A stretch of DNA of 64,000 nt from Escallonia rubra (taxonomy: Eukaryota > Streptophyta > Magnoliopsida > Escalloniales > Escalloniaceae), in assembly GCA_033065855.1 (NCBI GenBank), contig JAVXUO010000086.1:496001-560000 (forward strand). The letters run 5' to 3'. Below, piece by piece: positions 1-64,000 of this stretch. The position numbers were made by a program, and so were the translations under genes. How positions within the stretch are numbered: position 1 is the first letter of the stretch; each line of letters starts with the position of its first letter. A model generated the notes under the pieces. That model was not told the origin of the DNA, ran no database searches, and was given only the letters and a program-made list of their open reading frames with translations.

Positions 1-877
1 AACTGCCACGTATCATATGCTGATTGGGAGTGTACTTTTAGTTATATCATAATGCCCTCTGCTTTTGCCAGTAGTTACAAAGCGGGTGCAAGTACAATCA
101 TACACTAGGATAGGTAAAAAAACGACTCAAGCGGGTTAAGCAACTTAATCAAAGGGTCACCATTGGAAGATGCTTGGACCTTCTGCTTGGACATAGTCAG
201 GCTGAACACAATTTCTTGGAACTAGTTATGCTAGGATTGCCTTATCCAACACAACGGAACATTGTTGGGCATTAATCTGATTGGTCAGAGCGTTCGGCCA
301 AGGTTCTGCTTGAGCAGAGACCTTGGCTCTTTTGTGCTCTGTCCGAGCACAATAAGAACCAAGTTGGGCACTCAACTCTAGCAGACTGATCAGCCAAAGT
401 TCCATTCGGGCAGACACCTTGGTTCTCTTGTGCTCTGTCCGAGCACAATAAGAACGAAGTTGGGCACCCTACTTGGGCAGAGTGCTCGGCCAAGGTTCTG
501 CTCGGGCAGACACCTTGGTTCATTTGTGCTCTATCCGAGCACAAGGGGAACACAGTTGGGCACTCTGCTCGGGCAGAGTGTTCGGCCAAGGTTCTACTTG
601 GGCAGAGACCTTGGTTCCCTTGTACTCAGTTCAAGTAGAATAGGAACAAAGCTGGGCACTCTGCTCGGCCAAGGTTCTACCCGGGCAGAGACCTTGGTTT
701 CCTTGTACTCTGTCCGAGCAGAATGTGAACAAAATTGGGCACTCTGCTTGGGCAGAGTGCTTGGCCAAGGTTCTGCTCAGGCAGACACCTTGGTTCCCTC
801 ATTTGTGCTCTGTCCGAGCAGAGTGCTCGACCAAAGTTCTGCTTGGACAGACACCTTGGTTTTCTTGTGCTCTATCT

Positions 878-1764
878 ACGCCTGGCAAAATTGGTGGGTG
901 GGTTGGGTTTGGATTTAGATCAAATGGGTTAAGGTCAAATGGGTGACTGACCCATTTAGACCTATTTATTTGTGGGTTAACTGGGTCAATTATTAAATGG
1001 GTTAGTTTAACCCATTATGTCAGCAGATCCATTTATACCCATTATCTCGTCCGAGTCAGCCCATTCGTTTTTCCGGCGTCGCCCCCAGCCCCTCTCCCTT
1101 GCCCGTAGCTGCCCCTCTTCCGGTGCCATGGCCTCTTCCGGCGTCAGACGCAAACTCGCTGCCCACCTTTTTCCTTCCTCCCTCTCTCTTTTCTCGTTAG
1201 ATCCCGGCTGCCCGACAATGTCGCTCCGTCTAGTTTCTCGTTGAACTACTGTCAGACTTCTGGAATCACTGGTCAAGGTAGTCAGTGCAAACGATGAGAT
1301 CTTCTCCTCGCCGATCGGCTGTCAAGATGGTTTTCAGATCTTGACCGATTTTCAAATCTGCTCTACAAAAACCCAGACTAACCACCGCCGATGCTCAAGG
1401 TCCAGCACCTTCAATACATAGATTTTTCTTCTTCTTTGCTCAATCGCAACATATCGGTTGATTTGGAGAAATTGTTTCTCACTACCTTTTATTTTATTCG
1501 TTGTATTATTGATTGGGTTTGATTCTTTGTGTCTGGGTTTGGTTTGTGGGGATGCTGATGGACGTTAGCTTCGGCTGAACTTTGATGCTCTGTATTTTGC
1601 ATGCCTACAACAATCTGAATGCGTGCGTGCATGCGTGCGTGTGAGTGAGAGAGAGGAGAGAGAGAGGAAAGGGGGGGAGAGAAGGGAAATAGTGTGTTTT
1701 GGAGAAAACACAAAATTTTACATGCATGCATTTACCCGAGTGTGTGTGTGTGTGAGAGAGAGAG

Positions 1765-1797
<33 letters not shown>

Positions 1798-1997
1798 AAA
1801 TTTTACTCTTTTAAAAAATCACATTATCTACATGGTTAAATGGGCACCCATTTATAACCCACTTAAACTTGCGAACAATTGGGTTATAAAGTAAGTGACC
1901 CATTTAAGACCCAATAATTAAATGGGTGGGTTTGGGTGAGTTTTAACTGGGCGGATTTGGGCGGATAAATGGGTTTGGGTCTTAATTGCCACCCATA
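878..1997. mobile_element. hAT-like non-autonomous element in the repeat array
   Basis: The 8-bp sequence CTCTATCT occurs on both sides (870-877 and 1999-2006), consistent with a hAT target duplication. The ends are loosely inverted: left TGGCAAAATTGGTGGG, right read inward TGGGTGGCAATTAAGACCC. Subterminal regions hold many copies of AAATGGGT/ACCCATTT in both orientations, as in hAT elements with subterminal transposase-binding repeats. There is no transposase. The interior is a GC-rich stretch followed by a GA-rich microsatellite. Confidence 0.65.
1641..1798. repeat. GA/GT microsatellite
   Basis: Purine-rich runs of (GA)n and a (GT)n run interrupted by a unique segment, inside the hAT-like element. 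Confidence 0.9.
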
Positions 1998-2290
1998 GCT
2001 CTATCTGAGCCGAATGGGAACAAAGTTGGACATTCTGCTTGGGTAGAGTGCTTGGCCAAGGTTCTGATCGGCAGACACCTTGGTTCTCTTGTATTCTGTC
2101 CGAGCACAATGGGAACAAAGTTGGGCACTCTGCTCGGGCAGAGTGCTTAGCCAAGGTTTTGCTCGGGCAGACACCTTGGTTTTCTTGTGCTCTATCCGAG
2201 CACAACGATAAAAAATTTAGGTACTCTGCTCAGACAGAGTGCTCAGCCAAGGTTTTACTCGGGCAGACACCTTAGTTCCCTTGAGGGTTT

Positions 2291-2756
2291 CCTTGGTTCA
2301 CACGTGTAAGGTGCAATAAATGGCCTTGGTGGGAAATTTGAATTTCCTACCTTGATATTGGGACAGGTAATGGGAAATGAAACGTCACTTCTTTCAAGGG
2401 GTGGTTGCTAGAGAATCCTTGATAAAAGAGCAAGTGCCTTTCATTCTTCACTTTGTTCAAAAGTCCAAGTGTTTTGCTCTGCATCAAGTAAGTTTTACTT
2501 CCACCCTACTTTTAGTTCAGCACTTTTATTTTAGTAGCTTCAAGTTTTATGAGTAGAAAGTATGTTTGAGTAGTCTGATAGTGTAAGCTCTTTCGAAGAA
2601 GTCATTAAGATTAGTTCTTCTTCATTCACTAGGCAAACCCTAACATCTCAAAGTGAGGTTAGCCCTTATAACCCACAATCTTCTCAACCTTTACTCCCAA
2701 GAAATGAGTTAGGTGAGCTGAGAGACAAAGCCGAGGATAAGGATAAACCTCAACCT
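2291..2756 (+). other. Putative promoter/leader of the antisense ORF
   Basis: Non-repetitive sequence between the repeat array and the antisense ORF. It includes AAGTAAGTTTTACTT near 2488, which could be an intron donor. No other feature is visible. Confidence 0.25.
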
Positions 2757-4490
2757 TTGTTCATGGTCGATGATAAACGGAATAAGATGACCAAGAAGGA
2801 GCTGGAGACGCTTCTTAAACAAAATCCTTTACTAGGGGAATGGATATCTCTGGTCCCCGAGTTGCAAGAACCTGCCAACTACGGGACTGACTGGGTGATA
2901 TGTATCCATGAGGAGCAATTGAGATCAGGCTACAGACTTCATTTGCATCCATTCACCCTAAAAAATGTTCGACCACTACAAGATGGCGCCTGGCTAGCTT
3001 GTGCCCAATGGCTGGAGGAAGTTGGTAGGTCTTATCTATTTGGTCAAAACTTTTAGTTACAAAGTAAATCTCACAAGTTTCATAAAATTATTTTTCGAGC
3101 TTTGCTTTGTCAAGGGTGTGTAGCAAGCAATTCCGGTTGGTATTATATCCGTACTAGGCAATGGCTTCTCAAGGGTGGCTTGAAGTCCAACAAGGGTTGG
3201 CATTCTAGATATTTCTTTGTTAGTCGCCAAGGCAAATAACCCTTGTGATTTGAAAAGAACTGGAATGCCTACTGTAAGGATCTTAAGAACAAAGACAAGC
3301 ATATCCCTAACACCTTAACAAAGCACATTCTTAGCCATATCAAGTTAAGAGGTGGTTTTTCTATTGATGAACCTCTAACGGAGCAACAGTTAAAGTACGG
3401 GAAGATCATTTCCCATAAACCCATGTCGGGGACCTTCTAGTTAATCCCCCCTTCTCTACTGCTACTAGTGCGTCTTCCACTAGAACAACGCCATTAGGTA
3501 GACATTATGCAGGCCTTTGTGTGCACCGTATGTATTCTATCGGTCCTTCCACTATAAGGCTAATATCTTCGTTCTTTATTTGCAAAAATGGCTAGTGGCA
3601 GTGGAAACATGCCGAAATCTGGCTTCCTAGAAGTCTTTCAAAAGGAAAAAGGAAAAAGGAAAAGGAAAAAGGAAGGAAAAAGCACCATCTGTTGAGCTAC
3701 CCTTTGCTCTAAAGAGAACCAAAGTTAGTCTTCTTGAGCCTTCTCTGCTAGTCATCGAAGGAGTTTCTAATAAGGAAGATCCCATCTTTCGACCCAGATG
3801 CACCATCAGGCAATGTGACATGGGGATGCCGAGCAACCACGTTTCCCATCAACACCTTGCATATGGTGTCCTCTCTAAAGACATGGAGATCCTAGTGAAC
3901 AGACCCACGAGTCCAATGCTTACACTTTTTCCCTAGCTGTATATTCGATAATGGCTTGGTCGCATTCTTTTCTTTCCTCAAGTCTAATACTTGTGTTTGT
4001 CTCTTAGATGCACTCATACGATATACAGATGTTATCTCGCTTCGAGATGGCCAGGGAAGTGGCTGCTCATAAAGGCCAAGAAAAGAGAGAGGTCATCGCC
4101 CAAACTGAGGAGGTCGTCAAGCGTGCACAAAAGTTAACTAAACGGGAGACAAATCTTTTTGGCCAAGTTGAAGTCCTTGAGAAGAGACTGGAGAGGGCTA
4201 GAAAGAAGGCTGTTGAGGCTAGAGATCAAGGAATCCAGGATTACCTTGATGGGAATGCTGGGAACGAGTGGTTGAAGAAATGCACTGAAGACAGCTTGAA
4301 GATTTATAAGAAGGGTTTCCTAAAGGCCAATGAGATGTTCGCTCAGTAGTTTCCAAACATTCCTTTGGATGACTTCGTCGTGCCTGCCTTTGGATCCCCA
4401 TCCGGAGAGACTGTCATGCCTTCTGAAGCTGGAGATGTTTTCTCCCAGGCCAAGAAGGATGACCAGCCTGGCACTGCCCCCGAACCTTAG
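2757..4490 (+). pseudogene. Antisense extra ORF of a Tat element (gypsy-type transposon protein, PF04195-like)
   Basis: The open part at 2757-3056 reads LLGEWISLVPELQEPANYGTDWV and then EEQLRSGYRLHLHPF, the signature of plant 'putative gypsy type transposon' proteins. Similarity continues in shifted frames: a P-N-G-W-R segment near 3000, then SNKGWHSRYFFV near 3190-3220 followed by stops. A separate open part at 4008-4349 (113 codons) is an alanine/lysine/glutamate-rich coiled coil, as in the C-terminal half of these proteins. Function is unknown; in Tat elements this ORF lies antisense downstream of integrase, as here. A short stretch at 3640-3680 is an AAGGAAAA-type purine repeat. Frameshifts and stops make it a pseudogene. 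Confidence 0.7.
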
Positions 4491-4904
4491 AGTAGACATT
4501 GTTTCACTGTATTCTAGGCTTGTTTTGAATGCTTTTACTAAGTTCTTTTGATGCCCCTTAAGGGGTTGTAAGAACCTTTTGTCATATTTGTCACCGCTCC
4601 TTTAGAGGGTGTTTATTCAAGTTATAATGGTTTGTTTATGCTATTGTGTGTTTATCAGCTTGTGCCGTCCACATCTCATAGCATTGTTTTTTACTTTGAC
4701 ACAAAATCTCATCGTCGCTTAAGATTTGGCAAAGAAGCTTTACACTCTCGCTTGGCCAGGTTTTGAAGTAGCAAAGTGTGGTGGGGTGACGAAGTCCCAC
4801 AAAGACTTTGTTGTTTCACGGGTTAGGACTATAGTAAAACCGTTTGGATAATACTTGGGTATTATCTTATTGCCTTCAAGATTTAGTTCCACCCAAACTT
4901 ACAT

Positions 4905-5200
4905 GAGATGAAATTTGCTTTCTGCTCGGGCAGAGAGCTCGCCCAACCTTCCATTTGGGCAGAGGCTTTACCTTCATTGTGCTTCATCTAAGCACAATGG
5001 AGATGAAGTTTGCTCTCCGCTCAGGTCGAGAGCTCAGTCAGCCTTCTACTCAAGCAGAGGTTTTACCCTCATTGTGCTTCATCCGAGCACAAAGGAGATG
5101 AAGTTTGCTCTCTGCCTGCTCTCTGCTCAGGCAGAGAGCTCGGACAGCCGTTTGCTCAGGCAGAAGATTTACATGCTTGAGAGCTTTTATAATAAGATAT
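4905..5200. repeat. ~95 bp tandem repeat array in the Tat spacer
   Basis: About three copies of a unit with GAGATGAAGTTTGCTCTCTG, CAGAGAGCTCG and TTCATTGTGCTTCATC. The motif CTCGGGCAGAG is shared with the array at 230-2290, so the two arrays are related but diverged. Known Tat/Ogre elements carry similar tandem repeats between pol and the 3' LTR. Confidence 0.75.
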
Positions 5201-5428
5201 TAGCTGGGAAACCCTGCTCGAGCAAGAGTGCACAACTAATGTAACAATACAATCATGCTCAGAAAAAATAACTTTATTGCTAGGGCAAAAAATGAAAAAT
5301 ACATAGGGGATTGATGCCAATTCATTTACTTGTCTAACTGTCTCAACACTAGTCTAGAAATTTTTAAAAATCCTAAGTCTTACTGGGGTTGAGAAGGTCT
5401 GAGCTCCCTGTCCCCCCAAAAAGAAGTG

Positions 5429-6684
5429 TCATACCTTGGGGCAAGATACTACTCGTAGTAGCGACGAAGGTTCTCGGTATTCCAAGTGCAAGGGATTGGA
5501 TCCCCATAGAGTGTCTCCAATGCATAGCTGCTTGGCTTGAGTACCTTTAAGACATGATACGGCCCTACCCAGTTTGGAGACAATTTTCCCGTAGTTGACT
5601 TCGGGGTCAGACACTTCCAGTTTCTTAAGAATCTTAAGAACTAAGTCCCTAACTTGAGGAAGCTTTGAACGAACCCTTTGATTGTAGTAGCGAGTGACTC
5701 CTTGCTTTATAATGTCAAAACGTTCATGGGCTCGAGCCCGAACTTCATCCACCAGGTCAAGATTTCCACGGAGACCAGCTTCATTGTCTTCTATGTTAAA
5801 GTTACAAGCTCGGACTATTGGGAGCCCGACTTCAACTAGTAACATTGCTTCTATCCCAAAGAAAATAAGGAAAGGTGTTTCACCTGTGACCGAATATGGA
5901 GTCGTGTGATAAGCCTACAACATTTTGGGAAGTTCATCTACCCATACCTACTTGGCATCATCTAGCTTCTTCTTTAGGCCTTGCAGGATATTTCGATTCA
6001 TATTTTAAGTCTGGCCATTTGATTGTGGATGAGTCGTAGAAATAAAGTGGAGGTCGATCGAAAGATTCTCACAAAAGGTTCAGAAGTTGGCATTGTCAAA
6101 TTGTTTCACGTTGTTAACAATAAGGGCCTTTGGTACTCCAAATAGGTAGATGACATTCTTCCAAAAGAAATCTTCACACTTAGCCAATATGATAGTTGCT
6201 AGTGCTTCTGCCTCAGTCCACTTTGTGAAGTAGTCGATGGCGACTATCACGAATCGTCGTTTTATGGATGCCATTGGAAATGGTCTCATTATGTCTATTC
6301 CTCACATAGTAAATGAGATTTGAGAGATTACCGAGTGAGAATGGTGACGGGTGTGTGTGAAATAAGAGCAAACTTCTGGCATTTATTGCATCTTTGTGTG
6401 AATGTGATCCCATCCTTATGCATCATTGGCCAATAATATCCTTGCCTTGGTATTTTTTGAGCCAAATTCCTTCCTCCAAGGTAATGCCAACATACATATT
6501 CCCTCGTGTACTTCTTGTAAAGCATGTACGGACTCTGTTGGTCGCAGAAATTTGAGATAGGGAAGACTGAAGGACTTCTTGTAAATGACCCTTCTACTAA
6601 GGCATATCTAGCAGCTTTAGCATGGAGGTTGCGTGCTTTATTTCTTTCATTGGGGTAACTCTCATGTTGAGAGATACCATGCAA
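5429..6684 (-). pseudogene. Ty3/gypsy integrase remnant
   Basis: Read from 6684 downwards. First comes an HHCC-like zinc region ending in C-N-K-C-Q-K-F-A, preceded by GYYWPMMHKD, typical of gypsy integrase N-termini. Then comes a core segment (6289-6080) with AIDYFTKWTEAEALA, the first catalytic Asp context; the second Asp appears changed in IVNNVKQFDN. Last comes a C-terminal segment (5845-5429) with RARAHERFDIIKQGVTRYYN and VRDLVLK, typical of the integrase tail. The parts lie in different frames with stops between them, so it is inactive. RNase H and reverse transcriptase, expected above 6700, are absent. Confidence 0.85.
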
Positions 6685-6739
6685 TTATGTAAACCATCAC
6701 ATTAGCATATTCATGCCTTATGGGCAAGAGCAAAAATTT

Positions 6740-7374
6740 TAGAATCAGCAAAAGTTTTCACCATAATAAACAGTTGCAAAGAGACAATCTGGTCCGCTGT
6801 CACCCCAGGAGAGATCTTCAATGGTGACGGGTTTGCACTAAAGCCTGGTCAATCTATTGTGCTAACTCCTCTGTTGGATGGTTTGGTCAAATATGTGGTC
6901 GAACTGGTTGCAACTTCGACCAAAATGGCCAAGGAAAATGCAACACCGGTACCTGTGGCATATCCCTCAAGTGTACAGCATCGGGCGAACCACCCGTTTC
7001 ACTTGCTGAATTTACCCTTGCATCGCCTGATTTTTACAATGTTAGCCTTGTTGATGGTTTCATTTTGCCAATGTCAGTTAAGGCCATTAATGGTAGGGGA
7101 AACTGCAGCAGTGCTGAATGTGATGGGGATTTGAGGCAAAACTGTCCGAGGAAACTTCAACGTAGAGCTAATGGCAAGGTTGTACCATGTCAAAGCGCAT
7201 GTAATGACACCGATGAGTATTGTTGCAGAGGTGTTCATGGACATTCGACAACATGTCAAACTACGTCCTATTCTAAAAAGTTTTAACAAGTATGTCCAAC
7301 TTCGTACAGTTACGCATACGACGATCCTAGCAGTATTTTTACATGCTTATGGACTGATTACATTATAGTTAATT
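6740..7374 (+). pseudogene. Thaumatin-like protein pseudogene (PR-5 family)
   Basis: The translation follows the thaumatin fold almost end to end: VFTIINSCKETIWSAVTPG at about 6750, then (after a one-base shift near 6868) GWFGQICGRTGCNFD, then GKCNTGTCG, SLAEFTLASPDFYNVSLVDG, then CPRKLQ, VPCQSACN and EYCCRGVHG with the conserved cysteines. An in-frame TAA after YSKKF (7284-7286) precedes PTSYSYAYDDPSSIFTC, which is still recognisable. Family members are extracellular antifungal or stress proteins. There is no clear signal peptide upstream and the N-terminus abuts the retrotransposon edge. The frameshift and stop make this a fairly young pseudogene. Confidence 0.9.
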
Positions 7375-7455
7375 AGGGTGAATCAGGGTTAATTATAGTT
7401 AATCAGGGTTACCTAGGGATGTGTTGGGAGTTAATAGGGGTTAATTAGACTTATT
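7366..7455. repeat. Short GTTAATTAGGG-type repeats
   Basis: Four to five imperfect copies of TTAATTAGGGT/TAATCAGGGTTAA. They resemble degenerate telomere-like or simple repeat DNA. No function can be inferred. Confidence 0.5.
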
Positions 7456-7858
7456 TTTTTATGGTTACGCCTCGAGACTTGGCCAACGTTGTGTGATAAT
7501 TAAGTACAGTCTGTTCCATGTCAGTGGCAAACGTCGTGCTTCATGATTCTCTTCCGCGAAATGACCACCATTCCCTAGAAAATTTTTACCATTCTCCAAG
7601 GAATAACATAAGCTACTCCAAATAAATTGAATCCATCAACTACTGAAAACAGAACAGGTAAACAGAGCTGCAAAAGCACCATATCATCCCGGTTAAGCAG
7701 TTCACTACCATGATCCGGCCATCTTATACAAGCCAATAGTGAACAAGTCGATATTCAACGAGTTACTAACCGAAAAACAAAGAAACTGAATGGCAAATAA
7801 AATCAATCATATATTTGCAAAAAGAACTCAAAGCAAAGGAACTTAACGTCATTGTTTT
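7456..7858. other. Intergenic, nothing recognised
   Basis: AT-rich sequence without a coding, RNA or repeat signature. Confidence 0.5.
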
Positions 7859-8232
7859 GTCAAAGACAAAATACGCGTGGAGGGATTCAATTTCCATGTG
7901 ACTCCCAACTACCAATCAAAGGGGCTAAGGCATCAATTTCTAAAACTTCACATTACAACATTGTCTTTGTTCAGAAAGAACACTTTGACATCAGAATAAC
8001 TTGTATGACAAAAAAAATAATTCTAATTAACTATAATCAGAATAATCCAAAGACAAAACACGCGTGGAGGGATTCAATTTCCATGTGATTTCTAACTACC
8101 AATCAAAGGGGCTAAGGCATCAATTTCTAAAACTTCACATTACAAGAATTCTAGAAATCAGAAAGAACACTTCGATATCAGAATAACTTGTATAACAAAA
8201 AAATAGTTCTAATTAACTATAATCAGAAGAAT
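7859..8232. repeat. Two-copy ~188 bp tandem duplication
   Basis: The segment starting AAAGACAAAATACGCGTGGA (about 7860) and ending in ATTCTAATTAACTATAATCAG repeats from about 8050 with few differences. Both copies contain GGGGCTAAGGCATCAATTTC. The short ORF over it is fortuitous. Confidence 0.85.
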
Positions 8233-8299
8233 TCTAACATGTAACAAAAATAATTTATATCATCAAAATTAAAAATTATAACATTTAATTAAAATAATA

Positions 8300-8995
8300 C
8301 GTACAAGTAGAGGGCGGTGGGGCCGCCATGCGGTGGGCCGTTGGCCGGCGGTGCGGTGGCTGGTCGTCGGGGTTGCAGGAGATGGCTGGTGGGTCAGTGT
8401 GTCGTGATGGAGGTGGGGGTGGAGGGGGATCGCGAGAATGGTGGTGAGGATGGAGGTGGAAAGATCGGCGACGATAGAGGTGGACCCGCATGTTGGCAGC
8501 AACGGCATGGGGGAAGGTGGCCGGCAGCGTGTTGGCAGCAATGACGCGGGGGAAAGAGAGAGAGAAGTGAAAGCGACGACACGAGAGAAAAGAGAAGCTA
8601 TTTTAGGTTTTAAGGAAATACTTTTAGTATTTCGTTGCTAAAAGTCGATCTATAAAAGTGACTTTTAGAGACGGAGATTAAGCGACAGAATTCCGTCGCT
8701 TAAAACCATAAAACTATTTTAAAAAAAGATTTAGCGACGAGCGTAAACCCGCCGCTAAATTTTATTTTCAAAATTCATCTGAAATTTAAAATTCTGGAAA
8801 AGTTTTTTAGCGACGTAAAATCCGTCGGTATTGACCCATTGCTAAATGTCCATCGCTAATGTTTTCAAGGATGGACGTTGCCGTCGCTGAAAATTTTTAG
8901 CGACAGACATTTAGCGACGGGTCCATACCTCGCTAAAAGTCTTTTTTAGCGACGGAAATGAGTCCGTCGCTAAAGATAGTTTTTTTTTTGTAGTG
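8300..8995. mobile_element. CACTA-type element end with GCGACGG subterminal repeats
   Basis: The right edge reads TTTTTTTTTGTAGTG followed by TTA, which reads inward as CACTACAAAAAA, the CACTA superfamily terminus. Upstream, 8640-8980 is packed with TTAGCGACGG / CCGTCGCTAAA in both orientations, the usual CACTA subterminal arrays. GC-rich sequence (8310-8560) lies at the left and may be interior sequence. No matching left terminus was found and no transposase is present. Confidence 0.65.
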
Positions 8996-9730
8996 TTATA
9001 ATATCAAGTTTGGCTTTAGAATATATTTGAATGACCCCATGTGCAAAAAATAAAGTTGTTAAATTGAAACTTGTTCTATAATCAAGTATTGTGTATAAGT
9101 TTTTAAAATGTGAAAATCAAATATGTCCTTGAAGTAGTTCGTTAATATTTAAAGTTTTTATTTTGTATCATTTTTTAAGAAATTTCTCATAGTGCAACTT
9201 GTCAACATTCTAGATAGGTAGTTGTGTAACACAAAAAATAGTATTACACCAACATGAGTGTTCTCATTATATATAGTATAGATTATATAGATATAGATTG
9301 CTATGTAATTGATAGTCTATTGTCACCAAAAAAAAAGAAAAGAAAAGTACTAATGACAGTTGTGGCGACAGCGTCGCTCCGAAAACACCTTCTAGGTGTC
9401 AATTTTTCTTGTGTCAATTTCTACTGTAATTGCAAGCTAACCACGGTTGGAGCTAAAATTCGTATACTTTTCTTCTACTCTGCTCAATTCCCAGAAGGTT
9501 CCTTCATCCCTTGATGGGCTCAAGAAAGGTCAAGCATGGATCGGCCTAGCTGTCATGGACACCAGGAGAAGATCTTTAGCTAGATAATTCGATAAATTAT
9601 GGGGGCTTTTATTAGTTTTAAAATGTCATTTACACTCGATAATTTTGTATATAAATCTTTCCAATCATATCTTTGGCAGACTATGGCTTCATATGGTCTC
9701 AGACATTCCTTTCCAGAAATAGTAAGAATG
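8996..9730. other. AT-rich intergenic and 3' flank of the PAP gene
   Basis: 9000-9245 resembles 29,520-29,880 (shared CCCCATGT..AAA..AAAGTTGTTAA, ATCAAG and TGTGTAACAC..GTTACACC segments), so it is a dispersed repeat. The rest is unremarkable and probably includes the 3' UTR of the minus-strand gene. Confidence 0.5.
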
Positions 9731-12396
9731 TTACTCCTTACAAGCTGGATTAGCTGCAAGGCTTTGTAACCAAAATGCATCTGATGCGACTGCTTCATCG
9801 TTCTGGTTTCGATGCCACGTCCACTGTGCATGGGTTGCATTCACCACCTCTAGCATGCCATGCCCAAAACTCGCCTCCCTGAAGACCGAAATTTTTGGCT
9901 GGGGTGATATGTACCTGCATATAATTTATGGTCTTTCAACGATCAAAATCCAAAGAAAGGCGAAAAACTGGTGCAAATAATGAACTCACTTGCTGGCAAG
10001 GCCTTCGCGGTTTCCACCATCTCCAATGGTGATATGCACTGGACCGCAGTCGTTAGCTTGTTCATTGTAAACGCGAGTCTAAGAGAGGGACATAGAGAGA
10101 ATGTTAATGCATCCTCCAATTGTTTACAATTGAGTGATTTCACTATAGCTAGATGCACTATGGAATTGAACCTTATTAGTTTCTTCTCAACTAATGTTAT
10201 ATTCATCCAAATATTGACTGAAAATTGTAGCTATTGATGGGAAAAGGGAAAAGGGAAAAGAAGCTTACAAAGCGCTCGTAAGCATGTACATGCCCTGCAA
10301 AAACAACATCAACACGAGATCCATAGAGCAACCCTTCCATGGCTGCCTTCATGTCAATAGATTCAGTCTCCCCTTGGTGAGCAGTATTGGAGTTGTACCA
10401 TGGGGCATGGAGAAGGACGACAAGCCATGGTGTTTTTGTCCTATTGACCTTTCCCAAATCAGACTGAAGCCACTCGTACTGTTCGGAACCAACTCCAAAA
10501 TCGGTATAAGATCCCAACATGGTTATATGGACACCGGCTACTTCAAAAGAGTAATACGAGTTGGAATTAGAACCACTCTCCTCAAAAGGCATAGGCCATC
10601 TTGCGTTGTAAGACGTAAAGGGCGTGCTGTGCAGCAACGGGATTTTTTCAACCTCGTGGTTGCCTTGCGTCACCATCCAAGGCCGCTGGCTAGAGAGTGG
10701 CTCGACCAACCGGCCAAATGAGTCCCACAGTGGTTGTAAATAATCAGCATATGACAAGTCACCTGGCAGTAGCAACACATCGTAGTTTGACTTTGAAATG
10801 TGCTGAAGGGTCGAACGAGTCCACTCGGTTTGTCCAAGATCGCCTGCATTTTGGAATTTGGCGACCAGTGTTAATGATTGAGCATCCAAATTAAGGCCGG
10901 AGAAGGTCAATCCCAAGTTTGTAAATGTCATAGAGAGTCCCAGTCACGGAAAAATATCAAGCAAAATACCTATGACAGCAAACTTGATTGGAAATTGTGC
11001 TGGAGGAGTTTTGAATCTGAATTGGGGGGACAAATCTAAGCCACAACGGTAGTAATACACCGTGTTAGGCTTCAATGGACCGATGACTACATTGTGTAAT
11101 TGGCCAGACTTGTACAACAGATATTTGTAGGAGGAAGTACTCCCATTTGCTGAAATTCCATTTGCTGCTCCCGCAGATGTACCATATCTTACTGTTGCCA
11201 GAGTTGGATCATCAGTAATCCATGATATTCTCATCTTGTCTTCACCAACCATTGATATATGCACCTGCAAATTCAAGAACGCAGGTTAATTGTAGCTATC
11301 CCTTTGCTAAGTGTCCGTTAGCGTCAAAGTATATATGGCATGTTAAGGAATGCAAAAAACAAAATAAAGTTGTTTCGTCCAACGTTAGACTTTTACTTGA
11401 TAGAAGTTTCTGTATGAAAGGCTTATATTTTGTATCATAAAACATGCATCGTCACATGTATACATCCAAAATCCTAGTTTTTGATGGATGGATCAATGCC
11501 AGTTTAATCAAACACAAACCACGAGTAAACAGTAACATACATACTCCTAAACTTGATCACCCGCTTTATTTGTACAAATTGCTTTCTAAAATTCATACGT
11601 GATCTGCACCAGAGTCTCTTAAGGTAATAACAACATGGATGACAAATCTCTCCATTAATGGTGTTGGCCTAGATTTTATCAACTTATGGGGTACCAAGTT
11701 AGTTTATTAATGCAGTTCAACCTCCCCCAGAATGTAATAAAAGTAAAGAACAGTCCTCCCTAGTTAGTAGCACGGCGCTGAATATGCACTCACGAGGACC
11801 CCAATCTCGTGACTATATTCCCATGGAACATTGAAAAAAAACTGACTTCCTAACCAACTTAAGTAAAAATGTAAGGACAAGAACACTACTAGTTAAAACT
11901 TCTTACCATGCAAGTATTCGTTCCTACACACAGGTTTTGCTAATAGATCCTAGTGTTAAAGAGAGAGATGCTAAAACCCAAGTATTCTATGCAGTTCTCG
12001 TGAACGATTCCACCAAACTCTAAAGGCCGTAAATCCCAAAATCTTTGAATAACATGGAATCCAAAGGAGTTATAAAGCAGTTCACACAGCATGTTCCCTG
12101 CATGATTTTGCAACATGCAGAAACTAATTTACTCAAAAAAACCAAACCCTCAAGTCTCACTTTCCAATGTTGTGGCTACTTGCAGTTCGACAAAATTAGT
12201 AGACCATCAACTTTGATCCCATATGAACAAACAGTGCACTGCATACCTGTTGTGGAGAAGTTGAATCAAGATCATCAGAGAGTGGCACCAAGTGGGACCT
12301 TCGTGCAGGCGGCCGGTCATACGCGCTACTGCAATCAAAGACTCCTGCGAAGGTTAAGGCAATTGCCAATAGCACAGCCAACCCTTCAACAGCCAT
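9731..12396 (-). CDS. PAP: Purple acid phosphatase (five exons, intact, no KDEL)
   Basis: Exons, all with GT..AG borders: 12396-12247, 11264-10970, 10843-10269, 10078-9990, 9914-9731. They sum to 1293 nt (430 aa) with no internal stop. The start at 12396 opens a signal peptide ([20 protein letters not shown]). Exon 2 is the N-terminal beta domain. Exon 3 holds the metallophosphoesterase core with all metal ligand motifs: GDLG, GDLSYAD, GNHE, HAPWY and GHVHAYER. Exons 4 and 5 carry [17 protein letters not shown] and HAQWTWHRN. Family members are secreted Fe-Zn/Fe-Mn phosphomonoesterases that release phosphate from organic esters. Length and exon plan match the ~430-aa plant PAP18/20/22-type group. 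N-glycosylation sequons occur (NGS, NRT, NAT). It ends in PACKE. It is diverged from the two plus-strand copies, so it is an older paralogue. Confidence 0.95.
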
Positions 12397-12444
12397 GAGA
12401 GGAGAGAAAGAAGTGGGGAGAGCGAAAGAGAGGGAGGAAATGAA

Positions 12445-12450
12445 TTTATA
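12445..12450 (-). promoter_or_regulatory. TATA box of the minus-strand PAP gene
   Basis: TATAAA on the minus strand, about 50 nt upstream of the start codon, a plausible core promoter position with a short leader. 12,451-12,680 otherwise shows an AT-rich promoter region with a ~31-bp local duplication (ACTTTATCATCACTAAAATA) next to the MULE insertion. Confidence 0.5.
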
Positions 12451-12680
12451 TGAAGGGCGGAGAGATAATGAAAGGAACTTGTTTCCTTCTGAATAGATTG
12501 TGGATATCAATCTGCATCATTGGCAGTTATATTAAAGGGAAATTTTGTCCTGAACGGCGTTGGAGCAAAACTTCCGCCAAACTATTTATACAGCAACTGA
12601 AAATTCTCTAAAGTTTATTTATGACACTTTATTATCACTAAAATATTATGCCATAACACTTTATCATCACTAAAATATTA

Positions 12681-15600
12681 GGGAAAATTAAGAAATTAGG
12701 GGTTTTGGGGTAAAAACTTTATAGAATGTGGGTTTGTTTTGAAAACTTAAGAAAAAATGGGGCTACTTTTTATAATTTCTAAGCAAGGGAAGAGGTTAAG
12801 AAAAAATGGGTTTTTTCAACTCCTTTAATTTGCTCTATCCAAAGTACCCCTTCCCTATCTTCCCCTCCAAATCACATTTGACACTCTGCATTACATACAT
12901 GCCCCCCCCCCCCCCCCCTCCCCCCTCTGTCCTTTCCACCCCCACCCCATGCGCCACCCTACCCCTACCCACCCACCCACCAACCCCCTCAAGTCCCACA
13001 TTAGATTTACATTACTGTATGGGGCTACTTGGTTGGTCAAATGGCTTCTACCACAATCAGAGCCTTCAAATAATACTTAATTACATTCCCTACATCTATC
13101 TTGAGGATTATAGGAATAAAACACTTTTCTCCTTCAAAGTAAATAATCCATACACAATTCTGGCTTTGCACATTTTCATGATGCTCATAAAAATAATTTA
13201 CTACCAAGCAGATGCAAGTGTATTTTTTAAATGCAACTTCTTGTTGCCCATTTACACATATCAATCGCAAAAAACCTAACTATAAATGCTTAATAATTAA
13301 CAGAGAAACAATATAACATCCAACTCGTTGTCATCTAATAAGTATAAAATCTGAAACTAAACAAAAGACTTAAACAAAAACATGATAGGAAGAAGAAAAG
13401 ACACAGGAATCAAGGTCCATACAACAACATTATTTTGATGTCCAATAGACTAAATGGGAGCAGCATGGCTTCAATGGTGGTTTTTAGCGCTCTGTATTGA
13501 GCTCTAGGCCATCCCCTGATTACGGATTTAGAGTATTCAGCTTTACTTGGACATTGCTAGCTGCATCATAAACCACTCTGGCACCATATTTGTTCAACCA
13601 AGGGCCAACAGGGTATTTGACTAATCAAGTAGCCTTTATTCTATTTGCTTATATTGCTTTTTGTAGCCAAAAAGAACATGGCATCACTCAGATAAAGGAT
13701 ATGCATGGCTGATTTTGAGCAAGTTATTGAACAAGAAACAATGCTAGTTTAGGTACTTAGACACTTGATGACATTTAGTGTATCTTGCTTATGGTAGCTA
13801 AAAAATTATTATTAATCGTGTGCTATGATTTAGTTATTTCGTTTCTTGACATCTTTCTTACTTTGTAACATATGTTAATCCTGATAATGATGAGGATGAT
13901 TTTAAATTGGAATGAAAGGGAACATGACTAAGAGAAGTGATCAGGCTGCAATGCCTATGTTCTATTTAGACTTCCAAGTGGTGCTTGTGAGGTTGGTAGT
14001 TTGATGAGTTAAATAACCATTATCACGTTGCACCTAGAGACCGACAGTATTCAAGAACAAATGGAGATATGAATGGCTCAAGCCTGACACAAGTCTTTTT
14101 CTGCAAGAATGCAAGTACATATGTGCAAAGATGCTCGTGAGTTTATGCATCTATTCAAGTCGTTTCTAATCTTGCAACTAATAAAATCGAAACGTTGCCT
14201 AAGGGAAGAGCTTATATCAGAGCACAATTGGATGTAGATTTGCCTGGTAAAAACATGGTGCCATTTTGTAATGATGAAAACAGTACTTCCTGCCGCATCC
14301 TATACACGTGGTGCCATTATGGTAGCACGAATTTTAGTACAATTGACAGTCATGCTTGCCCAATTTGCAAATGAAGAGCTTTAAGAACTCCAAAACCACG
14401 TCTTCATTCGCAAATAGGACAAAGTTTCTATTAAATTAGGTGCAAGAGAAGAAACGACTTGAATATTTGCATAAAATGACAAGCATCTTTGCATATCAGG
14501 AGTTGCATTGTTGCAGAAATTGACTTGTGTCAAGCGCACTCTAATATAAGCTATTCTCTTAGGCAAAGTTTCTATTGCATTGGTTGTAAGAGAATAAATG
14601 ACTTGATTATCTGCAAAAATGGACAAACACTTTCACATAACCATACTTGTAGTCTTGCAGAAAATGACTTGTATCAAAGTAAACCATGTTTATACCCTAT
14701 ATGTTTAATAACAAGCGCGCTGCATTTTGTGTTTGTTGTCCTACGGGAGAATCAACTTCCTAAGAAAATTTGGACCGATGATGTGACTACTAAACTTGAT
14801 CGAATGTCGATTGGCCTGATGTCACTGAAGAGGAGGGCGTAAACTTTAATATAGCTCCAGTGGAGCTGCGATTAGAAAAAAGTACGTTACAGATTAAAGG
14901 GTGTCTAAAGCATAAAGAAATGAACACACAAACACGCCTTAAGCTAGCTTGGAATTGGCCCATCGTGTGGAAATGTGTGATTATATGGTCCCTTTTCCTT
15001 ACTAAACTACGGAACAACCTTGCCTAGGTTCACATTTAGTGGGAGAATGACAAAGAAAAGGCATACTGAAACAACCTTATATTCATATGATGCTTCGCTT
15101 GCTATCAGGTAATGTGTAACGACTGTCAAAAAGAGAAACAAGAACTTCTGGAACACTTGTTATCAAAGCATGCAGATTCTGATCTTCCCACTTTAGCCCA
15201 CGTGAGTTACAGATGAATCCAAGTTCTGTGCATGGGTACCATAAAGAGTTGCCCATGTATAATGAGACAAATTAAAAGAACATAATCTTGAACTCAGGTA
15301 GTTCATCACGTCACTAATAGATTTTGTGTTTGGATGAAGGAAACGCTATTCATTTGGGGTGACAAAGACAATGTCTTCCCTCTGCCACTAGCATATCAGT
15401 TGCAGCGGTATGGTAATGTAAATCTAACGTGGGACTTGGGGGGATTGGTGGGTGGGTGGGTCCCAATGTGGCGTGTGGGGTGGGGTGGGGGTGGGAAGGA
15501 CAAGGGGTGGGGGGCGGCATGTATGTAATGCAGAGTGTCAAATGTGATTTGGAGGGGAAGATGGGGGAGGGTACTTTGGGTAGAGCAAATTAAAGGAGTT

Positions 15601-15736
15601 GAAAAAACCCATTTTTTCTTAACCTGTACCCTTGTTCAGAAATTATAAAAAGTAGCCCCATTTTTCTTTAGTTTTCAAAACAAACCCACCTTTTATAAAA
15701 AATTTACCCCAAAACCCCTCATTTCCTAATTTTCTA
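12681..15736. mobile_element. Non-autonomous MULE with ~340 bp terminal inverted repeats
   Basis: The 9-bp sequence AAAATATTA flanks both ends (12672-12680 and 15737-15745). The ends are inverted: left GGGAAAATTAAGAAATTAGG, right read inward TAGAAAATTAGGAAATGAGG. Similarity continues inward for about 340 bp (to ~13,022 on the left and ~15,404 on the right), including the GGGGTTTTGGGG, AAATGGGGCTAC and poly-C/poly-G stretches. Long TIRs with a 9-bp duplication are typical of Mutator-like elements. The 2.4-kb interior has no transposase but a fragment of a host-type gene at its right edge and degenerate ~130-bp repeats around 14,400-14,700. Its left end lies about 285 bp upstream of the PAP start, so it sits in that gene's promoter region. 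Confidence 0.85.
15331..15414 (+). pseudogene. Captured alpha/beta-hydrolase exon fragment
   Basis: Reads KETLFIWGDKDNVFPL and then LAYQLQRYG, the conserved segment of plant alpha/beta hydrolases around the acid residue (consensus ETLIIWGDxDxxFPLELAxxLKRH). The similarity stops where the MULE inverted repeat begins, so this is a gene fragment trapped inside the element (Pack-MULE type). Only about 27 codons are clear; the serine and histidine parts of the catalytic triad are absent. A second stretch, 14,745-14,840 (IWTDDVTTKLDRMSIGLMSL), looks protein-like but is unidentified. Confidence 0.7.
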
Positions 15737-15847
15737 AAAATATTATGCCATTCGTTCCATTGAATATTTTTGCGCAGTTGACTTATAGTGCATCAAGATA
15801 TAATTACTGATATCTTAATCATTATGTTTACCATACTTTGACTTGCA

Positions 15848-15849
<2 letters not shown>

Positions 15850-15925
<76 letters not shown>
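15850..15925. repeat. (TA)n microsatellite at the left edge of the large MULE
   Basis: About 38 TA dinucleotides directly abut the left terminus of the 9.8-kb element. The matching (TA)n on the right lies at 25,752-25,811. Confidence 0.95.
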
Positions 15926-15927
<2 letters not shown>

Positions 15928-16346
15928 AGCTGATCCGTTGAAAGCGCTAGCAAAATGCGCGATCTGGCCGTCCATCCTCAAAGGATGGATGGCCCAGATC
16001 TTTTTTTTCAAAAGCTGTCAGTCGTCTGCGACACTATGTCGCGGACAGTATTTTTTTCCATTTTGCCCCTCCTCCCATGTCCGCTACACTGTGCGGCGGA
16101 CGACTTTCTTGTCCTGACACGTGTCAGGAAAAAGACATCCGCTACATAGTGTAGCGGACTACTTTTCGACTGACAGATGTCAGGAAATGTCCCGTCAGTT
16201 CTTTACCCCCATGACGGTTACCTTGTCCTTATCTGTCACGTCAACAGTGTCCGCTACACAGTGTGGCGGACTGTTATTATTAAAACATTGTCCACGATAT
16301 AGTGAAGCGGACGTTATAAACTGTCCGCTGCATTATGTGGCGGACA
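15926..16346. repeat. Left terminal/subterminal region of the large MULE
   Basis: The terminal inverted repeat is followed by a hairpin-forming segment (GATCTGGCCGTCCATCC..GGATGGATGGCCCAGATC, 15,962-16,001). Six palindromes of the CCGCTACACAGTGTAGCGG family follow, starting at about 16,024, 16,080, 16,138, 16,249, 16,291 and 16,323. The order and spacing of the first ones mirror the right end. Confidence 0.85.
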
Positions 16347-16838
16347 GTTAATATATATTAAAAAAAACCCTAACTACGAAACTCTTATCTATTCTTTCTA
16401 CTCACAAATTTTCCCAATGGCGTTGGCAAGCAGATCTGTGCAATTTTTTCTTAAGAACACCTTTAATACCATAATAAATCACGTAAGTTCACAAAATCAA
16501 TCATTTACATGTTTGTAATCTATAGTTGTGATGAATATTGCGTTTTATGCGGACTTTTGATTATGCATTGAGCATGTGCTAGCGATGAGAATTTATATAC
16601 ATATATATGTATGTATTTGTTCATGTGGCATTTGTAAAATCCAATTCTGTGTATGTATATATATCTATTATACATATGAGTATATGCTAACATTGTATGT
16701 ATTATGCATGTGCTTGCGTTATATGTATTATGCATGTGCTTGCCTTATATGTATTATGCATGTGCTAGCGTCGTATTTTTGCGAGCGATTATCAAAATCC
16801 AAACTGAGAAGGTTTTTCCATAATTTCAGTTGCAAAAA

Positions 16839-19800
16839 ATGGAATTTAACCCTAGACCAGAAGATCCATCCGTGTTATACGACCAAGCCAACCATATCAG
16901 TACGCTCATATGGGATGGTGGAGTAAGATACTTAGCGAATAAACTTTCTTATTCCCGCAAATATTGTATACTTTTGCTTTGCTTAGATTGTATTTATTAA
17001 TTCGTAGGAAAGAGCACTTCTCAACACAGTAGAAGTATCCAATGAGTTCACAGCATGAAAATTGAACAAGTCCTAGAAAAGGATACTGCGTGGAATTGGG
17101 TTTGGGATTTTCACGCATGGGCAGATCTTTCAACACCTTGACCGGCACTTAATAGGTGCCCATTTTGAAAGGTGGAGAAGTGAAACGAATGCGTTTCACT
17201 TCCCTCTTGGAGAGATGACAATTACCCTAGAAGATGTAGGGTTCATCTTAGGGTTACCGGTGACAGGGCGGCCGGTAATAGCTCCTTCGTCGGAAGCAAC
17301 GAATAACAGAACCGCTAGGGACTTCTTCACTTCGATACCCCAGGAACAATTTAGCAGTGGTGGTATAAAGTTGAAGTGGTTGGTAGATACCTACAAGGTT
17401 TTTCCGGAAAACTGTACGGCCGAGATGCTTGTGCTGTACACACAAGCCTTCCTCTTGTGGGTGATGGGGGCAATTTTATTCCCAACGACGTCGAAGAACA
17501 CGGTCAGTGTGAAATATTTACCATTGTTGGGTAACCTGCGGGAGGTTGGGGATTATGCCTGGGGTGCAGCGGTTTTTTCGTATCTGTACCGAGCATTGCA
17601 CAAGGCAACGAGGCCCGACTCCAAAGCCATATGTGCATGTCTCTCGCTATTGCAGGTATATCATATAAATCCTAATTTTGTTATTGTTTTTTTTTTTGTT
17701 GAATTGACAATATAAATATAATTTCCCATGTTCTCAGGTGTGGTCTTATGAACACCTTGCTACCGGTGCACCAAAGCGTAGGGATGGAGCCGATAAAGTG
17801 TGGCCTCGGTTGTGTGCTTGGGAGTATAGCCGGAAGGACAGCCACTACCAGAGGAGAGTCGATCCCCATCACAACATTACGTACTCTCGAGGGGAGTTCG
17901 ACCGTCTATCTCCGGGCCAAATGCGTTAGGCACCTTACAGCCGTTTGGAGCGACGGGTGGGAGAGTTGTTCGACTTCCCGCTCTCTGGGTTGCAGCCCAC
18001 ACCCTTGATAAACTTTGAGTTCGCAGAGTGGCAGCTGCCAGACCGAGCAATGTGCCATTTTGAGTGCCTGTAGGGGTTTCTAGCCGATGCCTCAGATATG
18101 AGGGTTAACATGAACCCACCGGGTGTCGGCCGGTTTGGCAAGGCCAATGCGCACAAATTGTGCACGGCCGAAATAGAGCTTTGGAGTTCTTGGCAGGACA
18201 TACTGACGGCCATCGTCTCGGAGCCTGACCCCGTTATCAGCATCGAATAGTACACTGAGTGGTACTACCGCATCACGCGGAGGAGAGTAGCCCCAGTAAG
18301 GTTTGAACGCGAGGAGAAGTACCACCCTAGGGGTCAGATCGATGAGCATATGGCATACAATCTCGTAAGTTGTCCAACAAGTGTTCATAATTGAATTTGA
18401 TGATTATAAATGTCTGATTGAAGTTACTTATTTGTTATTTCTTTGGATGTAGGTTAATGCCTCCCTTGCATTCTTCCAGAAGTTGAGTGAGCAGAAGGAT
18501 CTGGTGAGCGCAATGGGCGAGGATCTTCGCCAATAGGTTGCTGCATTGGCTTTAGGCTGCGGGAATTTTTTGCGCCAGGCATCGGGACAATCTTCGGTCG
18601 TCAGCCCGGGAATGGGTTATACGGGCGTCAGCGATGGATACGGTGATCCCTCGGGACAAGCTTCAGGGGTGATCCAGGGAGTTGGTGGTCCCTCTATAGC
18701 AGGGATGTGACATGCTCAAGCGTCGTGGGACGATTGCAGTGTCCCCTCCTTTAATTTGTTTCCGGAACCCCAACCTCTCTCTCAGAGTCAAGTCGCGCAA
18801 GACTGGCCTTTTAGAAACTACGGTTTCTCTAAGGCACTGCCCATTGTCCCGTGGGCGGGACCACTTGGCACCCCCGGAAGGCAATATCCCCGGAGGGCAA
18901 TATCAGCCGGCGGAAAAAATGGCCGAAGAGCAATATCAGCCGGCCGAGCCCCCCGAAGGACATTACCAGCCGGCCGAACCTCCCGAAAGGCAATATCAAC
19001 CGGCCAGAACCAGGAATTGGAGGCCAATATCCCCTGCTCGAGCCCCCGGAGGACGAAAATATTTTCCGGTTGACCCACCCGAAGGAGGGCAATATCCCCC
19101 GGTCAACCCCCGAGGACAGTATTGCAAAGGGCATCCAGCCAGGCCCTTAAAGCCGCATAAATGCGAGCTAATCCGAGCCCGTTATTTTAGCAAGCCCTCC
19201 CGAGACAAAGCGTCGTATGACGTGGATCACCTGGAGGGCTTGGATTACAATTGCTCGTGGTCAGAAATGGCCTCGCTGGCTCCGGGAGCTTGGTTAGACA
19301 ACGGTGTCATCTCGCACTACGTGCATATTCTGAGGTAGAGGGGTCGGGAGCAGCCAGTCCACCGTCCGCACATTTTTATATCTTGGATGCTTATTTTCAT
19401 GGCATCCTAGTACAAGACTGGCACGAATAGGTCGCTGCAAGGGGGACAAGAACCCTGACCCAGTGGAAACCATCCGCTGACCTGCAGGCATATCCTGCTA
19501 GGGATAGTCCAATGAGCGCAAGTGTTGCCGACGTGTTTCTAATCCCATTTTTAGGGAATCACCACTGGTACTTGGTTTGCTATGAACCAGTAGAGAATGT
19601 CGTATCAGTTTTCGACAGTCTCCACGGTGATACCCCCGAGATGCCTGTGCTTCGTATATACAAAGGCCTAGGCCAGTTGGATGCCATGGTAAGATCCTGT
19701 TTAATTCTTATTGTAACTTGCATATTGTAAAACTGATTAATGTTTATTCTGTTTGCTATGTTTAATGTTTAATGCTTATTATGTTTCTCGCAGAATCTAT

Positions 19801-20105
19801 TTTCTGCGTTGGTCAATTCTTGGCGTGACGAGAGAATACTGGCCAGGCCAAAGCTTCATTTCCGATTGAAGAAGATGAGGCCCAAGCAACATAATTCCTC
19901 GGACTGCGGCGTCTTTGTCTGCATGTACATGGATTACATTTGTCGGTCTGAGAGCCTCGAAAAGACCATCTGGAGCCGAGAATGCATACAAGGCTTTAGG
20001 TATATGATAGCTTGGCAAATGATGAAAGGCCGGCCTAGAGCTATTAGGTTTACTGAAAATTCGTGTAATGACGAGAATCGCGCAGGAGATGAGGGCCCCA
20101 ATTGA
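16839..20105 (+). pseudogene. Plant mobile domain - ULP1 cysteine protease gene of the MULE, decayed
   Basis: Inferred exons: 16839-16922, 17008-17655, 17738-18364, 18453-19688, 19794-20105; junctions are GT..AG and in phase through exon 3. Exon 1 reads EDPSVLYDQANHISTLIWDG and exon 2 HFERWRSETNAFHFPLGEMT, ITLEDVGFILGLPVTGRPV, which is the plant mobile domain (PF10536). Exon 3 ends with YTEWYYRITRR. Exon 4 has a Gln/Pro/Glu repeat linker (QYQPAEPPEG-like) and the start of a C48 protease (PGAWLDNGVISHYV, HWYLVCYEP, VFDSL). Exon 5 has KQHNSSDCGVFVCMY with the Gln and catalytic Cys. His, Asp, Gln and Cys of the ULP1 site are all visible. At least nine in-frame stops (for example 17,056, 17,074, 17,927) and frameshifts near 18,870 and 19,378 inactivate it. 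The likely role of ULP1 proteins is SUMO/ubiquitin-like deconjugation; its role in transposition is unknown. Confidence 0.85.
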
Positions 20106-20485
20106 CATTGTAACATTATATTCATTTTTTTAATAAACATTTATTATCTTTATGAAAGTTGTTCTTCATTCATCAGGTTTGAATTGATTTATGTTGACAT
20201 CAGTTGATTGGTGTTGAATGCGATTGATTTGACTGACCGATTTGTGTTGAAATCAGTTGAGTGTTTGATTTGTGTTGAGATAGCATTGGCATTTTGGCTG
20301 ATTAGTGATTTGCTTTGAATGGTGGGAAACAAAGTGTGGGTAAGTGTTGGAGCTTTACGATTGCGCAGGGCCAAAAAAGTTCTAAGTGTTGGAGTCTTAG
20401 ATTGTAGTTGACATTTGATTTGGGTTTGAATTTACGAATGGTGGGAAACAAAATTGTGGGAAAGTTCTACAAAATATTTCTGCTG
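20106..20485. other. 3' flank of the PMD-ULP1 gene
   Basis: Contains repeated TTGATTTGTGTTGA-type segments (20,180-20,280) and a GGTGGGAAACAAA duplication (20,318 and 20,439). No gene seen. Confidence 0.5.
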
Positions 20486-21202
20486 CACCGTCCGCTACAC
20501 AGTGTAGACGACGTATAGGGAACAAAAAATTTCTAAGTGTTGGAGATCAAAGTTTCTGTTGCGCCGTCCGCTATATAGTGTAGCGGATGTATAGGGAACA
20601 AAAAAATTTTGAAGTGTTGGAGATGAAAGTTTTTGCTGTGCCGTTCGCTATACATTGTTGCGGACGTGTAGAGAACAAAAAGTTTTCTAAGTTTTGGGAT
20701 CCAGAGTTTCTGCTGCTCCGTCCGCTACACAGTGTAGCGGACGTATAGGGAACAAAAATTTTCTAAGTGTTGGAAATGAAAGTTTATGCTGCACCGTCGG
20801 CCACACAGTGTAGCAGACGTATAGGGAACAAAAAATTTTCTAAGTGTTAGAGATCAAAGTTTCTGCTGCGCCATCCGCTACACAGTGTAGCGAACGTGTA
20901 GAGAACAAAAAGTTTTCCAAGTGTTGGGATCCAGAGCTTCTGTTGCGCCGTCCGCTACACAGTGTAGCGGACGTGTAGAGAACAAAAAGTTTTCCAAGTA
21001 TTGGGATCCAGAGTTTCTGCTGCGCCGCCCGCTACACAGTGTAGCGGACGTACATGAAACAAAGTTTTTTTTAAGTGTTGGAGATCAGACTTTCTACTGC
21101 ACCGTCCGTTATACAGTGTAGCGGACGTACAGGAAATAAATTTTTTTAAGTGTTGGAGATCAGACGTTCTGCAGCGCCGTCCACTAGACATTGTAGCGGA
21201 CG
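20486..21202. repeat. Tandem array of a ~77 bp unit with a palindrome (10 copies)
   Basis: Ten palindromes of the form CCGCTACACAGTGTAGCGG spaced 75-78 bp apart from 20,490 to 21,201. Each is followed by GGGAACAAAAA, TTTTCTAAGTGTTGGAGATC and TTTCTGCTGCGCCGT. The array lies just downstream of the ULP1 stop and downstream of the B3 gene, so it separates the convergent genes. Confidence 0.95.
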
Positions 21203-21406
21203 TCGATAATTCTGGTTTATGAAATTGGCGAGGGAATAAATGTTTTAGCGGTGGAATCAACAATCTCAATATCTCAACTCAAATGTACGATTAACAATAA
21301 AAAATCATCGATTAACAATCACAATTCTCAAATGCACAATTAAGAACCTAAAATTCGAAAAAATAATGAACAGTAGCATAAAATTGTTCATAACTTGATT
21401 TCGGGT

Positions 21407-21977
21407 TCAACATTGGGGGAATGTTTTTTCACAAGTGCTCCGATCCAACACCGTCACTTGAAAATTCCAGTTCCCCGTGTGTTCAAAGATTAGAAAGTCC
21501 CCGAGATGGAGGTCATGATGCTGCACGAATTCGTTCGAACCCTCTGTGAAACAAATTTGATCTTGGCCGCGCTTATTCTTGATTCTAACATGCCATGACC
21601 CCTTGCGGCTGGTTAAAGTTGAATCGAAATAAAGTGTGGCACGTCTTGCGCAAAATGCTATCGGTATGTCCTAACATATTCATAATACAAAAAATAGGTA
21701 AGTTTTTAAGCAAAGATAAAACTTTTAACACACACGAAAACACAGAGAAAGAGGGATGGCCTACCATCTCTGTATCAAAACCAGGCATCATGACCTTGAA
21801 GAAGTGTCTGCCTACAAGGTGCATGTTGCCTACAAATTCACTGCTCGACGAATCAAAAGCCGTCAGGACGGATCTGTCACCGGAGGTGGCACCGCGTCGG
21901 GGGGAGGACGGAGATGTCGCTGGAGGTGCCGTGGCGTTGAGGGGAGGACGGGGTTGTCGCCGGAGGTGGCGCGGCAT
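21407..21977 (-). CDS. B3-domain protein carried by the MULE (two exons, open frame)
   Basis: Exon 1 ends at 21,765 and exon 2 spans 21,670-21,407, joined by a GT..AG intron in phase 0. Exon 1 includes GRHFFKVMMPGFDTEM and exon 2 starts DIPIAFCARRATLYF, then KGSWHVRIKNKRG, FVQHHDLHLGDFLIFEHTG and WNFQVTVLD. This is a complete plant B3 DNA-binding domain, nearest in style to REM proteins. The start may be ATG 21,824 (107 aa, almost only the domain) or the upstream in-frame ATG 21,977 (158 aa with a Pro/Ser-rich leader encoded by a GC-rich repeat); the shorter is more typical. There is no stop or frameshift, unlike the two larger genes of the element. It lies between the two palindrome arrays, codirectional with the transposase. 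It could be captured host DNA or a standing component of the element; it may bind the repeats, which is inference only. Confidence 0.75.
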
Positions 21978-22022
21978 TGGGCGGAGGACGGTGGTGTCGC
22001 CGTAGATGGGGTAGCGGCTGGG
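21876..22022. repeat. GC-rich ~45 bp minisatellite
   Basis: About three imperfect copies of a unit with GGCGGAGGACGG..GTCGCCGGAGGTGGC. It overlaps the possible extended N-terminus of the B3 gene, which argues for the downstream start. Confidence 0.75.
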
Positions 22023-22098
22023 TGAGATGTTCGAGATAGATAGAGAAACGGGAGAAAGAAGATTGGCCGATTTGATTAATATATAACATGAAAGAGTC

Positions 22099-22336
22099 GT
22101 CTGCTACATTGTGTAGCGGACACAAAGAACACCGAAATTTTTTTGGACTCTGCAGAGCCGTCCGCTACATTGTATAGCGGACATAAAAGAACACCAAAAG
22201 TTTTCTAAGTGTTGGAATTTTAAGACTCTGCAAAGCCGTCCGCTATACAGTATAGCAGACATAAAAGAACCAAAATTTTTCCAAATGTTGGAGTTTTAAA
22301 ACTCTGCGGAGCCATCTGCTACACTATGTAGCGGAC
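22099..22336. repeat. Second internal palindrome array (4 copies)
   Basis: Four palindromes of the same family at about 22,099, 22,160, 22,237 and 22,314, with a 60-77 bp spacing and the same AAAATTTTCTAAGTGTTGG linker as the main array. It lies upstream of the B3 gene and downstream of the transposase gene. Confidence 0.9.
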
Positions 22337-22474
22337 GGGGCAAATAAAAAAAAAACCTAAACTTAGATTTGACGGCTCTCATAGGTCCATCAGAAAAAAA
22401 TTCCAGTCTTCGATCGAAAGATTATTAGAAAACGATTACAAATGTCAAACATACTTGATGGCTTATACAAAAAA

Positions 22475-24746
22475 TTAAAGGTCCACTGCAGCTTGTTCTT
22501 CCTCATCTTCGGCGTCATCTTCTTCCTCATCTTGCAAACCCCCTAGACTTATCCCAAGTGCCTTGTAATGGTTCCGCTTGGCATGGTCGGTCATTTTGTT
22601 GCACAATGATCACCTTCTCAGCTTTTTAGGTTGAGTTGCCTGTTTAATAGAGCTCTTCATCCGCGCAGATCTCTTGCGGCCTTTCGTTTGCGATATAATT
22701 GGATCCAAAGGCCGGATATCATTGTCGTCTTCCTCCCCCTGCTCGTCATCTTCTGATCCCGTTGTAGGCTCGGTGTCAACCGCATTGCTGACTGAAGCTG
22801 CTTCCAACTGGTCGACGATGGGCTCTTGCTGCTGAGCTACCTCGAGGAGATGTTTATATCCGACCATTGTAGCAGCACCCTTTACGGACAAACGGGTGAA
22901 CATCGTCACCAGATGATTATACCGCAACGTCTCTGATTCTTCAAAGTCAGTATACGGGTGCTCCGAAAAGGCAATGGTACCATGCAACCTGTTTGCACCT
23001 TTCATCCACCGTGGCAAGACGTATTTATTGGGGATTGTCCTGATATTCTTCTGGGTGAAAAACCGCAGAATGTGTCTACACAGGATGCCATGGAACTCAA
23101 ACTTCTTGCAAACACATGTCACCGAGTCCGTCAATGTGTCGTGGCTCACCGTATAAATTCTGCGCAGCTTCTCAGGGACGAGGTCATTCACGAGCGAATA
23201 AACCTTGTACTCACGCGTAGACTTTTCTGCCACCTTGTTTATACTGTATCGTCTCGATTTTCAAAGCTCTACTTGGTATAGCATGAAGATCTCCTTCGTA
23301 TAAACTTTGGCACCGTTCAGCTCCAGCGGGGTCTCAAGAAACCTTATCATTTGTTTGTACGTGGTTGCAAAGTCTGCAGCCCTTTCTTTCACGAATAACG
23401 ACGCAACCGCTTTTTGTGCGGATGTGACGAAACTCTTCAAATTGGTAGTTGTACCCAGATAACTATCGAACGTGGCATTCATAGATTCACTCATGCCTGT
23501 CGTTTTCATGCCCGCAGAAAAATACCTCCTCGTGTAAATGCCAATCCATTGCTCTTTGAGCTCGTACAAGTGCTGGAGCCACTCGTTGTCTTGCAATGAG
23601 TAATCCTCAACAAGCTTTTCTCACCTCTCCTCAAATTCCTCAATCGTTAACGACTTGTTAACGCACTTGTCAAAATCCTGTTTAAAGTCTAGATACTTTG
23701 CATACACGTGATGCAGACGTTCAGGGTATTTGTTGCTTATGTGCTAAGTGCACAAGTTGTGTCGAGTGTCTGGAAAGATTGTAGCAATAGTCTTCTTCAT
23801 TGCCAAATCTTGATCGGTGATGATAACTTTGGGTGCTTTGAAGTTCATTGCTTCCAGCCACGCCCTAAACAACCATACAAAAGAACCCTCGCTCTCGTCC
23901 CTTAACAAGGCGAACCCGAACAGGATGGAGTGATAATGATGATTGACGCCCGTGAAAGGAGCGAATGACATCGAGTACTTGTTAGTACGGTATGTGGTGT
24001 CAAAAGTCACGACATCCCCAAAATGCTTATAAGCTAGCCTCGAACGACCGTCGACCCAAAAAATTATGCTAACTCGATGCTCGTCGTCAAGTTTATAATC
24101 GAAGGTAAACTGCGGGTCCTCCATCTGCATCCGCTTCAATAGGCTCATTGTGAATTGAGCATCATTGAGGTCATACGCGACTCGTCTTTGGGTTCGGACC
24201 GCGTTACGAACGTCTGTCGTGTTAAAGTTTAGATTCTAAATTCCTCCAGCCTATTCAGCAAGAACATTAATCGTGTCGATAGGTCCTAGCCGCGCATTAC
24301 TCATTGTCTGAATCAGGCTCCTTGCGAACTTACCCATCTTCTTGTGTTAATGCATCTAACTCACCTTAGAAGGGGTTACTAACGGGTGATTGTGTGCCAA
24401 TGATCCTGTTTGGGTTTATAGCTTACGAACATCTTGACCTGGCAATTCGTGCGCGCAAAGCAATCCCGTCTTCTACACGAATATCCTATTTCACCATCAC
24501 TGTCATCGTTGCCTACGCGTGTCTCATTTTGCACTGGGTGTCTTCCCCTATGACACTCGTATAAGCGAGAGCATATTTTTTTGTTATGTTGCTTATTCTT
24601 GTAGTCTTTATTCTAATGCCAAAACCAACCCTCAATTAATACGCTCGAAAATATTCTTCGGCTTCTTCCAATGTTTGAAATGTTCGTCCTAAATACGGAT
24701 CACTAGTATCTACGGGGGTGTTGGAGCTCGCCAAGAAATCAGACAT
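22475..24746 (-). pseudogene. FAR1/MURA-type MULE transposase, decayed
   Basis: From ATG 24,746: an N-terminal FAR1 DNA-binding domain (PYLGRTFQTLEEAEEYF, RVGFGIRIKTTR, then after a slip in an A-run near 24,577 LYECHRGRHPVQNETR and YSCRRRDC). Next comes a core with FWVDGRSRLAYKHFGDVV, FDTTYRTNKY, VIITDQDLAM and HNLCT, then MSESMNATFDSYL. A SWIM zinc finger follows (CVCKKFEFHGILCRHILRFF), then a basic tail with an acidic end (CNKMTDHAKRNHYKALG, EDEEE). It resembles FHY3/FAR1-related transposases and would cut and join element ends. In-frame stops at positions expected to be Trp (after HNLCT, after FEER, after VEL, after KLRR) and the frameshift make it inactive. From ~24,148 down to 22,475 the frame is constant apart from stops, so decay is recent. 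Confidence 0.9.
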
Positions 24747-25384
24747 TGTGAAACAAGACCTATGTAGAAATAGACTACGCTTAACTATCAAATGGCATTT
24801 CTAACTGAAAATATTACCTCAAAATTATCTTGGCAAATAGACCAATTTAGGATGACAAATATACCATATACATAATCTCAAAAGAGTATCCAATTTAACA
24901 TTTATTAATTTATTGAACATAACAAATTAAAATTACTAAGATAAATAGACAAATTCATCACGCCAAAATACAACAAACATATCATTTGAAATTCGAATTT
25001 AAATAGGATAAATTTTTTGGAGTTAGCGAACCTCAAAAAAATTGAATTTAATTATAATTAATTTATTTAAAGTTAACAAATTAATTTCTAGAACATCACA
25101 AATTGATTTCTAGAACATCACAAATTGATTTCTAGAACATCACAAAAAAACTATACTTTTTTGTCTATTGAATTTTTTTTTATACTTTATCAGTCAATCC
25201 ATAAAGAAAACTTCACCATTCACAAACTTACCTTGCTTGAGTGAAGCTTGAAGTAAGTGTTACTCGAAGCTTGAAGTAAGTGTTATTCGAAGCTTAAATG
25301 GAGCTGAAAATGGAAACAATTGAGTCTGAAGGAGAAGAAAATTGTGCTGAAAGAGCTGAAAATCTTTTGGGGATAGGCAATACT
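24747..25384. other. AT-rich 5' flank of the transposase with short direct repeats
   Basis: Probable promoter/leader of the transposase gene. Three tandem copies of a 22-bp unit (TTTCTAGAACATCACAAATTG) lie at about 25,085-25,147, and a 25-bp unit (GCTTGAAGTAAGTGTTA) is doubled at 25,246-25,293. Confidence 0.6.
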
Positions 25385-25746
25385 GTCCGCGATACTGTAT
25401 AGCGGACTACAATGGCGACAACTTTGACGTGTGCAGAAATGAAGGTACAAATATTAATGGAAGTGTGTCTGTCCCGTCAGTCAAAAAGTTGTCCGCTACA
25501 CAGTGTCGCAGACAGCTTTTTGACCGACGGTTGTCAAGATCAATCAGTCGTCCGCTACACAGTGTAGCGGACAAGGTAGGAGGGGCAGTATGGTAAAAAA
25601 TATCGTCCGCTACACTATGTAGCGGACGACTGATAGCTTTTGAAAAAAAAATGATCTGGGCCGTCCATCCTTTGAGGATGGGATGGACGGCCAGATCGCG
25701 CTAGCAAAATCTCCTATTTTGCTAGCGCTCTAAACGGATCAGCTCC

Positions 25747-25747
<1 letters not shown>
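25385..25747. repeat. Right terminal/subterminal region of the large MULE
   Basis: Four palindromes (about 25,385, 25,490, 25,549, 25,605), then the GGCCGTCCATCC hairpin segment, a short inverted GCTAGCAAAAT pair, and the terminal repeat ending in AGCTCCC. It is inverted relative to the left end. Confidence 0.88.
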
Positions 25748-25813
<66 letters not shown>

Positions 25814-25835
25814 GTGTGTGTGTGTGTGTGCTCGC
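25748..25835. repeat. (TA)n, (TG)n and (CG)n microsatellite right of the MULE
   Basis: (TA)n continues the tract seen left of the element, followed by (TG)8 and a CGCG run. It marks the pre-insertion site as a long TA tract. Confidence 0.9.
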
Positions 25836-26179
25836 GCGCGCGCACGTATGAGTTAGAAGAAACTACTCCAGCCCGCCGCATGAAATTCTGAGTTCATTTC
25901 AATGCTTGCATATGTTTACCATAGTGATATCACAGAAAATGAAAAGAAGAAACTACACTAACACTATGCTAGGAACAATTCTCTTAGGATTTGGATTTCA
26001 AGTTGGGGCCTGGATTCGAAATTTAATTCAGTTTTATTTTTTTGGTAATAAAAGGAATTTAAATCACAGTATCACTTTTTGCTTGGAGAATAGAGAAAAC
26101 GAAAAGCAGTATACTTTTGGACAATTATATCCTTGACTTATGATGAAAAACAAACTACAGTAAGTAATTTCTTATGTGC
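25836..26179. other. Intergenic, nothing recognised
   Basis: A short unremarkable segment; its ORF has no family signature. Confidence 0.5.
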
Positions 26180-27240
26180 CGGTTAAACAACACGGTGGTG
26201 TGGTGTGTGAATAGTCGTGGTGTAAATGGTGGGTAACGGCATTGATGGTGGAAGTGGTGGGTGGTCAAGTGACGGTAATGATGGTGGTGTCGGTAGTATT
26301 GAGGTGTAAATAGTGGTAGGGACGGAGACAATAATGATGGTGATGGCTTCAATGACACGGTGGTGGTGGTATGGCGTCAAGAATGGTGTTGTCCTATGGC
26401 ATCGTCTAAAGTCGACATCGACAACGGTGGTGATGGAGGTGGTAAGGCGGTGTAATGATATTGTAGGCAGTAGTGCTCCTAGTCCTATCAGGACATAACT
26501 AGTGGTACTGTTGATGACATAAGTTGCGATGACGACATAAGAGTTGATAGTGCTCGTGGTGTTATAGATGGTGGTGGTGGTATGGCATGAACGACAGTGA
26601 TAGTGGGGCGGTCTAACTAATGATTGTTATGATAATAGTGGTGGTGGTGGTATATAGTGTCACTACCGGTGTGTTGGCGATAGTAGTCATGGTGGTGGTA
26701 ACAGAAACAATACTGTTATGATGACAGACATGTTGATCATGGCATGGGTGATATAGTTGCACTGATGGTAATGGTAGTGACAACTAGTGTGGTTGTAGCA
26801 TTTATGGTAGTTGTTGTGGTGGAGTAATGGTCTGGCAACAGAAGCGGCGATGGCGATCTCTTAAAAATAATGATAGTCGTGGTGGTGATGTAACACACTT
26901 GACAACCATGATTATTGTGGTGTCATTCACACAATATAGTTATTTGCTGCATGTGGTTATACAAGAGAAAGTCAAAGTCTGATGTGACAGAAATATTGAT
27001 CCCTATAAGGCTAGCGTGGTACCCAAAGGCTACAACCTTGATATCTAGTGTTTCAATCAATGAAAGTCGAGACTGGCGGTGGTCGTGTCATGCTGTGTCG
27101 TTTGGCGATGACAATAATGTGGCAGTTGTGGTGGGCGTAACTGTCCAGTGGTGGTGGTATAGTGGTCCATTGATAGTGGTAGTGATGCTAACGTAGTGGC
27201 AAGGTGGTAGTGGTAGTAAAGGTGGTATGATGGCAGCGGC
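26180..27240. repeat. GGT/GAT-rich low-complexity region
   Basis: Long irregular runs of GGTGGTGGT, GATGGTGGT and GTGGTAATG on the plus strand. The His/Thr/Pro-rich or Gly/Val-rich reading frames on both strands come from this composition. It looks like an old expanded trinucleotide region. Confidence 0.8.
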
Positions 27241-27537
27241 AGCAATAAAGACATTATAACTAGTAGGTTCATTGGTTGCTAAAATTCGAAAAATCATTAA
27301 ATACGTAAATAATTAAGTCAAGTGAATCTAAACTCTATGAAATTTGATCATTTTTATCAAGATTTTCATAATAAAAATAAATCCAGTCAAATCTCATGAA
27401 ATCTAATTTAAATTCTACTTTTTAACGTTTTTCAAATAGTAAATTTTGAATATCTAAAGTGAAGTTTCATCAGTTACGTGGTTTTAAACACTCCGAATCC
27501 AATGAAAATAATACCAATATAACATTAGAAAGAGGAA
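27241..27537. other. AT-rich spacer
   Basis: No feature seen. Confidence 0.5.
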
Positions 27538-28602
27538 ATGTCACTGTTCGAAAGTTTCTCTCTCTACAACATTTTCTCTGACTTCTCTCTAAAAAACAAA
27601 ACCTTGATCAGGAAACCACAGTGGTCGCCTCACCGTGCTTGGTGCACGTGGGGCGGCAGCTGGATTCCGGCCTTTTCTCTTATTCTCCGTCTCCTTCTCT
27701 TGTTCGTGTGTCTAGGTCTGTGAGGATTGATTTCTTTAGTGGCCGGCGGTAGTTTCAGGGTGGACAATGGTGGGCGAAGACGGTGCGGTGGTAGGCGCTA
27801 TCTCCCCCAACTCGATCGGGGATGGCGATGCCTAGCTCTGATACACCGGATGATTCAGATCTATGTAGATCCCAAGCCCTTTCTTGATCTACTAGATCTA
27901 GCTCGCTGGGATGGCCGATGGTTGAAGAGTTTATTGGCTTGATTGATGGGGCTTTTCTTTGTTAGGGTTGGATCGGTCATCGCCGGTGGTGGCTGGAATT
28001 CTGTCGGCGGCAGCTGAAATTCTACCGGCGGCGGCCGGAGTTTCTACCGAGATCTGGAGGGATTAAAAGCTAGCTAAGGGGCTGTCCGTTTGGTTACAGG
28101 GTACTGCGTCTAGAGTAAGTCCTTGGGTGGGGTGGGGGGATAGGGGGCCTTTTAGGGGGTGGGGAGGCTTTATAGTCTGGCTATGCCCGTTAAGGATTAT
28201 TGGATTGCTGTTCAGTTTTACGCTTGCCGGGTTTTGGGATTGAAATGCCGGTGGAATTTTGTGACCTAGCAAGGTTGAATGCCTCTGATCTCTGCGCTTC
28301 CTTTGGGTATCGTTTACGCCCTCGATTTCTCGTCTGGTTCTAGTTGTTTTCTTCACTGTTATATTTCTTTATGTCATTGTGTTGTATGTTCGTGTTTGAA
28401 GTTTTTGGTGTTAAATTGTGTCCTGTAAGCCTTAGCAAGTTACGGAAAATTAGGCTGAAGTGTAGGATATGCTCTGTTTCGGTCAAATTGTAATTTGCTT
28501 AGGATTGATAGGTTAGCTGTTAGTCGGTAGTGTTGATGGTAGCTTGTGATGTTATCTTTTCTGTTTGTAAAATACCTGATCTAGCCGGGACGGCTTGTAA
28601 CA

Positions 28603-28640
<38 letters not shown>
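27538..28640 (+). other. GC-rich segment ending in (AT)n, possible LINE remnant
   Basis: A GC-rich stretch (27,600-28,100) with CGGCGGCGGCCGG-type sequence passes into T-rich sequence and ends TTGTAACATTC followed by (AT)n at 28,605-28,637. Such 3' tails occur in plant non-LTR elements, but no endonuclease or reverse transcriptase is present. It could equally be an untranslated part of an unidentified gene. Confidence 0.3.
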
Positions 28641-29894
28641 ACTTTTCTCCTCTTAACAAAAAAAGAAAAGAAAAAGACCAGTAATTTGTCCCTGAAAAAG
28701 AAAAGTAAAACGGAAGAAATTACATGGTGTGATGTCATCATTATGGGTGAGCTGTGCTGGGTTGGGGTTAAGTAACGTCTTGAAAGACAAACAAACACCT
28801 GGCTGTCCTTGGACACGTGCTGCAAGTAATGGCCACTGTCCGTGGTAGAAGGATGGAGAGTAACATGCGTCATGTCCATTCTCCACGTGGGGGTTCGTTG
28901 TGTGATTGTGGGCACGACTCTGCACGACATCTGCCGCTGTTGCAGTTTGTGTTTGCCTGGCAAACAGAAAGCAAACTCACACGAGAAAAATTAAGATGGA
29001 CTAGATTAGTAGTAGTTTGATTTTCATTTTCATTTGTGTTGTTTTTTTATTCAAGCTTAAGAAACATCGTTTGACTTCTAACTCGAAATCATGCTCGTAC
29101 AAAGAATAAGTTCATTGAATATAACAAACATATTTATCATTCACTAATATTAATTTTTACGATATTACAACAATTAAGACTAGTTATCGTGGCAGACACG
29201 ATTCTTGTTAAAAAATAAAGTCAACAATATGATATTTTTATATATCAAGTTAGACCTTTAGACTTTTTTGCTACATTTTGAATAAGTTTTAGATTGTTAA
29301 GACCAAACATGTCCTTATATGTAGCTATTTATTATTTAAGTTCTTTATTGTGTCATTTTTTAATAACTTTCTTATGATGCCAAGTGTCAACATGCTAGAT
29401 GTTACACCAAAATAAATTTTTTCTTTATATATCATGCATACGAGATGCGTGTATAAATTGAAGTTACTAAGATGATTTTTATACTAATACCAAATTTAGC
29501 CCTTACAATATATTTTAACTATATTTTTTAATAATTTTTAAATAGCCCCATGTCCAAATATAAAGTTGTTAAGTTGAACTTTATTAAAAAATCAAGCATG
29601 ATATATAAGTGTTTTTAAATGCAAATATAAAGATATCGTAAAAGTTTTAATGAATTTTAAATGGCCCCACGTCCAAATATAAAGTTGTTAAATTGATTTT
29701 TTTTTAAAGAATCAAGCATGATATATAAATATTTTAAAACCAAGCATATACTTAAGTTAGTTAATTATTATTTTTGTTTAGTATTATATTTTAGTAATTT
29801 TCTCATAGTGCCATGCCACTGGTCACCGTTGCAATATGAAGTTGTGTAACACTAAATTGGTGTTACACCAAAAGAAGTATTTCCTCTATATATA
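28641..29894. repeat. AT-rich spacer with degenerate repeats
   Basis: 28,641-29,070 shows nothing recognisable. In 29,070-29,890 a ~125-bp unit (CCAAATATAAAGTTGTTAA, ATCAAGCATGATATATAA) recurs at about 29,530 and 29,655 and is related to 9000-9245, so this is an old dispersed repeat. Confidence 0.55.
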
Positions 29895-30701
29895 GTACAT
29901 GTATAAATATAGATACTAAACAATATAATGAGTTTCTTTCCATCTTATATATCTTTGTCGCTAAAAAGTTAACAACTATCTTTAAAAAATATTTTTAGTA
30001 ATAAAAAAATTCAAAAATCATGAGAGGGTTCAAATAATATTTCTCAACAACTTGATAAGACTTTGATAATATTAATTTTAAACCAGCGTACACAGAAGCA
30101 CCCATTAATGTTAACTCTTTAAAGAACGATGAGACTTTTTATTTTTGAAATTGAAGTAACATGAAAAATGATAAATAACTTTTACAACGGAATATATTCT
30201 CGTACCAAAAGTAAGAAAAAAGGAACGAGAGAGAGAGAGAGAGCACTCGTCAAGAAAAGGGAAACAAAAAGAAAGAATTACTAATTTAATTATTAAATCC
30301 AAGAACAAAATTGCAAAGAATTTATTAGTGATTGATTTTACAAAAGTGTAAACTTAGATTGTACAAAAAAGTATAAGAATTATGAATCATAAAAAAAAAA
30401 ACTAAAAATGCTGGAGATAATTATGGATTAGTTTACAAAACTGGAATATGAGAATGATGAATTAGAACCATCATTTTAGCTAGAGTTATCTGCAAATGGT
30501 ATTAGCGAGAGTATATTGTAACTAAAATTTTAAAGTGAAGTGGAGAGAAAAGAAGTATGTATGTCCAAAAAGGTAGATAAAAAGAGAGATTATGGGGTAC
30601 TGGTAAGTTTGTGTGTGTGCGCGCGTGTGTGTGCGAGAGAGAGGGGGAGAGAGAGAAATCAAATCAAATTTTGTGTGTTGTGTTTGTTAGAGAGAGAGAG
30701 G

Positions 30702-30740
<39 letters not shown>

Positions 30741-33700
30741 ATAAGGTGTGTAAATTCAAAATGGTTACAAAAAGTAAAAAATTACAAAGTTCGTGTGGCG
30801 AGGTAACAAAGTGTTTAATTAATTGGTGACCGAGTAACATACTCTCAGTTTCGGATTTACTATATATAATTAGGTATTAGACATATTGGATTTTTTACCA
30901 ATGTGGAATATAACTTAGTACATGCCCTAACGTGAAAAGTGAAATAGACAATTACCAAAAACATCGAGAATTGCCATCCTTTTACCCATACTCATTTCAC
31001 TCCTTTGAACAGAAGATACGATTATTTTTCTTGGATTTCTCAGTCGAAGCAAGAGACAATACATCTTCACATAATTGATCATTTTTTTCACTCAAAGAAG
31101 TGTCCCATCTCAATTGAAAAAGAAAATATTGCTTCAAACATCAGAAACCTTGATCCAAACTATGACATGAGGAAGAACATTAAAAAGAGTCTCGTCATGA
31201 GCATGTGAATAAAAAGCTTCCATTCGATTACGACATGAGGAAGAGAATTGTAGTAGGTAGTGAGTTGGCTTTTATATGATGTGAAAACCTGATATCCATC
31301 TGAAAAGCATACTCATGATAAAGATAAGCTCACGAGAAATAAGGAGCAGATTCATCCCTTATTTGTATCCGATATAAGATAACTTAAGAACTACATTCAA
31401 ATAAAGGGTCACCTACAATAACAAGAAATTGACATGCAAGGAGATATCGATCATGCCCAAGAGGAGTAGACTAATGATAACAATAAAAGGACTAGGCAAC
31501 CCAGGTAAAGGATACTCCGTCGGTAAAGATCTTTAACGACGAATTTTTACCGACGGAAAAATTCGTCGCTAAATGTATATTTCGTACTTTTAATTTTTTT
31601 TTGAATTTTTTATTTTGGAAAATAATTTTTATATTTTACTATAAAGGAAGGAAACCCTAACTTTTACTTTCATTTCATTTACCCCGCCGCACTTTTCTTT
31701 CTCCTCTCTCCATCCCCTGCCCCTCGATTTCTCCCTCCCTCTCTCACACTGCCGATTGTCGACCAACCCTCTACGCTGCCTCTCTTCTTCCCTGGCCACC
31801 TCCCATGCCACCCATACCTGCTACTGTTGTCGCCCGATTGACGCCTCACTGCACCGCTGCCGCTCCACCAGATCTACCGTCTACTGAGTAGCAGGTTCAT
31901 TATCTTTCTCTCCCTCCCTCGTTGTTCAATTTTCTATTGAACCTTTTTGTGGGATAACATTCCCATAGATATATATGTATTTAATTTTTTGTTTGAATAT
32001 ATAAAGGAAATGAATCATGAGATTCGTTGTACTAAGATTATTATCTGTTTAGAGTGTAGATTCTTCCTCCTTTTTATTTGATTCTCCAAGCATTCAGTTT
32101 CTGGGATAATGTTTAAATGTTGGTTGTTCTATTGTTTTTCACATAATGAAATTTATTTGACTCTAAACAGTAAACTAGACCATGCCGGTCAAAACCAAAT
32201 CAAAATATTATAAAAAATGCAGGAAGGGTTAAGAGAAGGGAGTGGGGGGACCTATCTGAAGTTAGATTTTAGGTTTAAGGATTAACGGTGATGGTCCGGC
32301 GGAAGCAATTATGTTGAGGCTGGTTTGTGGCTTTGGCACTTTTGTGGAAGGCTGTGTGGGGTGATGATGCAAGGAGAAGGTGGTGTCCCAGTTGTAATTC
32401 TGTCGTTTTAGGCAATATGTAAAAGTTGCAACTTAGATATATGTACAGGGGGTTGATTGCAAAGGGTAGAAGTCTTGGTGCAACGAGTGCAGGCACCTTT
32501 TTGGAAGTGTGCTTCAACGTGAATCTTTGGAAGTCTCTATGAACTCTTGGTTTACGATATCTAAATGGAGCAGCCATATGCGTACTAGAAGTGGATTAAA
32601 ACGTGCAATGGAAGAAGAAAGTGAAGGAGCTGAAGAGCTCCGGTTTCTATATGTTGATAAGCACCGGGAATTATAGTTGCTACTGGGTGTAATTATGGTT
32701 GCTTCCAATAGAGTGGAGGAGATGATTTGGAATCTGCCTTGATAGGCAGAAATGTACACCAAGAAGAAAAAAATGCGTGTGGTTTGGGGAGGGAAGGGAC
32801 AAGACAGGGCATAGAAAGGGAGAGGCTAAGCCCAATGGAGCTAGTGGAATGAATAGAAAAACATGAGACTTCATGAGTTGGCTCCTTTTTTTTGTTCACA
32901 TTTGTGTTGGTTCAATCTGTACTAATCTGTAGAGGGTGTGTATGAATAGTAGGGAGAAAATCTTGAAATGTTTTAAACTGTTTATTGTATGACTTATGTT
33001 CAGCGTTTCTACACTTAAAAAATTATATTAAGGTTTACTTTGCTCTCCTATAAGGTACAAAGTGACACTCTTAGAGACGTGATCGCCCAGATTACTTTCA
33101 GGCAATTGAGCTCCAACTTAATCACAGGGAATCGGCACGTGGAGCTATCGGATTTAAGTACCTGTCTAGGGAGATATTGTGCAGGTTAAGGTTCTGGAAA
33201 TATATATTTTTTTTTGTTGAAATTTGTAATTTAGTATTGGGATTTGTACGATATAATCTATTTTATTCTATGAATAACTAATATTGGGATTTAGTTGGTG
33301 CTTTATGACTTACGTTTAATTTTTATTGCTTAAAATTTGGTAAAGAAGAATGGTAGCCTAAAGAATAAAATTGTCGATATATTTGGTAATTAAGATTATT
33401 TATCGACGGAAGTTGGCTTGAAATTTTTACAAACTAATAACAATTTAAAAAATAGCTCTTTTGTTTTTAAAAACCTTGGCGACGAAATTTTGTCGCTAAA
33501 AGTCTGACTCGGTTATTGACTTTAAGCAACAAAATTCTGTCATTAAAAGGCCGTAATAACGATGAACCTTTAGCGACAGGACATCCGTCGCTAAAAGTCT
33601 TTTTAAATTGAATTTCGAGAAAATAACAGAAAATAAGGAAATTACAGAAATTATCTTTGGCTACGGAAAATCGTCGCTAAAAGTAATTAATTCTGTCGGT

Positions 33701-36530
33701 AAAAGGTGACTTTTCCCGACAGACCATCGAATTCCGTCGCTAATCTTTTAGTAACGGGATTATTATCAACGGATTTTTAGCGACAGACAGTCCGTCGGTA
33801 AAAGTTTTTACGATGAATTATCCACTTTTAGCAACAGAAAATTCCGTCGCTAAAAGTAAATTTTCTTGCAGTGTATGCTAGTACATAGTTATATTTTCTA
33901 TATTAATATGTGGATAATTTGACCGGATGGGTTCGCAAGTCTTCCTGTACGTAGTCGTGCTATTAGAGGAGGCTTCGTTGTGAGCCTATGGGTTAATCTT
34001 GGATCGATGTTTCTCATTAGAACTTGCACAAAATAGGACAACAACGATTTAAAATCAGCGAAAGGGCAGATCTGCTTGATTCCACCGACAGCGTGAAGAC
34101 GATGGAAACTGCCACCTTCGAACGGAAAGACCCCTTGGGGCGATCATTCGTGTCTCTCACGTACCAGCGGTTCTTTCCCTTTTGTTTGTTACTTTTGTTA
34201 TGTGATCACATATAAGTATTGACTTAATTTCTAAATCTAGTTTGATGATTTTGCATGATCGTCTCCAAAGTGATTATCTAAATAAATTTGGTCATATAAA
34301 TACTAATAATTTTCTAATTGCAGTTATATGGAGGCATTCTATATCAGTTTTGTCGTTTCATTTAGTTTCTCTAATCGCAGGATAACAAAAGCCAGGACGT
34401 TGTTCTCATCTTCAAAGAAACAACCTCATCACAAAATAGTACGAGGGAATTTGTAATGCGTAGTTTTGAGGCCTTTAAAAAATTAAAACTTTTAAGGCTC
34501 AAAGTTTGGGGTTTACGGTATCTATTTGATGCCTGCTACCTTATGTCTTGGACTCCCCTCATGCCGTGCTCCTGTTTTCCCGCAATTCGAAGGTTCCCTC
34601 TTCTTCAAATTATGCCATAGTCTGGATCGAGCTTCTCCATTCTCATCTGCACGTCATGATTCGCTCCGAGTTTCCAGTGTCGCGTTGTTATCACTAATTC
34701 AACATAAGTATCTTGAGTTTTTTGAAATGGAAACAATCTCATTCACGCAAAGGTTTATCAAGAATCACAATATCATGATTTTCTGAAGGGCAATCCTAAC
34801 CTAGAGTGTTTCTACCGATGAAATCTTTCTCGTTGCAGCGAGCTCAAGGGCAGTTTTTGTTCGCTCGAGGATTTTCATTGGCATGCGGAGTACATCTTTC
34901 GAATGAAATCCTGTCATTAATTACTTGCATCTTTTAGTATTCTGCAAGCATCTGATAACTGCATTGTCTTGCCATCTACAAACCCGCACCACTTCGAGGC
35001 TTTCAAATGAATGAGGTCTTCATCCCTGACCCAAAACAAAAACCCTAGCTCGCAATTATTGGTAGCAGTAATTTTCTTAAGTGGGTGAGCAAAGAAAGCT
35101 AACTTATAGCTGTACCATAAGAAGTTTATTATTTATACACGCGGTGCTTATTGAGGGCAACTTGCTCTTTTCCTACTGTCAAAAAATGCATGACAAAGTA
35201 ACAGCATTTGAAATCGAAGTATGAGAGTTGCAGGGAGAACGAAAATCAAGTAGCATAAACAAAGTAGCACTGGGCCAAATTCAAGAGTCACGAATGTTTG
35301 TAGGAAGAGTATGAAATATACTACAACACTATATTAAGATGTTATATTTGGGGTTGAAAGATTAAGAATTACGAATAGGTTAAGCAATAATTATTGGCGC
35401 TTCGGTCAGTTTGTTTAGCTGTTAATTGGTGAATCATGGTCATATTGGAGTGGTAAAAGCAAAGTCACATGTTAGAAGTCTCATAGGACTAAGATATTTG
35501 GCGTATCGTATTGATCTGAAAAAAAATGAAAAATAAAGAAGTTAGTAAGACTGTTGAATCATTTCCTTGCCAATAGCTTTTCTATTAGCCTCCCTAATGC
35601 TAGGGTTCCTTTTCCTATCTTAAATTTTTTAGTTCAAGGTCTAGTTTGTTATTGTTCAGACATATTGTTGCACTGCTTACCTAAAACTCTCTACTTATTG
35701 CATTAACTCTGTTATCTTACTGTCCTAAATAATTGAGACCAGTAGTACCGAATCACAACATATTTGCGCCTTAAACGTAGCTGTTTTCTTGATGATTGCA
35801 CAACTTACACGATGCTGTTCAGGAACTAAAAAATGCCTAATATTCGATAGGCCTAATTAATATGCAATATATATGAAGGAATAGACTATGAAAGCTACGG
35901 GGGTGTAGAAAGTCAGCTAGAACGTGCCGACAACCTTGCTTCATCGTCCGCAACATATGCTGTCCAAAGGTAGATTAGATTCCTTGGATATGCTGATTCC
36001 CAAGTGAAACTGTTTGGATTTCTTGTGTGGATGTTTGATTTGCTTGTTTCATTTGACTGACCAATAAAGATTTTATACGACAGATTGAAGTCTCGTTCAA
36101 AAAATTCAATTTCCAATCATTTGAATTATGCTATGCCTAGTTTTCAATCTGTTACAAAAGCACGGACATGAGAAAATCACTTGTTTATTTCGTTCAAATA
36201 GTTTAAAGAAGAAAAACGTCTTCATATTCTCCACGGCTTTGCGAAAGCTTAGTCTATTTGTATTACTGGTGGTCCCTCATCTGTATGGTTGCGCAGTTGA
36301 CTCTGAAGGAGATGTCGATCGGCATCCCGTCCCGTGAGGGATTTATGCGTACAAGCTTTAGTATAATACATCATCATCATCAGTTTGTTCTAACGTTGGA
36401 ATATCCGAATATGTCATCAACTACTATGACTAGAGCTGGGTAAGTGAGAGACTTCTACATCGATCATCGCCATGATGATTACGACCGACCACCATCCCAC
36501 TGTTATTTTCTTTTAGGAATCTCAATTGCT
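29895..36530. repeat. Duplication block A
   Basis: A 6.6-kb segment nearly identical to block B (36,531-~43,560) and largely to block C (50,014-~55,878). It begins TAGTACATGTATAAATATAG and ends CAATTGCTTAG. It holds GA/GT microsatellites (30,220-30,240 and 30,618-30,737), a CACTA-like derivative and AT-rich DNA. An 86-codon frame at 34,526-34,786 is conserved in all three blocks but shows no known domain. No phosphatase gene follows block A; block B follows directly. Confidence 0.9.
31517..33873. mobile_element. CACTA-like non-autonomous element, block A copy
   Basis: The right end reads TTTTCTTGCAGTG (inward CACTGCAAGAAAA) followed by TAT. The right subterminal part (33,470-33,860) and left part (31,517-31,580) are rich in TAGCGACGG / CCGTCGCTAAA in both orientations. 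The interior includes a CT-rich GC segment. The left terminal CACTA bases are not visible, so the left end is truncated or diverged. No transposase. Confidence 0.7.
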
Positions 36531-36595
36531 TAGTACATGTATAAATATAGATACTAAACAATATAATGAGTTTCTTTTCATCTTATATATATCTT

Positions 36596-36731
36596 GAGAG
36601 CTCATCCGTTGCTAGCGCTAGCACTGTCCGCTACATAATGTAGTGGACGGTAAATTATCGTCCGCTACATTATGTAGCGGACGGCAAAACAGCGCTAGCA
36701 ACGTGCTAGCGCTAGCAATGGATCACGACCC
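36596..36731. mobile_element. 136 bp MITE related to the large MULE
   Basis: Flanked by a 9-bp duplication ATATATCTT (36,587-36,595 and 36,732-36,740). The ends are ~29-bp imperfect inverted repeats: left GAGCTCATCCGTTGCTAGCG, right read inward TCGTGATCCATTGCTAGCG. The interior is essentially two palindromes of the TCCGCTACATTATGTAGCGGA type. Terminal GATCCGTT, GCGCTAGCA and palindromes match the element at 15,926-25,747. Block A has the empty site. Confidence 0.9.
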
Positions 36732-38284
36732 ATATATCTTTGTCGCTAAAAAGTTAACAACTATCTTTAAAAAATATTTTTAGTAATAAAAAAATTCAAA
36801 AATCATGAGAGGGTTCAAATAATATTTCTCAACAACTTGATAAGACTTTGATAACATTAATTTTAAACCAGCATACACAGAAGCACCTATTAATGTTAAC
36901 TCTTTAAAGAACGATGAGACTTTTTATTTTTGAAATTGAAGTAACATGAAAAATGATAAATAACTTTTACAACGGAATATATTCTCGTACCAAAAGTAAG
37001 AAAAAACGAACGAGAGAGAGAGAGAGAGCACTCGTCAAGAAAAGGGAAACAAAAAGAAAGAATTACTAATTTAATTATTAAATCCAAGAACAAAATTGCA
37101 AAGAATTTATTAGTGATTGATTTTACAAAAGTGTAAACTTAGATCGTACAAAAAAGTATAAGAATTATGAATCATAAAAAAAAATCTAAAAATGCTGGAG
37201 ATAATTATGGATTAGTTTACAAAACTGGAATATGAGAATAATGAATTAGAACCATCATTTTAGCTAGAGTTATCTGCAAATGGTATTAGCGAGAGTATAT
37301 TGTAACTAAAATTTTAAAGTGAAGTGGAGAGAAAAGAAGTATGTAAGTCCAAAAAGGTAGATAAAAAGAGAGATTATGGGGTACTGGTAAGTTTGTGTGT
37401 GTGTGCGCGTGTGTGTGTGTGCGAGAGAGAGAGAGAGAGAAATCAAATCAAATTTTGTGTGTGTTGTGTGTGTATGTGTGTATGTTAGAGAGAGAGAGAG
37501 AATTATAAGGTGTGTAAATTCAAAATGGTTACAAAAAGTCAAAAATTACAAAGTTCGTGTGGCGAGGTAACAAAGTGTTTAATTAATTGGTGACCGAGTA
37601 ACATACTCTCAGTTTCGGATTTACTATATATAATTAGACATTAGACATATTGGATTTTTTTACCAATGTGGAATATAACTTAGTACATGCCCTAACGTGA
37701 AAAGTGAAATAGACAATTACCAAAAACATCGAGAATCGCCATCCTTTTACCCATACTCATTTCTCTCCTTTGAACAGAAGATACGATTATTTTTCTTCGA
37801 TTTCTCGGTCGAAGCAAGAGACAATACATCTTCACATAATTGATCATTTTTTTCACTCAAAGAAGTGTCCCATCTCAATCGAAAAAGAAAATATTGCTTC
37901 AAACATCAGAAACCTTGATCCAAACTATGACATGAGGAAGAACATAATAAAGAGTCTCGTCATGAGCATGTGAATAAAAAGCTTCCATTCGATTACGACA
38001 TGAGGATGAGAATTGTAGTAGGTAGTGAGTTGGCTCTTATATGATGTTAAAACCTGATATCCATCTGAAAAGCATACTCATGATAAAGCTAAGCTCACGA
38101 GAAATAAGAAGCAGATTCATCCCTTATTTGTATCCGATATAAGATACCTTAAGAACTACATTCAAATAAAGGGTCACCTACAATAACAAGAAATTGACAT
38201 GCAAGGAGATATCGATCATGCCCAAGAGGAGTAGACTAATGATAACAATAAAAGGACTAGGCAACCCAGGTGAAGGATACTCCG

Positions 38285-40649
38285 TTGGTAAAGATCTTTA
38301 ACGACAAATGTTTACCGACGGAAAAATTCGTCACTAAATGTATATTTCGTACTTTTCTAAAATTTTTTTGAATTTTTTATTTTGGAAAATAATTTTTATA
38401 TTTTACTATAAAGGAAGGAAACCCTAAATTTTACTTTCGTTTCATTTACCCCGCTGCACTTTTCTTTCTCTTCTCTCCATCCCCTGCCCCTCGATCTCTC
38501 CCTCCTTCTCTCACACTGCCGATCGTCGACCAACCCTCTACGCTGCCTCTCTTCTTCCCTGGCCACCTCCCATGCCACCCATACCTGCTACTGATGTCGC
38601 CCGATTGACGCCTCACTGCACCGCTACCGCTCCACCAGATCTGTCGTCTGCTGAGTAGCAGGTTCATTATCTTTCTATCCCTCCCTCGTCGTTCACTTTT
38701 CTATTGAACCTTTTGTGGGATAACTTTACCATAGATATATATGTATTTAATTTTTTGTTTGAATATATAAAGGAAATGAATCATGAGATTCGTTGTACCA
38801 AGATTATTATATGTTTAGAGTGTAGATTCTTCCTCCTTTTTATTTGATTCTCCAAGCATTCAGTTTCTGGGATAATGTTTAAATGTTCGTTATTCTATTG
38901 TTCTTCACATAATGAAATTTATTTGATTCTAAACAGTAAACTAGACCATGCCGGTCCAAACCAAATCAAAAATATTATAAAAAATGCAAGAAGGGTTAGG
39001 AGAAGGGAGTGGGGGGACCTATCTGAAGTTAGATTTGAGGTTTAAGGATTAATGGCGATGATCCGGTGGAAGCAATTATGTTGAGGCTGGTTTGTGGCTT
39101 TGGCACTTTTGTGGAAGGCTGTGTGGGGTGATGATGCAAGGAGAAGGTGGTGTCCCAGTTGTAATTCTGCCGTTTTAGGCAATATGTAGAAGTTGCAACT
39201 TAGATATATGTACAGGGGGTTGATTGCAAAGGGTAGAAGTCTTGGTGCAACGAGTGCAGGCACCTTTTTGGAAGTGTGCTTCAACGTGAATCTTTGGAAG
39301 TTTCTATGAACTCTTGGTTTACGATATCTAAGTGGAGCAGTCATATGCGTACTAGAAGTGGATTAAAACGTGCAATGGAAGAAGAAAGGGAAGGAGCTGA
39401 AGAGCTCCGGTTTCTATATGTTGATAAGCACCGGGAATTATAGTTGCTACTGAGTGTAATAATGGTTGCTTCCAATAGAGTAGAGGAGATGATTGGAAAT
39501 CTGCCTTGATAGGCAGAAATGTACACCAAGAACAAAAAAAAGTGCGTGTGGTTCGGGGAGGGAAGGGGCAGGACATGGCATAGAAAGGGAGAGACTCAGC
39601 CCAATGGAGCTAGTGGAATGAATAGAAAAACATGAGACTTCATGAGTTGGCTCCTTTTTTTTTTTCACATTTGTGTTGGTTCAGTCTGTACTAATCTGTA
39701 GAGGGTGTATGAATAGTAGGGAGAAAATCTTGAAATGTTTTAAACTGTTTATTGTATGACTTATGTTCAGCGTTTCTACACTTCAAAAATTATATTAAGG
39801 TTTACTTTTCTCTCTTATAAGGTACAAAGTGACACTCTTAGAGACGTCATCGCCCAGATTACTTTCAGGCAATTGAGCTCCAACTTAATCACAGGGAATT
39901 AGCACGTGCATGGAGCTATCGGATTTAAGTGCCTGTCTAGGGAGATATTGTGCAGGCTAAGGTTCTGGATTTTTATTTATTTTTTATTTTGTTGAAATTT
40001 GTAATTTAGTATTGGGATTTGTACGATGTAATCTATTTTATTCTATGAATAACTAATATTGGGATTTAGTTGGTGGTTTATGACTTACGTTTAATTTTTA
40101 TTGCTTGAAATTTGGTAAAGAAGAATGGTAGCCTAAAGAATAAAATTGTCGATATATTTGGTAATTAAGATTATTTATCGACGGAAGTTGGCTTGAAATT
40201 TTTACAAACTAATAACAATTTAAAAAATAGCTCTTTTGTTTTTAAAAACCTTGGCGACGAAATTTTGTCGCTAAAAAGTCTGACTCGGTTATTGACTTTA
40301 AGCAACAAAATTCTGTCATTAAAAGGCCGTAATAACGATGAACCTTTAGCGACAGGACATCCGTCGCTAAAAGTCTTTTTAAATTGAATTTCGAGAAAAT
40401 AACAGAAAATATGGAAATTATAGAAATTGTCTTTAGCTACGGAAAATCGTCGCTAAAAGTAATTAATTCCGTCGGTAAAAAGTGACTTTTCCCGACAGAC
40501 CATCGAATTCCGTCGCTAATCTTTTAGTAACGGAGTTATTATCAACGGACTTTTAGCGACAGACAGTCCGTCCCTAAAAACTTTTACGACGAATTATCCG
40601 CTTTTAGCGACGAAAAATTCCGTCGCTAAAAGTAAATTTTCTTGTAGTG
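38285..40649. mobile_element. CACTA-like non-autonomous element, block B copy
   Basis: The counterpart of 31,517-33,873, ending AAATTTTCTTGTAGTG (inward CACTACAAGAAAATTT), a canonical CACTA terminus, followed by TAT. It has the same subterminal GCGACGG motifs and the same missing left terminus. Confidence 0.75.
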
Positions 40650-42973
40650 TATGCTAGTACATAGTTATATTTTCTATATTAATATGTGGATAATTTGACC
40701 GGATGGGTTCGCAAGTCTTCCTGTACGTAGTCGTACTATTAGAGGAGGCTTCGTTGTGAGCCTGTGGGTTAATCTTGGATCGATGTTTCTCGTTAGAACT
40801 TGCACGAAATAGGACAACAACGATTTAAAATCAGCGAAAGGGTAGATCCGCTTGATTCCACCGACAGCGTGAAGACGATGGAAACTGCCACCTTCGAACG
40901 GAAAGACCCCTTGGAGCGATCATTCGCGTCTCTCACATACCAGCGGTTCTTTCCCTTTTGTTTGTTACTTTTGTTATGTGATCACATATAAGTATTAACT
41001 TAATTTCTAAATCTAGTTTGATGATTTTGCATGATCGTCTCCAAAGTGATTATCTAAATAAATTTGGTCATATAAATACTAATAATTTTCTAATTACAGT
41101 TATATGGAGGCATTCTATATCAGTTTTGTCGTTTCATTTAGTTTCTCTAATCGCAGGATAACAAAATCCAGGACGTTGTTCTCATCTTCAAAGAAACAAC
41201 CTCATCACAAAATAGTACGAGGGAATTTGTAATGCGTAGTTTTGAGGCCTTTCAAAAATTAAAACTTTTAAGGCTCAAAGTTTGGGGTTTACGGTATCTA
41301 TTTGATGCCTGCTACCTTATGTCTTGGACTCCCCTCATGCCGTGCTCCTGTTTTCCCGCAATTCGAAGGTTCCCTCTTCTTCAAATTATGCCATAGTCTG
41401 GATCGAGCTTCTCCATTCTCATCTGCACGTCATGATTCGCTCCGAGTTTCCAGTGTCGCGTTGTTATCACTAATTCAACATAAGTATCTTGAGTTTTTTG
41501 AAATGGAAACAATCTCATTCACGCAAAGGTTTATCAAGAATCACAATATCATGATTTTCTGAAGGGCAATCCTAACCTAGAGTGTTTCTACCGATGAAAT
41601 CTTTCTCGTTGCAGCGAGCTCAAGGGCAGTTTTTGTTCGCTCGAGGATTTTCATTGGCATGCGGAGTACATCTTTCGAATGAAATCCTGTCATTAATTAC
41701 TTGCATCTTTTAGTATTCTGCAAGCATCTGATAACTGCATTGTCTTGCCATCTACAAACCCGCACCACTTCGAGGCTTTCAAATGAATGAGGTCTTCATC
41801 CCTGACCCAAAACAAAAACCCTAGCTCGCAATTATTGGTAGCAGTAATTTTCTTAAGTGGGTGAGCAAAGAAAGCTAACTTATAGCTGTACCATAAGAAG
41901 TTTATTATTTATACACGCGGTGCTTATTTAGGGCAACTTGCTCCTTTCCTATTGTCAAAAAATGCATGACAAAGTAACAGCATTTGAAATCCAAGTACGA
42001 GAGTTGCAGGAATATGTTATTACGCTAATTAAGCGTCACGCGGGGTAATTAAACCGTGGAATACTAAAGGAGAAGGAAAATCAAGTAGCATAAACAAAGT
42101 AGCATTGGGCCAAATTCAAGAGTCACGAATGTTTGTAGGAAGAGTATGAAATATACTACAACACTATATTAAGATGTTATATTTGGGGTTGAAAGATTAA
42201 GAATTACGAATAGGTTAAGCAATAATTATTGGCGCTTTGGTCACAGTTTGTTTAGCTGCTAATTGGTGAATCATGGTCATATTGGAGTGGTAAAAGCAAA
42301 GTCACATGTTATAGAAGTCTCATAGGATTAAGATATTTGGCGTATCGTATTGATCTGAAAAAAATGAAAAATAAAGAAGTTAGTAAGACCGTCGAATCAT
42401 TTCCTTACCAATAATGCTAGGGTTCCTTTTCCTTTCTTAATTTTTTTAGTTCTAGGGCTAGTTTGTTATTGTTCAAACATATTGTTGCACTAAAACTCTC
42501 TACTTAATGCATTAACTCTGTTATCTTACGATCCTAAATAATTGGGACCAGTAGTACCGAATCACAACGTATTTGCGTCTCAAACATAACTGTTTTCTTG
42601 ATGATTGCACAACTTACACGATGGAACTAAAAAAAGCCTAATATTCGATAGGCCTAATATGCAATATATATGAAGGAATAGACTATGGGGGTGTAGAAAG
42701 TCAGCTAGAACGTGCCGACAACCTTGCTTCATCGTCCGCAACATATGCTGTCCAAAGGTAGATTAGATTCCTTGGATATGCTGATTCCCAAGTGAAACTG
42801 TTTGGATTTCTTGTGTGGATGTTTGATTTGCTTGTTTCATTGACGGACCAATAAAGATTTTATACGCGTACACAGACAGATTGAAGTCTCATTCAAAAAA
42901 TTCAATTTCCAATCATTTTAATTATGCTATGCCTAGTTTTCAATCTGTTACAAAAGCACGGACATGAGAAACT

Positions 42974-43283
42974 GAGGCCCCGTACGCTTACCATATTTGT
43001 TTTCTGTTTTCATTTTCACGATTTTCATATTCAGTTTGAAAATCTGTTCCTATATTTTTATCATTTTCACAAAAAAAAAATTGGCCATTTTTTCTTATAT
43101 TGGGTTAAGTTTGAGTGAAAAAAAGCTGAAAACACCTTTTAGGTGTGTTTTCAGTTTTTTGGTACTATTTGAGTAATTTTATCCAAAATGAAAACAGAAA
43201 ATGGTAAAAGTATGCAAAAAAAGAATCTTTTTCATCATCATTGCTAAAAACAGAAAACGAATATAGTAAGTGTACAGGGCCTC
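42974..43283. mobile_element. 310 bp MITE (hAT-like) specific to block B
   Basis: The ends are inverted over about 37 bp: left GAGGCCCCGTACGCTTACC, right read inward GAGGCCCTGTACACTTACT, both continuing to GTTTTCTGTTTT. Block C has the uninterrupted sequence GAGAAAATCAAATTCTCC at this position. The target duplication is not clear. Confidence 0.8.
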
Positions 43284-43570
43284 AAATTCTCCACGGCTTC
43301 GCGAAAGCTTAGTCTATTTTGTATTATTGGTGGTCCCACATCTGCGCAGTTGACGCTGAAGGAGATGTCGGCATTCCGTTAGGGATTTATGCGTAGAAGC
43401 CTCTTAGTATAATACATCATCATCATCAGTTTGTTCTAACGTTGGAATTTCCGAATATGTCATCAACTACTATGACTAGAGCTGGGTAAGTGAGAGACTT
43501 CTACATCGATCATCGCCATGATGATTACGACCGACCACCATCATCAGTTTGTTCTAACGTTGGAATTTCC

Positions 43571-43578
43571 GAATATAC
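43571..43578. promoter_or_regulatory. Candidate PHR1 site (P1BS) upstream of PAP gene 1
   Basis: GAATATAC fits the GNATATNC consensus of the phosphate-starvation factor PHR1, about 350 bp upstream of the start. A match of this length arises by chance easily. Confidence 0.3.
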
Positions 43579-43816
43579 CTACATGCTAGCTAGTACTTTA
43601 GTAAACCTTGCAAAGGGCTATGAATGAATGCAATAATGCCATGAAAGCTACTATTGCGTGTGCTTACTTGTTGGCGAAGTTATGAAAACCAGCAGATCAA
43701 GCTAGGCGGCTTTAAAGTAGTATATCCCTAAATATCATAGGCTTGAAACTCGATCTTGCCCTCAACCAATGACTAGACTATGAAATTAATATCTTCACGT
43801 CATTGCATTCCTCGCA

Positions 43817-43826
43817 TATAATATAG
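43817..43826 (+). promoter_or_regulatory. TATA box of PAP gene 1
   Basis: TATAATATAG about 100 bp upstream of the start codon; the same sequence and spacing are kept in gene 2. Confidence 0.5.
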
Positions 43827-43924
43827 TTTTTCAATTTCTTCAACCCTTTGGTTCCTCCTCATATACAAACTTCCTGCTTAATTGTACACACATTCTTCGC
43901 TTCTGTACGAGACTTTTACAAGTT

Positions 43925-46900
43925 ATGAACCTAAAGTTGCAGAAGCCAATGGAGAAAAGCTTGTCACAAATCTTCCTTTTCCTAACCACATTTCTCCTTC
44001 TTCAAATACTCTTCAGACGGTCACATGCATCGGAATATACCCGGCATCCTCCTCGTCCGGTTATCTTGACCCCCCATAAGGGGCCGGATTCCGACCCTCA
44101 ACAGGTCCTCTCTCTCTCTCTGTGAAGTTTCTCCTAACATTAAAATGAAAGTTTCTCCGACCAATGATATATTTTCAGTGGCGTAATCATGATAACAGCC
44201 TCATATGAGTCTTTTAAGGGATGTAACTAGATATGTAGCAACGGCCAAAAATTTCCTATTCTTAACTGCAGTAGCTCCTACTTGATGAACTATTTTAGGT
44301 TCATATATCATTGGCCGGGAAAGATCACATGCGGGTTTCATGGATTACAGCCGATAAACAAGTGGAATCGATTGTTGATTACGGAAAAGAACCAGGGAAA
44401 TACGAAGCGTCAGCCACCGGTGAACATACCTCGTATCATTATTTCTTCTACAGTTCCGGCAAGATCCACCATGTCACGATTGGACCGCTGGATGCAAGCA
44501 CTACGTATTACTACAGGTGCGGTGGTTCCGGCACGGAGTTTAACTTGAGGACACCTCCTTCAACATTTCCCATCGAATTTGTAGTTGCTGGTGAGTCCCT
44601 ATTTGCGGCCCTCTGGAGGTGTTTGCGTACAAGTGTGGATAGGTTCTAACTGATTGAGTTTGGTGTGTAACACCTAATTAACTTTTTGCAAGTAACACCT
44701 AATTAACGTGTGTTGCCTCCAAACTATAAGTTTTTTCTTTCTTTTTGTCTGCTTCACTTTGTATTGATATAGGATCATGTATATACAATTTTCTGCAATT
44801 TTTTCTTCGTTTTAATGTTTTTTTTTTCTCGTTCTAATGAAATAGAGGCTTATATATATGTATATCACAAGATTTTGTTATTGGTTACATCTCAAAAAGA
44901 AGATATTCTATGCTTGAGCTTGAACTTTACGTACAAACTGATGTTTGCTATGTGCACGTTTGTGCGTGTCTGTATGTGTTTACGTGCGCCAATGCTAGTG
45001 CATGTCTTCTGTTAGTTGTAATATTATGTCGTGGTCGATTCGTGTTACGTGTTGCGTTTAGTCTTTCATTTTTTTCCCTCTTTCTTTGAATAGTTGTACT
45101 TGCTTACCTTTTTCAAAATTTTAGTTCAGAAAACACCAATTACTTCAATACATTATTCAGTTTTATGAGTAAGTTATTTGTTGCAGACCTAGAGATGATA
45201 GAATATGTTGGAAAATTGTACTTTAGAACACTATACAATTAGATATTAATCCATGAATACAGAGTCTGGGTTGAATTTGACTTTCTTACTTCTTTTCTCG
45301 CTTATTTTTTTATATGTAAAGGTGACACAAAGAAGGTTAATGCACGTTTTCATCCTTCCGGACAATACAGCTTTTTTATCCTTTAAAGAATTAAAATACC
45401 AAAAGTTTATCTGAAATTTAGATTTAATTTTTGGGAAGAGGCGCTTAATACACACCCTTTATTGAATCCACGCAACTACCGTTATTTACGGATCAAAAAG
45501 TGTCAGTAACGTACCCTTAAATTGAATTGTTGAATTTAATTGAATGAACTGATATATTCACTCCAAATTTAAACTCTTTCACTCGAAATGATTTTTAGTG
45601 GCACTTATCAATCACCCAACTGCAAATTTCAGTGAGAGAAATAGAGTAAGAGTTCAATTTTTTATGAAAGTTCAATAACTAAGCTTCAAATAATTTAGAG
45701 CTCATTTGTTTACTAAAGCTTCAAGTAATCCAAACAACGTTGTTTCGATTTACTATCTAAGCTTCAAATAATGCAAAAGACATTGTTTTGGAGTGCACTG
45801 CGAATGAGTTTGCAACTGGAGATAACTGACAATAAATTTATTTCTCGTTGAAGCTAGAATCATTATCATTTACCTATACACATGTTATCTTTGAATATTA
45901 TGTTTGAGACAGGAGACCTAGGGCAAACAGAATGGACAAACTCAACCTTGGCACATGTTAATGCTAGAGACTACGATGTACTTCTGTTACCTGGCGATCT
46001 ATCCTACGCCGATACAAATCAACCACTTTGGGACTCGTTCGGTCGACTAGTCGAGCCACATGCAAGCCGTCGGCCATGGATGGTGACGGAAGGCAACCAT
46101 GAAGTCGAAATCTTCCCGATTGTGTATCCCCGTGGTTTCAAGGCCTACAATGCTCGGTGGCTGATGCCATACCAAGATAGTGGCTCCAAATCGAACTTGT
46201 ACTATTCATTCGACGTTGTGGGCACTCACATTGTCATGTTGGGATCTTACGCAGACTTTGATGCCAATTCGGATCAATACAAGTGGCTGGAAGCCGAGTT
46301 GGCAAAAGTTGATAGGTCGAAGACACCATGGATCGTCGTGATACTCCATGCACCGTGGTATAACTCTAACTCCGCCCATAGAGGGGAAGGAGAGAGCATG
46401 AGGAAAGCAATGGAAGAGATGCTGTACAAGGCGCGAGTTGATCTAGTGTTTGCGGGGCATGTTCATGCTTATGAGCGCTTCGTAAGTTATCACTTTCATG
46501 TTCTTGTGTTTCTAAGTCACACCCTACTATCATACATCAGAGGTAACTCTATTAGAGCTATTTTGAGTTTTGCCAATAAATTTTCAGTGCAAGAAGCAAC
46601 GAGTAGTCTCTTTGTTAGCAACATTTATTTTGGCAGAAACCAAATTGCTTCACATGAATTCGAAGTCCTAATATTTCACATACGATTGACTTGGCCGGAT
46701 ACCAACCTTAGTTGTATAGGTTTGCTCAAACCTATGTTTTTCTAGGATGATAAGAAATACCCTGAACCCTAACTAAGCATCTAAGGTAATGTCGTTGCTA
46801 GTTGCAAAACATCACTAGCAATGTTTTTACGTTTATAAGATGTTCCCATGTTTACTTAGCTCGATTAAATCCGTATTAATTTTTCTGGTTGTGTCTGTTC

Positions 46901-47814
46901 ATCACCATTGCATTGCATACAGACTAGGGTTTACAACAACGGGGCTGACCCATGTGGTCCTATATATATGACGATTGGCGATGGAGGGAATAGAGAAGGG
47001 CTTGCTATGACGTGAGTACTTGCAACTTTTCCTTTATTAAATTGCTTATAAATCATAAATCACTCAAATTCGAATATTAATTAAGTTACGAGAGATCTGA
47101 ATGCGTGCATAAATGTTTTCTAGTCACTCTATATGTGTACTAACCCAAGAAATTAGGAAAAATATACGAGTGCTAATACAATTTTTTTGTTAACAGAGGT
47201 CACCTATGATGGTGGTGGTTGGCATGAATCTATCGTTTTTTCTAACATAATTTAGAGAAAAAAGTGTGAATGAATTTCACTTAGGATTAGTGTTTATGAT
47301 TGCTTTATGTAGACTATTTGTGTTTCTGGTTACATTGTATCATGCCAATGACAGGAAAATTCATTATCATCCTCTTGTTAATGGCCTATATTCACTGGTG
47401 TATATTTCAATGCATTCACAATGAATTAACGCAGTCAAAAAGAGTATGGTGTCCAGCAATCCGGCATTGCTGCTTTATCGATATGAATACTACTATGTTT
47501 TAATCTTGTGTTGATGTATATGAAGATTTGAGAATCCAAGTCCATCCATATCACTTTTCCGGGAGCCAAGCTTTGGACATGGTCGGCTGAGGATGCATAA
47601 CCACACCCACGCCCATTGGTCATGGCACCGCAACAACGACTCTGATTCAGTGGTGGGCGACGAGGTATGGTTAGAAAGTTTAAGCTCGGTTACTGCGTGC
47701 AAGGAAACTTTCGAAGGGCCAGCGTCATCAGCATCTGAGTCATCAGCATCTGAGTCATCAGCATCTGAGTCATCAGCATCTGAGTCATCAGCATCTGAGA
47801 AAGATGAGCTATAA
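43925..47814 (+). CDS. PAP: Purple acid phosphatase 1 with C-terminal KDEL (five exons)
   Basis: Exons: 43925-44104, 44299-44590, 45913-46481, 46923-47011, 47526-47814. All borders are GT..AG; total 1419 nt, 472 aa. The signal peptide core is QIFLFLTTFLLLQILF; translation may start at Met1 or Met9 (EKSLSQIF). Exon 2 is the N-terminal domain (GKDHMRVSWITADK). Exon 3 has every metal-ligand motif: [28 protein letters not shown]. Exons 4-5 carry [20 protein letters not shown] and HAHWSWHRN. The tail is five SSASE repeats and then KDEL-stop. PAPs are secreted dinuclear-metal phosphomonoesterases; the signal peptide plus KDEL predicts ER-lumen retention, which is unusual. Exon phases are identical to the minus-strand gene. 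It differs from gene 2 by about six residues and the repeat number. Confidence 0.95.
47725..47799 (+). repeat. 15-bp coding minisatellite (SSASE x5)
   Basis: Five perfect copies of TCATCAGCATCTGAG in frame, directly before the KDEL codons. Gene 2 has a single copy at 61,992-62,006. The repeat is in frame, so copy changes do not disturb KDEL. Confidence 0.97.
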
Positions 47815-47988
47815 AGCTCTATCATGTAACTACATTAGTTGATTTCCTGAGTAGGTTCTGGAGTTGGAATTAAGTGGACGGCTGATTGTGTCCATATTCT
47901 TTGTAAATTAGAATAAAAGGGTTTAGGGTATGTATGGAAATAGTATGCACAAAATCTAATATATACGTGACACGATGAATATAGATAC

Positions 47989-48250
47989 ATTTTGAGTTTT
48001 GCCAATAAATTTTCACTGCAAGAAGCAACGAGTAGTCTCTTTGTTCAGCGTCATCAGCATCTGAGAAAGATGAGCTATAAAGCTCTATCATGTAACTACA
48101 TTAGTTGATTTCCTGAGTAGGTCCTGGAGTTGGAATTAAGTGGAGGGCTGATTGTGTCCATATTCTTTGTAAATTAGAATAAAAGGGTTTAGGGTATGTA
48201 TGGAAATAGTATGCACAAAATCTAATAAATACGTGACACGATGAATAGAG
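47989..48250 (+). repeat. Chimeric partial duplication of PAP gene 1
   Basis: 47,989-48,045 repeats part of intron 3 (46,560-46,615; TTTTGAGTTTTGCCAATAAA). It is fused directly to a copy of the end of exon 5 and 3' flank (CAGCGTCATCAGCATCTGAG, KDEL codons, stop, then ~190 bp). The same chimera follows gene 2. It is not a functional exon by itself. Confidence 0.9.
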
Positions 48251-48869
48251 ATATATGAACTTTCTTTTCAACTCTCTCTCTCTCTGTGATGTTTTTGTCT
48301 AAGCCTGATGTTCAACTTAAAAACATGCTCAACAAAAGATGAAACCCATGAGGTATAAGAATTAATCACAAATCGCATGTATGGTCAATGTGGGACTTGA
48401 CACCCCCTCATGTGAAGCGTGGAATTTGGAGGTGATCCCGTCGAGTCGAGAGAAGTGGCAAGAAAGCGACCTAAATGGGGCAACATGGGCCTAACTTTAA
48501 TACCATATTGAAGTCTGGTTTTCAACCGAAAAGTATGCTCAAGAGTAGAAGAAATCCACTAGGTATAAAAAGTTATCCCAAACTCCATATATGGTCGATC
48601 TGGGACTTAAGAGTCTCATAGGTAGGAGATCGACATTCGAGTTGCTTCCAACTCGTTTTGTTAGACACAATGTCCGCCGCGCAAGGCGATAATCGATAGC
48701 ATTTGATTTGCATGTCAAGTGTATAACAAGGTTTCATTCATAAGCACTAGTAAGAAGTAAGAAATTATATATCTATAGCGTGTGTAGAGCGCTGGTATGA
48801 CTAGATCCATGTAGCTAAGCCTATAAGTTCAACTTTTCACCTTTTCTCCTTTTTTTCAAGATTACTCTA
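48251..48869. repeat. Flank shared with gene 2, plus a degenerate ~200 bp repeat
   Basis: Sequence to about 48,415 reappears at 63,790-64,000. A second degenerate copy of the unit (TATGGTCAATGTGGGACTT / TATGGTCGATCTGGGACTT, TGCTCAA..AGGTATAA) lies at 48,510-48,620. No gene. Confidence 0.6.
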
Positions 48870-49061
48870 TTCGATTTTGAACTCCTTAAAACTCTGCTAG
48901 ACAATTATTGTGAACAATCTGGGCAGGTAGTCAACTTAAGCAAGTCCACTATCGCTTTCACCTCCAACAACTCCAATGAGTTAATGGAATTTGTGATCTC
49001 TATGCTGGGAATATCCAAGAGCTATAGATTTGGGAAATACTTGGGTACTAGTTTGTGTAGG
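48870..49061 (+). pseudogene. LINE reverse transcriptase fragment
   Basis: Open frame reading DNYCEQSGQVVNLSKSTIAF, then LMEFVISMLGISK and FGKYLGTSL. This is the conserved region of plant non-LTR retrotransposon reverse transcriptases (SGQxVNxxKS..LG..xxxKYLGxP). About 60 codons remain without the catalytic YxDD part, so it is a small relic. Confidence 0.85.
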
Positions 49062-49074
49062 TCCCTAAACACAC

Positions 49075-49076
<2 letters not shown>

Positions 49077-49098
<22 letters not shown>
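49077..49098. repeat. 22-base G homopolymer
   Basis: Uninterrupted G tract followed by GAGAGAGA, at the edge between the LINE fragment and the next repeat. Confidence 0.95.
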
Positions 49099-49106
<8 letters not shown>

Positions 49107-50013
49107 TAGGTGTTTACAGCTTTAAGCAAAATTTTTAAAAACTTAACTTACAATGTAGTAGTAGAAACGGTAAATATAAATCGACACAAGGATTTATACT
49201 GGTTCGGCCCCACCTGCCTACGTCCAGTTCCCGAGCACGCCACACAAGGAAGACTTACTCGAGCATTTCATTAAACAGCTAACTTCGGGTGCTAACTCAA
49301 ACCACAGTACAGATCCAAAACCCTTCAAGATTTTTAACGATTACAAGTGAAAAGAAGATTTACAATTGAAATACAGTACACACTCATTTATGAGTAAATA
49401 TTACAATGAAAACAATAAAGCTAAACTTTCTTAGGTGGGAAGATCTGAAACCTTAAAGAACTGAACCAAGAAGCTTGATATTCAATATCTCAAAGAGGAA
49501 CTCGCTCAAAGAATAGTATATCAAAGTATGAATAAGATGAGATAGTCTTTTTTAGAACAATAAGAGAGATTTTCAGAGATCAGAAAAGTGAGTAATAAAT
49601 TCTCTAAGAGTCACTTTTATATTGAGAAGGAATATGACCGTTGAAAGTAGATAAAGGGATAACACAGAGATTCATTCGAATGAATGAATAAAATAAGTAG
49701 AAGGAAATGGTTGTAAAACATCTCTGAAGATATCGGTCGAATGAATCCAAGATTCATTCGAATGAAATGGAAGAGCTGAGATATTTTGAAGCTACTAAAA
49801 GATTCGGTCGAATGGAAACTTCTTTGCTTCGAATGAAAACTTTTGCTTCGAATGGAAGATGTTTGCTTCGAATGAAAACTTATTTAAAATAGGATAATCA
49901 AGGACTGAAGGATTCAGTCGAATGAAGGATAGTTTTCGGTCGAATGAAAAACGAAAGTGAATGAGACACTTTACAACTTAAGAATTCAGTCGAAATAAAC
50001 CTTTTTTCCTTTG
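49099..50013. repeat. Unclassified repeat insertion, LTR-like
   Basis: Contains TTATACTGGTTCGGCCCCAC..CCTACGTCCAG, a segment common in plant LTR retrotransposon relics, and many TTCGGTCGAATGAA / TTCATTCGAATGAA motifs (49,670-49,990). No coding potential. It ends where block C begins. Confidence 0.4.
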
Positions 50014-53000
50014 AAGAAGCACCTATTAATGTTAACTCTTTAAAGAACGATGAGACTTTTTATTTTTGAAATTGAAGTAACATGAAAAATGATAAATAAC
50101 TTTTACAACGGAATATATTCTCTTACCAAAAGTAAGAAAAAACGAACGAGAGAGAGAGAGAGAGAGCACTCGTCAAGAAAAGGGAAACAAAAAGAAAGAA
50201 TTACTAATTTAATTATTAAATCCAAGAACAAAATTGCAAAGAATTTATTAGTGATTGATTTTACAAAAGTGTAAACTTAGATTGTACAAAAAAGTATAAG
50301 AATTATGAATCATAAAAAAAAAATCTAAAAATGCTGGAGATAATTATGGATTAGTTTACAAAACTGGAATATGAGAATAATGAATTAGAACCATCATTTT
50401 AGCTAGAGTTATCTGCAAATGGTATTAGCGAGAGTATATTGTAACTAAAATTTTAAAGTGAAGTGGAGAGAAAAGAAGTATGTATGTCCAAAAAGGTAGA
50501 TAAAAAGAGAGATTATGGGGTACTGGTAAGTTTGTGTGTGTGCGCGCGTGTGTGTGCGAGAGAGAGAAATCAAATCAAATTTTGTGTGTTGTGTGTGTAT
50601 GTGTGTGTGTGTTAGAGAGAGGGAGGGAGAGAGAGAGAGAGAGAGAGAGAGAATTATAAGGTGTGTAAATTCAAAATGGTTACAAAAAGTCAAAAATTAC
50701 AAAGTTCGTGTGGCGAGGTAACAAAGTGTTTAATTAATTGGTGACCGAGTAACATACTCTCACTTTCGGATTTACTATATATAATTAGATATTAGACATA
50801 TTGGATTTTTTACCAATGTGGAATATAACTTAGTACATGCCCTAACGTGAAAAGTGAAATAGACAATTACCAAAAACATCGAGAATCGCCATCCTTTTAC
50901 CCATACTCATTTCTCTCCTTTGAACAGAAGATACGATTATTTTTCTTGGATTTCTCAGTCGAAACAAGAGACAATACATCTTCACATAATTGATCTTTTT
51001 TTTTTCACTCAAAGAAGTGTCCCATCTCAATTGAAAAAGAAAATATTGCTTCAAACATCAGAAACCTTGATCCAAACTATGACATGATGAAGAACATAAA
51101 AAAGAGTCTCGTCATGAGCATGTGAATAAAAAGCTTCCATTCGATTACGACATGAGGATGAGAATTGTAATATGTAGTGAGTTGGCTCTTATATGATGTT
51201 AAAACCTGATATCCATCTGAAAAGCATACTCATGATAAAGATAAGCTCACGAGAAATAAGAAACAAATTCATCCCTTATTTGTATCCGATATAAGATAAC
51301 TTAAGAACTACATTCAAATAAAGGGTCACCTACAATAACAAGAAATTGACATGCAAGGAGATATCGATGATGCCCAAGAGGAGTAGACTAATGATAACAA
51401 TAAAAGGACTAGGCAACCCAGGTGAAGGATACTCCGTCGGTAAAGATCTTTAACGACGAATTTTTACCGACGGAAAAATTCGTCGCTAAATGTATATTTC
51501 GTACTTTTCTAATTTTTTTGAATATTTTATTTTGGAAAATAATTTTTATATTTTACTATAAAGGAAGGAAACCCTAACTTTTACTTTCATTTCATTTACC
51601 CCGCCGCACTTTTCTTTCTCCTCTCTCCATCCCCTGCCCCTCGATCTCTCCCTCGCTCTCTCACACTGCCGATCGTCGGCCGACCCTCTATGCTGCCTCT
51701 CTTCTTCTCTGGCCACCTCCCATGCCACCCGGCCATACCTACTACTGCTGTCGCCCGATTGACGCCTCACTACACCGCTGCCGCTCCACCAGATCTACCG
51801 TCTACTGAGTAGCAGGTTCATTATATTTCTCTCCCTCCCTCGTCGTTCAATTTTCTATTGAACCTTTTGTGGGATAACATTCCCATAGATATATATGTAT
51901 TTAATTTTTTGTTTGAATATATAAAGGAAATGAATCATGAGATTCGTTGTACTAAGATTATTATATGTTTAGAGTGTAGATTCTTCCTCTTTTTTATTTG
52001 ATTCTCCAAGCATTCAGTTTCTGGGATAATGTTTAAATGTTGGTTATTCTATTGTTCTTCACATAATGAAATTTATTTGATTCTAAACAGTAAACTAGAC
52101 CATGCCGGTCCAAACCAAATCAAAATATTATAAAAAATGCAGGAAGGGTTAGGAGTGGGGGGGACCTATCTGAAGTTAGATTTGAGGTTTAAGGATTAAC
52201 GGTGATGGTCCGGCGGAAGCAATTATGTTGAGGCTGGTTTGTGGCTTTGGCACTTTTGTGGAAGGCTGTGTGGGGTGATGATGCAAGGAGAAAGTGGTGT
52301 CCCAGTTGTAATTTTGCTGTTTTAGGCAATATGTAGAAGTTGCAACTTAGATATATGTACAGGGGGTTGATTTCAAAGGGTAGAAGTCTTGGTGCAACGA
52401 GTGCATGCACCTTTTTGGAAGTGTGCTTCAACGTGAATCTTTGGAAGTGTCTATGAACTCTTGGTTTACGATATCTAAGTGGAGCAGCCATATGCGTACT
52501 AGAAGTGGATTAAAACGTGCAATGGAAGAAGAAAGTGAAGGAGCTGAAGAGCTCCGGTTTCTATATGTTGATAAGCACCGGGAATTATAGTTGCTACTGG
52601 GTGTAATTATGATTGCTTCCAATAGAGAGGAGGAGATGATTGGGAATCTGCCTTGATAGGCAGAAATGTACACCAAGAACAAAAAAGGGAGAGACTAAGC
52701 CCAATGGAGCTAGTGGAATGAATAGAAAAACATGAGACTTCATGAGTTGGCTCCTTTTTTTTTTCTCGCATTTGTGTTTGTTCAGTCTGTACTAGTACTA
52801 ATCTGTAGAGGGTGTGTATGAATAGTAGAGAGAAAATCTTGAAATGTTTAAAAACCTTGGCGACGAAATTTTGCCGCTAAAAGTCTGACTCGGTTATTGA
52901 CTTTAAGCAACAAAACTCTGTCATTAAAAGGCCGTAATAACGATGACCCTTTAGCGACGGGACATCCGTCGCTAAAAGTCTTTTTAAATTGAATTTCGAG

Positions 53001-55878
53001 AAAATAACAGAAAATATGGAAATTACAGAAATTATCTTTAGCTACGGAAAATCGTCGCTAAAAGTAATTAATTCCGGCGGTAAAAAGTGACTTTTCCCGA
53101 CAAACCATCGAATTCCGTCGCTAATCTTTTAGTAACGGGGCTATTATCAACGAACTTTTAGTGACAGACAGTCCGTCCCTAAAAGTTTTTACGACGAATT
53201 ATCCACTTTTAGCGACGGAAAATTCCGTCGGTAAAAGTAAATTTTCTTGTAGTGTATGCTAGTACATAGTTATATTTTCTATATTAATATGTGGATAATT
53301 TGACCGGATGGGTTCGCAAGCCTTCCTGTACGTAGTCGTGCTATTAGAGGAGGCTTCGTTGTGAGCCATTGGGTTAATCTTGGATCGATGTTTCTCGTTA
53401 GAACTTGCACGAAATAGGACAACAACGATTTAAAATCAGCGAAAGGGCAGATCCGCTTGATTCCACCGACAGCATGAAGACGATGGAAACTGCCACCTTC
53501 GAACGGAAAGACCCATTGGGGCGATCATTCGCGTCTCTCACATACCAGCGGTTCTTTCCCTTTTGTTTGTTACTTTTGTTATGTGATCACATATAAGTAT
53601 TGACTTAATTTCTAAATCTAGTTTGATGATTTTGCATGATCGTCTCCAAAGTGATTATCTAAATAAATTTGGTCATATAAATACTAATAATTTTCTAATT
53701 ACAGTTATATGGAGGCATTCTATATCAGTTTTGTCGTTTCATTTAGTTTCTCTAATCGCAGGATAACAAAAGCCAGGACGTTGTTCTCATCTTCAAAGAA
53801 ACAACCTCTTCACAAAATAGTACGAGGGAATTTGTAATGCGTAGTTTTGAGGCCTTTCAAAAATTAAAACTTTTAAGGCTCAAAGTTTGGGGTTTACGGT
53901 ATCTATTTGATGCCTGCTACCTTATGTCTTGGACTCCCCTCATGCCGTGCTCCTGTTTTCCGGCAATTCGAAGGTTCCCTCTTCTTCAAATTATGCCATA
54001 GTCTGGATCGAGCTTCTCCATTCTCATCTGCACGTCATGATTCGCTCCGAGTTTCCAGTGTCGCGTGGTTATCACTAATTCAACATAAGTATCTTGAGTT
54101 TTTTGAAATGGAAACAATCTCATTCACGCAAAGGTTTATCAAGAATCACAATATCATGATTTTCTGAAGGCCAATCCTAACCTAGAGTGTTTCTACCGAT
54201 GAAATCTTTCTCGTTGCAGCGAGCTCAAGGGCAGTTTTTGTTCGCTCGAGGATTTTCATTGGCATGCGGAGTACATCTTTCGAATGAAATCCTGTCATTA
54301 ATTACTTGCATCTTTTAGTATTCTACAAGCATCTGATAACTGCATTGTCTTGCCATCTACAAACCCGCACCACTTCGAGGCTTTCAAATGAATGAGGTCT
54401 TCATCCCTGACCCAAAACAAAAACCCTAGCTCGCAATTATTGGTAGCAGTAATTTTCTTAAGTGGATGAGCAAAGAAAGCTAACTTATAGCTGTACCATA
54501 AGAAGTTTATTATTTATACACGCGGTGCTTATTTAGGGCAACTTGCTCCTTTCCTATTGTCAAAAAATGGATGACAAAGTAACAGCATTTGAAATCCAAG
54601 TATGAGAGTTGCAGAAATATGTTATTACGCTAATTAAGCGTCACGTGGGGTAATTAAACCGTGGAATACTAAAGCAGAACGAAAATCAAGTAGCATAAAC
54701 AAAGTAGCATCGGGCCAAATTCAAGAGTCACGAATGTTTGTAGGAAGAGTATGAAATATACTACAACACTATATTAAGATGTTAAATTTGGGGTTGAAAG
54801 ATAAAGAATTACGAATAGGTTAAGCAATAATTATTGGCGCTTCGGTCACAATTTGTTTAGCTGTTAATTGGTGAATCATGGTCATATTGGAGTGGTAAAA
54901 GCAAAGTCACATGTTATAGAAGTCTCGTAGGATTAAGATATTTGGCGTATCGTATTGATCTGAAAAAAAATGAAAAATAAAGAAGTTAGTAAGACCGTTG
55001 AATCATTTCCTTACCAATAATGCCAGGGTTCCTTTTCCTTTCTTAATTTTTTTAGTTCTAGGGCTAGTTTGTTATTGTTCAAACATATTGTTGCACTGCT
55101 TACTTAAAACTCTCTACTTATTGCATTAACTCTGTTATCTTACGGACGGTCATAATTAATTGAGACCAGTAGTACCGAATCACAATATATTTGCGCCTCA
55201 AATATAACTGTTTTCTTGATGATTGCACAACTTACACGATGGAACTAAAAAATGCCTAATATTCGATAGGCCTAATATGCAAATATGAAGGAATAGACTA
55301 TGGGGGTGTAGAAAGTCAGCTAGAACCTTGCCGACAACATTGCTTCATCGTCCGCAACATATGCTGTCCAAAGGTAGATTAGATTCCTTGGATATGCTGA
55401 TTCCCAAGTGAAACTGTTTGGATTTCTTGTGTGGATGTTTGATTTGCTTGTCTCATTGACGGACCAATAAAGATTTTATACGCGTACACGGACAGATTGA
55501 AGTCTCGTTCAAAAAATTCAACTTCCAATCATTTTAATTATGCTATGCCTAGTTTTCAATCTGTTACAAAAGCACGGACATGAGAAAATCAAATTCTCCA
55601 CGGCTTCGCGAAAGCTTAGTCTATTTTGTATTATTGGTGGTCCCACATCTGCGCAGTTGACGCTGAAGGAGATGTCGGCATTCCGTTAGGGATTTATGCG
55701 TAGAAGCCTTAGTATAATACATCATCATCAGTTTGTTCTAACGTTGGAATTTCCGAATATGTCATCAACTACTATGACTAGAGCTGGCTAAGTGAGAGAC
55801 TTCTACATCATCGCCATGATGATTACGACCGACCACCATCCCACTGTTATTTTCTTTTAGGAATGTCAATTGCTTAGA
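50014..55878. repeat. Duplication block C
   Basis: Starts within the block sequence (AGAAGCACCTATTAATG) about 120-210 bp in from the block A/B start, and ends near CAATTGCTTAG at 55,878. It shares with B the ~47-bp insertion and the deletion near ATGAGAAAATCAAATTCTCC, so B and C are closer to each other than to A. It lacks both MITEs of B. The 86-codon frame recurs at 53,907-54,167. Confidence 0.88.
51428..53254. mobile_element. CACTA-like element, block C copy with internal deletion
   Basis: The same element as in blocks A and B, ending AAATTTTCTTGTAGTG. About 490 bp between GAAATGTTT and AAAAACCTTGGCGACG (32,976-33,470 in A) is missing, with TTTAAA-type microhomology at the joint. Confidence 0.75.
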
Positions 55879-57319
55879 AGGGTGGATTAACATGTTAAAT
55901 TATACGTCACAAAAAGCTTAAGATATGATCGATATTTTCTTCAGATTTACGGTGCATCCCTAACACTATGAAGATGCATCGTGTATTCGTCGTTTAACTT
56001 GTCCAATAACGTCTTCATATAGGGACGAGAAAATCACTTCTTTATTTCATTCAAACAGTCTAAAAAACAAAAACGTCTTCATATTCTCGACAGCTTCGCG
56101 AAAGCTTAGTCGCAATTTTTTTTAGCTTGGTCTTCGTTTTGGGGGTGCCTCATTTGTATGGTTGCGCAATTGACTCTGAAGGTAACGGTCGGCGCCACGT
56201 TAGAGATTTATGAATAGAGGCTTTAATTAGTATAACACACATCATTAATTTGTTCTAACGTAAGGAATATCCGAATATGTCATCTAGCACTACGACTAGA
56301 GCTGGGTAAGTCAAGAGACTTCTACATCATCTACGCATCAATTGAGTCTGAAGGTAATGCCAATCTGCTTAAAATTTTCTTTCAATCACCTTTTTTCGCT
56401 ACCTGCTTATAGACAAATAATGCCATATTCACCACTTTTATATGTTTTTTGACCCTTTTTTTGGTTCAAATTTATTCTAGTAAAAAGTGTTGACATTTTC
56501 ATGGATAACCAAAGGATGGAATAACATACTGTATTAAAGAGAATGTCACGAAAAAGCATAAGATATGATCAATTTTTTCTTCGGATTTATTGTGCATCCC
56601 TAATACTTTGAAGATGCATCGTGGTATTCTTCGTATAATTTGACTAATAAGATATCATATTTAACTACAAATACCAAAACTAAAACCAGGTTACGGTGAC
56701 CACAGTTTTATTACTTATGTATATTTTCTGATAATTGAGAAGTGATAAGTAGCACATCTTAAACCACTTCCGAAGCCATTCAGAACGTCCAAAAGATCAG
56801 CTGAATTTTGAGACAAATATCTTTACTTCTTTACCGAGCTCATCATATGTTGAAAAATAAACGCCTTGTATTGTCATGGATAAATATTAATTGCCAAAAA
56901 TTTTAAACTTGATTTCATGACATTGAATTTTTTACGGCTTTTGGCTGGTAAGGAAAGAAAAAAAAATCCACTGAAGAGGAAAACATAGTTACGTTTGCAT
57001 ATGACTACGGTTCGGAACAATTTAAGATTTCTTTTTCTTTTGAGGCCTAATAAATTGAAAAACATTTACTTCAACTACAGCTAGCTATGCTGCTTTTCTT
57101 TTTCAAAAAAATGTCAATAACCTAGAAATGCAAATTACATCACGAGATATTTGCAATGTAGCGGTCATAGTGATAGCAAAAACTTACCGTTCTATTCTTT
57201 TAAGAATCCTTGTATCTCGTAAGATTCCACCGATCCTTTGCAATGAATATTTTACCTTCAAATTACGTCATAATCAAGCTAAGCCAAGCTACTTTGAGCC
57301 AACACGCAGAGTTGGAGAT
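55879..57319. other. Segment specific to the C side
   Basis: Includes a diverged second copy (about 56,028-56,340) of the block end (GAGAAAATCACTT, CGTCTTCATATTCTC, TATGTCATC, GACTAGAGCTGGGTAAGT). The motif GCATCCCTAA..TTTGAAGATGCATCGTG is doubled (55,945 and 56,585). The remainder to 57,319 is AT-rich with no gene seen. Confidence 0.55.
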
Positions 57320-57895
57320 TAGGGGTTCGTTTGACAAATTATTTTTTTTGGTTTTCAGTTTTTAAAGAGCAGCTTAATTTTATTTTTTTTAATAAAAACA
57401 AGTGGGTGTTTGATAACCCCCTTTTTTTTGTGTTTGGTAACCCTTTTTATTTTGACTTTTCTTTTTTTGGTGGTTTGCGGTGGCGGTGGTGGGGCGTAGC
57501 GGTGGTCGACGGTGGTGGTGGCCGGCGGCCGGAGGTGGCTGCCGGCAGTCACCGGCGGCCAGAGGTTGTTGCCGACAGTCGTCGGCGGTGGTCGCCGGCG
57601 GCCGGAGGTGGTTGCCGGCAGTCTCCGGCGGTGGTCGCCAGAGGCCGGAGGTGGCTGCCGGCAATCTCCGGCGGTGGTCGCCTGAGGTGGCTGCCGGCGG
57701 TGGGAGGGTGGTGGTCTAAAAAAAAATAACCAAAAGTGAAAAAAAAACCAGTTTTTGGAGGTTTTTTTTTTACTCTTCAGTTTAAAAACTGGTTTTTTAA
57801 ATTGAAAAAAAATGGTTACCAAACGCTCCTTTTTTTTCAGTTTTTAAAACTGAAAAAAAAAAAAGAGCAAATTTTTTTTTGTCAAACCTAGCCTA
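57320..57895. mobile_element. Non-autonomous TIR element with GC-rich minisatellite core
   Basis: The ends are inverted: left TAGGGGTTCGTTTGACAAA, right read inward TAGGCTAGGTTTGACAAA. Poly-T/poly-A and GTTTTCAGTTTTTAAA arms follow on both sides. The core (57,470-57,715) is a ~36-45 bp minisatellite of GGCGGCCGGAGGTGGCTGCC type, whose reading frames are not genes. It lies about 190 bp upstream of PAP gene 2 and is absent at gene 1. Confidence 0.7.
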
Positions 57896-57923
57896 GATGA
57901 CTTTTGTGTGGTCATTGATGAAA

Positions 57924-57931
57924 GCATATCC
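57924..57931. promoter_or_regulatory. Candidate PHR1 site (P1BS) upstream of PAP gene 2
   Basis: GCATATCC fits GNATATNC, about 160 bp upstream of the start. Chance occurrence is possible. Confidence 0.35.
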
Positions 57932-57978
57932 AAAAAAGAAAACTAATGAAATATCTTCACGTCATTGCATTCCTCGCA

Positions 57979-57988
57979 TATAATATAG
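57979..57988 (+). promoter_or_regulatory. TATA box of PAP gene 2
   Basis: TATAATATAG, about 100 bp upstream of the start codon, as in gene 1. Confidence 0.5.
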
Positions 57989-58086
57989 TTTTTCAAATTC
58001 TTCAACCCTTTGGTTCCTCCTCATATACAAACTTCCTACATAATTGTACACACATTCTTCGGTTGTGTACGAGACTCTTTCAAGTT

Positions 58087-61000
58087 ATGAACCTAAAGTT
58101 GCAGAAGCCAATGGAGAAAAGCTTGTCACAAATCTTCATTTTCCTAACCACATTTCTCCTTCTTCAAGTACTCTTCAGACGGTCACATGCATCGGAATAT
58201 ACCCGGCATCCTCCTCGTCCGGTTATCTTGACCCCCCATAAGGGGCCGGATTCCGACCCTCAACAGGTCCTCTCTCTCTCTCTGTGAAGTTTCTCCTAAC
58301 ATTAAAATGAAAGTTACGTTACTGTCAGCCATATATTTTCAGTGGCGTAATCATGATAACAGCCTCATATGAGTCTTTTAAGGGATGTAACTAGATATGT
58401 AGCAACGGCCAAAAATTTCCTATTCTTAACTGCAGTAGCTCCTACTTGATGAACTATTTTAGGTTCATATATCATTGGCCGGGAAAGATCACATGCGGGT
58501 TTCATGGATTACAGCCGATAAACAAGTGGAATCGATTGTTGATTACGGAAAAGAACCAGGGAAATACGAAGCGTCAGCAACCGGTGAACATACCTCGTAT
58601 CATTATTTCTTCTACAGTTCCGGCAAGATCCACCATGTCACGATTGGACCGCTGGATGCAAGCACTACGTATTACTACAGGTGCGGTGGTTCCGGCCCGG
58701 AGTTTAACTTGAGGACACCTCCTTCAACATTTCCCATCGAATTTGTAGTTGCTGGTGAGTCCCTATCTGCGGCCCTCTGGAGGTGTTTGCGTACAAGTGT
58801 GGATAGGTTCTAACTGATTGAGTTTGGTGCGTTACTTCAAGAAGTAGAAAGTACATATATGTGCCTCGTCATGAGCTATTAACTTTTTGCAAGCAACACC
58901 TAATTAACATTTTGCATAGTTTCCATAGTCACCTCAATTCCAAGTAACACCTTTTGACATTTTGCAAGAGCAAGGATTAACGTGTGTTGCCTCAAAACTA
59001 TAAGTTTTTTCTTTCTTTTTGTCTGCTTCACTTTGTATTGATATAGGATCATGTATATACAATTTTCTGCAATTTTTTCTTCGTTTTAACGTTTTTTTTC
59101 TCGTTCTAATGAAATAGAGGCTTATATATATGTATATCACAAGATTTTGTTATTGGTTACATCTCAAAAAGAAGATATTCTATGCTTGAGCTTGAACTTT
59201 ACAAACTGATGTTTGCTATGTGCACGTTTGTGCGTGTCTGTATGTGTTTACGTGCGCCAATGCTGGTGCATGTCGTCTGTTAGTTGTAATATTATGTCGT
59301 GGTCGATTAGCGTTGCGCGTTGCTTTTAGTCTTTCATTTTTTCCCTCTTTCTTTGAATAGTTGTACTTGCTTACCTTTTTCAAAATTTTAGTTCAGAAAA
59401 CACCAATTACTTCAATACATTATTCAGTTTTATGAGTAAGTTATTTGTTGCAGACCTAGAGATGATAGAATATGTTGGAAAATTGTACTTTAGAACACTA
59501 TACAATTAGATATTAATCCATGAATACAGAGTCTGGGTTGAATTTGACTTTCTTACTTCTTTTCTCGCTTATTTTTTATATGTAAATGTGACACAAAGAA
59601 GGTTAATGCACGTTTTCATCCTTCCGGACAATACAGCTTTTTTATCCTTTAAAGAATTAAAATACCAAAAGTTTATCTGAAATTTAGATTTAATTTTTGA
59701 GAAGAGGCGCTTAATACACACCCTTTATTGAATCCACGCAACTACCGTTATTTACGGATCAAAAAGTGTCAGTAACGTACCCTTAAATTGAATTGTTGAA
59801 TTTAATTGAATGAACTGATATATTCACTCCAAATTTAAACTCTTTCACTCGAAATGATTATCAATCACCCAACTGCAAATTTCAGTGAGAGAAATAGAGT
59901 AAGAGTTCAAATTTTTATGAAAGTTCAATAACTAAGCTTCAAATAATTTAGAGCTCATTTGTTTACTAAAGCTTCAAGTAATCCAAATAACGTTGTTTCA
60001 ATTTACTATCTAAGCTTCAAATAATGCAAAAGACATTGTTTTGGAGTGCACTGCGAATGAGTTTGCAACTGGTGATAACTGACAATAAATTTATTTCTCG
60101 TTGAAGCTAGAATCATTATCATTTACCTATACACATGTTATCTTTGAATATTATGTTTGAGACAGGAGACCTAGGGCAAACAGAATGGACAAACTCAACC
60201 TTGGCACATGTTAATGCTAGAGACTACGATGTACTTCTGTTACCTGGCGATCTATCCTACGCCGATACAAATCAACCACTTTGGGACTCGTTCGGTCGAC
60301 TAGTCGAGCCACATGCAAGCCGTCGGCCATGGATGGTGACGGAAGGCAACCATGAAGTCGAAATCTTCCCGATTGTGTATCCCCGTGGTTTCAAGGCCTA
60401 CAATGCTCGGTGGCTGATGCCATACCAAGATAGTGGCTCCAAATCGAACTTGTACTATTCATTCGACGTTGTGGGCACTCACATTGTCATGTTGGGATCT
60501 TACGCGGACTTTGATGCCAATTCGGATCAATACAAGTGGCTGGAAGCCGACTTGGCAAAAGTTGATAGGTCGAAGACACCATGGATCGTCGTGATACTCC
60601 ATGCACCGTGGTATAACTCTAACTCCGCCCATAGAGGGGAAGGAGAGAGCATGAGGAAAGCAATGGAAGAGATGCTGTACAAGGCGCGAGTCGATCTAGT
60701 GTTTGCGGGGCATGTTCATGCTTATGAGCGCTTCGTAAGTTATCACTTTCATGTTCTTGTGTTTCTAAGTCACACCCTACTATCATACATCAGAGGTAAC
60801 TCTATTAGAGCTATTTTGAGTTTTGCCAATAAATTTTCAGTGCAAGAAGCAACGAGTAGTCTCTTTGTTAGCAACATTTATTTTGGCAGAAACCAAATTG
60901 CTTCACATGAATTCGAAGTCCTAATATTTCACATACGATTGACTCGGATACCAACCTTAGTTGTATAGGTTTGCTCAAACCTATGTTTTTCTAGGATGAT

Positions 61001-62021
61001 AAGAAATACCCTGAACCCTAACTAAGCATCTAAGGTAATGTCGTTGCTAGTTGCAAAACATCACTAGCAATGTTTTTACTTTTATAAGATGTTCCATGTT
61101 TACTTAGCTCGATTAAATCCGTATTAATTTTTCTGGTTGTGTCTGTTCATCACCATTGCATTGCATACAGACTAGGGTTTACAACAACGAGGCTGACCCA
61201 TGTGGTCCTATATACATGACGATTGGCGATGGAGGGAATAGAGAAGGGCTTGCTATGACGTGAGTACTTGCAACTTTTCCTTTATTAAATTGCTTATAAA
61301 TCATAAATCACTCAAATTCGAATATTAATTAAGTTACGAGAGATCTTAATGCGTGCATAAATGTTTTCTAGTCACTCTATCTGTGTACTAACCCAAGAAA
61401 TTAGGAAAAATATACGAGTGCTAATACAATTTTTTGTTAACAGAGTTCACCTATGATGGTGGTGGTTGGCATGAATCTATCTTTTTTTCTAACATAATTT
61501 AGAGAAAAAAGTGTGAATGAATTTCACTTAGGATTAGTGTTTATGATTGCTTTATGTAGACTATTTGTGTTTCTGGTTACATTGTATCATGCCAATGACA
61601 GGAAAATTCATTATCATCATCTTGTTAATGGCCTATATTCACTGGTGTATATGTTATTGTATGGTGCAACCGTATAATGCATTCACAATGAATTAACGCA
61701 GACAAAAAGAGTATGTTGTCCAGCAATCCGGCATTGCTGCTTTATCGATATGAATACTACTATGTTTTAATCTTGTGTTGATTTATATGAAGGTTTGAGA
61801 ATCCAAGTCCATCCATATCACTTTTCCGGGAGCCAAGCTTTGGACATGGTCGGCTGAGGATGCATAACCACACCCACGCCCATTGGTCATGGCACCGCAA
61901 CAACGACTCTGATTCAGTGGTGGGCGACGAGGTATGGTTAGAAAGTTTAAGCTCGGTTACTGCGTGCAAGGAAACTTTGGAAGGGCCAGCGTCATCAGCA
62001 TCTGAGAAAGATGAGCTATAA
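58087..62021 (+). CDS. PAP: Purple acid phosphatase 2 with C-terminal KDEL (five exons)
   Basis: Exons: 58087-58266, 58463-58754, 60166-60734, 61171-61259, 61793-62021. All borders are GT..AG; total 1359 nt, 452 aa. It is a near-identical copy of gene 1: the same signal peptide, N-terminal domain, metal-ligand motifs in exon 3 ([28 protein letters not shown]), GDGGNREG and HAHWSWHRN. Differences seen: L18I, I28V, T to P in the GSG(T/P)EF loop, E to D in WLEA(E/D)L, G to E in NN(G/E)ADP, F to L before EGP, and one instead of five SSASE repeats. It ends SSASEKDEL. Intron 2 carries a ~100-bp insertion near 58,840. No disabling change is visible, so both copies look functional. Predicted location is the ER lumen, by the same reasoning as gene 1. 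Confidence 0.95.
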
Positions 62022-62358
62022 AGCTCTATCATGTAACTACATTAGTTGATTTCCTGAGTAGGTCCTGGAGTTGGAATTAAGTGGAGGGCTGATTGTGTCC
62101 ATATTCTTTGTAAATTAGAATAAAATGGTTTAGGGTATGTATGGAAATAGTATGCACAAAATCTAATAAATACGTGACACGATGAATAGAGATACATTTT
62201 GAGTTTTGCCAATAAATTTTCAGTGCAAGAGCAACGAGTAGTCTCTTTGTTCAGCGTCATCAGCATCTGAGAAAGATGAGCTATAAAGCTTTATCATGTA
62301 ACTACATTAGTTGATTTCCTGAGTAGGTCCTGGAGTTGGAATTAAGTGGATGGCTGAT
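62022..62358 (+). repeat. 3' flank and chimeric tail of PAP gene 2
   Basis: 62,194-62,340 repeats the intron-3 fragment fused to the exon-5 end, KDEL codons and stop, as after gene 1. It is interrupted at 62,358 by the hAT element; the flank resumes at 63,693. Confidence 0.88.
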
Positions 62359-63692
62359 TAGGGATGGCAATGGGGCGGGTCGGATGCGGATCTTATAAGA
62401 TCCGCACCCGCCCCGCTACCCCAAAAATCCCGCCCCGCCCCGCACCGGGTTTTATTATCTTAATACCATATCCGACCCTAAATCACTTTAGAAAACCCAT
62501 CACCGCCCCGCCCCATTTGTGATTGGGAATCAAAATCTTCACGGTAATGGTAAGCTTGCTTCCAGCAGGTCAGTCGCGAAAGCTTGATTAGCTTCTTCCA
62601 ATCTTGCTTCCAATGCATCTATTACAAAACTGAATTTAGTAAATTCCTACCAACCATCAAATCTCAAGAATTCAAAACTCTGAATAAAAGAAGTACCCTT
62701 GCTGAACACCCATGAATGAAGCAAAAACAGTGAGAAATTTACACTGAAGCATCATAACAGCACTTAAGAAAAACCATGCAAGATAAATTTAACGACAATG
62801 AGATTCACTAACCTCCCAGTGATCACTTTAAAAAGGTCCAACACGTTATAAACATATTCTTGACAGATGGGTTGGCATCCTTTTGTGTTGAATTGCCATG
62901 ATTATCATGTTTCAGTAAACAACGTGTCAATAAGAACCAAAAACAGAGAACCCAACACCAACGAACACATGCAGAGAGAAGGGAAATCAGAGAGAAGAAG
63001 AGGTGAAATAGGTACCTGGTTCAAGAAAGCCAGGCTTCAATGGCTTTCACACAGTTGAGAGTTGAGACCCTCAACTCAAGTCTATGTGAGCTTTCTCTTG
63101 CAAGAAGAGAGGCAAAGCTTTCTCTTGCAAGAAGAGAGGCAAAGAAGATTCAGTCCCGATGGCTGGTGGCCGATGGCCGGTGGGAAGCTCGGCAGAGTCG
63201 CCGACAGGGACTGAATAGCGAAGGAAGAGCTGCGATGGCTGGTAGGGAAGCTCGGCGGCGTCGCCGAGAGGGAGAGAACAGAGAATGAGGAGCTGCAGTA
63301 GTGCGTGGCTGCCAAGTTGGTGAGGAATCTCGCGATTCTCACCGGAGTCGCCGAGAAGGAGGAGAGGCAGCTGGGCTGGGTGGCAGTCGATAGAGGGACT
63401 GAGTGAGAGAAGGTGGAACTTTTAGGGTTTATATGATGTATATATAGGTAAGGATAAACGGCTAGGATTAAATCAAGTTAATGGTTAAAATAGCGGGGCG
63501 GGTGCGGGTTGCAAGGCGGGTCGGATACCAAGGCGGGCCAGATGAAATACCACACCCGACCCTAACCTGCTGTGGATTTTTTTTAAAAAAACCATACCCG
63601 CCCCGTGATCCAGTCAAAGTCAAAATGACCCGCTCCTATCGGACCGGGGCGGGGCAGGGATTCGCCGGTTGCGGGTTTGATTGCCATCCCTA
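62359..63692. mobile_element. hAT-type non-autonomous element in the gene 2 flank
   Basis: The termini are 13-bp perfect inverted repeats TAGGGATGGCAAT, flanked by near-identical 8-bp duplications TGGCTGAT (62,351-62,358) and GGGCTGAT (63,693-63,700). The unoccupied site is visible after gene 1 (48,140-48,160). Both ends are rich in GCGGGT / CCCGCCCCG repeats. The interior holds a doubled 27-bp unit (TTTCTCTTGCAAGAAGAGAG, 63,092-63,145) and no transposase. TAGGGATGGCAA is a known plant hAT MITE terminus. Confidence 0.92.
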
Positions 63693-64000
63693 GGGCTGAT
63701 TGTGTCCATATTCTTTGTAAATTAGAATAAAAGGGTTTAGGGTATGTATGGAAATAGTATGCACAAAATCTAATAAATACGTGACACGATGAATAGAGAT
63801 ATATGAACTTTCTTTTCAACTCTCTCTCTCTCTCTCCCCCCCCAAACCCCCTCTCTCTGTGATGTTTTTGTCTAAGCCTGGTGTTCAACTTAAAAACATG
63901 CTCAACAAAAGATGAAACACATGAGGTATAAAAATTAATCACAAATCCCATGTATGGTCAATGTGGGACTTGACACCCCCTCATGTGAAGCGTGGAATTT
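63693..64000. repeat. Resumed duplicated flank
   Basis: Matches 48,145-48,420 after gene 1 (TGTGTCCATATTCTTTGTAA to GAAGCGTGGAATTT), with an added CCCCCCCAAACCCC stretch at 63,836. The duplication continues past the window end. Confidence 0.9.

Follow-up and report, generated by a model that had tools for sequence, protein, structure and literature searches.

A Mutator-like element of Escallonia rubra carrying a REM-type B3 gene between arrays of a 23-bp symmetric site

The window analysed here, the whole stretch of 64,000 nt from contig JAVXUO010000086.1 of Escallonia rubra, contains a 9.8-kb Mutator-like element (MULE) at positions 15926-25747. Of its three genes, one is of PMD/ULP1 type, one is a REM-type B3 gene with two exons and one encodes a FAR1/MULE/SWIM transposase. 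Its features are as follows.

15849-15925, no strand: left (AT)n microsatellite in which the element is seated (read from the sequence)
15926-16345, plus strand: left terminal inverted repeat and subterminal palindrome block, with six palindromes at 16024-16345
16840-20105, plus strand: PMD/ULP1-type gene, degraded, start read by eye (Pfam; matching frames in the sister copies C1306, C339 and C1112), with the PMD exon at 17077-17655, a repeat stretch at about 18890-19111 and ULP1 pieces at about 19431-19691 and about 19797-20105
20490-21201, no strand: palindrome array 2, ten 23-bp sites spaced by 75-77 bp, 3' of both the PMD/ULP1 and B3 genes
about 21142-21400, no strand: place of an extra block of about 1.4 kb in many sister copies (ORF p, 144 aa; ORF m, 130 aa)
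21407-21977, minus strand: B3 gene, with exon 1 at 21765-21977, a 94-nt GT-AG intron and exon 2 at 21407-21670
22099-22336, no strand: palindrome array 3, four sites, between the 5' side of B3 and the 3' side of the transposase gene
22610-24612, minus strand: interrupted FAR1/MULE/SWIM transposase gene (SWIM 22610-23260; MULE 23744-24235; FAR1-like 24379-24612)
25385-25627, no strand: palindrome block 4, four sites, upstream of the transposase gene and reaching into the right end
25470-25747, minus strand: right terminal inverted repeat, of which about 270 nt align to the left end at 77% (L009 comparison)
25750-25811, no strand: right (AT)n microsatellite (read from the sequence)

The left terminus, GGAGCTGATCCG..., begins at 15926 and its inverted partner ends at 25747, with (AT)n adjoining both. 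The best ungapped inverted match between the terminal arms spans 133 nt with 79% complementarity, in agreement with the initial annotation, which had placed the genes inside one pair of inverted termini. An (AT)4+ run lies within 30 bp outward of 25 of the 26 termini in the fetched loci, for a window background of 1.0%, and insertion inside (AT)n masks any 9-bp target site duplication. The MULE/MURA domain (PF10551, 2.4e-28 in the window and 1.3e-34 in C1112) and the long terminal inverted repeats place the element among MULEs.

The window copy is degraded, with interruptions in the PMD/ULP1 and transposase frames. In the PMD/ULP1-type gene, Pfam detected PMD (E 5.9e-47) and Peptidase_C48 (6.9e-6); DUF287 was not among the Pfam matches of the window proteins. 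Both domains of the PMD-ULP1 fusion that had been proposed are present, but their reading as a single gene comes from their order, strand and splice-like joins judged by eye, and not from transcripts. The transposase, previously described as FAR1-type, scores for SWIM (9.3e-6) as well as MULE in the window; the FAR1 domain went undetected by Pfam in the broken frame of this copy but was found in C1112 (2.4e-13). The B3 gene encodes 158 aa in an uninterrupted reading frame. Its match to the Pfam B3 domain (PF02362) is 2.4e-9 with exon 2 alone and 1.1e-9 with both exons joined, covering profile positions 1-99 of 101, so that the separate B3 gene is confirmed with two open exons. The B3 profile also matches the structure 1yel (At1g16640, a REM-type B3; E 8.7e-5), and the splice sites recur across copies, with a GT donor in 34 of 38 and an AG acceptor in 36 of 38.

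All four modules listed earlier (PMD, ULP1, MULE and B3) were detected, but they correspond to a reduced form of the element, because 20 of the 30 B3 loci contain at least part of the further two-ORF block, which was not found in the window copy. The insertion into (AT)n and these two extra small genes of the sister copies were absent from the initial annotation.

The copies C1306, C339 and C1112 align with the window element over nearly all of their fetched sequence, with B3 in place, and C17 presents the order array, B3, array, transposase, end sites. The search for further copies by their termini, suggested earlier as a check, gave 29 loci other than that of the window; among the 16 with an interior that matches the transposase end, 12 contain B3 (counting one with B3 just outside the interval) and four showed none, so B3 is not generally missing elsewhere. 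By tblastn, B3 was found in 13 of 18 fetched intervals (these 16 and two chosen by MULE match). It is also present, with a broken frame, in L095, located via the terminus of C163 and via MULE and p matches. As many related copies are laid out in this way, B3 seems to be an enduring component of the element.

A second B3 type, about half identical to the window type, shows an open frame of 91-97 codons in all 150 scored matches (the best 150 of 1389 candidates). Among the matches listed, ten second-type B3 genes lie 2246-2504 bp downstream of MULE matches on the same strand, and a separate list gives eight pairs at 2260-2458 bp, again among the matches listed. The transposase frames of the ten linked matches have 782-783 codons in nine cases and 297 in one. 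In C2846, a transposase 90% like that of the window (L006) is joined to second-type B3 genes (L040), which indicates that B3 and the transposase have not simply been inherited together; B3 and SWIM distances are weakly correlated across 26 copies (Mantel r 0.20, with 234 of 2000 permutations as high).

When the window B3 was the sole query, the protein search gave no match; a six-sequence B3 profile yielded the 20 proteins considered here. Among these listed matches, identity to the window B3 is 34-51%; they include REM8, REM9, REM15 and an Os01g0723500-like protein, and are annotated as ordinary genes or unnamed. A near-identical host B3 gene, which had been named as the mark of a single recent capture, turned up neither among the best 150 scored genome matches nor among the listed proteins. 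The genome B3 matches that we read (the 30 loci, L087 and L088) are copies of the MULE or CACTA elements carrying its fragment. We reject a single recent capture of B3 in view of the sister copies, the second B3 type and the listed relatives, which are 34-51% identical. We also rejected the idea that a B3 group at 67% identity is a young MULE subfamily, since both members that we read proved to be CACTA elements, with ends CACTACAAGAAA...TTGTAGTG and 3-bp duplications CAG and AAT. In the B3 tree, the CACTA-borne copies fall within those of the MULE, beside L053 (support 0.977).

Frameshifts are rare in B3, as rare as in the transposase. The number of distinct frameshift indels per distinct substitution is 0.039 in B3 exon 2, 0.055 in exon 1 and 0.033 in the SWIM part of the transposase, versus 0.203 in the intron and 0.301 in the 3' flank (exon 2 versus intron and 3' flank, Fisher 2e-10), these non-coding controls being AT-rich, which alone may raise indel counts. 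The frameshift share of all indels does not differ significantly between exon 2 (10/15) and the non-coding controls (57/68; Fisher 0.15), and simulated neutral stop counts were not significantly above those observed in three deep comparisons (P 0.12-0.25). The amino acids of B3 are barely conserved and change almost freely: pooled pN/pS is 0.92 for exon 2 versus 0.28 for MULE, and six deep B3 pairs give 0.91-1.74. The N/S ratio of shared variants is 2.39 for B3, 0.77 for PMD and 0.83 for MULE, the random expectation being 3.9, or 2.0 for transitions. The B3 exons at first appeared to have diverged faster than the intron; the transversion rate of B3 equals that of the intron and 3' flank, and the excess in exon 2 disappears when transversions alone are counted, so positive selection is not claimed.

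Near-copies of the 23-mer (up to 7 mismatches) number 24 within the element, compared with a single one when three mononucleotide-shuffled versions of the window were scanned in one orientation. Two more occur at 36.6 kb of the window, in a small gene-less element flanked by AT. The placement of B3 between palindrome arrays, noted initially for this copy, extends to its sisters: B3 is flanked by the two-fold symmetric site on either side in 29 of the 30 B3 loci, including that of the window, and on one side only in L081. Among 581 distinct instances of the site, the half-site GTCCGCTACA is conserved in both halves and the flanks mostly are not; the second and tenth positions of both half-sites are 97-100% constant. 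The pattern GTCCGCTAYANNNTRTAGCGGAC matches 9,925 places in the genome, and the reversed-pattern control none. Half-sites agree in every examined copy with at least five sites, except at one half-site position in C1112; as they are uniform among copies, no co-change of protein and site was seen.

These features can be compared with the VANDALs of Arabidopsis, which, in the available excerpts of the literature, encode the transposase VANA, VANB and the anti-silencing protein VANC (PMC5735166, PMC10398659). As far as these excerpts go, VANDALs are likewise multi-gene MULEs with tandem arrays of short motifs in non-coding regions, and they encode a protein of their own that is less conserved than their transposase. 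However, their VANC proteins belong to DUF1985/DUF287, whereas the Escallonia rubra element has B3 (PMC5735166, PMC10398659), and the excerpted VANC21 motif has 9 bp in one orientation, in contrast to a two-fold symmetric site of 23 bp. The original VANDALs are described as non-TIR, unlike our element with its long TIRs, although a table in the excerpted source also gives TIRs of 46-174 bp, so that the group is not uniformly non-TIR (PMC6446971). Anti-silencing has been demonstrated for VANDALs according to the same excerpts and is a proposed property of the present element.

Several points are observed directly: the gene order and its recurrence among sister copies, a second type of B3 that keeps the same distance from transposase matches, the palindromes around B3 and the scarcity of frameshifts in it. 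That B3 may be a self-encoded regulator or repeat-binding factor, as first suggested, is the best-supported reading of these sequences. By analogy with VANC, we infer that the B3 protein, probably as a dimer, would bind the 23-bp symmetric site that fills the non-coding regions of the element; candidate bound sites include those upstream of each of the three genes. Occupation of many clustered sites could keep the element's own family transcribable or unsilenced, as VANC does on VANDAL motif arrays. Rapid amino-acid change in a preserved frame would fit a host-element contest, but neutral drift of dead copies is also a contributor. We favour, with a probability of about one half, an old multi-gene MULE family inserting into (AT)n, represented here by a degraded copy, whose standing REM-type B3 would bind the 23-bp site and act against silencing like VANC. 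The wider proposal, that this lineage took up a REM-type B3 as its own regulator, permanent and fast-evolving, and multiplied the matching site about 10,000 times through the host genome, in a second independent use of the VANC anti-silencing strategy, is possible but less probable.

Two further proteins of the element, the PMD/ULP1 protein and the transposase, are candidates for binding the arrays as well. The former might be the array-binding anti-silencing factor, as an analogue of VANC or KIU, with B3 doing something else: in the excerpts available, the anti-silencing VANC proteins of Arabidopsis, with DUF1985 and DUF287, bind arrays of motifs and ULP1 is present in KIU forms, and the PMD/ULP1 gene is better conserved than B3. 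The PMD exon even has a weak DUF1985 match (1.7e-4), but this is below the cut-off and PMD scores far higher, whereas B3 is a dedicated DNA-binding domain flanked by the largest arrays; we find this assignment possible but rather doubtful. It is unlikely that the 23-bp sites are transposase binding sites, that is, subterminal repeats that spread inward, with B3 unrelated to them. Their presence at both element ends and in the gene-less AT-flanked element at 36.6 kb agrees with such a role, as does the DNA-binding nature of FAR1, but in the window copy the largest array lies centrally, away from the cleaved ends.

The palindromes, near-perfect inverted repeats in high copy, might instead be nucleic-acid structures (hairpins or sources of small RNA) or sites for host factors, without any role for the element's proteins. 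Paired changes across the ten site pairs amount to 109 on both sides versus 79 expected, with a clear excess at one pair position only (36 double changes, 30 of them complementary, versus 17 expected). We rejected hairpin or RNA structure as their main meaning, since compensatory change is not general across the ten pairs; the constancy of the second and tenth half-site positions resembles that of a protein half-site, and this explanation appears improbable as a whole. Least probable of all is a passenger B3, a host gene fragment captured once in the manner of Pack-MULEs. The near-neutral amino-acid change, the capture of the same B3 by a CACTA element and the state of exon 2, intact in 19 of 37 copies and broken in 18, speak for a passenger. 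Against it stand two half-identical types at the same distance from transposase matches, the second of them open throughout the best 150 of 1389 candidates, together with conserved splice sites, rare frameshifts and the lack of a near-identical host gene among the matches listed.

Besides VANC, few plant transposon-encoded factors that act on their own DNA arrays are known to us. With its many copies, uniform second B3 type and defined 23-bp site, such a MULE family coding for B3 would offer a directly testable case of regulator acquisition and of how regulator and site evolve together. If B3 does bind the site, about 10,000 potential transcription-factor sites would have been seeded through the genome, and host genes near them could come under transposon control.

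Other MULEs share parts of this organization. KIU/Kaonashi and other ULP1-bearing MULEs also have a ULP1 protease domain inside a MULE, but no B3 gene or palindrome arrays are described for them in the available excerpts (PMC13317346, PMC2528002). According to the excerpted source, MuTAnT/AutoMuTAnT elements of Medicago are Mutator-like, have a Jittery-type transposase and lie almost always in (TA)n; AutoMuTAnT has 4.9 kb and a single ORF, in contrast to 9.8 kb and three genes here (five in many copies), and the terminus is GGAGCTGATCC in our element versus the MuTAnT mask GGGGTTTGCTAGAACA (PMC4486113). In excerpts on MUDR-type MULEs with antisense PMD, a SWIM transposase is likewise accompanied by a PMD gene on the opposite strand (PMC6446971); the term 'B3 domain' occurs 0 times in that paper. 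The element shares its B3 domain with plant REM-type proteins (34-51% identity among the matches listed), but here the domain belongs to a transposon gene. No description of a B3-bearing MULE was found in the open-licence literature searched for MULE or transposase with B3, in line with the initial view of B3 as a previously undescribed component. The literature matches listed for such terms concern a Harbinger-derived rice gene and pine genomes.

The element of the window is a Mutator-like element (MULE) whose inverted termini enclose a transposase gene, a PMD/ULP1-type gene and a separate B3 gene, as the initial annotation had proposed:

15926-25747: MULE with long inverted ends and an (AT)n tract on either side (15849-15925 and 25750-25811)
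inside the element, plus strand: PMD/ULP1-type gene, its frame interrupted in the window copy
inside the element, minus strand: B3 gene of two exons, open (158 codons, 94-nt GT-AG intron)
inside the element, minus strand: FAR1/MULE/SWIM transposase gene, its frame interrupted in the window copy

The ULP1 pieces among the window ORFs contain NHHWYLV, FDSLHGD and SSDCGVFVC, which we take to be the His, Asp and Cys contexts expected of ULP1, and the FAR1/MULE part of the sister copy C339 retains an open stretch of 410 codons. MULEs, ULP1, PMD and (TA)n targeting are each already known; no description of a B3 gene as a lasting MULE part was found among the open-licence papers searched, a set that misses most subscription papers.

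The B3 gene is a standing component of this MULE family, present at its place in other copies. Besides the window's, 29 loci were recovered by their termini; 16 with a matching transposase end inside were chosen and the B3 interval of each was fetched, as for two further copies chosen by MULE match (18 intervals, the other 13 terminus loci being outside this count). B3 was found by tblastn in 13 of the 18 intervals and, since the C2414 gene lies just outside its interval, in 12 of the 16 terminus-chosen copies. Three of the four B3-less copies (L042, L046 and L052) have no element sequence at the expected B3 place, and the fourth (L047) has a palindrome array only. The sister copy C1306 aligns with the window element end to end (89-90%), C339 nearly fully (88-91%, right end cut short) and C1112 over all its fetched sequence, from element position 1077 onward (83-86%; array 69%). 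A crude join of listed coordinates places a listed B3 within 9 kb of at least 19 of 40 terminus anchors.

C1112 carries an extra block of about 1.4 kb relative to the window element. All or part of this block lies between array and B3 in 20 of the 30 loci that were recovered by their B3, and in others; it was looked for in the window copy, C1306 and C339 and not found in any of them. It contains two paralogous, divergently oriented ORFs that share 33% identity (E 8.5e-14):

L039:257-646, minus strand: ORF m (130 aa)
L039:1011-1442, plus strand: ORF p (144 aa)

Neither matches any Pfam domain above the cut-off; one relative of p is a Quercus suber protein (50%). The best 150 of 1352 genomic candidates for p are 89-100% identical, about 120 of these 150 lacking an internal stop by hand count. 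Frameshifts in p amount to 0.027 per substitution versus 0.138 in the p-m spacer, 9 of 21 compared copies are intact and the shared-variant N/S is 2.08. Since all or part of the p and m block occurs in many copies, the "four-module" description holds for the window copy, whereas the fuller family form is a five-gene element.

The non-coding stretches are marked by a 23-bp symmetric site. The window element contains 24 near-copies of GTCCGCTACA-CWG-TGTAGCGGAC, every one within its four non-coding stretches (six in the left end, ten between PMD/ULP1 and B3, four between B3 and transposase, four in the right end), and none of the 17 sites of C1112 was found inside its PMD/ULP1, m, p, B3 or transposase parts; some stop-to-stop frames that cross arrays in this and other copies look like chance frames. 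Palindromes flank B3 on both sides in 29 of the 30 B3 loci (the window's included) and on one side only in L081. Across 581 distinct instances in the fetched loci (at most 7 mismatches; L087, L088 and sites less than 100 nt from locus ends omitted), agreement is 76-100% within the 23 bp, except at three central bases, and mostly below 60% outside; the threshold itself favours conservation within the site but does not explain the sharp edge. Genome-wide there are 9,925 matches to GTCCGCTAYANNNTRTAGCGGAC, a pattern identical with its reverse complement, and none to its reversed, uncomplemented control. Some palindrome clusters, such as C9:42838-45841 and C12:17068-18203, have no B3 or MULE among the matches listed; many of these clusters have the centre TTA or TAA, and they are perhaps further subfamilies.

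Exon 2 is intact in 19 of 37 distinct B3 copies, and both exons are open in 18 of 38 when projected on the window frame. Distinct frameshift indels per distinct substitution are 0.039 in exon 2 and 0.055 in exon 1 versus 0.203 in the intron and 0.301 in the 3' flank, as in the SWIM part of the transposase (0.033 versus 0.226 in the non-coding sequence 3' of it); the frameshift share of indels does not differ significantly between exon 2 (10/15) and non-coding sequence (57/68; P 0.15). The exon 2 transversion rate is similar to that of the intron and the 3' flank; divergence is 0.083 at 0-fold and 0.113 at 4-fold sites. Pooled pN/pS in four copies is 0.92 for B3 exon 2, 0.77 for PMD, 0.63 for ULP1, 0.28 for MULE, 0.47 for the middle part and 0.41 for the SWIM part. 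Among variants common to at least two copies, N/S is 2.39 in B3 (67:28, plus 8 stops; 37 copies), 0.77 in PMD (23:30; 12 copies), 0.83 in MULE (5:6; 11 copies), 1.29 in FAR1 (22:17; 20 copies) and 1.43 in SWIM (67:47; 28 copies); singleton and shared variants differ in PMD (P 0.0005) and not clearly in B3 (P 0.08). Rare frameshifts together with near-free amino-acid change thus indicate that the B3 frame is guarded and its sequence hardly so: either B3 is evolving rapidly under selection, or most of these copies drifted after loss of function.

Beyond the observed layout, recurrence, site arrays and rare frameshifts, we infer that the two-fold symmetric site would be read by a dimeric DNA-binding protein; the site lacks general compensatory change, which speaks more for recognition by a protein than for base-pairing. 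The obvious candidate is B3, which has a DNA-binding domain and sites on both its sides. The PMD/ULP1 protein is another candidate, by analogy with KIU, a ULP1-bearing MULE, and the anti-silencing protein VANC, a parallel drawn from portions of PMC5735166, PMC10398659 and PMC13317346; the FAR1 domain is also a candidate reader.

A second B3 type is present in the copy C2846, which has two tandem B3 genes of this type (L040), differing at 41 of 267 positions, with palindromes beside each. Its transposase (L006) is 90% identical to the window's at the DNA level, but one of its B3s is only 55% identical over the aligned part, which argues that modules have been exchanged; judging from these sequences, B3 modules appear to pass from one element lineage to another. 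The Escallonia herrerae protein P0005, annotated 'TF-B3', is 42% identical to the window B3. Aligned with a C2846 B3 it shares 82 of 97 residues, or 72% over 114 columns when a 17-residue gap, apparently a small exon that was missed, is counted in. P0005 may be a transposon gene that received a host-gene annotation. The best 150 of 1389 genomic candidates for P0005 are 87-91% identical, all with an open 91-97-codon frame when the in-match TAG is taken for the acceptor triplet preceding exon 2 and not for a stop. Ten of these lie 2246-2504 bp downstream of listed MULE matches on the same strand, the MULE frames being open over 782-783 codons in nine and 297 in one, and eight pairs from the other B3 list, C2846 included, lie at 2260-2458 bp. 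At least 18 of 150 B3s are linked among best-scoring matches, versus a calculated chance expectation of about 0.04 (two lists of 150, 566 Mb, 2-kb window, one strand). In C17, going by match coordinates, B3 stands between two arrays, followed by the transposase and then by the end sites. Using 43 of the 150 p matches, p lies 1.7-2.2 kb from second-type B3s on the same strand (at least 17 pairs) and 0.7-1.7 kb from first-type, window-like B3s on the opposite strand (at least 11 pairs).

MULE-family B3 exons have also been captured by a non-autonomous CACTA element, read in two copies (L087:2065-5673 and L088:4144-8185); dozens of similar listed matches look like further CACTA copies with B3.

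(AT)n is almost the sole insertion target of the family: (AT)4 or longer lies within 30 bp outward of 25 of 26 termini of fetched loci (the window's left terminus in L009 and the terminus in L089 omitted), against a background of 1.0%. Copies stand tail to tail within one (AT)n tract in L014, L033 and L035. A small AT-flanked element at window 36590-36730 has GAGCTCATCCGTTGCTAGCGC-like ends, carries two of the palindromes and is probably a miniature relative.
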